From positions 1 to 37,548 of the forward strand of contig JAEESS010000019.1 of NCBI GenBank assembly GCA_016286445.1: a stretch of DNA of 37,548 bases, written 5' to 3'. Below are positions 1 to 37,548 of the stretch, piece by piece. Source of the stretch: Bacillota bacterium. Lineage in GTDB: Bacteria; Bacillota; Clostridia; Christensenellales; CAG-138. Position 1 is the first letter of the stretch; each line of letters begins with the position of its first letter. The notes below the pieces were generated by a model. That model had not been told where the DNA came from and made no database searches. It saw only the letters and a list, made by a program, of their open reading frames with translations. Both the position numbers and the translations under genes were made by a program.

Positions 1-338
1 AGCGCAACGAGATCGAGCGCGGCCAGGTTCTGGCGAAGCCGGGTTCCATTCATCCGCACACGCACTTCAACTCTGAGGTGTATGTTCTGACGAAGGAAGA
101 GGGCGGCCGTCACACCCCGTTCTTCTCCGGTTACCGTCCGCAGTTCTATTTCAGAACGACCGACGTTACGGGCACGATCACGCTGCCGGAAGGCGTTGAG
201 ATGGTCATGCCGGGCGACAACATCCGCATGGAAATCCAGCTGATCACGCCGATCGCAATGGAACAGGGTCTCCGCTTCGCAATCCGTGAAGGCGGCAGAA
301 CGGTTGCTTCCGGCGTCGTCGCAAGCATCATCGAGTAA
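1..338 (+). CDS. tuf: Elongation factor Tu, C-terminal part (cut by window edge)
   Basis: The reading frame is open from base 3 and ends in TAA at 336-338; its start lies outside the window. The visible ~111 residues are the end of domain 2/domain 3 of EF-Tu, the GTPase that delivers aminoacyl-tRNA to the ribosome. Family-typical strings are [33 protein letters not shown] and the end motif [15 protein letters not shown]. The G domain is not in view. A clear terminator follows, so this gene ends its transcription unit. Identity is certain; whether the genome carries one or two tuf copies cannot be seen. Confidence 0.97.
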
Positions 339-352
339 TCGAATCGAAACCA

Positions 353-384
353 AAAAGCAGGAGCCCTTCAGCCCCTGCTTTTTT
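353..384 (+). terminator. Intrinsic terminator of tuf
   Basis: AAAAGCAGG (353-361) pairs with CCTGCTTTT (374-382) across a 12-nt loop and runs into a T tract. It lies 15 nt after the tuf stop codon. Confidence 0.85.
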
Positions 385-432
385 GATGTCCGGAGAATCG
401 TTTGGAAGATGAAAAAAGTGTAAAGAAAGGGA

Positions 433-461
433 TGGATTTTTGGAAACGGTTCGTGTATAAT
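433..461 (+). promoter_or_regulatory. Probable promoter of the dockerin protein gene
   Basis: A consensus TATAAT lies at 456-461. The hexamer 17 bp upstream (TGGATT, 433-438) matches TTGACA only partly. It lies after the tuf terminator and about 80 nt before the ATG at 541, so it is the natural promoter of that gene. The -10 is clear and the -35 is weak. Confidence 0.5.
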
Positions 462-540
462 GGATTTGTATAAATAGGGAAGGTGTGTCCTTTTGGGCGT
501 ACAGCCTGTTTTGAAATCAAGTAGGAGGAGACAAGAACAC

Positions 541-3500
541 ATGAAAAAAGCATTGGCACTCATCCTGTCGCTTGTGATGCTGCTCGCGCTGGTGCCGTCG
601 GTATATGCCGACGACGAGCCGACAGTCGCATCCGCGACGCTGATGACCGAGCTTCCGGAAACGGGCGATCGCGTTGTCATTCACAACACGACGAACAACA
701 AGGCGCTCGATGCATGCGGAACAAACGGCTACTACAATGCCGGCGTTGACATCGTGCCCGCGGAGGGTGTGATCTCCGGCGTTTCCGAGAACATCATCTG
801 GGATGTCACCGTGAACGAGGACGGAACCTATCGTTTCTCGCAGAACGGCAAATACATCTCCATGGGAACGCAATACGCGAGCACGCCGTACGACGAAGTC
901 AATAAGGACTGGGCGGTCGAGACGCACGGCGAGGGCTACAGCATCAAAAACGTTGCGCGCGAGGTTTATCTGCAGTGGTATGCCAAGAACAATTATTTCA
1001 GCGGTTACAAGACCATCGATGATTCCGGCGCGTTCGACTTCCTCTTCTATAAGCTCGAAGGCATGATCGTCAAGGAGCCGGTCGCCACGCCCGACGGTTC
1101 CGGCATCAACCTGTCCGGCACCAAGGTCACGTTAAGCTGCGAGACCGAAGGCGCGACGATCTATTGGCGCATCGGTGAGGAAGGCGAGTTTGCCGAATAC
1201 ACCGAGCCGATCACGATCTCCGAGACCTGCACGCTCTATGCATACGCGCAGGTCGGCAACGCGGTCTCCAACACGATTGAGATCACCTATACGATCAGCG
1301 CAAGCGATGTCATGACGATTCCGCAGGCGCTGGCGGCAGGCGAAGTTGCTTCCGCAAAGGTCGTCGGTCAGCTCGTGTACCGCTTCGGCAATTTCGGCAG
1401 CATCAACTCGGCGGTTCTGCAGGCGAAGATCGACGATGAAATCTACGCGCTGCAGGTTTTCGGCGATCTTGCTAACGACACCAGCGAACCGCCTCAACCG
1501 ATCGAGATCGGCGACTGGCTGGTTTTGGAAGGCAAGCTCGGACCGTACGGCGGCGTGCAGCAGATTCAGTCCTGCAAGGTCATCCGCAAGGCGGAGCCCG
1601 GCGAGATCATCGGCGACGATGCGAAAGAACCGCAGGTGTTCGAGAACTTTGCCGGCATTACGAGCAATTTTGACAACCTTATAACCGAGTACGTTATGAT
1701 CAAGAACGTCACGCTCGGCGAGTATAAGGACAGCGGCTCCACCACCGTGACCGACAGCACCGGCGCGACAATGCCGATCTACCGCGCGGCGCCCTATCCC
1801 GTCGGCGTTGCGGCAGGCGATGTGGTGAATCTGTACGCGGTCGTATCGAAGTACAACGCGAACAAGCAGCTCCGGAACGGCTCTCCGAAGGATTACGTTC
1901 CGACGAACGACGTGAAGGGTCCCGTCATCACGCGCGTGAATCAGGCGGATGCCGAGGTCGGCAAGCCGTACGCCTTCTCCGTCAAGGTCGAGGATGCAAG
2001 CGGCGTTGCGAGCGTTCTGATGGAGGTTCTGAAGGGCGAAGATGTTCTGGCGTCGCTCGAGCCTGACGGCATCGAGGACGATACCTATCGGTTCATCATT
2101 CCCGCGGAGATCATCACCGGCGGCAACCTGACGGTGAAGGTCACGGCGACCGACTCGTGGGAGACGCCGAATGAGACGACCGAGACCTATGAGCTCGTCG
2201 TCATCGACCTTCCGCAGATCACGGGCTATACACCGGAGGCGAACAGTGCGACCGGCGACAACAAGCGCCCCGTGATTTCCGTCACGTTTGCAAACTGCGG
2301 TGAAAACCCGACCGTCGAAATGACGCTGAACGAGGTCCCGGTCACCCCGGTCGTTGAGGGCGATACCGCGACTTATACGCCCGAAGAGGACATGGAGGAC
2401 GGCAAGGTCACCGTCTGGGTGAAGATTACCCGCGCGGACGGTCGGTTCTATGAGACCGTTTGGAATTTCACGGTCGGCGTTGCGACCTACCAGCTCTACT
2501 TCGGCGAACTGCATTCGCATACCGCGGAGTATTCCGACGGCACCGGCACGCTGGAGCAGGCGCTTGCGCATGCAAAGGCTGCAGAGCAGATCGACTTCCT
2601 TGCAGTCACCGACCACAGCAACTACTACGACACCAAGGACAACCCGAACGGCGACATGACCGATGCGTCGAAGGGCAAGATGACTGCGGACGGCTCCATG
2701 ACGCTGTGGCAGGAAGCGAAGGCGACGGCGGCACAGTATGCGGATGCCAACTTCGTTCCGATCATCGGTTACGAGATGACCTGGTCCGGTCAGTACGGCC
2801 ATATCAACACGTTCAACTCGATCGGCTTCGAGTCCCGCAATGTGCCGAAGTATGTTGTGAAGAACGGTCCGGGTCTGATCGCGTACTATGACAGACTCGT
2901 CGAGGTCGCCCGCATCGACAAGGAGAACGGCAGAAAGACCACGATCAACCAGTTCAACCATCCGGGCACGACGTTCGGTACGTTTGAAGACTTTGCACAC
3001 TATACCCCCGCGTACGACGAGCTGATCACCATGATCGAGGTCGGCAACGGCGAGGGCAAGGTCGGCGGTTCGATGTACTGGCCCTCCTACCAGTACTACA
3101 CCATGGCGCTGGACAAGGGCTGGCACCTTGCACCGACCAACAACCAGGACAACCATAAGGGCGGCTGGGGCGACAGCAACACCTGCCGCGACGTTATCTA
3201 CACCGACAACTTCTCCGAGGAAGGCATCTATGACGCGATGCGCGCCATGACGATGTACGCCACCGAGGACAACGATCTCGAAATCTATTACACGCTGAAC
3301 GACAACGTGATGGGCTCCGTTCTGAATCTCGAGCAGGGCGAAAAGCTCAGGATCCGCGTCGACTTCAAGGATCCGACCGACAAGGTGCAGAAGGTATCCG
3401 TGATCGCGAACGGCGACGTCGTCGCTGCGACGAAGACCTTCAACACGCAGACCGGCTCCTGGGAAATCGAGCTCGACAACAACTACTCCTACTACTATAT

Positions 3501-5820
3501 CCGCGTGGATGAGGTCGACGCAGACATCGCGGTGACCGCACCCGTTTGGACGAGCGAGACCGTCAAGATCGGTATGTCGCCCGTCGAAAAGGATACCACG
3601 ATCGAGCTGAAAGACGAACCGATCACGTTCAGCATTCCGCTTTATAACTACGAAGAGCCGGCGATCGGCGAGGACGCTTCTGCGGTCGAGTTCACGGTCA
3701 CCAGCGTCGAATACACGATCGACGGGGAAGTGCTTGACGTCATCGAAAACCCGACGTTTGCCGACGGCACCAGCGTGCTGACCACGACCAAGCAGGATGA
3801 CAAGCTGACCTGGACCTATACGCCGGCAGAGACCGGACGCTTCAAGATGGAGGTCAAGGTCACCGGTACCTTCCGCGGCGCGGAATTCGTGTTCAACGGC
3901 AATCTCGGCTTCACGGTCCGCGACGGCGCGGATATGTCGCTGATGCTGATCGACGCGGGACACAGCAACTTCTACGTCTCCGGCAACTATGCGGATTCCG
4001 ATACGGCGTTCATCGAGCTCGCGGCGCAGTACGGCGTCAAGTCGCAGCACATCACCGAGCCGATCACGGACGAAGTGCTCGAAAACTGCGACCTGCTCGT
4101 TCTGACCGTTCCGTTCAAGGGCGCAAGCATCTCGGTGAGCGATTCGCTCTATACCGAAGATGAGATCGCGGCGATCGGAAGATACGCAGAGCGCGGCGGC
4201 AGCTTCATCGTCTGCTCGAAGTCCGACCGTCTCGAGCCGGAAAACGAGGAGGAATGGGCGAGCGTCATCTCGAACGAACTGCTCGAAACCATCGGCGCAA
4301 AGGCGCGCGTAGGCAAGGGCATCGTTTCCGACGCGGTCAACATGACCAACGAGTCCTACCGTCTGCATTTCACAGGCAAGGACTTCTACAACTGGAATGT
4401 CCCGCTGACCGAGTACCTCATCGAGAACACGAACCTGATGTTCTCCTGCTACAATGCGGCGCCGATCATTCTGAACGGCGCAACGAGCGTCGTCAATGCG
4501 TTCGACACCTCGTTCGTCAGCTCCTATCCGCTGTACTACAACGGCGGCAAGAACGTCACGGCGGACAAGATCTATCAGCCGTACTACGATGCGGCGGGCG
4601 ATCAGGACACGATCAGCGTGCTGGCATACGAAGAACTGCCTACGGGCGGCTTCTGCATCACCTCCGGCGTCACCTTCTTCTCGACGTTCGAGGTCAAGGT
4701 CGAAATGGAGAGCGCGGCAACGCTGCAGAACACGAACTACCAGATCGTTGTCAACCTGTTCAAGATGATCCATCCGAGCGAGGTCACGCCGATTGCGGAT
4801 ATCCACGAGGCGGGCAAGCTCAACACCACCTACACGATCGAGGGCTACGTCACCTCCAACGCGTCCGGCTACGACAAGGACACCGCGTTCTTCGACTGTA
4901 TCTATATCCAGGACGATTCCGGCAGAGGCATCAACGTGTTCCCGGTCGCGGGACGCTATGAGATCGGCCAGAAGCTGCGCATCACCGGTATGACCAGCGA
5001 GTACATGGGCGAGATCGAGCTGAACTGCGGCAACGATTACGGCGGAGACATCCAGGACGTCACACTGCGCGACGTCGAATACACCGCGGACGGCGTGATC
5101 ACGAAGGGCTACGCAACGCGCGCAAGACTGCTTGAAGTCGATATCACCATGGCGAACATGCAGACGATCGAGACGTACGTCATCGACGACGGCATTCTGA
5201 ACATGGAGCTTGACAAGATCTGCGCAGAGAACGCCGAAGCATACGTCGTTCCCGAGCAGCTCACGACGGCAGAGGCAGCTGCGCCGAACAAGGTCGGCAA
5301 CCTCGTGGCGTTCACTGGCAAGGTCACCAAGGTCGAGTATGACGCGAACGGCGTGCTCGGCGCGATCCATGTGGACGACGGCAGCGGCGAAGTCGTGATC
5401 TTCCTCGACGGCTACATCAACTGCAGCGATGACTGCGAGAAGGACGAACAGGGCTATCACGACCTCAGCTGGGTCAAGGAGGGCGTGTATCTGACCGCGT
5501 GCGGCATCGCTTCCATCGGTCAGAACAGCTATGAGAACTCCGATCAGATCGGTCCGCGTATCCGTACGCGCAGCCGTGCGGACATCGTGCAGTTTATCCC
5601 GGCATACGGCGACGCCAACTGCGACGGTATGGTCACCTCGGCAGACGCGGCGCTCGTGCTGCGCGCGCTGGTCGGTCTCTCCACGCTGACGCCGGAAGGC
5701 GCGAAGAATGCGGATGTAGCGTCCGACTTCGACGGCAAGCCGGATGCGAAGGACGCAGTCGCGATCCTGCGCTATGTGGTCGGTCTCATCAATACGTTTG
5801 AGATCGCGGCGGAGGAATGA
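541..5820 (+). CDS. Secreted multidomain PHP-type (CehA/McbA-like) metallohydrolase with C-terminal dockerin
   Basis: The ATG at 541 follows AGGAGGAG (523-530) and opens a typical signal peptide (MKKALALILSLVMLL..., cut near VYA-DD); an upstream in-frame TTG at 493 would add 16 residues before it and is unlikely. The 1759-residue protein has, in order, an N-terminal beta domain (~30-175), a chitobiase C-terminal-like repeat (~181-255), an OB-like segment (~258-350), beta domains, and a PHP-like catalytic domain (~653-890). The PHP domain carries likely metal ligands H658/H660 (ELHSHT), D691/H692 (TDHS), E745, H807 (FNHPG) and H872 (DNHKGG). A GATase/DUF4350-like domain (~1130-1240) and two further OB-like segments (~1418-1510, ~1580-1680) follow. 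The C-terminus is a dockerin (~1690-1755): repeat one has D1691-x-N1693-x-D1695-G and D1702, and repeat two is degenerate. This predicts extracellular attachment to a cohesin scaffold. The substrate is unknown; a phosphoester or related bond is possible. Confidence 0.85.
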   Translation: MKKALALILSLVMLLALVPSVYADDEPTVASATLMTELPETGDRVVIHNTTNNKALDACGTNGYYNAGVDIVPAEGVISGVSENIIWDVTVNEDGTYRFSQNGKYISMGTQYASTPYDEVNKDWAVETHGEGYSIKNVAREVYLQWYAKNNYFSGYKTIDDSGAFDFLFYKLEGMIVKEPVATPDGSGINLSGTKVTLSCETEGATIYWRIGEEGEFAEYTEPITISETCTLYAYAQVGNAVSNTIEITYTISASDVMTIPQALAAGEVASAKVVGQLVYRFGNFGSINSAVLQAKIDDEIYALQVFGDLANDTSEPPQPIEIGDWLVLEGKLGPYGGVQQIQSCKVIRKAEPGEIIGDDAKEPQVFENFAGITSNFDNLITEYVMIKNVTLGEYKDSGSTTVTDSTGATMPIYRAAPYPVGVAAGDVVNLYAVVSKYNANKQLRNGSPKDYVPTNDVKGPVITRVNQADAEVGKPYAFSVKVEDASGVASVLMEVLKGEDVLASLEPDGIEDDTYRFIIPAEIITGGNLTVKVTATDSWETPNETTETYELVVIDLPQITGYTPEANSATGDNKRPVISVTFANCGENPTVEMTLNEVPVTPVVEGDTATYTPEEDMEDGKVTVWVKITRADGRFYETVWNFTVGVATYQLYFGELHSHTAEYSDGTGTLEQALAHAKAAEQIDFLAVTDHSNYYDTKDNPNGDMTDASKGKMTADGSMTLWQEAKATAAQYADANFVPIIGYEMTWSGQYGHINTFNSIGFESRNVPKYVVKNGPGLIAYYDRLVEVARIDKENGRKTTINQFNHPGTTFGTFEDFAHYTPAYDELITMIEVGNGEGKVGGSMYWPSYQYYTMALDKGWHLAPTNNQDNHKGGWGDSNTCRDVIYTDNFSEEGIYDAMRAMTMYATEDNDLEIYYTLNDNVMGSVLNLEQGEKLRIRVDFKDPTDKVQKVSVIANGDVVAATKTFNTQTGSWEIELDNNYSYYYIRVDEVDADIAVTAPVWTSETVKIGMSPVEKDTTIELKDEPITFSIPLYNYEEPAIGEDASAVEFTVTSVEYTIDGEVLDVIENPTFADGTSVLTTTKQDDKLTWTYTPAETGRFKMEVKVTGTFRGAEFVFNGNLGFTVRDGADMSLMLIDAGHSNFYVSGNYADSDTAFIELAAQYGVKSQHITEPITDEVLENCDLLVLTVPFKGASISVSDSLYTEDEIAAIGRYAERGGSFIVCSKSDRLEPENEEEWASVISNELLETIGAKARVGKGIVSDAVNMTNESYRLHFTGKDFYNWNVPLTEYLIENTNLMFSCYNAAPIILNGATSVVNAFDTSFVSSYPLYYNGGKNVTADKIYQPYYDAAGDQDTISVLAYEELPTGGFCITSGVTFFSTFEVKVEMESAATLQNTNYQIVVNLFKMIHPSEVTPIADIHEAGKLNTTYTIEGYVTSNASGYDKDTAFFDCIYIQDDSGRGINVFPVAGRYEIGQKLRITGMTSEYMGEIELNCGNDYGGDIQDVTLRDVEYTADGVITKGYATRARLLEVDITMANMQTIETYVIDDGILNMELDKICAENAEAYVVPEQLTTAEAAAPNKVGNLVAFTGKVTKVEYDANGVLGAIHVDDGSGEVVIFLDGYINCSDDCEKDEQGYHDLSWVKEGVYLTACGIASIGQNSYENSDQIGPRIRTRSRADIVQFIPAYGDANCDGMVTSADAALVLRALVGLSTLTPEGAKNADVASDFDGKPDAKDAVAILRYVVGLINTFEIAAEE

Positions 5821-5837
5821 TCCAAAACGAAACAGGG

Positions 5838-5866
5838 GGGCGGGGCAGCATTGCCTCGCCCTTTTT
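5838..5866 (+). terminator. Intrinsic terminator after the dockerin protein gene
   Basis: GGGCGGGGCA (5838-5847) pairs with TGCCTCGCCC (5852-5861) with one G-U pair and a 4-nt loop, followed by TTTTT. It ends 10 nt before the Shine-Dalgarno region of the next gene. Confidence 0.8.
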
Positions 5867-5884
5867 CCCGAAAGGAGGATCGAT

Positions 5885-6727
5885 ATGCAGATCAAAAAGC
5901 TTTTTCCGCCGATGACGGAGCAGTGGAAGGCTGTCTATGAAAAGGAGCGCCCGAACCTTACGCCGAACGCGATCACAGGGGAGGAGCTTTCCCGCTATGT
6001 TCGGGATCGCTTTGATGCGGATCCGACCGAGGACGAAGCGTTGATCTTGGCTGTGCGCGATCTGCTCGAACAGGACGCGCTTTTGCAGCGGAAGAAAAAA
6101 GACGGGCGTCTGCAGCCGGAGGTTTACCGTCTCGAAGACGGCACGGTGATCGGCATCGATCTGTTGTCCGGCTGCTTCATCGTACAGGACAATGAACTGC
6201 TGCGCGATGAAATGACCTATGTTAAGGGACTGGATACATTTGATCTCGAAAATATGTATCTCACCATCGACTGGCTTCGCTGCCGGAATCTGCATGCGGA
6301 GAAAGAAAAGAAGGCAAGAGAGACGTTTTTCACCGCCATCGAAGATGAAACGGGAAAAGCCGCATTCGACGCTGTCAGCGCGGCGGGACGGACGCCGGGA
6401 ACCTATGCGGCGTATCTTCGGGGAAAGAGATGCAGAACGAAGGCTGGCTTCTTTCGGGAGATCTCTGCGGCGATGCAGTTTCCCTCTTATTTTGGTGAGA
6501 ACTGGGATGCGCTTTCCGAATGCTTGTGCGATCTCAACGAATGGCTCTCATTCAAGGCGGTCACCGTAGTAATCGACGATTACGATCGATTGTTCGGTTC
6601 GGGTCAAAAGGCGGCAAAGGACCGCGAAACGATTCGAAGCATCTTTGAGGATACGGCGGTGTTTTGGGCTGTCAGGGATGTCGCGTTCCGGGTGATCGCT
6701 ATATCCCGAAGCGAGGCGCAGCGGTAG
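5885..6727 (+). CDS. Protein with C-terminal barstar-like domain
   Basis: The ATG at 5885 follows AAAGGAGGA at 5871-5879; an upstream in-frame start at 5744 overlaps the previous gene and terminator and is rejected. The 280-residue cytoplasmic protein has two parts. Residues ~1-165 are an unrecognised alpha/beta region with no clear motif. Residues ~170-275 resemble barstar, the RNase-inhibitor fold, with the hallmark FPSYFGENWDALSECLCDL at about 198-216 and a following VTVVIDDYDRLF strand-helix. Barstar proteins bind and block barnase-type ribonucleases. No barnase-like gene is next to it, so it may protect against an RNase toxin encoded elsewhere or be a domesticated domain. The gene stands alone between two terminators. 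Confidence 0.75.
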   Translation: MQIKKLFPPMTEQWKAVYEKERPNLTPNAITGEELSRYVRDRFDADPTEDEALILAVRDLLEQDALLQRKKKDGRLQPEVYRLEDGTVIGIDLLSGCFIVQDNELLRDEMTYVKGLDTFDLENMYLTIDWLRCRNLHAEKEKKARETFFTAIEDETGKAAFDAVSAAGRTPGTYAAYLRGKRCRTKAGFFREISAAMQFPSYFGENWDALSECLCDLNEWLSFKAVTVVIDDYDRLFGSGQKAAKDRETIRSIFEDTAVFWAVRDVAFRVIAISRSEAQR

Positions 6728-6749
6728 GGACAGCATTCTCGGGTAAACG

Positions 6750-6777
6750 AAAAAGAGGACCGGATTCCGGTCCTCTT
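6750..6777 (-). terminator. Terminator of rpsU (may also serve the barstar-domain gene)
   Basis: AAGAGGACCGG (6753-6763) pairs with CCGGTCCTCTT (6767-6777). Read on the minus strand the stem is followed by a T tract (complement of 6750-6754), making it the rpsU terminator. The stem lies between two convergent genes and could also stop plus-strand transcription. Confidence 0.8.
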
Positions 6778-6793
6778 CGATGTTGCTTCAAAA

Positions 6794-6964
6794 TCAATAC
6801 TTGCGCTTTCTGGCGGCTTCTGCCTTCTTCTTGCGCTTTACGCTGGGCTTTTCGTAATGCTCACGTCTGCGGACCTCAGCGAGGACGCCGCTGCGAGCGC
6901 ACTTTCTCTTCCATCTCTTGAGAGCGCTTTCCAGGGATTCGTTTTCACCGACTCTGATTTCCAT
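6794..6964 (-). CDS. rpsU: Small ribosomal subunit protein bS21
   Basis: This 56-residue basic protein begins [20 protein letters not shown] and ends in a lysine/arginine-rich tail ([14 protein letters not shown]). Both are diagnostic of bS21, a 30S protein near the mRNA 5' end and anti-Shine-Dalgarno region. The ATG at 6964 is chosen because it begins the conserved family N-terminus and follows a purine-rich GGGAGGG on the minus strand; a start 9 codons upstream would run through that binding site. The gene is transcribed away from tdk, with its own near-consensus promoter. Confidence 0.96.
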
Positions 6965-7016
6965 TTTTTTCCCTCCCCTCTTGAGCAACAATGTCGTAAT
7001 CTACGACGCTTTTGCT

Positions 7017-7045
7017 ATTATACTCGCGAATATCGGTTTCGTCAA
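7017..7045 (-). promoter_or_regulatory. Near-consensus sigma-A promoter of rpsU
   Basis: On the minus strand TTGACG (7040-7045) is followed by a 17-bp spacer and TATAAT (7017-7022), about 50 nt upstream of the rpsU start codon. Confidence 0.85.
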
Positions 7046-7073
7046 TCCCGAATTGAAAATTTTGCGGATTTTT

Positions 7074-7102
7074 TTGACAAGCGCCGTGTATTCCGCTATA
7101 AT
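7074..7102 (+). promoter_or_regulatory. Consensus sigma-A promoter of tdk
   Basis: TTGACA (7074-7079), a 17-bp spacer and TATAAT (7097-7102) form a perfect consensus promoter. It ends 33 nt before the tdk start. Its -35 is only 28 bp from the -35 of the divergent rpsU promoter. Confidence 0.9.
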
Positions 7103-7135
7103 GGGTAGCGAAGAAGCACGGCAGGGAGATTGCAT

Positions 7136-7726
7136 ATGGCAAAGCTGTATTTTCGTTACGGGGCGATGGGCTCCTCTAAGACCGCAAACGCGATCATGGT
7201 GAAGTATAATTACTGGGAGCGCGGCAAAAACGCGATTCTCATCAAGCCTTCGATCGACACGCGCAACGGCACCCGACGCATCTGGTCGCGCTGCGGGCTC
7301 GAAGACACCTGTATTTCGATGGAAGAGCTCGACATGAACAAGGTCAAGGCGGGCGAATACGACTGCCTGATCATCGACGAAGCGCAGTTTCTCAGCAAGG
7401 ATCAGGTGGAGCTTTTGGTCAAGATCGTCGACGACTACAACGTCCCGGTCATCTGCTACGGGCTTCGCACCGATTTTCAGGGCAATTTCTTCGAGGGCAG
7501 CCATTGGCTTTTAGCCCGCGCGGACGCGATCGAAGAGGTCAAGACGATCTGCTGGTGCGGACGGAAAGCCACGAACAACGCAAGACTGGACGGCAAGGGC
7601 GGCATCACCAAGGTCGGCGACCAGGTGGTCCTCGGCGCGAACGACAAATATATCGGGCTCTGCCGCAAGCATTTCAACCTCGGCGATCCGGGACCCGAGC
7701 TTCGGACGCCGAATAAAACCCAATAA
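7136..7726 (+). CDS. tdk: Thymidine kinase (type II, TK1-like)
   Basis: This cytoplasmic enzyme phosphorylates thymidine to dTMP with ATP in the pyrimidine salvage pathway. The 196-residue protein begins MAKLYFRYGAMGSSKT. The P-loop reads G9-A-M-G-S-S14-K15-T16, so the glycine before lysine is serine, a departure from the textbook GxxxxGK[ST]. A Walker B-like CLIIDEAQFL follows at ~80-90, with the lasso/active-site region around YGLRTDFQGNFFEGS (~105-119). Zinc-site cysteines appear in CWCGRKA and near the C-terminus in GLCRKHF. The ATG at 7136 follows AGGGAG (7123-7128); the TTG two codons upstream is less likely. Confidence 0.95.
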   Translation: MAKLYFRYGAMGSSKTANAIMVKYNYWERGKNAILIKPSIDTRNGTRRIWSRCGLEDTCISMEELDMNKVKAGEYDCLIIDEAQFLSKDQVELLVKIVDDYNVPVICYGLRTDFQGNFFEGSHWLLARADAIEEVKTICWCGRKATNNARLDGKGGITKVGDQVVLGANDKYIGLCRKHFNLGDPGPELRTPNKTQ

Positions 7727-7750
7727 CGCAGTGAACGGGAGGTCTGCAGC

Positions 7751-8167
7751 ATGGAAGAGGTATTTGCGATCGTACAACAGTATTTTACCTATGTCATCGA
7801 ATGGGCGGTCATGCTGTGCGAGGTCATCGGCGTCATCATGATCGTTCTGACCGCGATCCGCGGCGTGATCGCATGGCTTCGGAAGGATCCGCACGCAAGG
7901 CTGATCGCCGCGGAGGGCATCGCGATTGCGCTGACGTTCAAGATGGGCGGCGAGGTCCTGCGCACGGTCATCGTTCGCGAGTGGCAGGAGCTTCTGGTCC
8001 TCGGCGCGATCGTTCTGCTGCGCACGATCATGTCGTTCATCATTCATTTCGAGATCCGCAGCGAGCGTCAGACGCTCGAAGGAACCGTCTCGGAAAAGGA
8101 ACCGGACGACGCGGCGGACGGACAAAAAACCAAGCCGAAGAAACGGTTTCCGGTCATCAGACTGTAA
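7751..8167 (+). CDS. DUF1622 family membrane protein
   Basis: A 138-residue small integral membrane protein with a strong Shine-Dalgarno (GGGAGGT, 7738-7744) before the ATG at 7751. A hydrophobic segment at ~12-42 (YVIEWAVMLCEVIGVIMIVL) precedes the family-typical RGVIAW block and the stretch IALTFKMGGEVLRTVIVREW. A second hydrophobic segment (LLVLGAIVLLRTIMSFIIHF, ~79-98) and a charged cytoplasmic tail follow. The pattern fits the DUF1622 family, whose function is not known to me. It lies 24 nt after tdk and likely shares its transcript; a terminator follows. Confidence 0.85.
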   Translation: MEEVFAIVQQYFTYVIEWAVMLCEVIGVIMIVLTAIRGVIAWLRKDPHARLIAAEGIAIALTFKMGGEVLRTVIVREWQELLVLGAIVLLRTIMSFIIHFEIRSERQTLEGTVSEKEPDDAADGQKTKPKKRFPVIRL

Positions 8168-8173
8168 AAAAGC

Positions 8174-8195
8174 GCCCCGGCTTCGGGGCTTTTTT
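8174..8195 (+). terminator. Intrinsic terminator after the tdk-DUF1622 unit
   Basis: GCCCCG (8174-8179) pairs with CGGGGC (8184-8189) around a GCTT loop and is followed by six T residues. Confidence 0.85.
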
Positions 8196-8218
8196 CCGTA
8201 TAGGAAGTGGGAGAACAT

Positions 8219-9097
8219 ATGGAAGGCAATCCGATCAACTGGTACCCCGGGCACATGGCGAAGGCCAAAAGGATGCTCGAAGATAATCTGAAGCTCATCG
8301 ACGTTGTGATCGAGCTCGTGGACGCGCGCGCGCCGCAGAGCACGCGGAATCCGGACTTTGACGCGCTGTTTCGCAGCAAATCGCGCGTTCTTTTGCTGAA
8401 TAAGAGCGATCTTGCCGATCCTGCATCCAACAAGCGTTGGATCGGGTATTATAAGCGGCAGGGGATCGAAGCGGCGGAGGTCACGGCAAGCGCGCAGAAC
8501 GCAAAGGCGACGGCGATCCGGCTCATCGAAAAGGCGACGGCGGAGCGCGTCAAACGCTATGAAGAGAAAGGCGCGCAAAAGACGGTGCGCGTGCTGATCG
8601 CGGGCATTCCGAACGTCGGAAAATCCACGCTGATCAACCGCATCGCGGGCGAAAAACGCGCGCAGACCGGCGACAGACCGGGCGTTACGAAGGGCAAGCA
8701 GTGGGTGAAGATCACGCCGCATCTGGAGCTTCTGGATTCGCCGGGGCTCCTGTGGCCGAAGCTCGGAGACGAAACGATCGGCAGACACCTCGCTTTTTTA
8801 GGTTCGATCAACGACGAGATCCTGAACACCGAGGAGCTTGCGGAGCAACTTCTTTCTTCGCTCAGAACGCTCTGTCCGAACGCACTGTTCGAGCGTTATA
8901 AAAAGCTTTCCGCGGATACGCCGGACGGAACCCTTTTGGAGGGCGTCGCAAAGAGCCGCGGGTTCATCCAAAAAGGCGGGATTCTTGACGTCGAACGCGC
9001 GGCAAGGATCGTTCTCGATGAGTTCCGCGCGGGCAGGATCGCGCGCGTGACCCTTGAACAGCCGCCGAAGGAGGAAGACGATGGCGAAGCGGAATGA
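8219..9097 (+). CDS. rbgA: Ribosome biogenesis GTPase RbgA (YlqF)
   Basis: A 292-residue circularly permuted GTPase needed for late 50S subunit assembly. The N-terminus NWYPGHMAKAKRML is the family signature. The permuted order is visible: G4 (LLLNKSDL, ~60-67) comes before G1 (IPNVGKSTL, ~126-134) and G3 (LLDSPGLL, ~170-177). The C-terminal helical domain follows. The ATG at 8219 has GGGAG at 8209-8213; the GTG four codons upstream is less suited. It overlaps rnhB by 17 bases, and rbgA-rnhB is a conserved Firmicutes pair. Confidence 0.96.
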   Translation: MEGNPINWYPGHMAKAKRMLEDNLKLIDVVIELVDARAPQSTRNPDFDALFRSKSRVLLLNKSDLADPASNKRWIGYYKRQGIEAAEVTASAQNAKATAIRLIEKATAERVKRYEEKGAQKTVRVLIAGIPNVGKSTLINRIAGEKRAQTGDRPGVTKGKQWVKITPHLELLDSPGLLWPKLGDETIGRHLAFLGSINDEILNTEELAEQLLSSLRTLCPNALFERYKKLSADTPDGTLLEGVAKSRGFIQKGGILDVERAARIVLDEFRAGRIARVTLEQPPKEEDDGEAE

Positions 9098-9707
9098 ACA
9101 GGAACGGCTGCTGGTTCTGTCTGAGCGCGACCGCGCGTTCTGGACGCAGGACGGCGTGATCCTCGCGGGCATGGACGAGGTGGGAAGAGGTCCTTTGGCG
9201 GGACCCGTCGTCGTCGCCTGCGTCGTTATGCCGCCGGAACCGCTTTTGGAGTACGTCAACGACTCGAAAAAGGTCAGCGAAAAGCGCCGCGAAGCGCTTT
9301 ACGACCGCATCTTAAGCACCTGCGTCGAGGCGCAGACCGCATGGGTCGACGAAAAGACGATCGACGAGATCAACATCCTGGAGGCGACAAAACGCGCGTT
9401 CTGCGAGGCGTTTGCCAAAATGAAAACGCCGGTCACCGACGTGCTCATCGACGCGCTGACGGGGTTAAAGATCCCCGCGCGGCAGCACGCGCTGATCCAC
9501 GGCGACGCGCTGAGCTATTCGATCGCCGCGGCGTCGATCGTCGCGAAGGTCGAGCGTGACCGCTACATGCGTGAGCAGGACGCGATCTATCCGGTGTACG
9601 GCTTTGCGCAGAACAAGGGCTACGGCACGAAAGCGCACATGGACGCGATCAAGGAATACGGTCCGTGTCCGCTGCACCGGCGGTCCTTCCTCAAAAACCT
9701 GCTATGA
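9081..9707 (+). CDS. rnhB: Ribonuclease HII
   Basis: A 208-residue cytoplasmic enzyme that cuts the RNA strand of RNA-DNA hybrids and starts removal of single ribonucleotides from DNA. The active-site block AGMDEVGRGPLAGPVV (~30-45) supplies the first Asp-Glu pair. Further acidic residues lie in VLIDALTG (~124-131) and in the SIVAKVERDRYM region (~153-165). The C-terminal GYGTKAHMDAI and HRRSF are typical. The start at 9081 follows AAGGAGGA and lies within the end of rbgA; yraN starts in the stop codon, indicating translational coupling of the three genes. Confidence 0.96.
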   Translation: MAKRNEQERLLVLSERDRAFWTQDGVILAGMDEVGRGPLAGPVVVACVVMPPEPLLEYVNDSKKVSEKRREALYDRILSTCVEAQTAWVDEKTIDEINILEATKRAFCEAFAKMKTPVTDVLIDALTGLKIPARQHALIHGDALSYSIAAASIVAKVERDRYMREQDAIYPVYGFAQNKGYGTKAHMDAIKEYGPCPLHRRSFLKNLL

Positions 9708-10054
9708 CGACGGCGGAAACGGGACGGATCGGCGAGGAGCTCGCGGCGCGGCATCTCAGGCGCAGCGGCTATCGCATATTGGAGCGGAACTGGCGCTCGC
9801 ATCGGTATGAGATCGACGTCATCGCGCGGGAGAAAAGCACCGGCACGGTCGTTTTTGTCGAGGTCAAAACGCGTACGCCGAACAGCTTCGGACGGCCCGC
9901 GGACGCGGTGGATCGGAACAAGCAGCGCTTTCTGCGGCTTGCCGCGGAGAGCTGGCTCATCGCAAACGGCGGGCTCGAACAGCCCGCGCGTTTTGACGTG
10001 ATCGAGGTGCTTCTGCCCGAAAAAAGCGTCAACCATATCGTCAATGCGTTTTAA
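9704..10054 (+). CDS. yraN: UPF0102 family endonuclease-like protein YraN
   Basis: A 116-residue protein with the restriction-endonuclease-like fold pattern. Visible features are GRIGEELAARHLRRSGYRIL at the N-terminus and the acidic/lysine core EIDVIAREKSTG ... VFVEVKTR (E-x-D ... E-x-K), followed by DAVDRNKQRF. The family is widespread and its substrate is not firmly known. The ATG at 9704 overlaps the rnhB stop as ATGA, the last member of the rbgA-rnhB-yraN unit. Confidence 0.93.
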   Translation: MTTAETGRIGEELAARHLRRSGYRILERNWRSHRYEIDVIAREKSTGTVVFVEVKTRTPNSFGRPADAVDRNKQRFLRLAAESWLIANGGLEQPARFDVIEVLLPEKSVNHIVNAF

Positions 10055-10057
10055 CGG

Positions 10058-10086
10058 TTGCCCGTGCAGCGCAGATGTGATATACT
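10058..10086 (+). promoter_or_regulatory. Promoter of the GT-C/GtrA cassette
   Basis: TTGCCC (10058-10063), a 17-bp spacer and TATACT (10081-10086) precede the TTG start at 10119 by about 33 nt. The hexamers and flanks closely match the prs promoter at 31601-31629. Confidence 0.75.
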
Positions 10087-10118
10087 AATCAGAAACACAG
10101 AGATCGGAGGATCGGATT

Positions 10119-12647
10119 TTGCGAAAGTTGCATCGATTTTGGATCATACTGCTGGCTGTCATTCTGATCGCCGGTCTGTTTGCGTGCAAACGCCCCGATA
10201 CTTCGTCCGGCGAGGAGACGTCGGCGACCGATTTCGACCTGAGCGACATGACGGAGGGCATTCCGAACGGCTGGCACATGGACTCGTACGAAGGCGGGTA
10301 CAGCGTTCTGTCGGAGGACGGCGCATTCGGCTTTGTGCCGCAGGATGAGGACGACTGCCGCCTTGTCCGCACGGTCACGGTCAAACCGGAAACGCGTTAT
10401 GTGTTCAGCGCGGAGATCCGCACGGAAGGGGTCGAAAACGGGCAGGGCGCGACGCTCTCGATCGACAACTATTCGCTCGACGGCAGCTATATCTATTCCG
10501 AATCGCTGTTCGGCACGAACGACTGGACGCCGGTCGTGCTGGCATTCCGCACCGCAAAGTCGCAGGAGGCGGTCACGCTCGCGCTGCGGCTCGGCGGGTA
10601 TTCCGCGGAATCGAGCGGCAGCGTTTACTTCCGGTCCGTCCGGCTCGAACAATCCGACAACGCGCCGGCGGCGTTTCAGAACCTTGTCCCGAGCGAGCAT
10701 GAGGACGAGGAGGGAGAACGCACAAAAGAGGATTATGAGAATACCTTTACCGTGATTTTCTGGACGGGCGCGGTCGCGGCGATCGTTCTGCTGTTCGGCG
10801 TGTACGGATACGGAAAGAAGATTGCGCTTTCAAAGGACCTGCAAACGCGTAAATACGCGATCTATGCGGTCCTTGTGCTGATCGGCTTCGTCGTGCGGTT
10901 CATGCTCTGCGCGGTGTTGAAGGGACACGCGACCGACATGCTCTGCTGGCAGGGCTGGGGAAGCCGCGTTGCGTCGGGCGGACCCGCGGCGTTCTATGTC
11001 GACAACTGGTGCGACTATCCGCCGGGCTATATGCTCGTGTGCGCGCTTCTGTTCCGGATCGCATCGCTGATCCCGGAAGGACCGGCGCATCTGTTTGTGT
11101 ATATGCTGCCGGCGTTTCTCTGCGATGTGCTGTCGGGCTTTTTGATCCTGAACCGCGCGAAACGCTTTTCGCTCGGGGACAAGCCCGCGCTGCTGCTTGC
11201 GGGGCTGATCGTTCTGAATCCCGCGGCGGCGTATCTGTCCGGCGCTTGGGGACAGATCGATTCGATCCTCACGGTGCTTCTGATCGGGACGTTCCTGATC
11301 CTGAACATGAGCCGCGAAAAACCGCATTACCGTCTGTTTGCGGGGCTTTTATACGGACTTGCGATCGTTATGAAGTGGCAGGCGCTGATTTTCGGACCGG
11401 TGCTGGCGCTGCTGTATGTGATGACCGGCGTGGATCAGTACGGCACAAAGCGGTTTTCGGCGCATGTGCTTTGGTCGATTGCGGCGGTTTTCGGCGCGGT
11501 CGGCGTGCTCTTGATCTTCTCGCTGCTGTTCCGCGGCGAGGGCATGGGCCTCCTTTGGATGGTCGAACGCTTCAGAAGCGCGTCCGGCGGCTACGATTAT
11601 GCTTCGATCGAGGCGTATAACTTTATGACGCTGTTCGGCGGCAACTGGACGAAGGCGGGCGGCGCGATGTTCACCGGCGTCGGCGCCATGACGCTGCGTC
11701 TCAACGAGCAGTTCTCAAAGATTGCGCTGCTCGTCGGATTCCCGACGCTCGTTCTGCGCGCGTGGAATGAAATGCGGGAACGGAAGGACGGTCAGCAGAA
11801 TCGCGCGTTTTCGGAGCTTTTGATTGCCGCGATCGTCGCCGGGCTTCTGTATCTCATCGGCTTTGTGGCAAAGAGCTTTATCGCGGAGAACGCCGACGCA
11901 GGCGCGATGATGAATGCGATCGCCGCATTTCCGCTCTACGGGATCGGCATGCTCGGTCTGTTTGCGTATATCGCGCTGCGTGAGCGTGCGGGCAAACGCC
12001 TGCGCGAATGGATCGGCGACGGCAGCGTAACGGCGGTCGGCGTGCTGACGCTGTTTGCAGGACTTGTCCTGTTCGCATTGCTGTGGATCCTCGATGTGCT
12101 TTTCCGCATCATGGGAACGCCGATGAGCTGGCATATGTTCGGCGTGATCGGCATACTGCTTGCGTGCGCGCTGACGGCTGTGCTGTTCGTCCAGTATTGG
12201 ATCCGGCATAAAGAAGCCGGGTATTCGATCTATACGAACCGCGGACTGATCTTTCTGCTCGCCGCTTGCTTCTGCGTCTGGGTGTTTACGCTCGGACACT
12301 ACATGCACGAGCGCTACATCTTCCCGGCGCTGATGCTGCTCGCGTTTGCGTACGCGTACGACCGCGATCCGCATAAGCTTGCCGCATTTTCGATGCTGAC
12401 CGTCACGACGTTCATGAACGAGATGATGGCGATGTTCGTGGTCTCCGACGGCGCAAAGGATCTCATCCGCGGCGGCGTGATCCACAATCAGCTGATCGCA
12501 GTGATCTCGCTTTTAGAGGTCTGCACGGCGCTGTATCTGACCGCGACCTGCTTCAGAAAGGCGCTGGCGTTTGATCCGTCCGATCCGACGGGCGAGAGAT
12601 CTCCGGCAGAAAAGCCGACAGACAAAAAACGCGGGGGACGGAGGTGA
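10119..12647 (+). CDS. Gpi18-like (COG5542-type) mannosyltransferase with extracytoplasmic N-terminal beta domain
   Basis: The likely start is TTG at 10119, with GGAGG at 10106-10110; no better ATG precedes the hydrophobic N-terminus. The 842-residue protein begins with a signal or anchor helix (WIILLAVILIAGLFAC, C23; the lipobox is imperfect). A carbohydrate-binding-like beta sandwich (~45-185) follows, then about a dozen membrane helices from ~214. The membrane part has the GT-C hallmarks of the family related to Gpi18: TDMLCWQGWG (D273), WCDYPPGY (D299) and GAWGQIDSI. Such enzymes move mannose from a polyprenyl-phosphate donor outside the membrane. The fused sugar-binding-like domain is notable. 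It overlaps the upstream region of the PMT gene and probably works with it and the GtrA protein. Confidence 0.8.
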   Translation: MRKLHRFWIILLAVILIAGLFACKRPDTSSGEETSATDFDLSDMTEGIPNGWHMDSYEGGYSVLSEDGAFGFVPQDEDDCRLVRTVTVKPETRYVFSAEIRTEGVENGQGATLSIDNYSLDGSYIYSESLFGTNDWTPVVLAFRTAKSQEAVTLALRLGGYSAESSGSVYFRSVRLEQSDNAPAAFQNLVPSEHEDEEGERTKEDYENTFTVIFWTGAVAAIVLLFGVYGYGKKIALSKDLQTRKYAIYAVLVLIGFVVRFMLCAVLKGHATDMLCWQGWGSRVASGGPAAFYVDNWCDYPPGYMLVCALLFRIASLIPEGPAHLFVYMLPAFLCDVLSGFLILNRAKRFSLGDKPALLLAGLIVLNPAAAYLSGAWGQIDSILTVLLIGTFLILNMSREKPHYRLFAGLLYGLAIVMKWQALIFGPVLALLYVMTGVDQYGTKRFSAHVLWSIAAVFGAVGVLLIFSLLFRGEGMGLLWMVERFRSASGGYDYASIEAYNFMTLFGGNWTKAGGAMFTGVGAMTLRLNEQFSKIALLVGFPTLVLRAWNEMRERKDGQQNRAFSELLIAAIVAGLLYLIGFVAKSFIAENADAGAMMNAIAAFPLYGIGMLGLFAYIALRERAGKRLREWIGDGSVTAVGVLTLFAGLVLFALLWILDVLFRIMGTPMSWHMFGVIGILLACALTAVLFVQYWIRHKEAGYSIYTNRGLIFLLAACFCVWVFTLGHYMHERYIFPALMLLAFAYAYDRDPHKLAAFSMLTVTTFMNEMMAMFVVSDGAKDLIRGGVIHNQLIAVISLLEVCTALYLTATCFRKALAFDPSDPTGERSPAEKPTDKKRGGRR

Positions 12648-12652
12648 ACGGT

Positions 12653-14860
12653 ATGGAGTTTCAGAAGTTTCGGAACGAAATAGCAGTCGAGGACGGACGC
12701 CGCATGACGAAGCGCGATTATATCGTGCTGCTCATTCTGCTTGCCGTGTATTCGCTGTTCGCGTTTATCAATCTCGGCTCCCTGCGTTCGCCGAATACGG
12801 TGTGGACCGCCGAGCCGGACACGACCGTGATCGTCGATTTGGGCGAGACCCGCGACGTTACAGAGATGCGTTTCTTCGGCAACATTGCGGAAGGGAATCT
12901 GCAGATCTACGACGAGAGCGCGTTTATCAACGGCTTCTTTACGCCGGGCGAGACCGAGCCGCTGGAGACGTTTGTGCAGGATAACGGCGACATGTACAAG
13001 TGGACGGAGCTTTCGGTCGAGACCGAAACCCGGTATCTGATCCTGTATGTGGACAGCGGCAGGATCTCGATGAACGAGATTGCGATCCTGGACGGGAGCA
13101 CGCTGCTTCCCGCGACGGTTTATGAACCGACCGGCGGCGCGGAAAAGCTCCTGGACGAGCAGAGCAAGGTCGCGCTGAACGATTCGTATCTCGACGGGAT
13201 GTATTTCGACGAGATCTATCACGCGCGCACCGCTTACGAGATCGTGCAAAACGACAACCTGCTGCTTTCCGAGGGGCGCGAGGCTGCGGCGCGGGACGGG
13301 TATTCGATCTATGAGTGGACGCATCCGACGTTCGGCAAACTCATGATCGCAATCGGTATCCGCATCTTCGGCATGACGCCGTTCGGCTGGCGGTTTGCAG
13401 GCACGTTTTTCGGCGTGCTGATCCTTGCTGCGCTGTATGTGTTCGCAAAGCGGATCTTCCGCCGCACGGACTACGCGTTCGTGACCGCGGGACTGTTCGC
13501 CGCCGACTGCATGCATTTTGCGCAGACGCGCATCGCAACGATCGACACCTACGCGCTGTTCTTTACGCTTCTCATGTTCCTGTTCATGGGCGACTATATC
13601 GCCGAGGATTTTGAAAAGCGTCCGTATTGGAAAAAGCTCGCGCTTCTCGGGCTTTCGGGGATCATGTTCGGACTCGGCGTTTCGTCGAAATGGACGTGCC
13701 TCTATTCCGGCGCGGGGCTTGCGGTGCTGTATTTTTCCGATCTCATCTACAATCTTGTCAGGATCATCCGGGAACGGAAACGGCAGGAGAAGGCGTACAG
13801 ACAGTATCAAGAGATGCTCCGGAAGGAGGCGTGTACGCCGGAGAGCGAGCAGATCACGCCGCCCAAAAAGCTTCCCGTCAACGTCCTTGCATACGCGCCG
13901 GTGCTGTTCGTTTTAGGCGTTCTTGTTCTGCATGTTTCGGGGCATTGGATCGACGCCGCCGACTACCGCTACCGCAACTATGTGAACGGCGCATACGTCT
14001 CGCGTCTCAATGCGGAATACGGCGTCGATACGATCAAAAAGGTCTTCTGTCAGCCGTGGTTCTACGGCACGCTGTTGATCCTGATCGCCGCGGCGATCGT
14101 TTCCGCCGTCGCGTTCCGCCTTGCGTTTTCAAAGCGTAAGGACGTCGACCTTTCGCTCAACGATCTTTTGATGACCCCGGTGTGGTGCTGTCTGTTTTTC
14201 ATCGCGATTCCGATCGCGCTGTACGCGGCGACCAACTACTGCTATTATATCAAGGCGGGCGATAAAACGCTGCCCGACATGCTCGGAACGCTTTGGAGAG
14301 AGCAGGTCAGCATGTACCGCTATCACGCGGACCTCGACGCAACGCATATGTGCCAGTCGATGTGGTATCAGTGGCCGCTGATGCAGAAATCGGTGTGGTT
14401 CTATTCGGGCTATCCGGTGCTCGGCGAAACGAAGCTTTTGTCCAACATTTCGAGCACGGGCAATCCCGCCATGTGGTACGTCTCCGCGTTCGGCGCGGTG
14501 TTTGCCGCCGTCGAGTGGTTCAGGAATCCCGCCTGCAGGAAGGATCGCGCGTTCATCGTCGTGTTCGTCGGTATCCTTGCGGGGCTTCTGCCGTGGGCGC
14601 TCGTCACCCGCTGCGTGTTCCTGTACCACTATTTCTCGACGATCCCGTTTATGATGCTTCTGACGCTGCTGCTTCTTTACTACGTCGAAAAGAAGTATCC
14701 GCGCACGGCATGGTTCAAGTGGGCGTGGCTCATCGCAACGGTCGTTGTGTTCCTTCTTATGCTGCCTGCGGTCTCCGGCATTCCGGTGCCGTACGGCTAC
14801 GCAAAATTCATCGAGAACGTGCTTGCGCCGTTCGGAAAGGTCTATTATGTCGGCGTCTGA
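12653..14860 (+). CDS. PMT (GT39) family protein O-mannosyltransferase-like enzyme
   Basis: A 735-residue polytopic membrane protein. ATG 12653 has GGAGG at 12640-12644; a GTG at 12644 overlapping the previous stop is the alternative. After the first helix (~25-45) lies an extracytoplasmic discoidin-like beta domain (~50-165), unusual at this position. The PMT core follows, with the acidic motif YFDEIYHARTAYE (D186/E187) in the first large loop and WTHPTFGK. Further helices and a hydrophilic stretch (~370-415) then lead to a second loop with WYQWPLM. Family members transfer mannose from polyprenyl-phosphate-mannose to Ser/Thr of exported proteins. The gene lies between the Gpi18-like enzyme and GtrA, supporting a shared surface glycosylation role. 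Confidence 0.85.
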   Translation: MEFQKFRNEIAVEDGRRMTKRDYIVLLILLAVYSLFAFINLGSLRSPNTVWTAEPDTTVIVDLGETRDVTEMRFFGNIAEGNLQIYDESAFINGFFTPGETEPLETFVQDNGDMYKWTELSVETETRYLILYVDSGRISMNEIAILDGSTLLPATVYEPTGGAEKLLDEQSKVALNDSYLDGMYFDEIYHARTAYEIVQNDNLLLSEGREAAARDGYSIYEWTHPTFGKLMIAIGIRIFGMTPFGWRFAGTFFGVLILAALYVFAKRIFRRTDYAFVTAGLFAADCMHFAQTRIATIDTYALFFTLLMFLFMGDYIAEDFEKRPYWKKLALLGLSGIMFGLGVSSKWTCLYSGAGLAVLYFSDLIYNLVRIIRERKRQEKAYRQYQEMLRKEACTPESEQITPPKKLPVNVLAYAPVLFVLGVLVLHVSGHWIDAADYRYRNYVNGAYVSRLNAEYGVDTIKKVFCQPWFYGTLLILIAAAIVSAVAFRLAFSKRKDVDLSLNDLLMTPVWCCLFFIAIPIALYAATNYCYYIKAGDKTLPDMLGTLWREQVSMYRYHADLDATHMCQSMWYQWPLMQKSVWFYSGYPVLGETKLLSNISSTGNPAMWYVSAFGAVFAAVEWFRNPACRKDRAFIVVFVGILAGLLPWALVTRCVFLYHYFSTIPFMMLLTLLLLYYVEKKYPRTAWFKWAWLIATVVVFLLMLPAVSGIPVPYGYAKFIENVLAPFGKVYYVGV

Positions 14861-15341
14861 AGGTAAAAAGAGCTTTGTACAGCTTTTGAAATTTGTGCTG
14901 ATCGGCGCGTCGAACACGCTGATCGACCTGATCGTCACGTTCGCGCTGAACGCGATCTTCAAGATTTATTACCTTGCAAAGATCATCGGCTATGCGTGCG
15001 GGATTCTGAACAGCTACATCTGGAACTCGCGCTGGACGTTCCGCGAGGAGCGCCGCCGCGACGCGCGCGAGATCATTTCATTCATTGCGGTGAATCTGGT
15101 CACGCTCGGGCTATCGCTGCTTCTGCAGTGGGTACTGCGCGACAAGCTGCATCTTGACGCGTGGTGGACGGGCTTTGCGGGCGAGAACTTCTTCACGAAG
15201 ATCCTGAACGGCGAACGCTTCTGCCTGCTGCTGGCGTCCGGCGTTGCGCTGCTTGTGAACTTTGCGGGCAACAAGCTCTTTGTATTCAAAAAGCGCCCGG
15301 AGGAACCGAAAGAGGAACCGACCGAAACGACGGAGGAATAA
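14847..15341 (+). CDS. GtrA family membrane protein
   Basis: A 164-residue protein with four predicted membrane segments, beginning with the family block LLKFVLIGASNTLIDLIVTF (~9-28). Typical NSYIWNSRWTFRE and, near the end, LLVNFAGNKLFVFKKR follow. GtrA proteins are thought to help move or supply polyprenyl-phosphate-linked sugars across the membrane. The ATG at 14847 lies 14 bases inside the PMT gene with GGAAAGG just before it, so the two are translationally coupled. In this setting it plausibly provides lipid-linked sugar to the two GT-C enzymes upstream; that link is inference. Confidence 0.88.
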   Translation: MSASEGKKSFVQLLKFVLIGASNTLIDLIVTFALNAIFKIYYLAKIIGYACGILNSYIWNSRWTFREERRRDAREIISFIAVNLVTLGLSLLLQWVLRDKLHLDAWWTGFAGENFFTKILNGERFCLLLASGVALLVNFAGNKLFVFKKRPEEPKEEPTETTEE

Positions 15342-15344
15342 ACC

Positions 15345-16868
15345 ATGCTGGCGAAGGTGGAAAGCTACGGACTCGTTGCGCTGAGCGGCTATCCCGTGAC
15401 GGTGGAGACGGACATTTCGTCCGGCATGCCGAACTATGACACCGTCGGACTGCCCGACGCGGCGGTCAAGGAATCGCGCGAGCGCGTACACGCCGCGATC
15501 CGCCATTCGGGATTTCAGTTCCCGCAGAGCCGCATCACCGTCAACCTTGCGCCCGCCGACCTCAAGAAGGAGGGCTCCGTCTACGACCTGCCGATCGCGC
15601 TGTCGATCCTCGAAGCAAACGGCGATCTTCGCCCCACGCCGAAGGGCATGATCGTGCTCGGCGAGCTCGCTTTGGACGGCGCCGTGCGGCCGATCTCCGG
15701 CATCCTGCCGATGCTGATCGACGCGTACGACAAGGGCTATACCGTGTTTTATGTGCCGAAGGACAATGCGGCGGAGGCGGCGTACATCACCGGCGCAACG
15801 GTCTTTCCGGTGGAATCTCTTACTGCGCTTGTGCAGCACCTGCGCGGCGAAACGCCGATCGCGCCCGCCGAAGCCAAGCCGTTTACGGGCGGCACGCACA
15901 GGACCGCCGTCGATTTTTCCGAGATCAAGGGACAGGAGGCGGCAAAGCGCGCCGCCGAGGTCGCGGTCGCCGGCAATCACAACATTCTGCTGTGCGGCAC
16001 GCCGGGCAGCGGCAAGACGATGCTTGCCCGCGCGATCCCGTCGATCCTGCCCGATATGACGTTCGAGGAGGCGCTGGAGACCACAAAGATCCATTCGGTC
16101 ACCGGCGCAATGAAGGGGACGGCGGGGCTCGTCACCGAGCGTCCGTTCCGCGCCCCGCATCACGGCGCGAGCGTAGCGGCGCTGGTCGGCGGTGGAAGCC
16201 GCGCCATGCCCGGCGAGATCAGTCTTGCGCACAACGGCGTGCTCTTTTTGGACGAGCTCCCGGAGTTTCAGCGCAACGTGCTGGAAGCGCTGCGGCAGCC
16301 TTTGGAGGACGGCTTCGTGACCGTCAGCCGCGCTATGGCGACGGCGACGTATCCTGCAAGATTCCTGCTCGTTGCGGCAATGAACCCGTGTCCGTGCGGC
16401 AATCGCGGTTCGCGCACAAAGCCCTGCACCTGCACGGCGGCGCAGATCAAGCGCTATGCCGGACGCATCAGCGGGCCGCTTCTGGACCGCATCGACCTGC
16501 ACATCGAAATGACCGAGGTCGGCTACCGCGAGATCACCGAGCGCCGTCCCGCCGAATCCTCCGAGACCGTACGCGCCCGCGTAACGGCGGCAAGAGAACT
16601 GCAGCGCGAGCGGTTCCGTAACGACGGCATCCGCACCAACGCCGAGATGAACGGACCGCTGATCCGCCGCTACTGCAACCCGACCGGCGAATCCGAAAAG
16701 CTCTTACGCGATGCGTTCAAGCGCCTGCAGCTTTCGGCGCGCGCCTATCAGCGTGTTTTGAAGGTCGCCCGCACCGTCGCGGACCTCGAGATGAGTCCCG
16801 AGATCCGCCCCGAGCACTACGCCGAGGCGATCCAGTACCGCAGCATGTCGATGCTTTCCGACCTCTGA
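15345..16868 (+). CDS. comM: YifB/ComM family Mg-chelatase-like AAA+ ATPase
   Basis: A 507-residue cytoplasmic protein with three parts. The N-terminal Lon-like/ChlI domain (~1-170) begins MLAKVESYGLVALSGYPV. The AAA+ core has Walker A GTPGSGKTM (~222-230), Walker B LFLDELPEF (~301-309) and a cysteine cluster NPCPCGNRGS...KPCTC (~347-365). The C-terminal Mg-chelatase domain follows to the end (RVLKVARTVADLE). In Gram-negative bacteria ComM is a branch-migration helicase used in transformation; its role in Firmicutes is less clear. It follows GtrA by 3 nt with GGAGGA before the ATG and precedes dprA, another recombination gene. Confidence 0.94.
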   Translation: MLAKVESYGLVALSGYPVTVETDISSGMPNYDTVGLPDAAVKESRERVHAAIRHSGFQFPQSRITVNLAPADLKKEGSVYDLPIALSILEANGDLRPTPKGMIVLGELALDGAVRPISGILPMLIDAYDKGYTVFYVPKDNAAEAAYITGATVFPVESLTALVQHLRGETPIAPAEAKPFTGGTHRTAVDFSEIKGQEAAKRAAEVAVAGNHNILLCGTPGSGKTMLARAIPSILPDMTFEEALETTKIHSVTGAMKGTAGLVTERPFRAPHHGASVAALVGGGSRAMPGEISLAHNGVLFLDELPEFQRNVLEALRQPLEDGFVTVSRAMATATYPARFLLVAAMNPCPCGNRGSRTKPCTCTAAQIKRYAGRISGPLLDRIDLHIEMTEVGYREITERRPAESSETVRARVTAARELQRERFRNDGIRTNAEMNGPLIRRYCNPTGESEKLLRDAFKRLQLSARAYQRVLKVARTVADLEMSPEIRPEHYAEAIQYRSMSMLSDL

Positions 16869-16869
16869 T

Positions 16870-16888
16870 CCGGCGAAAACCGGTTTTT
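16870..16888 (+). terminator. Weak hairpin and T tract after comM
   Basis: CCGG (16870-16873) pairs with CCGG (16880-16883) around CGAAAA and is followed by TTTTT. The stem is only 4 bp, so it may be inefficient. Confidence 0.35.
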
Positions 16889-16961
16889 GCGGGTCGCTTG
16901 CGCGGACTGCGGGAAGCCGGATGCATCGCGCATCAAGAACACTTTTCGACAAAATGTGACG

Positions 16962-16987
16962 CCGCACGGGGTTCCCGTGCGGTTTTT
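16962..16987 (+). terminator. Strong intrinsic terminator between comM and dprA
   Basis: CCGCACGGG (16962-16970) and CCCGTGCGG (16974-16982) form a 9-bp perfect stem with a 3-nt loop and TTTTT after it. The rest of the 224-nt gap shows nothing else besides the weak hairpin and the dprA promoter. Confidence 0.9.
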
Positions 16988-17023
16988 GTTGCGGGATTTT
17001 CACATTTGCATATATAAATAGGA

Positions 17024-17052
17024 TTGAAATCCGAAAACGTTCATGCTATGAT
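17024..17052 (+). promoter_or_regulatory. Sigma-A promoter of the dprA-topA-trmFO-hslVU operon
   Basis: TTGAAA (17024-17029), a 17-bp spacer and TATGAT (17047-17052), about 40 nt before the dprA ATG. Confidence 0.75.
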
Positions 17053-17092
17053 ATGTTCCGAAGTATTTTCAAAACGGAGGAGAAGCGTTCCG

Positions 17093-18238
17093 ATGGACGA
17101 AACGAAGCGGCTCTTTTTGTGGCTGAACTATGCGACAAGCATGAATCCGCGCTTGTTCATGGAACTGCTTTCGCGCTTCGACGACCTTTCCGAAGCGCGC
17201 GAAGCGATCCTCCGAAGGGACTTCGAGCAGTTTTCCGACGTGTCCGAGAATGTCAAAGATCGGCTCATCGCCGCGGCGGACGACCGGTTTCTGGATCGTT
17301 ACTGCGCGTGGCTCGACCGGAACGAGGTCAAAATCGTCACGCCCGAGGACGACGAGTATCCGTCGCTGCTCTCCGAGATCTACGATCCGCCGTCGGTGCT
17401 CTTTTATAAGGGCAACCTTCCGAAGGAGCTTCCGCTTCCGATCGCAATGGTCGGCGCGCGAAGCTGCACCGATTACGGCAAAGACGTCGCAAAGCTTCTG
17501 GGCGAACAGCTTGCGGAACGCGGGGCGACGGTCGTGACCGGACTTGCGGCGGGGATCGACTCCGCGGCGGCAGAGGGCGCGCTTTCGGCAGGCGCCAACG
17601 CTTGCCCGGTGATCGGGGTCTTGGGCTGCGGCATCGACGTGACCTATCCGCAGAACAACGGCACACTGTATCGTAAGGTGCTGGAAAACGGCGGCGCGCT
17701 CGTCACCGAGTTCCTCCCGAAGACGCCGCCGCTTCAGCAGAACTTTCCGATCCGCAACCGCATCCTGTCCGGCATTTCCCGCGGGGTCGTGGTGATCGAG
17801 GCGGGCGAGCGCAGCGGCACGTCGATCACGGCGGACTGCGCCCGTGAGCAGGGCAGAGAGGTTTTCGCGGTGCCGGGACGCATCACCGATCCGATGAGCG
17901 TCGGCACGAACCGCATGATCACGCGCGGCGAGGCAAAGCCGGTGACGTGCGCGGCGGATATTCTGACCGAGTTTGTCGACGACGCGGGCGATGACGTTCT
18001 GAACGGTGCGGCAAAGAAGGTGACATTCACCTCGCTCGGCGAGATCGGACAGGAGATCTACATGGCGCTTCTGCAGGGCGAAAAGAATGCGGACGAGCTT
18101 TTGGACTGGATCGACTGCTCCGCACAGGACCTGAACGCGGCGCTGACGCGCATGCTGTTTTCCGAGGTCATCAAACAGCTTCCCGGGCGTGTTTACGCGC
18201 TCGATACCATCCACACGGTCGTAACGTTCGACCAATAA
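17093..18238 (+). CDS. dprA: DNA-processing protein DprA
   Basis: A 381-residue protein that binds incoming single-stranded DNA and loads RecA. The SAM-like N-terminus (~1-75) is followed by the Rossmann-type DprA core with MVGARSCTDYGK (~117-128), GLAAGIDSAAAEGAL (~154-168) and GRITDPMSVGTNRMI. The C-terminal winged helix (~312-372) has LGEIGQEIYMALLQGEKNADEL at its start. ATG 17093 has GGAGGAGA upstream, and the longer upstream frame is discarded because it covers the promoter. It opens the conserved dprA-topA-trmFO-hslVU cluster. Confidence 0.95.
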   Translation: MDETKRLFLWLNYATSMNPRLFMELLSRFDDLSEAREAILRRDFEQFSDVSENVKDRLIAAADDRFLDRYCAWLDRNEVKIVTPEDDEYPSLLSEIYDPPSVLFYKGNLPKELPLPIAMVGARSCTDYGKDVAKLLGEQLAERGATVVTGLAAGIDSAAAEGALSAGANACPVIGVLGCGIDVTYPQNNGTLYRKVLENGGALVTEFLPKTPPLQQNFPIRNRILSGISRGVVVIEAGERSGTSITADCAREQGREVFAVPGRITDPMSVGTNRMITRGEAKPVTCAADILTEFVDDAGDDVLNGAAKKVTFTSLGEIGQEIYMALLQGEKNADELLDWIDCSAQDLNAALTRMLFSEVIKQLPGRVYALDTIHTVVTFDQ

Positions 18239-18255
18239 TCAAAGAGGAGTTCAGT

Positions 18256-20355
18256 ATGGCAGAAACGAAGAACACACTGGTGATCGTCGAGTCGCCGGCA
18301 AAGGCGAAGACGATCGGAAAGTTTTTGGGCAGCAGGTACAAGGTCGTGGCAAGCAACGGTCACGTCCGCGATCTGCCGAAATCGCAGCTCGGCGTCGACG
18401 TCGAGCACGACTTTGCGCCGAAGTATATCACGCTCCGCGGACGCGGAGACGTTCTGGAACGCATCAAGAAGGAAGCGAAGGAATCCGATCGCGTCCTTCT
18501 TGCAACGGACCCTGACCGCGAAGGCGAAGCAATTTCGTGGCATCTGGCGCAGATCCTGAAGCTCGATACGGCGTCGAAGTGCCGCATCGAGTTCCACGAG
18601 ATCACGGCAAACGCGGTGAAGAACGCGATCAAAAAGCCGCGGACGATCAACATGGACCTCGTCGACGCGCAGCAGGCAAGACGCGTTTTGGACCGCATCG
18701 TGGGGTATAAGATCAGCCCGATCCTTTGGGTCAAGATCCGCAAAGGGCTTTCCGCGGGCCGCGTGCAGTCCGTTGCGACGCGCATCGTGTGCGACCGCGA
18801 GGACGAGATCAACGCGTTCATTCCGGAGGAATACTGGACGCTGACCGCGACGCTCAAGGCAGGCGCGAAAAAGACGTTCGACGTGCGCTTCTGCGGCACG
18901 GACGGAAACAAGGTCGATCTCAAAACCGGGGAACAGACGAACGAAATCATCGCGCGCGTCGGCGATTCCGATTTTACCGCGACCGAGGTCAAGCTGACCG
19001 AAAAGCACAAGCATGCCGCGCCGCCGTTCACGACGTCCAGCATGCAGCAGGACGCTTCCCGAAAGCTCGGATTCACGACCAAGCGCACCATGATGGTCGC
19101 GCAGCAGCTCTATGAGGGCGTGGAGATCGGCAAGAAGGGCGCGACGGGTCTCATTACCTATATCCGTACCGACTCGGTCCGCATTGCGGACGAGGCGCAG
19201 AAAGCGGCGCGGAGCTTTATTCTGGAGAACTTCGGCGAGGCGTATATGCCGAAGACTCCGAACGTGTACCGCGGGCGCCGCAACGCGCAGGATGCGCACG
19301 AGGCGATCCGTCCGACCGACGTCAAAAACGACCCGAAGACCCTGAAGCCGTTCCTTACGAGCGATCAGTACAAGCTCTACAAGCTCGTTTATGAGCGCTT
19401 CCTGGCAAGTCAGATGAGCGACGCGGTGCTCGATCAGACCGCAGTCACGTTCGACGCGAACGGCGCACAGTTCAAGGCGACCGGCGCGCATGTGCGCTTT
19501 GCGGGCTTCTCCGCGGTGTACACCGAGGGCAAGGACGTCGACGACGAGGACACCGTGCAGCTTCCGCCGATCAAGGAGGGCGACCGGTTCCGGAAAGAAA
19601 AGCTCGAAGGACAGCAGAAATTCACGCAGCCGCCGTCCCGCTACACGGAGGCGACGCTCGTCAAAACGCTTGAAGAAAAGGGCATCGGGCGCCCGTCCAC
19701 CTATTCGCCGACGATCTCGACGATCGTTGACCGCGGTTACATCATGCGCGAAAAGAAGGCGCTGGTGCCGACCGAGCTCGGCTTTGCGGTCACGGGGCTG
19801 ATGAAATCGAGTTTCCCGGACATTGTGGACATCGCGTTCACCGCGAACATGGAGGAGGATCTGGACTCCGTTGAGGACGGCTCCGAAAAGTGGCAGAGCG
19901 TCGTGAACACGTTTTACGGTCCGTTCATGCAGACGGTTGAAACCGCGCATGTGAGCGCGGAAAAGATCAAGATCCCCGATGAGGTCTCCGACGTCCCGTG
20001 CGAAAAATGCGGCGCTATGATGGTCTATAAGATGGGTCGCTTCGGCAAATTCCTTGCCTGTCCCAACTTCCCGACCTGTCGCAATACGAAGTCGATCGTC
20101 GAGAAGGTCGAAGGCGTTCCGTGCCCGAAGTGCGGCGCCGCGATCGTCAAAAAGCACGGCAAGAAAAAGGTCTTCTACGGCTGCGAGCGCTATCCGGACT
20201 GCGACTTTACGAGCTGGGATCTGCCGGTCGCGGCAAAGTGCCCGAAGTGCGGCGGCATGATGGTGCAGAAGCACGGACAGAACGGCACGTTCATCCAGTG
20301 CGCGGACCCGAACTGCAGGGAGATCCTCAGAAGAAGCAAGAAGAACGATGAATAA
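18256..20355 (+). CDS. topA: DNA topoisomerase I
   Basis: A 699-residue type IA topoisomerase that relaxes negative supercoils. The Toprim domain starts IVESPAKAKTIGKFLG and includes ATDPDREGEAISWHLA. The catalytic tyrosine is Y302 in LITYIRTDSVRI. The central domains follow (AGRVQSVATRIVCDRE; GRPSTYSPT). The C-terminus (~580-695) carries three four-cysteine zinc modules, opening CEKCGAMM, CPKCGAAI and CPKCGGMM. The ATG at 18256 follows AGAGGAG, 17 nt after dprA; its end overlaps trmFO by 8 bases. Confidence 0.97.
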   Translation: MAETKNTLVIVESPAKAKTIGKFLGSRYKVVASNGHVRDLPKSQLGVDVEHDFAPKYITLRGRGDVLERIKKEAKESDRVLLATDPDREGEAISWHLAQILKLDTASKCRIEFHEITANAVKNAIKKPRTINMDLVDAQQARRVLDRIVGYKISPILWVKIRKGLSAGRVQSVATRIVCDREDEINAFIPEEYWTLTATLKAGAKKTFDVRFCGTDGNKVDLKTGEQTNEIIARVGDSDFTATEVKLTEKHKHAAPPFTTSSMQQDASRKLGFTTKRTMMVAQQLYEGVEIGKKGATGLITYIRTDSVRIADEAQKAARSFILENFGEAYMPKTPNVYRGRRNAQDAHEAIRPTDVKNDPKTLKPFLTSDQYKLYKLVYERFLASQMSDAVLDQTAVTFDANGAQFKATGAHVRFAGFSAVYTEGKDVDDEDTVQLPPIKEGDRFRKEKLEGQQKFTQPPSRYTEATLVKTLEEKGIGRPSTYSPTISTIVDRGYIMREKKALVPTELGFAVTGLMKSSFPDIVDIAFTANMEEDLDSVEDGSEKWQSVVNTFYGPFMQTVETAHVSAEKIKIPDEVSDVPCEKCGAMMVYKMGRFGKFLACPNFPTCRNTKSIVEKVEGVPCPKCGAAIVKKHGKKKVFYGCERYPDCDFTSWDLPVAAKCPKCGGMMVQKHGQNGTFIQCADPNCREILRRSKKNDE

Positions 20356-21649
20356 ACCGAACGTCACCGTCGTCGGCGCGGGGCTTGCGGGCGCGGAGGC
20401 GGCGTATCGCCTGCTTTCGCACGGTTACCCTGTCACGCTGTACGAGATGAAGCCGAACAAACGCACGCCCGCGCACACGGGCAACGGCTTTGCGGAGCTT
20501 GTGTGCTCGAACTCCCTGCGCTCCGACCGCATCGTAAACGCCGTCGGGCTTTTGAAGGAGGAGATGCGCGCGCTGGGTTCGCTGGTCATGGAAGCGGCGG
20601 ATGCGACGCGCGTGCCGGCAGGCGGCGCTTTGGCGGTCGATCGCGAGGGCTTTTCCGCCTATGTGACGGACCGGATGAAATCATTTCCGAACCTGACGCT
20701 TGTTACGGAGGAGCTTACCGAGCTTCCCGCGTCGCCTGCGATCGTGGCGACGGGTCCGCTGACAAGCGACGCATTGAGCGCGGCGATCGAAGGGCGCTTC
20801 GGCAAAAGCCTGCATTTCTACGACGCGGCTGCGCCGATCGTGACCTATGAATCGCTCGATCACAGCAAGGTCTTTGCGGCGTCGCGGTACGATCGCGGCG
20901 CGGACTATCTGAACTGTCCGATGACGCGCGAGGAATACTTTGCGTTTTATCACGCGCTCGTCGAAGCCGAGACCGCGCCTCTGCACAGCTTTGAAACGCC
21001 GCGCGTGTTCGAGGGCTGCATGCCCGTCGAGGTCATGGCAAAGCGCGGCGAGCTGACGCTGGCATACGGTCCTTTGAAGCCCGTCGGGCTCGAAGTGAAC
21101 GGCAAACGCCCGTTCGCGGTGGTGCAGCTCCGGCGCGACAACAGCGACGGCACGCTGTATAACATCGTCGGGTTCCAGACGAACCTGAAGTTCGCGGAGC
21201 AAAAGCGTGTGTTCGGCATGATCCCGGGACTCGAGCATGCGGAATTTGCACGTTTCGGCGTGATGCACCGCAACACGTTTTTGGAATCGCCGAAGCTTTT
21301 ACGCTTTGATTTTTCACTGAAAAGCGATCCGCTGCTGTTCTTTGCCGGACAGATGACCGGCGTGGAGGGCTATGTGGAATCCGCGGCAAGCGGGCTTCTT
21401 GCCGCGATCTCGCTGATCGAAAAGCTCGAAGGCAGAGCGCCGGTCGACTTTACGGCAAAGACCGCGATCGGTGCGCTGGGACACTATGCTGCCGAATACA
21501 ACGGCGGCGATTTTCAGCCGATGAACGTCACGTTCGGCATTATGGATCCGCTCAAGGAACGCGTCCGCGGGAAGCAGGAGCGCGGCGAGCGGATCGCAGA
21601 CCGCGCGTTGGAGACGATCCGCGCGCTGAAAGCAACCTATGATTTATGA
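20348..21649 (+). CDS. trmFO: tRNA (m5U54) methyltransferase, folate/FAD-dependent
   Basis: A 433-residue flavoprotein that uses methylenetetrahydrofolate to methylate U54 in the tRNA T-loop. The N-terminal FAD-binding Rossmann motif is [15 protein letters not shown]. The conserved [11 protein letters not shown], containing the catalytic-region cysteine, and [11 protein letters not shown] follow. The C-terminal FAD contact is [19 protein letters not shown]. It starts within the end of topA, so the two are coupled. In Bacillus a xerC-like gene and codY frame the same cluster; here hslV follows directly. Confidence 0.96.
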
Positions 21650-21662
21650 GGAGGTATATCCG

Positions 21663-22205
21663 ATGGAACAGTTGAAGGGCACGACCATCGTTGCGGTGAA
21701 GCGCAACGGCGTGACGGCGATCGCAGGCGACGGTCAGGTCACGATGGGACAGCAGGCGGTCATGAAGGCGCACGCCAAGAAGGTGCGCAGACTGTATCAC
21801 GACCGCGTGATCGTCGGGTTTGCGGGCTCGGTCGCGGACGCGTTCACGCTGTGCGACCGGTTCGAGGCGAAGCTCGAAATGCACGGCGGCGCATTGAAGC
21901 GCGCGGCGATCGCGCTGGCGCAGGACTGGCGCAGCGACAAGATCATGCGCAATCTGGAAGCGCTGATGATCGTTGCGGACAAGGACGATCTTCTGATCCT
22001 GTCCGGCACCGGCGAGGTCATTGAGCCGGACGACGGCATTGCGGCGATCGGTTCCGGCGGGCTGTACGCGCTCGCGGCGGCGAAGGCACTGAAGCTGCAC
22101 ACCGAGATGACCGCAGAGGAGATCGTCTGCGAAGCGATGGCGATCGCGGAATCCATCTGTATCTTTACCAACGGCAATATCAACGTGGAGGTGATCCGTC
22201 CGTGA
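21663..22205 (+). CDS. hslV: HslV/ClpQ peptidase subunit
   Basis: A 180-residue Ntn-hydrolase that forms the proteolytic double ring of the HslUV protease. The start [16 protein letters not shown] implies a six-residue propeptide before the catalytic threonine T7, unlike the bare methionine of E. coli HslV. Other family motifs are [12 protein letters not shown] (~22-33) and [11 protein letters not shown]. The ATG at 21663 follows GAGGAGG, 13 nt after trmFO. Its stop overlaps the hslU GTG start. Confidence 0.96.
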
Positions 22206-23578
22206 CCCCGAGAGAGATCGTCAATGCTCTGGACCGCTATATCATCGGTCAGGACGAGGCAAAGCGCGCGGTTGCGATCGCTTTGAGAAACCGTTACAGA
22301 AGAAGCTGTCTGCCTCCGGAGCTCCGCGAGGAGATCACGCCGAAAAACATTATCATGCTCGGACCGACGGGCGTGGGCAAGACCGAGATTGCAAGACGGC
22401 TTGCAAAGCTCGTCGACGCGCCGTTTGTCAAGGTCGAAGCGTCGAAGTACACCGAGGTCGGCTATGTCGGCAGAGACGTTGAGAGCATGGTCCGCGACCT
22501 TGTGGAGGAATCCATCCGGCTCACCAAGCAGAAGCGCATGGAGCTTGTGAAGGACGCGGCGGCTGCGGCGACCGAGCAGCGGCTTGTGGAGCTTTTGCTG
22601 CCGCAGCAGAAAAAACAGCAGCGTCCGGTGAATCCGCTCCAGTTCCTTTTGGGCAGCGGACAGAACGAACCCGAAGAGCCCAAGCCCACCGAGGAGGAGC
22701 AGCAGGCGAGAAAGACGCTGAAGGAACAGACGCTGGACCGCCTGCGCGCAGGGCTTTTGGAGAAGGAGATCGTGGAGATCGAGGTCGAAGAGAGCGTCAA
22801 CGCCATGATGTTCGGTATGTCCGGCATGGAGCTCGATATGGGCGGCATGCTCGGCGATCTGCTTCCGAAAAAGAAAAAATCCAAGCGGATGCCGGTGGAG
22901 CATGCGCGTTCGATCCTCATGCAGCAGGAATCCGAAAAGCGCATCGACCCGGACGACGTGAACCGCGAGGCGCTTCAGAACGCCGAGCAGAACGGCATCA
23001 TCTTCCTGGATGAGATCGACAAGATCGCGGGAAACGCGAACCACATGGGCGCGGACGTTTCGCGCGAGGGCGTTCAGCGCGACATCCTGCCGATCGTCGA
23101 GGGCACCACGGTCGCAACGAAATACGGTCCGGTCAAGACGGACTTCATCCTGTTCATCGGAGCCGGCGCGTTCCATGTGGCAAAGGTCACGGACCTGATC
23201 CCCGAGCTGCAGGGACGCTTCCCGATCCGCGTGACTTTGAAGGACCTTACGGAGGACGATTTCTATGCGATCCTCACGCAGCCGGACAACGCGATCACCA
23301 AGCAGTACGCGGCGCTCTTGCGGCCGGATAACGTCAATCTGAGCTTCACCGAGGACGCTTTACGAGAGATCGCAAAATTCGCATTCCGCGCGAACGAGCA
23401 AAACGAGAATATCGGCGCACGCCGCCTGCATACGGTAATGGAGAATCTGTTGAACGACATCTCCTTCAACGCGAACGGTCAGCATCCTTTGATCGACGTC
23501 GTCGTGGACGGCGCCTATGTCGATGCGCATCTGTCCGCCGAATGGGGAGAGGACAACATCTCGAAATACATTCTGTAA
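22202..23578 (+). CDS. hslU: HslU/ClpY AAA+ unfoldase subunit
   Basis: A 458-residue AAA+ ATPase that unfolds substrates and threads them into HslV. It starts at GTG 22202 overlapping the hslV stop, with GGAGGTG upstream. It opens [20 protein letters not shown], followed by Walker [10 protein letters not shown] (~55-63) and the pore-loop region [10 protein letters not shown] (~86-95). The inserted I domain (~100-245) has a charged [12 protein letters not shown] stretch. Walker B is [10 protein letters not shown] (~262-271). The C-terminal SKYIL matches the tail that docks in HslV. Confidence 0.97.
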
Positions 23579-23612
23579 CGGGCGGCGCGGTCCGCCCGGG
23601 AAAGGACGGACC

Positions 23613-24206
23613 ATGAAGCGTCTTCTTACCGTTTGCCTCTGCATTCTGCTGCTTCCGCTTTCGATTGCGCAGGCGGAGATCGACCCGTCGGAAACGGACG
23701 TGCCCGACCCGAACTGGATCCCTTGGGAAGAACCCGAGGAAGCGGTCGAGGCGTTCCGAACGGACGGCGAGCCCGTCGTATTCTACGGCATGCGCCCGCT
23801 GTCGCGCTATGCGCAGGTGTTCGATGTGCCGGACGAGGATCTTACGCTCGCCGCGCGCGTCGCATATCTGGAGGCGGGAGGACGGAACGAGCGCGCGTAC
23901 CGCGCCGTGCTGTGCGTGCTCTATAACCGGTGCGTGGCAAAGCGGTTCGGCGGGGAGGTGACCGACATCCCCACCGAGGCATACCGCAGGGGACAGTTTT
24001 CGGTCATCCATCACAAGGGCTTCAAAAAGCTGGAGCCGCCGGAGGCGATCGTCGACGCCGCACGCGACATCTTCGTGTACGGCAACCTCGATCTTCCGGA
24101 AAACATACTTTTCTTCTGCGCCGCGCGCCTCGGCAAGAGCTGGGGCGGACGCAGATTTTACCGAGACATCGGCGGCAACCTGTTTTTTTACGGGAGCGTC
24201 GATTGA
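23613..24206 (+). CDS. Secreted SleB-like cell wall hydrolase
   Basis: A 197-residue protein with a signal peptide (MKRLLTVCLCILLLPLSIAQA). The domain at ~75-190 resembles SleB/CwlJ-type hydrolases: ARVAYLEAGGRNERAYRAVL with the likely catalytic glutamate, followed by VLYNRC and a GQFSVI segment. This family includes lytic enzymes acting on spore cortex and vegetative peptidoglycan. The ATG at 23613 follows AAAGGA, 34 nt after hslU. Together with sigK nearby it fits a sporulating host, but a germination role is inference. Confidence 0.8.
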   Translation: MKRLLTVCLCILLLPLSIAQAEIDPSETDVPDPNWIPWEEPEEAVEAFRTDGEPVVFYGMRPLSRYAQVFDVPDEDLTLAARVAYLEAGGRNERAYRAVLCVLYNRCVAKRFGGEVTDIPTEAYRRGQFSVIHHKGFKKLEPPEAIVDAARDIFVYGNLDLPENILFFCAARLGKSWGGRRFYRDIGGNLFFYGSVD

Positions 24207-24233
24207 AGAAAGGAAAACAGAAACATATCATTT

Positions 24234-25880
24234 ATGCAGCATAAACTCAAAATCATCCCGCTGGGCGGGGTGGGGGAAATCGGCAAAAACATGACCGTGA
24301 TCGAGTATGAGAACGACATTCTCATCATCGACTGCGGACTGATCTTTCCGGACGAGGAGATGCCGGGGATCGACGTGGTCATCCCCGACATGACCTATCT
24401 TGAACAAAACAAGGATCGCATCCGCGGTATGTGCGTGACCCACGGGCACGAGGACCATATCGGCGCGATCCCCTTTGCCATGGAACGTTTCCGCTGCCCG
24501 ATCTACGGCACGCGGTTTACCAATGCGCTGATCCGGCACAAGCTGGACGAGCATCATCTCACCGACGTCGAGGTCGTCGACGTCGATCCCAATGAAGCCG
24601 TTACGCTCGGGTGCTTTAAGATCGAGTTCATCAAGACGGGACATTCGATCGCCGGAGCGATCGCGTTTGCGATCCGCACGCCGATCGGCACGCTGATCCA
24701 CACGGGCGACTTCAAGATCGACATGACGCCGATCGACGGCGAGCCGATCGACATCAACCGGTTCGCGTACTACGGTTCCAAGGGCGTGCTTGCCCTGCTG
24801 TCGGACTCCACGAACGTGGAGCACGCGGGGTTCACACAGAGCGAAAAGGAGATCGGCAAGACCTTTGAACGCGTCTTCTCGAAGGCGCAGGGGCGCGTGA
24901 TCGTGGCGACGTTTGCGTCGAACGTGTACCGTATCCAGCAGGTCGCCGACGTCGCGATCGAGCACGGGCGCGTGATCTGTTTTCAGGGCAGAAGCATGGA
25001 GCAGATCGTGCGGTTTGCACAGGAGCTCGGCTATTTGCACATCCCGACCGATCGGATCGTGCAGGTGGAGCATCTCAAAAACCTGCCGGACAGCATGGTC
25101 TGCGTTATGACCACCGGCAGCCAGGGAGAGCCGATGAGCGGTCTGTTCCGTATGGCGAACGCCACGCACAAGCTGAACGTCGGCGTGGGCGATACCGTGA
25201 TCATCTCGGCAAGCGCGATCCCCGGCAACGAGCGCGGCGTCGCGCGCGTGATCAACGCGCTGTATGAAAAGGGCGCGGACGTGGTGTACGACCGCATGGC
25301 GGACGTGCATGTGTCCGGACATGCCTGCGCGGGCGAGCTTCGGCTGATGCTCGGCATTACGAAGCCGAAGTATTTCATCCCGGTGCACGGCGAGGCGCGG
25401 CATCTCAAGATGCATGCGGACCTTGCGCGGGAGCAGGGCATCGATCCGGAATGCATCTTCATAGCGCACAACGGCGCGGTGATCGAGCTTACGGCAAGAA
25501 AGGCCGTGATGCAGGAGACCGTGCAGGCGGGGAGCCTCATGGTGGACGGGCTCAAAAACATCGAGGACGTCGTTCTGCGCGACCGCAAAACGCTGTCCGT
25601 GGACGGACTGGTGGCGGCGATCATCGTGCTCGACACGGAGACCGGAAGACTTCTCAATCCGGTCGAGATCTATTCGCGCGGGTTCATCTACATGCGCGAC
25701 AACGAGGAGCTGATCGCGCGTGCGAGCGAGGTCGTTTACGGGGAAGCGAAGCGCTTTGAAGGCGCGGACAAGGGTGAATACAACGCAATCAAGAATCAGG
25801 TCAAAAGCAAACTCAAGTCGTTCCTCTATACCGAAACGGGACGTACGCCGATGATACTGCCGATCGTGATGGAACTGTAA
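24234..25880 (+). CDS. rnjA: Ribonuclease J
   Basis: A 548-residue metallo-beta-lactamase/beta-CASP ribonuclease with 5'-3' exo- and endonuclease activity in mRNA decay and rRNA processing. The start MQHKLKIIPLGGVGEIGKN is family-typical. The zinc motif THGHEDHIGAIP (~69-80) and the metal ligand region KTGHSIAGA follow. The beta-CASP motifs include GSQGEPMSG and SGHACAGELRLM. HGEARHLK and the RNase J C-terminal domain complete it. The AAAGGA at 24209-24214 lies about 19 nt from the ATG, so the ribosome binding site is weak; the family-typical N-terminus still supports this start. Confidence 0.96.
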   Translation: MQHKLKIIPLGGVGEIGKNMTVIEYENDILIIDCGLIFPDEEMPGIDVVIPDMTYLEQNKDRIRGMCVTHGHEDHIGAIPFAMERFRCPIYGTRFTNALIRHKLDEHHLTDVEVVDVDPNEAVTLGCFKIEFIKTGHSIAGAIAFAIRTPIGTLIHTGDFKIDMTPIDGEPIDINRFAYYGSKGVLALLSDSTNVEHAGFTQSEKEIGKTFERVFSKAQGRVIVATFASNVYRIQQVADVAIEHGRVICFQGRSMEQIVRFAQELGYLHIPTDRIVQVEHLKNLPDSMVCVMTTGSQGEPMSGLFRMANATHKLNVGVGDTVIISASAIPGNERGVARVINALYEKGADVVYDRMADVHVSGHACAGELRLMLGITKPKYFIPVHGEARHLKMHADLAREQGIDPECIFIAHNGAVIELTARKAVMQETVQAGSLMVDGLKNIEDVVLRDRKTLSVDGLVAAIIVLDTETGRLLNPVEIYSRGFIYMRDNEELIARASEVVYGEAKRFEGADKGEYNAIKNQVKSKLKSFLYTETGRTPMILPIVMEL

Positions 25881-25893
25881 AAGGAGATATACC

Positions 25894-26982
25894 ATGAAAA
25901 GCAAATTACGTTTATGTGCTTTGTTGCCGATGCTGCTGCTGTGCGGCGCGATGCTGCTCGGATGCGCGGTGCCGAATGGGAACGTAACGGAACCGACCGA
26001 GCATCCGCAGGAATCCGAGCCGATCGAAACACCGTGTGAATCGGCAGCGGCACCGGAGATAAGCGTATCGCCCGTTCCGACGCAGGACCCGAATCTGGCT
26101 GCGGTCGATCTCGGCGAATATCGGCTGGAAGCAAGCGGAGTGGATGACTTCCCGTATCTTGTGCGCACGCCGCACATCGTATGGCACATCGCTGCGGACG
26201 ACATGGAGCTGCTCGGCAAAGAGACCTATTTTGCGGGTCTTCGCAAGGTCCTCGAAGTTCAGGAGGCTGATATCGAGGATGCGATCGAAGCGCTTTCCGG
26301 GTATCTCTCCGAGATCCCGGTCATCGACGTCTACACCGATTTTTCCGGCCGCACACCCAAGGGAAAGGCGGGAAAAACGTTGCTCGGGTACTATATGGGA
26401 AACCGCATCGATCTTTATGTCGATTTCTCCGTTGCGAGTATGGCGCTGCTGCATGAATACGCGCATTATCTTACGTTGTCCTGCAGCACCTTGCGGTTGC
26501 CCACCGGGTTCTGGTCGGAGGGAATTGCCGAATACCTTTCACGGTTCGTCTGTAAAAACCGCATGGCGCGTGCTGCATTTTCCCCGGAGGAAGTCGAATT
26601 GTATGCGAAGTACGGAATGACAGATGCGGACGGGAACCCAGACCTCGGAAGAATCTACCGCTGCGGAGCGGAGAGTTTCCGTTCCGGGACGATGAATGGG
26701 ACTTCCTACTATTCGGTCGGACAGACAAACCGGGAAATGACACAGGAGCAGCAGGAGCATCCGACGCTTGGCTCGATCAGCTATTGCGAAGCGGGCTGCT
26801 TCTTCAACTGGCTTGTCGAACGGTACGGCAGGGACTTCGTCTTTACGCATTTGAAATGCAGACAGGACGAATTTGCGGACGTATTCGGCGAGGACTTTGA
26901 AACACTGTTTATCGAATGGGCGGCGGAAAACCGTGCATGGTGCGAAGAAAACGGTGTACAGACGGTTTTTTCGGGGCAATGA
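25894..26982 (+). CDS. Lipoprotein with HExxH zinc-peptidase signature, paralog 1
   Basis: A 362-residue exported protein with a lipoprotein signal (lipobox LLGC), then a low-complexity Pro/Glu/Thr linker (~30-65). A globular domain follows, shared with the next two genes. The catalytic signature is LLHEYAHYL (H187-E188, H191), followed 17 residues later by the E209 of FWSEGIAEY, the pattern of gluzincin metallopeptidases. Conserved blocks before it are TPHIVWHIAADD and IPVIDVYTDFSGRT; after it come EAGCFFNWLVERYG and FGEDFETLF. I do not recognise a named family. It follows rnjA by 13 nt with AAGGAGATATACC before the ATG. Confidence 0.75.
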   Translation: MKSKLRLCALLPMLLLCGAMLLGCAVPNGNVTEPTEHPQESEPIETPCESAAAPEISVSPVPTQDPNLAAVDLGEYRLEASGVDDFPYLVRTPHIVWHIAADDMELLGKETYFAGLRKVLEVQEADIEDAIEALSGYLSEIPVIDVYTDFSGRTPKGKAGKTLLGYYMGNRIDLYVDFSVASMALLHEYAHYLTLSCSTLRLPTGFWSEGIAEYLSRFVCKNRMARAAFSPEEVELYAKYGMTDADGNPDLGRIYRCGAESFRSGTMNGTSYYSVGQTNREMTQEQQEHPTLGSISYCEAGCFFNWLVERYGRDFVFTHLKCRQDEFADVFGEDFETLFIEWAAENRAWCEENGVQTVFSGQ

Positions 26983-27034
26983 AACATTCCGCTTTTTTGC
27001 GGAAATAACACGCGTTATTTTGTCGAAGACACGG

Positions 27035-27063
27035 TTGAGAAGCAGATCATACCGAAGTACAAT
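27035..27063 (+). promoter_or_regulatory. Promoter of the second lipoprotein-peptidase paralog
   Basis: TTGAGA (27035-27040), a 17-bp spacer and TACAAT (27058-27063). It follows two small hairpins (26987-27004 and 27003-27020) that may attenuate read-through from the first paralog. Confidence 0.6.
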
Positions 27064-27096
27064 ACAGACAGAAACAAAGCATGAGGGGATGATTTC

Positions 27097-28056
27097 ATGA
27101 AAAACCGTATTCGTATCATTGCGCTGTTGCTGGCGTTGATTCTGTGCATCGGGACGCTGTCCGGCTGCAAGGCGAAGGCGCGTACCGTTGCGGGCTTCGC
27201 TGTCGAAGAGAACGAGGGCAGAAGTGAAACAAGCTATCCGTATATCGTTCACACGTCGCACGCGACCTGGCATCTTGCGGCGGCGGATATCGAGATGATG
27301 GGTGAGGAAGTGTTCTTTGACGGATTGGAGCGCATCCTTGAAAACCAGGAAGCGGACTTTACGGACGCGATCGCCATGCTGGACGGTTATCTCGATGAAG
27401 TCCCCGTGATCGATATCTATACGGATTTTTCCGGACGCACAGAGCAGGGAAAACTCGGCGCCTTCGGCGCTTACTGCCGCTGGAACGTGCCGTGCATCGA
27501 GATCTATCAGCCGGACATGGCCTTCGCCGAGCTGCTGCATGAGTACGCGCATTATCTGACGCATTGCTGCATGCGGTACGAGATCGACGGGAACTTCTGG
27601 TCGGAGGCGATTGCGGAATACGTTTCGAAGTTCATCTGTAAAAACCGGATGTTTTGTTCCGTGTACAGCGAGGACGGAAGGACCGCGCTTGCGGCGCGCG
27701 GCTTTGCAAATCAGGACGGAGATCCGGATATCAGGAAAATGTACTGTGCGGCGGCCGCCGCAATCCGCGACGGCTTGATGATCGGACAGACCTTTTCGGT
27801 CGTCAGTCAGGCGCCGGTGGTGATGACGGAACGGATGCTGGAGCACCCGACACTGACCATGCTGAGCTATTATGAGGCGGGCTGCTTCTTTGACTGGCTT
27901 GTGGAGCGTTACGGAAAGGAACTCGTGTTTGCCAACATGACCATCGGACAGGGCGAATTCAGGGAAGTTTTCGGCGAGGACTTTGAAACGCTGTTCTTCG
28001 CGTGGGCAGAGGACAATCAGACGTTCTGCGAGGAAAACGGACTGAAATTGAACTGA
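27097..28056 (+). CDS. Lipoprotein with HExxH zinc-peptidase signature, paralog 2
   Basis: A 319-residue exported protein with lipobox LSGC (signal MKNRIRIIALLLALILCIG) and no long linker, so it is shorter than paralog 1. The shared domain shows TSHATWHLAAADIEMMG, VPVIDIYTDFSGRT and LLHEYAHYLTHCC, then FWSEAIAEY with the third-ligand glutamate 17 residues after the HExxH. EAGCFFDWLVERYG, VFGEDFETLFFAWAEDN and a late cysteine (FCEENG) close the domain. All signature residues are intact, so activity is plausible. It starts at ATG 27097 after GAGGGGAT, with its own promoter, and is followed by paralog 3 after 18 nt. Confidence 0.75.
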   Translation: MKNRIRIIALLLALILCIGTLSGCKAKARTVAGFAVEENEGRSETSYPYIVHTSHATWHLAAADIEMMGEEVFFDGLERILENQEADFTDAIAMLDGYLDEVPVIDIYTDFSGRTEQGKLGAFGAYCRWNVPCIEIYQPDMAFAELLHEYAHYLTHCCMRYEIDGNFWSEAIAEYVSKFICKNRMFCSVYSEDGRTALAARGFANQDGDPDIRKMYCAAAAAIRDGLMIGQTFSVVSQAPVVMTERMLEHPTLTMLSYYEAGCFFDWLVERYGKELVFANMTIGQGEFREVFGEDFETLFFAWAEDNQTFCEENGLKLN

Positions 28057-28074
28057 TAGGAAGGGGATCTACAC

Positions 28075-29061
28075 ATGAACAGACGGTTTTTCGGAAAAGC
28101 GGTCGCATTTCTTCTCATATTGATGATGTGCTTCGGATTTGGCTGCGCGAAAAAGGACCATACAAGAAAGATCGCGGGGTATACGCTTGAACCGAACGAG
28201 GGGACGTATTCGTACGTCGTTCATACGCCGCATGCGACGTGGCATCTGGCGAAAGCGGACATTGAGCTACTGGGCGAGGACGCGTACTTTACGGGACTCG
28301 AAACCATCTTGACGAATCAGGAAGCGGATTTTGCCGACGCGATCGCGGCGCTGGACGGCTATATGAAAGAAGAGGTCCCGCCGATCGACGTCCATACGGA
28401 CTTCGCCGCGCAAACGGAACGCGCGAAATGGAACAAGGCGGGCGCGTATTATCTCGGACCGGACATGGGCATCTATCTGTATAACGGCTGGGATATGGCG
28501 TGCAATGCGCTGCTGCATGAGTATACGCATTATCTGACGATGGAATGCTGTACGTTCGATCTGTCCAAGGACGGCGGGTTCTGGGCGGAAGCCGTCGCTG
28601 AGTATATTTCGATGTTCGTCTGTACGAACCGGATGTGGCGCGGTTTACAGGCAAGCCTCAGCGAGCAGGACCTGAAAACCGCGCAGAAGCGCGGGATCAC
28701 AGACGCGGACGGATCGCTGAACGCGAAGAAGTATTACTGCTATCTGGCGGCCTATATGCGTTCCGGTGCGGCGATCGGTGAGAAGTACAACGCAGTCAGC
28801 GAGACCCCGATCACGCTGTCGGAGCGGCTTATCGAGCATCCGCAGCCGACGACGATCAGCTATTTCGAGGCGGGCAGCTTCTTCAACTGGCTTACAGAGC
28901 ATTACGGAAAGGATCTCGTGTTCACCCACATGACCATCGGACAGGAGGGCTTCAAGGAGGTCTTCGGCGAGGACTTCGAGACGCTGTTCTTCCAATGGTC
29001 GGCGGACAACGACGCGTGGTGCATCGAAAACGGGATCGTTCTGGGACCGATGGAGGAATAA
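28075..29061 (+). CDS. Lipoprotein with HExxH zinc-peptidase signature, paralog 3
   Basis: A 328-residue exported protein with lipobox FGC (signal MNRRFFGKAVAFLLILMMCF). Its domain has TPHATWHLAKADIELLG, PPIDVHTDF, LLHEYTHYLTMECC and FWAEAVAEY. Here the glutamate lies 19 residues after the HExxH because of a two-residue insertion. EAGSFFNWLTEHYG replaces the cysteine seen in paralogs 1 and 2, and VFGEDFETLFFQW is shared. It begins at ATG 28075 after AGGAAGGGGA, 18 nt after paralog 2, in an apparent operon that continues into the YlbF-family gene with no gap. Confidence 0.75.
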   Translation: MNRRFFGKAVAFLLILMMCFGFGCAKKDHTRKIAGYTLEPNEGTYSYVVHTPHATWHLAKADIELLGEDAYFTGLETILTNQEADFADAIAALDGYMKEEVPPIDVHTDFAAQTERAKWNKAGAYYLGPDMGIYLYNGWDMACNALLHEYTHYLTMECCTFDLSKDGGFWAEAVAEYISMFVCTNRMWRGLQASLSEQDLKTAQKRGITDADGSLNAKKYYCYLAAYMRSGAAIGEKYNAVSETPITLSERLIEHPQPTTISYFEAGSFFNWLTEHYGKDLVFTHMTIGQEGFKEVFGEDFETLFFQWSADNDAWCIENGIVLGPMEE

Positions 29062-29403
29062 ATGATTTTAGACGACGCAAGGATGCTGGCGGACAAGCTG
29101 AAAGCATCCGAAGAATATCAGACCTATCGCGAGGCGAAGGCGCGCGCGTATGCGCAGCCTTCGACCGCCGCGCTTTTGGACGAGTTCTACGCCCTTCGCA
29201 TGAAGGTACAGGCGTCCTCGGTCGCGGGTACGCCGGATACGGAGACGACCGAAAAGCTCCAGAAGCTCGGTGAGCTTTTGCAGTTCGACGCGGCGGCCGC
29301 GGCGTATCTTTTGGCGGAATATCGGCTGAACGCACTATTGGGCGAGATCTACAAGATCCTTGCAAAGGCGGTGGATCTGGACCTCGGCGCGCTCGAAGTG
29401 TGA
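29062..29403 (+). CDS. YlbF/YmcA family protein
   Basis: A 113-residue, mostly helical protein with the Com_YlbF-type pattern: ADKLKASEEYQTYREAKARA at the N-terminus, then a LLDEFYALRMKVQ helix and EYRLNALLGEIYKIL at the end. In Bacillus, YlbF, YmcA and YaaT form a complex that helps RNase Y mature mRNAs and affects sporulation and competence. Whether this is the YlbF or YmcA member cannot be told from length alone. The ATG at 29062 directly abuts the previous stop codon, with GGAGGA just inside that gene. Confidence 0.8.
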   Translation: MILDDARMLADKLKASEEYQTYREAKARAYAQPSTAALLDEFYALRMKVQASSVAGTPDTETTEKLQKLGELLQFDAAAAAYLLAEYRLNALLGEIYKILAKAVDLDLGALEV

Positions 29404-29407
29404 GCGC

Positions 29408-29436
29408 TTGAAATCCGAAGCGGGACATGGTATACT
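29408..29436 (+). promoter_or_regulatory. Promoter of mltG, placed for a leaderless transcript
   Basis: TTGAAA (29408-29413), a 17-bp spacer and TATACT (29431-29436). The mltG ATG at 29443 lies 7 nt after the -10, where transcription would start, and no Shine-Dalgarno is present. Confidence 0.7.
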
Positions 29437-29442
29437 GACGGT

Positions 29443-30594
29443 ATGAAACGGATGGACAAAACCGAGCTCAGCGCCGTGCGCCAGAGATGGCAGCGGTTCT
29501 GGCATTATACGAGACCGATCGCCGTGTGGCTTTTGAGCATCGGTCTGGTTGCGGTGATCGCGATCGTCGCGGTCCGTTTTGTGCTGTCACATTATATCTC
29601 CGCCGTCGATCCGGACGACGCGACGCCGTACGAGGTCGTCATCCCGCAGAACGCGTCCGCGGGCAAGATCGCGGACCTTCTCTATCATGCATGCGGCGAG
29701 GGCGAAAAGGGACTGATCGTGTCCAGCGCGTCGTTCAAGGTCTACGTCGATTTCATCGGCAAGGCGAACAGCCTGAAGGCGGGGACGTACCGGCTCAGCA
29801 AAAACATGACGATCCCGGAGATCGTCGACGTCCTTGCCGAGGGCAATCCCGCGCGGCGAACGACGCGGCTTGTGGTGATTGAAGGCAGAACGGTTGAGGA
29901 CATCGCGGTCTCGATCCGCGAGAACGAAACGATCACGACCGATCCGGAAGCCTTCCTTGCGCTGTGCAGGGACGCTTCGGCGTCCGGAAAGTATCCGTTC
30001 ATCGCAGAGCTCGATCACGTCGATCAGCGCCGCTATGCGCTGGAGGGGTATCTGTTCCCGGACACCTATGAGATCTACGCGGATTCCGCGCCGGAGGAGA
30101 TCCTCGACAAGATGCTGACGCATTATTACGAGGTATACACGGGCGAGTGGGTCAGCCGCGCCGAGGAGCTCGGCATGACGCGCGACGAGGTCATGACGCT
30201 GGCGTCGATCATCGAGCGCGAGGCAAGCGTTCCGGACGATCTGCCCAAGGTCTCCGCCGTGTTCCATAACCGCCTCAAGGAGGGCATGAAGCTCGAATCC
30301 TGCGCAACGCTGAATTACATCACCGGACAGGACCGCTATGTGTTTGCCCGGGACGAGATGGCGATCGATTCGCCGTACAACACCTATCGCTATGCGGGAC
30401 TGCCGGTCGGACCGATCTCGAACCCCGGCGCTGCGGCGATCAAAGCGGCGCTGTATCCCGACGAGACGTTCCTGGAGGAAGGCTACCTTTACTTCTGCAA
30501 CATGAACCCGAAGGAAACGCGCGCGCTTGCCTTTGCAAAGACGTACGAGGAGCATCAGGAGAACGTCGAAAAGTACCGCGAGTTCTGGAACTGA
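29443..30594 (+). CDS. mltG: Endolytic murein transglycosylase MltG (YceG-like)
   Basis: A 383-residue single-pass membrane enzyme that cuts nascent glycan strands and sets chain length. A cytoplasmic stretch is followed by a membrane helix (~24-48, AVWLLSIGLVAVIAIVAV), a LysM-like segment (~90-125, SLKAGTYRLSKNMTIPEI) and the YceG catalytic domain. The catalytic glutamate is E258 in LASIIEREASV. Other family motifs are LEGYLFPDTYEI, LESCATLNYI, YNTYRYAGLPVGPISNPG and LYFCNMN. The ATG at 29443 coincides with the expected transcription start; the ATG at 29452 is the only close alternative and also lacks a binding site. Confidence 0.95.
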   Translation: MKRMDKTELSAVRQRWQRFWHYTRPIAVWLLSIGLVAVIAIVAVRFVLSHYISAVDPDDATPYEVVIPQNASAGKIADLLYHACGEGEKGLIVSSASFKVYVDFIGKANSLKAGTYRLSKNMTIPEIVDVLAEGNPARRTTRLVVIEGRTVEDIAVSIRENETITTDPEAFLALCRDASASGKYPFIAELDHVDQRRYALEGYLFPDTYEIYADSAPEEILDKMLTHYYEVYTGEWVSRAEELGMTRDEVMTLASIIEREASVPDDLPKVSAVFHNRLKEGMKLESCATLNYITGQDRYVFARDEMAIDSPYNTYRYAGLPVGPISNPGAAAIKAALYPDETFLEEGYLYFCNMNPKETRALAFAKTYEEHQENVEKYREFWN

Positions 30595-30621
30595 GCAGAC
30601 GGACATTCGTTCGGACGTTTC

Positions 30622-30801
30622 GATGGGAAATCCATCCTGCGGACGTATGCTGCAGCACGCATAGGCATCAATGAATCCTGAAAATTGAAAACCGAAGACT
30701 GAAGAATGAATGTAGATTTTCCGGAGGAAAATCCTCCTGAACATGCCCGAAGGGCATATATCACCCGCGCGAAGCGCGGATATCACTGCGTCGCAGGCGC
30801 A
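30622..30801. repeat. Cluster of short hairpins separated by ATATCAC, between mltG and sigK
   Basis: This gap has no gene. A small hairpin (GATGG/CCATC, 30622-30636) is followed by a chain of stems: GATTTTCC/GGAAAATC (30715-30733), which overlaps the competing GGAGGA/TCCTCC (30723-30737); ATGCCC-GAA-GGGCAT (30743-30757); and CCGCGC-GAA-GCGCGG (30765-30779). A decayed TGCG/CGCA pair (30787-30801) ends the chain. The ATGCCC, CCGCGC and TGCG stems are separated by exact ATATCAC copies at 30758-30764 and 30780-30786. It looks like a dispersed intergenic repeat or structured RNA element; the class is not certain. Confidence 0.65.
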
Positions 30802-30830
30802 TAAGCCGCGTTCTGATTCGTCACATTCCG

Positions 30831-30862
30831 ACATACCCTATCCGTGGGAGGAAAGGGTATGT
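30831..30862 (+). promoter_or_regulatory. Hairpin enclosing the sigK ribosome binding site and start codon
   Basis: ACATACCCT (30831-30839) is a perfect 9-bp match to AGGGTATGT (30854-30862), with a 14-nt loop holding the Shine-Dalgarno GGGAGG (30846-30851). The ATG start (30859-30861) sits in the 3' arm. In mRNA this would hide the start codon and could control translation. Confidence 0.6.
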
Positions 30863-31548
30863 TTTCTTTTTTATGGCTGCTCATGCAATCGATCGCGTTT
30901 GTCGGCGCGATCGGGTCGAACGGTTCGTTTCCGAAGCCTTTGAGCCCGGAGGAGGAGAAGCTTTGGGTCGAACGGCTGATCCAAGGCTCTGAAGAGGCGC
31001 GGGAGACGCTGATCGTACATAACCTGCGGCTCTGCGCGCACATCGCAAAGAAGTACCAGAAGGCGGAGCGCGATCGCGAAGATCTGATCTCGATCGGCAC
31101 GATCGGGCTCATCAAGGCGGTGTCGACGTTTTCGGAATCGAAGGGCACGCTGTCGGCGTACGCCGCGCGCTGCATCGAAAACGAGATCCTGATGAGCCTG
31201 CGGCGCGAGCGCAAGCTGGTCGAGACCGTCTCGATCGAAGAGCCGGTCGGCGCGGATAAGGAGGGGAACGAGCTCCGGCTTGCGGACCTCGTCTGCACCG
31301 AGGCGGACACGATCTTTGAACAGGTGCAGAGCAGATTGGACGCCGCGATCATCACCGAGACGATGCGGAAGGTGCTCAGTAAGCGAGAGCGCGTGGTTTT
31401 GACACTGCGCTTCGGGCTAAACGGCGACGCGCCGCTGCCGCAGCGCGAAGTCGCAAACGTGCTGGATATCTCCAGAAGCTACGTCTCCCGAATCGAGAAA
31501 AAGGCGGTCGAAAAGATGCGCGCCGCTTTGCGCGGGGACGGCGTATAA
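30859..31548 (+). CDS. sigK: Sporulation sigma factor sigma-K (pro-form)
   Basis: A 229-residue sigma-70 family protein active in the mother cell late in sporulation. The hydrophobic N-terminus (MFSFLWLLMQSIAFVGAIG) resembles the pro-sequence of Bacillus pro-sigma-K and is followed by the SigK-like FPKPLSPEEEKLW. Region 2 reads HNLRLCAHIAKKYQ, EDLISIGTIGLIKAVSTF and ARCIENEILMSLRR; DKEGNELRLADL follows, and region 4 has LTLRFGL and DISRSYVSRIEKKAVEKM. ATG 30859 has GGGAGG upstream. The gene is uninterrupted, with no skin-type element. Sigma-E is the main alternative, but DKEGNE and FPKPLS favour sigma-K. Confidence 0.88.
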   Translation: MFSFLWLLMQSIAFVGAIGSNGSFPKPLSPEEEKLWVERLIQGSEEARETLIVHNLRLCAHIAKKYQKAERDREDLISIGTIGLIKAVSTFSESKGTLSAYAARCIENEILMSLRRERKLVETVSIEEPVGADKEGNELRLADLVCTEADTIFEQVQSRLDAAIITETMRKVLSKRERVVLTLRFGLNGDAPLPQREVANVLDISRSYVSRIEKKAVEKMRAALRGDGV

Positions 31549-31600
31549 AAATCGATCCAAAGCCGGATTCCGGAAAATGTCGGAAAATGACAGGAAACGG

Positions 31601-31629
31601 TTGCCCTTTTTGAACGACTGTGATATACT
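31601..31629 (+). promoter_or_regulatory. Promoter of the prs-like gene
   Basis: TTGCCC (31601-31606), a 17-bp spacer and TATACT (31624-31629). The flanks CGG before the -35 and TGTGA...AA around the -10 are shared with the promoter at 10058-10086. Confidence 0.75.
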
Positions 31630-31676
31630 AAACTTGCTATTGGCAAATACTATCGAAAAGGGGCAAGGGGAACAAA

Positions 31677-32684
31677 ATGTATACGGGATCCGGAATCATC
31701 AAGATCTTTGCAGGCAGAACGGGCAAGCCGTTTGCGCAGCGTATGTGCGATTATCTCGGCGCGCAGATGGGCGACGCGACGACGATCATGTTCGACGAGG
31801 GCAATATCTTCGTTCGCATCAATGAATCCATCCGCGACAAGGACGTCTATATCGTACAGCCGATCGGCAGAGAACCGAACGATGAGTTCACCGAGCTGCT
31901 CTTCTGGATCGATGCATTCAAGCGCTCCAGCGCAAACTCGGTCACCGCGATCATACCGTATTTTTCCTACGCGAAGGGCGATAAAAAGGACGAGCCGCGC
32001 GTTTCGATCCGTGCGCGCGTGTGCGCTGACTGCATCGAAACGATCGGCGTCGACCGTGTGCTGTTCATGGATCTGCACGCGGATCAGGTCGTGGGCTTCT
32101 TCAAGAAGCCGGTCGACCACCTCTCCGCGCGTCCGCTTCTGCTCGAGTACGTCAAGCGGCAGGGCATCGTGAACGACGATCTCGTTGTGGTCTCTCCCGA
32201 CGCCGGCAGCGCAAAGCGCGTGCACAGCTTTGCAACGGCGCTGCAGGTACCGGTCGCGATCGGCGACAAGACGCGTTACGACCACAAGAGCGACGCGAAG
32301 GTGCTGAACATCATCGGCAACGTCGAGAACAAGAACTGCCTCGTCGTGGACGACTTCTCCATCACGGGCGGCACGCTTGTCGACGTCGCAAGAGCATTGA
32401 AGGAGCACGGCGCGCAGCATGTCTACGGCGCGCTTTCCCACAACGTCATGACGCAGAAGGCGATCCACCGCATCGAGGAGAGCGATTACGAATGGCTCGT
32501 CTCCACCGACACGCTTGAATGTCCGTGGGCGAACGAGAGCACCAAGCTGCGCACGATCTCGGCGGCGCCGATGTTCGCGCAGGCGGTCAAGACGATCCAC
32601 GACCGCGCGCCGATGAGCTCGATGTTCGATCACCGCGTGCTGAAGCGTCTGATGGACATGAGCCTCGAAACGAGCGAGGACTGA
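31677..32684 (+). CDS. prs: Ribose-phosphate pyrophosphokinase (divergent member)
   Basis: A 335-residue protein of the PRPP synthetase family, which makes PRPP from ribose 5-phosphate and ATP for nucleotide, His and Trp synthesis. Family blocks are present but altered: DLHADQVVGFFKKPVDHL where DLHAGQIQGFF is usual, VVSPDAGSAKRVHSFA where SPDxGGVxRA is usual, and VVDDFSITGGTLVD where DDIIDTAGT is usual. The PRPP-loop acidic pair DD and TGGT remain, so catalysis is plausible. ATG 31677 follows AAGGGGA. It has its own promoter and terminator, a single-gene unit. Confidence 0.82.
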   Translation: MYTGSGIIKIFAGRTGKPFAQRMCDYLGAQMGDATTIMFDEGNIFVRINESIRDKDVYIVQPIGREPNDEFTELLFWIDAFKRSSANSVTAIIPYFSYAKGDKKDEPRVSIRARVCADCIETIGVDRVLFMDLHADQVVGFFKKPVDHLSARPLLLEYVKRQGIVNDDLVVVSPDAGSAKRVHSFATALQVPVAIGDKTRYDHKSDAKVLNIIGNVENKNCLVVDDFSITGGTLVDVARALKEHGAQHVYGALSHNVMTQKAIHRIEESDYEWLVSTDTLECPWANESTKLRTISAAPMFAQAVKTIHDRAPMSSMFDHRVLKRLMDMSLETSED

Positions 32685-32692
32685 TCAAAACG

Positions 32693-32724
32693 AAAGGGAA
32701 ACGAATCATTCGTTCCCCTTTTTT
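32693..32724 (+). terminator. Intrinsic terminator after prs
   Basis: GGGAAACGAA (32696-32705) pairs with TTCGTTCCC (32709-32717) with one bulged A, followed by a run of T residues to 32724. Confidence 0.8.
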
Positions 32725-32783
32725 GCAACCGTTCGGGCGTTTGCGCGGTATTCCTTTTGAGAACCGAAAAGGAGAACCGAACC

Positions 32784-33101
32784 GTGAAACAGCAGAAACT
32801 GACTGGCTACGCGCCGAAATACCCGAAAAAAGTCCTGCGCGGCGCCGCGCTCGCGGCGGCGGCCCTGCTTGCCGTCGGCGCTTCGACCGGATGCGCGGAG
32901 AAGGCTTCGTGGAAGCCGATAACGGGCGGCGTGCCGCAGATCCTTGAACCGACGCCGGAGCCGATGGAGCTCGGCTATATCGGAACGATGCCGCCGGACA
33001 CCGAGCTGCGCACGGAGGGCATCGTCCCCGTGGAACCGACGGAAGAACCGGACGATCTGGCGCTTTCGGGCGACGTGATGATCGGTGACGATTTTGAATA
33101 A
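32784..33101 (+). CDS. Lipoprotein-like short peptide A, possible radical SAM substrate
   Basis: A 105-residue peptide starting at GTG 32784 with AAGGAGA upstream; the GTG gives an N-terminus that aligns residue for residue with peptide B, while an upstream TTG would not. Residues 1-20 hold the block Y9-x-P11-x-Y13-P14-x-K16-x-x-R19-G20-A21 and a hydrophobic stretch to ~33; a lipobox-like STGC ends at C37. The 68-residue tail is acidic and Pro-rich, ending ALSGDVMIGDDFE. It has no other cysteine. It may be an ordinary small lipoprotein or a precursor acted on by the radical SAM protein two genes on. No clear promoter of its own was found. Confidence 0.7.
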   Translation: MKQQKLTGYAPKYPKKVLRGAALAAAALLAVGASTGCAEKASWKPITGGVPQILEPTPEPMELGYIGTMPPDTELRTEGIVPVEPTEEPDDLALSGDVMIGDDFE

Positions 33102-33112
33102 GGAGAGACCGG

Positions 33113-33430
33113 ATGAAACAGAAACAAGTCCAGGACTACCGTCCGAATTATCCGAGAAAACTGATCCGGGGCGCGATCCTCACGACCGCCGCCGCGGTCG
33201 CGCTGACGGGTACGGCGGGCTGCGAGCTTACGCATACGGGCAAAAATGCGCCGGAAGCGCAGCCGACCGACGAGCTCGTGCTGGACGGCGAGGTCGGCTA
33301 CGAACTCCCGACCGAGGAACCGATGCTCGAGGGAGAACCCACGGTCGAGGAAACGGACGACGCGTTTACGCGCGGGGAGCCCGCGCTTCAGGGCAAGATC
33401 ATCGTGCCGGAAGACACCCCGGAACCGTAA
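33113..33430 (+). CDS. Lipoprotein-like short peptide B, possible radical SAM substrate
   Basis: A 105-residue paralog of peptide A, 11 nt after it, with AAGGAGA before ATG 33113. It shares the same leader spacing: Y9-x-P11-x-Y13-P14-R-K16-x-x-R19-G20-A21, hydrophobic ~22-33, then TAGC with G36-C37. The 68-residue tail is acidic with repeated LxG[EK] units (VLDGE, MLEGE, ALQGK) separated by Glu/Thr/Pro linkers. C37 is the only cysteine. The stop is 9 nt before the radical SAM gene, whose Shine-Dalgarno overlaps the stop region, so the two are very likely co-expressed. Confidence 0.72.
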   Translation: MKQKQVQDYRPNYPRKLIRGAILTTAAAVALTGTAGCELTHTGKNAPEAQPTDELVLDGEVGYELPTEEPMLEGEPTVEETDDAFTRGEPALQGKIIVPEDTPEP

Positions 33431-33439
33431 GGAGCGCAT

Positions 33440-34519
33440 ATGAATTTCACCTTGCATTTGACGGCAGACTGTAATCTCAGCTGCCGTTATTGTTACGAAA
33501 CGCACGCAAAGCGCCGCATGACGGAGGAGACGGCAAAACGGGCCGTCGATCTCGCGTTCTTGTACGGGCACGAAAAGAACGGTTTTTCGCTGTTCGGCGG
33601 CGAGCCGCTGCTGGAGCGCGCGACGATCGAATCGCTCGTCCGTTACGCGGCGGAAAAGGCGAAGAAGACGGGCACGGGCCTGCGCTTCAAAATGACGACC
33701 AACGGCACGCTGCTGGACGAGGCGTTTCTGCGGTTTGCGGACGAACACCGGATCGACGTCGCGCTCTCGCACGACGGGCTTTTGCAGGACGTACAGCGCG
33801 TCACGCGCGACGGGAGCCCGACGGCGGAACGGCTTGAACCGGTCGTCGATCTGCTGCTCCGATACCAGCCGAACGCCGTCGCGATGCAGACGGTCATGCC
33901 GTCGACCGTCGACCGCATGGCGGAATCGGTCGAATGGCTGTATCGGAGGGGCTTTTCCCGCATCAATACGGCGATCGACTATCGCGTCGGCGCGGGATGG
34001 GACGACGCGTCCATGGCGGTGCTGAAGACGCAGTATGAACGCATTGCGGATCTCTCCGACGCGCATTTCGACGATGCGCGGCCGCTGCTGTATCTCAATT
34101 TCCTGTCCAAGATCTCGGCGTATCTGAACGACCGTCCGTGCATGGAATGCCGGCTCGGCATGCGGCAGCCGTCGATCGCGCCGGACGGCTCGATCTATCC
34201 GTGCAACCAGTTCCTGGATCTTCCGGACTATCGCATGGGCGACGTGGAACACGGGATCGACACGGAAAAGCAGCGCGCGATCTACCGCGCGTCGCTCGAT
34301 CCGGAGCCGGACTGCGAGGGCTGCGCGATCGCGGACCGCTGCCGGCATCACTGCGCCTGCCTGAACTTCAGTCTGACCGGACGGATGCATACGGTCGCGC
34401 CGGTGCAGTGCGAGCACGAACGCATCCTGATCCCCGTTGCGGACGCGCTGGCGGAGCGGCTGTACGAGCGGAAGAGCGCAAGATTCCTGTTGAGTTATCG
34501 GGACGACCCGCTGGATTGA
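33440..34519 (+). CDS. Radical SAM/SPASM protein, peptide-maturase-like
   Basis: A 359-residue protein. The N-terminal radical SAM cluster is C11-x3-C15-x2-C18 (LTADCNLSCRYCYETH), followed by FSLFGGEPLL and FKMTTNGTLLDE of the TIM barrel. The C-terminal SPASM region has C234, C237, C255 (SIAPDGSIYPCNQF), GDVEHG, then C292, C295, C301, C305, C307 and C324, enough for auxiliary iron-sulfur clusters. This layout is typical of peptide-modifying enzymes and sulfatase maturases. No sulfatase is near, while two paralogous short peptides lie directly upstream, so peptides A and B are the likely substrates (inference). TAAGGAGC precedes ATG 33440. Confidence 0.85.
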   Translation: MNFTLHLTADCNLSCRYCYETHAKRRMTEETAKRAVDLAFLYGHEKNGFSLFGGEPLLERATIESLVRYAAEKAKKTGTGLRFKMTTNGTLLDEAFLRFADEHRIDVALSHDGLLQDVQRVTRDGSPTAERLEPVVDLLLRYQPNAVAMQTVMPSTVDRMAESVEWLYRRGFSRINTAIDYRVGAGWDDASMAVLKTQYERIADLSDAHFDDARPLLYLNFLSKISAYLNDRPCMECRLGMRQPSIAPDGSIYPCNQFLDLPDYRMGDVEHGIDTEKQRAIYRASLDPEPDCEGCAIADRCRHHCACLNFSLTGRMHTVAPVQCEHERILIPVADALAERLYERKSARFLLSYRDDPLD

Positions 34520-34527
34520 CGGATCGA

Positions 34528-34553
34528 AGCGGCGCGGAAGCGCCGCTTTTTTT
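34528..34553 (+). terminator. Intrinsic terminator of the peptide/radical SAM operon
   Basis: AGCGGCGC (34528-34535) and GCGCCGCT (34540-34547) form an 8-bp stem around GGAA, followed by a T run. Confidence 0.9.
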
Positions 34554-34565
34554 GTAAATTTTTTC

Positions 34566-34594
34566 TTGACAGAACCATTTTCATATGATATTGT
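34566..34594 (+). promoter_or_regulatory. Upstream promoter P1 of the CarD-like gene
   Basis: A perfect TTGACA (34566-34571), a 17-bp spacer and TATTGT (34589-34594), right after the terminator. Confidence 0.5.
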
Positions 34595-34606
34595 ATAAAT
34601 TTTTAT

Positions 34607-34636
34607 TTGACAGGAGCCCTTTTTTTCCGTTATAAT
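34607..34636 (+). promoter_or_regulatory. Downstream promoter P2 of the CarD-like gene
   Basis: TTGACA (34607-34612), an 18-bp spacer and TATAAT (34631-34636), about 32 nt before the GTG start. Confidence 0.85.
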
Positions 34637-34668
34637 AAAACTGATGAATCAGGGAAGGAGGGGTTCCG

Positions 34669-35142
34669 GTGTTTCAGATCGGTGATCTCGTCTGCTATCC
34701 GATGCACGGCGTCGGCGTGGTAGAGGCGATCGAAGAACAAACGATCCTCGGTGAGACGGCGTCGTATTACCGGCTTCGCTTTACGATCGGCCGCATGACG
34801 GCGATGGTGCCCGTCAAAAATGCCGAGCAGGTGGGGCTTCGGGCGCTTGCGGACGAGCAGACCTGCGCGCGCGTCGTCGGTTTTCTGAAGAACGACGAGT
34901 GTTCGGCGGAGAGCGACAACTGGAACCAGCGGTATCGCGACAATCTCGACAAGCTGCGCGGCGGCGACATCATGGTCGTTGCGGACGTGGTCAAGTGCCT
35001 GATGCGGCGCGATCGCGAACGCGGGTTGTCCGCGGGCGAGCGCAAGATGTATCTGACCGCACGTCAGGTGCTGGTCGCGGAACTTGCCGCGGCGACCGAA
35101 ACGGACGAATCGAACTTCCTTCCGCTGGTCGGAGCGGAATGA
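34669..35142 (+). CDS. CarD-family transcription regulator
   Basis: A 157-residue cytoplasmic protein that starts with the CarD/CdnL/TRCF RNA-polymerase-interaction fold: MFQIGDLVCYPMHGVGVVEAI, then YYRLRFTIGRMTAMVPVKNA (~33-52). A helical C-terminal half (~60-150) includes RDNLDKLRGGDIMVVADVVK and LSAGERKMYLTARQVL. CarD proteins bind the RNA polymerase beta subunit and stabilise open complexes. The start is GTG 34669 after AAGGAGGGG. The gene has two tandem promoters and its own terminator. Confidence 0.88.
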   Translation: MFQIGDLVCYPMHGVGVVEAIEEQTILGETASYYRLRFTIGRMTAMVPVKNAEQVGLRALADEQTCARVVGFLKNDECSAESDNWNQRYRDNLDKLRGGDIMVVADVVKCLMRRDRERGLSAGERKMYLTARQVLVAELAAATETDESNFLPLVGAE

Positions 35143-35159
35143 TCCGAACGGATCGAACC

Positions 35160-35180
35160 GAGCGCGTCGGCGCTCTTTTT
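35160..35180 (+). terminator. Intrinsic terminator of the CarD-like gene
   Basis: GAGCGC (35160-35165) pairs with GCGCTC (35170-35175) around GTCG and is followed by TTTTT. Confidence 0.85.
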
Positions 35181-35202
35181 CATTTGCGGCACACGTTTTC
35201 TC

Positions 35203-35231
35203 TTGACAAGCGCCGCATCGTCGTGTAACGT
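35203..35231 (+). promoter_or_regulatory. Promoter of the CofE-like gene
   Basis: A perfect TTGACA (35203-35208), a 17-bp spacer and TAACGT (35226-35231). The -10 is imperfect but keeps the TA...T positions. Confidence 0.55.
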
Positions 35232-35267
35232 AATACTTGTTTTTCAGACCGGAAGGAGGACCTTGAT

Positions 35268-36446
35268 ATGGCCGGTACGATTTCAAGAGGCATCAAAGCG
35301 CCGATCATCCGTGAGGGCGACGACATCGTAACGATCGTTGCGGATTCGGTTCTGGCGGCGGCGGAGAAGGATGGATTTCAGCTGAAGGAACGCGACGTGA
35401 TCGCGGTGACCGAAGCGGTCGTGGCGCGTGCGGACGGCAACTACTGCACCGTCGACGATATCTCCGCGGACGTGCGGGAAAAACTCGGCGACACGGTCGC
35501 CGTCGTGTTCCCGATCATGAGCCGCAACCGGTTCGCGATCTGCCTTCGCGGCATTGCGAGACGGGCGAAGAAGGTCGTCGTGCTGCTTTCCTATCCGGCG
35601 GACGAGGAAGGCAACCATCTGATCGACGAGGACGCGCTGTTCGACGCGGGCGTGAATCCGTACACGGATACGTTCACCGAGGCGGAATTCGTCGCGCGGT
35701 TCGGCGAGCCGAAGCATCCGTTCACCGGCGTGAACTACCTTGCGTACTATCGCTCGCTGATCGAGGAGGAGGGCGCGGAGGCCGTGATCCTGCTCGGCAA
35801 CGATCCGACCGCGGTTTTGCCGTATACCGGCCGCGTGCTCGTCAGCAACATCCATGAGCGCGCGCGCACGGCAAGACGGCTTGAAAAGGCGGGCGCGGAA
35901 AAGGTGCTGACGCTCTGCGACGTCATGAGCGCGCCGAGAAACGGCAGCGGCTGTCAGCCGGAATACGGGCTTCTGGGCTCGAACAAGGCGACGGAAAACG
36001 TCGTGAAGCTGTTCCCGAAAAACGCGCGCGAGGTCGCAAACGCGATCCAGCGCGAGATCCTCTCGCGTACGGGCGTACACGTCGAGGCGATGGTCTACGG
36101 CGACGGCGCGTTCAAGGATCCGGTCGGCAAGATCTGGGAGCTGGCGGACCCGGTGGTTTCGCCCGGATATACCGACGGGCTCGTGGGGCTGCCGAACGAA
36201 CTGAAGCTCAAATACCTTGCGGACAATGAGTTCAAGGCGCTTTCCGGCAAAGAGCTCGAGGACGCGATCCGCGCGCGCATCCGCGAAAAGGAACGCGATC
36301 TGAAGGGGAAGATGGACTCGCAGGGCACGACGCCGCGGCGGCTGACCGACCTGATCGGCTCGCTGTGCGATTTGACGAGCGGCAGCGGCGACAAGGGCAC
36401 GCCGATCGTTCTGGTCCAGAACTACTTCAACAATTACGCGGACTGA
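35268..36446 (+). CDS. CofE-like (coenzyme F420-0:L-glutamate ligase family) protein
   Basis: A 392-residue protein of the F420 gamma-glutamyl ligase family (PF01996-type). It opens with GIKAPIIREGDDIVTIVADS and has KERDVIAVTEAVVARADGNY. A core with IMSRNRFAICLRGIARRAKK, VHVEAMVYGDGAFKDP (~264-279) and SPGYTDGLVGLPNELKLKY follows. In methanogens and actinobacteria CofE adds glutamates to F420; many Clostridia carry such proteins although F420 is not known there, so the true substrate may differ. AAGGAGGA precedes ATG 35268. It has its own promoter and a bidirectional terminator at its 3' side. Confidence 0.85.
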   Translation: MAGTISRGIKAPIIREGDDIVTIVADSVLAAAEKDGFQLKERDVIAVTEAVVARADGNYCTVDDISADVREKLGDTVAVVFPIMSRNRFAICLRGIARRAKKVVVLLSYPADEEGNHLIDEDALFDAGVNPYTDTFTEAEFVARFGEPKHPFTGVNYLAYYRSLIEEEGAEAVILLGNDPTAVLPYTGRVLVSNIHERARTARRLEKAGAEKVLTLCDVMSAPRNGSGCQPEYGLLGSNKATENVVKLFPKNAREVANAIQREILSRTGVHVEAMVYGDGAFKDPVGKIWELADPVVSPGYTDGLVGLPNELKLKYLADNEFKALSGKELEDAIRARIREKERDLKGKMDSQGTTPRRLTDLIGSLCDLTSGSGDKGTPIVLVQNYFNNYAD

Positions 36447-36467
36447 CGATCACAAAATCATTACGCA

Positions 36468-36498
36468 AAAACGGCACGGAAGAAACCCGTGCCGTTTT
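36468..36498. terminator. Bidirectional terminator between convergent genes
   Basis: AAAACGGCACGG (36468-36479) pairs with CCGTGCCGTTTT (36487-36498). The stem has T tracts on both strands, serving the CofE-like gene and the SGNH hydrolase gene. Confidence 0.85.
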
Positions 36499-36520
36499 CG
36501 CATATTACAGGAGAAAGAAA

Positions 36521-37210
36521 TCAGATGTTCGCGGCCGCCGCGGAGAGCGCGTCGTGGATGAGCCGCTGTCCCGCGTCGCTCGGATGGATGCCGTCCTCGC
36601 AGAGATAGGGCAGCAGCGAGCGCTTTTCCAGGAACGCGCTGCGGAGGTCGACGAGCGGACAGCCCGTTTCGCGGGCGAGGCGTTCGACGGCGAGCGAGTA
36701 TTTTTCCTGATACCGGTAGATCGCGTTCGCGTCGCCGAGCCAGGTGAGGATGTGTTCCTTTGAAAGTCCGCCGTGCGTGATCCAGTCAAGATAGCGTTCC
36801 GAAAGGATCGGCGGCAGCGTGGTGAGCACCGGCTTGACGCGGTGCGCGCGCAGCGTTTCGATCATGCGGCGCAGCGTTTCGATAAAGAGCGGCAGCGGCG
36901 TGTTCGGCTGATGCTCGTCATAAGGGCGCTCGGCGATCTCCGCCCAGCGGAAGTCGGCGTCGTTGCCGCCGTACTCTAAAAGCACCGCGTCCGGCGCGTC
37001 GCCCTTCTCGAGCTGCCGGTTCAAAAGCAGTTCGCCCTTCCGGATCGTGCAGCCGAAGTGCGAGCAGTTCTGAAGCGTCCAGTCGTGCTGCTTTGCAATG
37101 GATTCGAGACCGATATCGTCGGTCGTTCCGTAGCGCGTCGTGCCCGAAAGCAGCCGCACGCCCTTGAGGATCGAATCGCCGAAAACGGAGATGACACGAT
37201 TTGTTTGCAT
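36521..37210 (-). CDS. SGNH/GDSL-family hydrolase
   Basis: A 229-residue protein without a signal peptide. The SGNH blocks are all present: VFGDSILKG with nucleophile S13, a glycine block near HFGCTIRKG, LEYGGNDADF (~78-87) with the asparagine, and DGIHPSDAG near the end with D206 and H209. The family hydrolyses esters of lipids or acetylated sugars. The minus-strand ATG at 37210 follows GGGAGG. The gene is convergent with the CofE-like gene and divergent from the XRE regulator, which could control it. Confidence 0.9.
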   Translation of the reverse strand: MQTNRVISVFGDSILKGVRLLSGTTRYGTTDDIGLESIAKQHDWTLQNCSHFGCTIRKGELLLNRQLEKGDAPDAVLLEYGGNDADFRWAEIAERPYDEHQPNTPLPLFIETLRRMIETLRAHRVKPVLTTLPPILSERYLDWITHGGLSKEHILTWLGDANAIYRYQEKYSLAVERLARETGCPLVDLRSAFLEKRSLLPYLCEDGIHPSDAGQRLIHDALSAAAANI

Positions 37211-37239
37211 TTGAGACCTCCCTTTGACAGAAATCGGAC

Positions 37240-37268
37240 TTGCACAAAATCGATTCTGCCATTATAAT
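37240..37268 (+). promoter_or_regulatory. Possible promoter of the XRE regulator gene
   Basis: TTGCAC (37240-37245), a 17-bp spacer and TATAAT (37263-37268). The -10 is embedded in ATTATAAT, which also offers a minus-strand TATAAT (37261-37266). Confidence 0.5.
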
Positions 37269-37289
37269 AAACACATCTTTAAGAAATGA
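37261..37289 (-). promoter_or_regulatory. Possible promoter of the SGNH hydrolase gene
   Basis: On the minus strand TATAAT lies at 37261-37266, about 50 nt upstream of the ATG; the hexamer 17 bp further upstream (TCATTT) is a poor -35. Its -10 overlaps the opposite-strand -10, so the two promoters may compete. Confidence 0.4.
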
Positions 37290-37310
37290 CACCCTATTTC
37301 GGGGCTTCCG

Positions 37311-37363
37311 GCGTCTATCGCCCGGAAACGGTCCGGTAGAGACGCAAAAACCCCGCTCTACCG
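37311..37363 (+). promoter_or_regulatory. Structured leader with competing hairpins upstream of the XRE gene
   Basis: GCGTCT (37311-37316) can pair with AGACGC (37340-37345), enclosing an inner CCGG/CCGG stem (37322-37336). The overlapping CGGTAGAG (37334-37341) can instead pair with CTCTACCG (37356-37363). The two folds exclude each other. It could be an RNA switch or, as DNA, an operator. Confidence 0.4.
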
Positions 37364-37404
37364 AGAGTAGAATCCCCAAAATATGGGCGTTTTGAGGGAT
37401 AAAA

Positions 37405-37548
37405 ATGGAAGAAAGCAGAATTCGTTCCGTACTCGCGGAAAAGCTGGCGGCCTATCGGAAGCGCGCCGGGCTCACCCAGGCGGAGCTTGCGGAAAAACTG
37501 AATTATTCGGATAAATCGATCTCGAAGTGGGAGCGCGGCGACGGCATG
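37405..37548 (+). CDS. XRE-family helix-turn-helix regulator, N-terminal part (cut by window edge)
   Basis: The ATG at 37405 follows GAGGGA (37394-37399); 48 residues are visible before the window ends. They contain a Cro/CI-type helix-turn-helix: LAAYRKRAGLTQAELAEKL, then YSDKSISKWERG, the recognition helix pattern common in XRE regulators. The rest of the protein, such as a membrane or ligand-binding domain, lies outside. It is divergent from the SGNH hydrolase gene. Confidence 0.9.
   Translation, partial: MEESRIRSVLAEKLAAYRKRAGLTQAELAEKLNYSDKSISKWERGDGM

Follow-up and report, generated by a model that had tools for sequence, protein, structure and literature searches.

A candidate radical SAM/SPASM maturase system with leader-bearing, lipoprotein-like partner proteins in Clostridia

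The window, the whole 37,548-nucleotide stretch of DNA analysed here, is one entire contig of a metagenome-type assembly with 109 contigs, and among the best 80 of 314 relatives its closest named ones are Clostridia bins, many from rumen or other animal gut. Within it lie three closely spaced genes, two ORFs for 105-residue peptides followed by a gene for a 359-residue radical SAM protein. Eleven nucleotides separate ORF 32784-33101 from ORF 33113-33430 and 9 more precede 33440-34519, coordinates that agree with the spacing given in an initial annotation of this DNA, and the terminator with which that annotation closed the unit corresponds to a terminator-like hairpin followed by a T run. AGGAG-type sites stand just 5′ of all three starts (32770, 33100 and 33430). 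The unit is flanked on its 5′ side by a ribose-phosphate pyrophosphokinase gene (31677-32684) and on its 3′ side by a CarD-type regulator gene (34669-35142), and it comprises:

32784..33101, plus strand: proposed substrate 1, 105 aa, GTG start, with leader, lipoprotein-like signal and acidic tail (leader-profile match 4.9e-19, the peptide itself being a row of the profile)
32808..32825, plus strand: residues 9-14 of substrate 1, the YxPxYP block of its leader and, from leader conservation, the proposed site of enzyme recognition
32892..32894, plus strand: codon for Cys37 of substrate 1, the residue after the hydrophobic stretch that is proposed to carry the lipid (Cys position in genus peptides; hydropathy maximum 2.09)
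33009..33032, plus strand: tail motif RTEGIVPV of substrate 1
33060..33083, plus strand: tail motif ALSGDVMI of substrate 1
33113..33430, plus strand: proposed substrate 2, 105 aa, ATG start, a paralog with the same leader and another tail (leader-profile match 1.4e-20, again itself a profile row)
33137..33154, plus strand: residues 9-14 of substrate 2, the YxPxYP block of its leader and, from leader conservation, the proposed site of enzyme recognition
33221..33223, plus strand: Cys37 codon of substrate 2, proposed lipid-attachment Cys (Cys position in genus peptides)
33278..33301, plus strand: tail motif VLDGEVGY of substrate 2
33323..33346, plus strand: tail motif MLEGEPTV of substrate 2
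33383..33406, plus strand: tail motif ALQGKIIV of substrate 2
33440..34519, plus strand: radical SAM/SPASM enzyme, 359 aa, opening directly with the radical SAM core
33470..33493, plus strand: CX3CX2C radical SAM cluster motif, C11, C15 and C18 (residues 11-18), invariant in alignments A2 and A5
34148..34411, plus strand: SPASM seven-cysteine region, C237 to C324, invariant in alignments A2 and A5
34526..34549, plus strand: terminator-like hairpin and T run

Downstream, a perfect TTGACA-18-TATAAT promoter-like site (34607-34636) lies between the hairpin and the CarD gene, and the product of 35268-36446 resembles F420-0:gamma-glutamyl ligase (186 bits); the named relatives of this genome are Clostridia. 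The region is present twice in the bin, on the window contig (G000:C58) and on G000:C85 (locus L078), collinear over ~9 kb at 81-89% nucleotide identity; with a stated contamination of 5.56%, the bin therefore probably mixes two related species.

The two peptides align without gaps over their N-terminal ~37 residues and loosely beyond (35% identity over 110 columns, E 1e-12). As the initial annotation had read, they have Y9, P11, Y13, P14, K16, R19-G20-A21 and G36-C37 in common, and VLDGE, MLEGE, ALQGK and ALSGD are all present as LxG motifs in their acidic tails. Both N-termini run (M/V)KQ(K/Q) and then YxPxYP(K/R)K, and a hydrophobic stretch, with a 15-residue Kyte-Doolittle maximum of 2.09 in peptide 1 and 1.82 in peptide 2, is closed by GC at residue 37. 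A charged N-terminus, a hydrophobic stretch and [GA]C are thus present, with Ser and Thr instead of Leu at the -3 position, in a region that we take to be compatible with the PROSITE lipobox pattern. Both tails are Cys-free, the only Cys being the proposed lipid-attachment residue. Neither peptide matched a family in NCBIfam (E up to 1), Pfam (above cut-off) or PHROGs; a Shadoo match of peptide 1, at 18.6 bits against a cut-off of 27, was dismissed as probable composition noise.

The enzyme has both the radical SAM fold and the CX3CX2C motif, and the SPASM cysteine array noted earlier proved complete: C237, C255, C292, C295, C301, C305 and C324 are invariant in 16 homologs and follow CX12GX4C / CX2CX5CX3C / C, which we take to be the seven-cysteine SPASM pattern (alignments A2, A4 and A5, with 16, 24 and 28 rows, consist of chosen rows). 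Although this pattern is complete, the Pfam SPASM model scores 17.5, below its cut-off of 21.5. The best-scoring curated family is PapB (NF047865), with 188.6 bits against a cut-off of 340, and the relatives L056 and L058 reach 215.4 and 229.5 bits; the SCIFF maturase model (TIGR03974) gives 130.2 bits against 425. The enzyme falls below every curated cut-off shown, in line with the earlier statement that no named class could be assigned. Its nearest solved structure is CteB (PDB 5wgg), where the match begins at CteB residue 94 (fold) or 99 (profile), and the enzyme resembles CteB minus its N-terminal region.

How constant is the association of enzyme and peptides? An enzyme ortholog at no less than 76% identity occurs in 19 of the 23 genus genomes, at 20 loci in all, two of them in the bin to which the window belongs. 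One or two leader peptides lie upstream at 19 of these loci; at the twentieth (L013) the contig ends 280 bases upstream, and the same contig as L100 shows a peptide cut inside its leader. Alignment A1 covers 18 of the 20 loci and omits L019 and L010 (G008:C27), the latter an ortholog at 86% in which an internal TGA would leave ~249 residues while both adjoining peptide ORFs are open.

Across 103 family genomes, most of the genomes compared being metagenome bins, the enzyme profile finds 45 loci in 43 genomes at 276 bits or more, with the other matches listed at 101.5 or less, and a 40-residue leader profile gives 58 matches in 40 genomes. For 54 of the 58, one of the 45 enzyme loci follows on the same strand no more than 1.5 kb downstream, so the YxPxYP peptides recur beside orthologs as the initial annotation had anticipated. 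Three of the others are at contig ends, where G020 and G071 run off the contig mid-gene and G065:C95, judged by position only, starts 97 bases from the end; the last (G025) is spurious: 23 residues match weakly, at profile positions 16-38 in the hydrophobic part. Thus, apart from a contig end (G020) and this spurious match, peptides without an enzyme were found nowhere in the 103 genomes. Conversely, 38 of the 43 enzyme-bearing genomes have a leader-profile match, four (G032, G033, G037 and G101) have divergent-leader partners found by reading the loci, and in G003 the contig edge falls within the peptide's leader, which accounts for all 43.

The same layout of leader, variable tail and maturase, proposed earlier from the window, extends to more distant loci. 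In the best 80 of 314 relatives of the enzyme from a contig scan, ~30 of them from genomes already in the family search, a partner, whole or truncated, is found at 77 loci, two loci are cut by contig edges and one is without a partner. Pooled leader profiles, trained partly on the loci in which they were counted, match 71 of the 80, and the weakest matches were checked and are real. Reading the nine profile-negative loci by eye revealed a lipoprotein-type partner in L152, L156, L162, L166 and L169, a C-terminal piece of one in L131, and cuts at the contig edge in L113 and L171; L129, an enzyme homolog with no partner visible in its 11 kb, is the sole intact exception, so that orthologs lacking a peptide are confined to this case and neither of the sequence-level refuting conditions set by the initial annotation was borne out. 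The partner lies downstream instead of upstream of the enzyme in L138 and L155, and 2.3 kb upstream in L161. As a control, the leader profiles were run on 37 loci holding other radical SAM enzymes and matched none of them. A sample of 398 genomes drawn evenly from the phylum yielded three further members at 525 bits or more (G842, G511 and G723), all with a leader lipoprotein directly upstream, of which G842 resembles the organism of L150 and is thus not a wholly new member; the two nearest outsiders in that sample (265 and 242 bits) have no leader lipoprotein directly upstream. Close relatives are syntenic around the operon, as in the two contigs of the window's own bin, and chance neighbours held together by shared ancestry could produce such a picture. 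However, enzyme and partner stay together amid different flanking genes, and also in bins that bear the names of other phyla (members occur in Bacillota and in bins named Armatimonadota, Acidobacteriota and Bacteroidota), which makes mere adjacency extremely improbable.

Among the loci read, L207 (reverse-complement 962-1393) and L208 (reverse-complement 1020-1433) hold ~140-aa ORFs beside a different SPASM-type enzyme; these have a common H[IL]HL..(V/I)Y(E/V)LN stretch and are perhaps another radical SAM-associated substrate family.

The leader block of the partners is conserved. In 53 distinct leader windows found by profile at family loci, YxPxYP occurs in 51, PxYP in 52 and YP in all 53. 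Selection of the 32 genus peptides used the pattern [YF]xPxYP, which missed the second peptide in G018 and G021 (found by the profile), and the presence of YxPxYP in 32 of 32 therefore proves nothing alone; PxYP also lies near the start in all 13 large partners found by a loop motif alone. Leaders are better conserved than tails, with identities of 0.60 vs 0.33 for first peptides (16 compared) and 0.77 vs 0.53 for second peptides (11 compared). Going beyond the earlier picture, leader-like starts also occur without a signal stretch: five partners (L068 3999-4247, L055 3818-4033, and ORFs in L136, L139 and L140) begin in this way and have no hydrophobic stretch (maximum 0.51 or less vs 1.8-2.1). 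That of L068 has an AAGGAG site before its start and keeps the tail LILDGDVEIDVPED, and in that of L140 the leader block has drifted to YEGAF. Since the leader block stays where the export signal is gone, it is probably read by the enzyme.

Behind the leader, partners are of several kinds. Small partners of ~80-150 aa carry repeat tails of the LxG[DE]V type. Also new relative to the initial annotation are large partners of ~195-340 aa (~270 typical), lipoproteins with a leader like PVKxYxxPxYP...LPxRW, a signal stretch and a C-terminal folded domain. In 27 aligned large partners (alignment A3, which omits the L155 partner, the second L128 partner and one of the three L165 partners), P12, Y14, P15 and P31 are invariant, P.YP partly by selection, and most have the loop GxGxGS[YF]GC[V/D]SVxPPxFLSEEEA. 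The large lipoproteins of L056, L057 and L058 gave no NCBIfam match and no Pfam match above cut-off, that of L159 gave no PHROG match, and large partners had no match among PDB sequences. Intermediate partners, with LxGDVA-type repeats and more sequence, are the second of L128 and those of L137, L143, L144 and L154. The small and large kinds are tied together by L167, whose large-type loop reads LAGDVAVP, i.e. the small-tail motif, where others have GCVSV. When 79 enzymes are placed on a tree, the kind of substrate follows the clades, with 6 changes vs 29.7 under shuffled labels, an outcome that near-copies favour and for which labels were set by eye (L093-L126 were all called small, including the cut L100 and L113).

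The small tails are strongly acidic. In 54 distinct ones drawn by a pattern filter (3934 residues), Glu makes up 15%, Pro 13%, Asp 11% and Gly 9%, and the mean net charge is -16.7. The motif [LYMTI].G[DENYKI][VIMA].[VIYP] occurs 93 times vs 1.7 +/- 1.4 (maximum 8) in 500 residue shuffles, a contrast that carries no probability, as the motif was chosen after reading the tails and related tails are counted separately. Relative to the motif Gly, position -2 is enriched 3.9-fold in Leu and position +2 is enriched 3.4-fold in Val. No motif position other than the Gly is nearly fixed, and the target residue is thus not readable from the sequence. As a site shared by small and large partners we considered an LxLDGYD-like stretch, conserved in most large partners and resembling the small tails, which lies between strands of a structure model and may be structural. 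The alignment of LAGDVAV with GCVSV in L167, one row only, makes the loop the better candidate.

Are the partners substrates at all? They could be lipoprotein helpers of an enzyme that acts elsewhere, and the folded domain of the large partners could indeed have its own function. Each enzyme, however, is accompanied by one to three diverging paralogs with 3 to 8 motif copies, which fit substrates better than a single helper, as do leader-like starts placed on differing C-terminal parts and on proteins devoid of an export signal; we consider a helper role distinctly unlikely.

Lipid anchoring of the partners is suggested by the position of their Cys. In the 32 pattern-picked genus peptides a Cys closes the hydrophobic stretch in every case, at position 37 in 28 and at 33-36 in four, while most small tails are without Cys. 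This argues against a partner that is modified and yet free of lipid, the stretch being an ordinary Sec signal or a retained membrane anchor. Such an arrangement, in keeping with Ser and Thr at -3 in the window peptides, is unlikely for the system as a whole, but lipid anchoring is not universal: the lipobox Cys is absent from L160 (bin named Paludibaculum) and L167 (Armatimonadota), and L161 has a Cys only in YLLC, a non-lipobox setting. The idea of a membrane-anchored modified peptide, which the initial annotation had called unusual, is consistent with the lipoprotein-like signal in the sequence; its novelty as a concept is lost, RiPP-lipoproteins made by MNIO enzymes having been demonstrated in 2025 (PMC12636315).

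What reaction might the enzyme catalyse? As PapB is the nearest curated family, thioether formation was the first chemistry that we considered, and the best-scoring characterised relatives, PapB and the SCIFF maturase, are both thioether makers. PapB abstracts at Asp/Glu side-chain carbons. A thioether system of PapB/ranthipeptide or SCIFF type, joining Cys sulfur to Asp/Glu or another carbon, would also suit CteB as nearest structure, the Asp/Glu-rich tails, the GC in the motif loop of 23 of the 27 aligned large partners and the one (12 tails) or two (5 tails) Cys found in 17 of 54 small tails. However, the remaining 37 small tails, like both window tails, contain none, the PapB score lies far under its curated cut-off, and L167 has LAGDVAV in place of GCVSV. 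We therefore rejected thioether formation as the general chemistry and regard such a system as quite improbable here. With most small tails devoid of Cys, chemistry other than the thioether formation of the nearest relatives is likelier; our guess is a desaturation, an epimerisation or a bond from carbon to carbon or to oxygen, in the vicinity of the motif Gly.

Taken together, the repeated genetic linkage, the co-occurrence, the conserved leader vs variable tail and the complete radical SAM/SPASM enzyme point to a new radical SAM maturase class that would read a YxPxYP leader and modify the exported part before lipid anchoring, the three genes of the window forming one operon for a lipoprotein with a predicted radical SAM modification; we put the probability of this reading at about three in four. 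In the mechanism that conservation suggests, the enzyme, cytosolic and devoid of an N-terminal RRE region, would bind the YxPxYP leader of its partner directly. Modification would then fall on residues C-terminal to the signal stretch; the likeliest site is the recurring motif [L/T]-x-G-[D/E/x]-[V/I], for which the loop GxGxGS[YF]GC[V/D]SVxPP would be the counterpart site in large partners. Sec export, lipidation on the Cys after the hydrophobic stretch and cleavage there by signal peptidase II would follow, and as this cut would remove the leader during export, a dedicated protease or transporter would not be needed. The predicted product is an acidic chain, with a mean net charge near -17 for small tails, that bears the modification and is tethered to the membrane on its outer face. 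A more detailed version holds that an undescribed maturase class modifies lipoproteins and not free peptides, with the leader placed before the lipoprotein signal, needs neither RRE nor core Cys, installs a new non-thioether modification at LxG[DE]V/GxGC in short tails as well as in folded ~270-aa surface lipoproteins, and has its leader removed by export; as a whole we hold it tentatively, at slightly less than even odds.

PapB, SCIFF and the DAG-RiPPs each fail at least one tested feature, and the system is therefore filed outside all three families, as a radical SAM/SPASM maturase with its putative substrates. Like the enzyme here, PapB is a radical SAM/SPASM enzyme acting on a leader-bearing peptide; to our knowledge, its substrate PapA is not a lipoprotein. 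In the available account of PapB it joins Cys to Asp/Glu in CX3D/E motifs (PMC9413430), unlike what the mostly Cys-free small tails would allow. In CteB, the N-terminal part holds its RRE, whereas the enzyme here is without an N-terminal RRE-type region. The ChlB-leader complex (PDB 9gm3 and 9gmc), known from its entry titles, shows 20% identity; our literature search found no paper on it.

The closest concept to the putative system is that of the DAG-RiPPs, DybA/DybH and NedA/NedBC (PMC12636315). As described in the available text of that source, a precursor bearing a lipoprotein signal is likewise modified by a cytosolic enzyme, its N-terminus is removed by signal peptidase II and the product is lipid-anchored, as we propose here. 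These cases prove that a RiPP enzyme can work ahead of lipoprotein processing. However, DybH and NedBC are MNIOs, whereas the enzyme gene of the operon here is of radical SAM type; the motif that DybH recognises is C-terminal, whereas the conserved block here precedes the signal stretch; and modification is proven for DAG-RiPPs and predicted here from sequence (PMC12636315). The words radical and rSAM are absent from the main text of that paper, whose authors expect hybrids mostly among leader-independent RiPPs and allow that non-MNIO examples may exist (PMC12636315). Sec signals on MNIO substrates, including bufferins, have been surveyed (PMC12452194): there too, in the available text, a Sec signal replaces a classical leader and some substrates are predicted lipoproteins, but the enzymes are MNIOs, the chemistry is mostly Cys-based and no radical SAM enzyme appears in this role. 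In the literature searched, which covers subscription journals thinly, we found no description of such a radical SAM and lipoprotein system.

Among uncultured Clostridia of gut and rumen the system is common, and its occurrence in the named strains Pseudobacteroides cellulosolvens DSM 2933, Anaeromassilibacillus senegalensis mt9 and Candidatus Formimonas warabiya DCMF opens it to testing. If the proposed reading is true, it would give the MNIO RiPP-lipoproteins a radical SAM counterpart, such hybrids being reported in the available text of PMC12636315 only for MNIO enzymes, and it would combine a recognition leader with a lipoprotein signal where the authors of that work expect mainly leader-independent pathways. 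One enzyme family for both short repetitive peptides and folded lipoproteins would, moreover, bear on the reach of radical SAM enzymes beyond small peptides.
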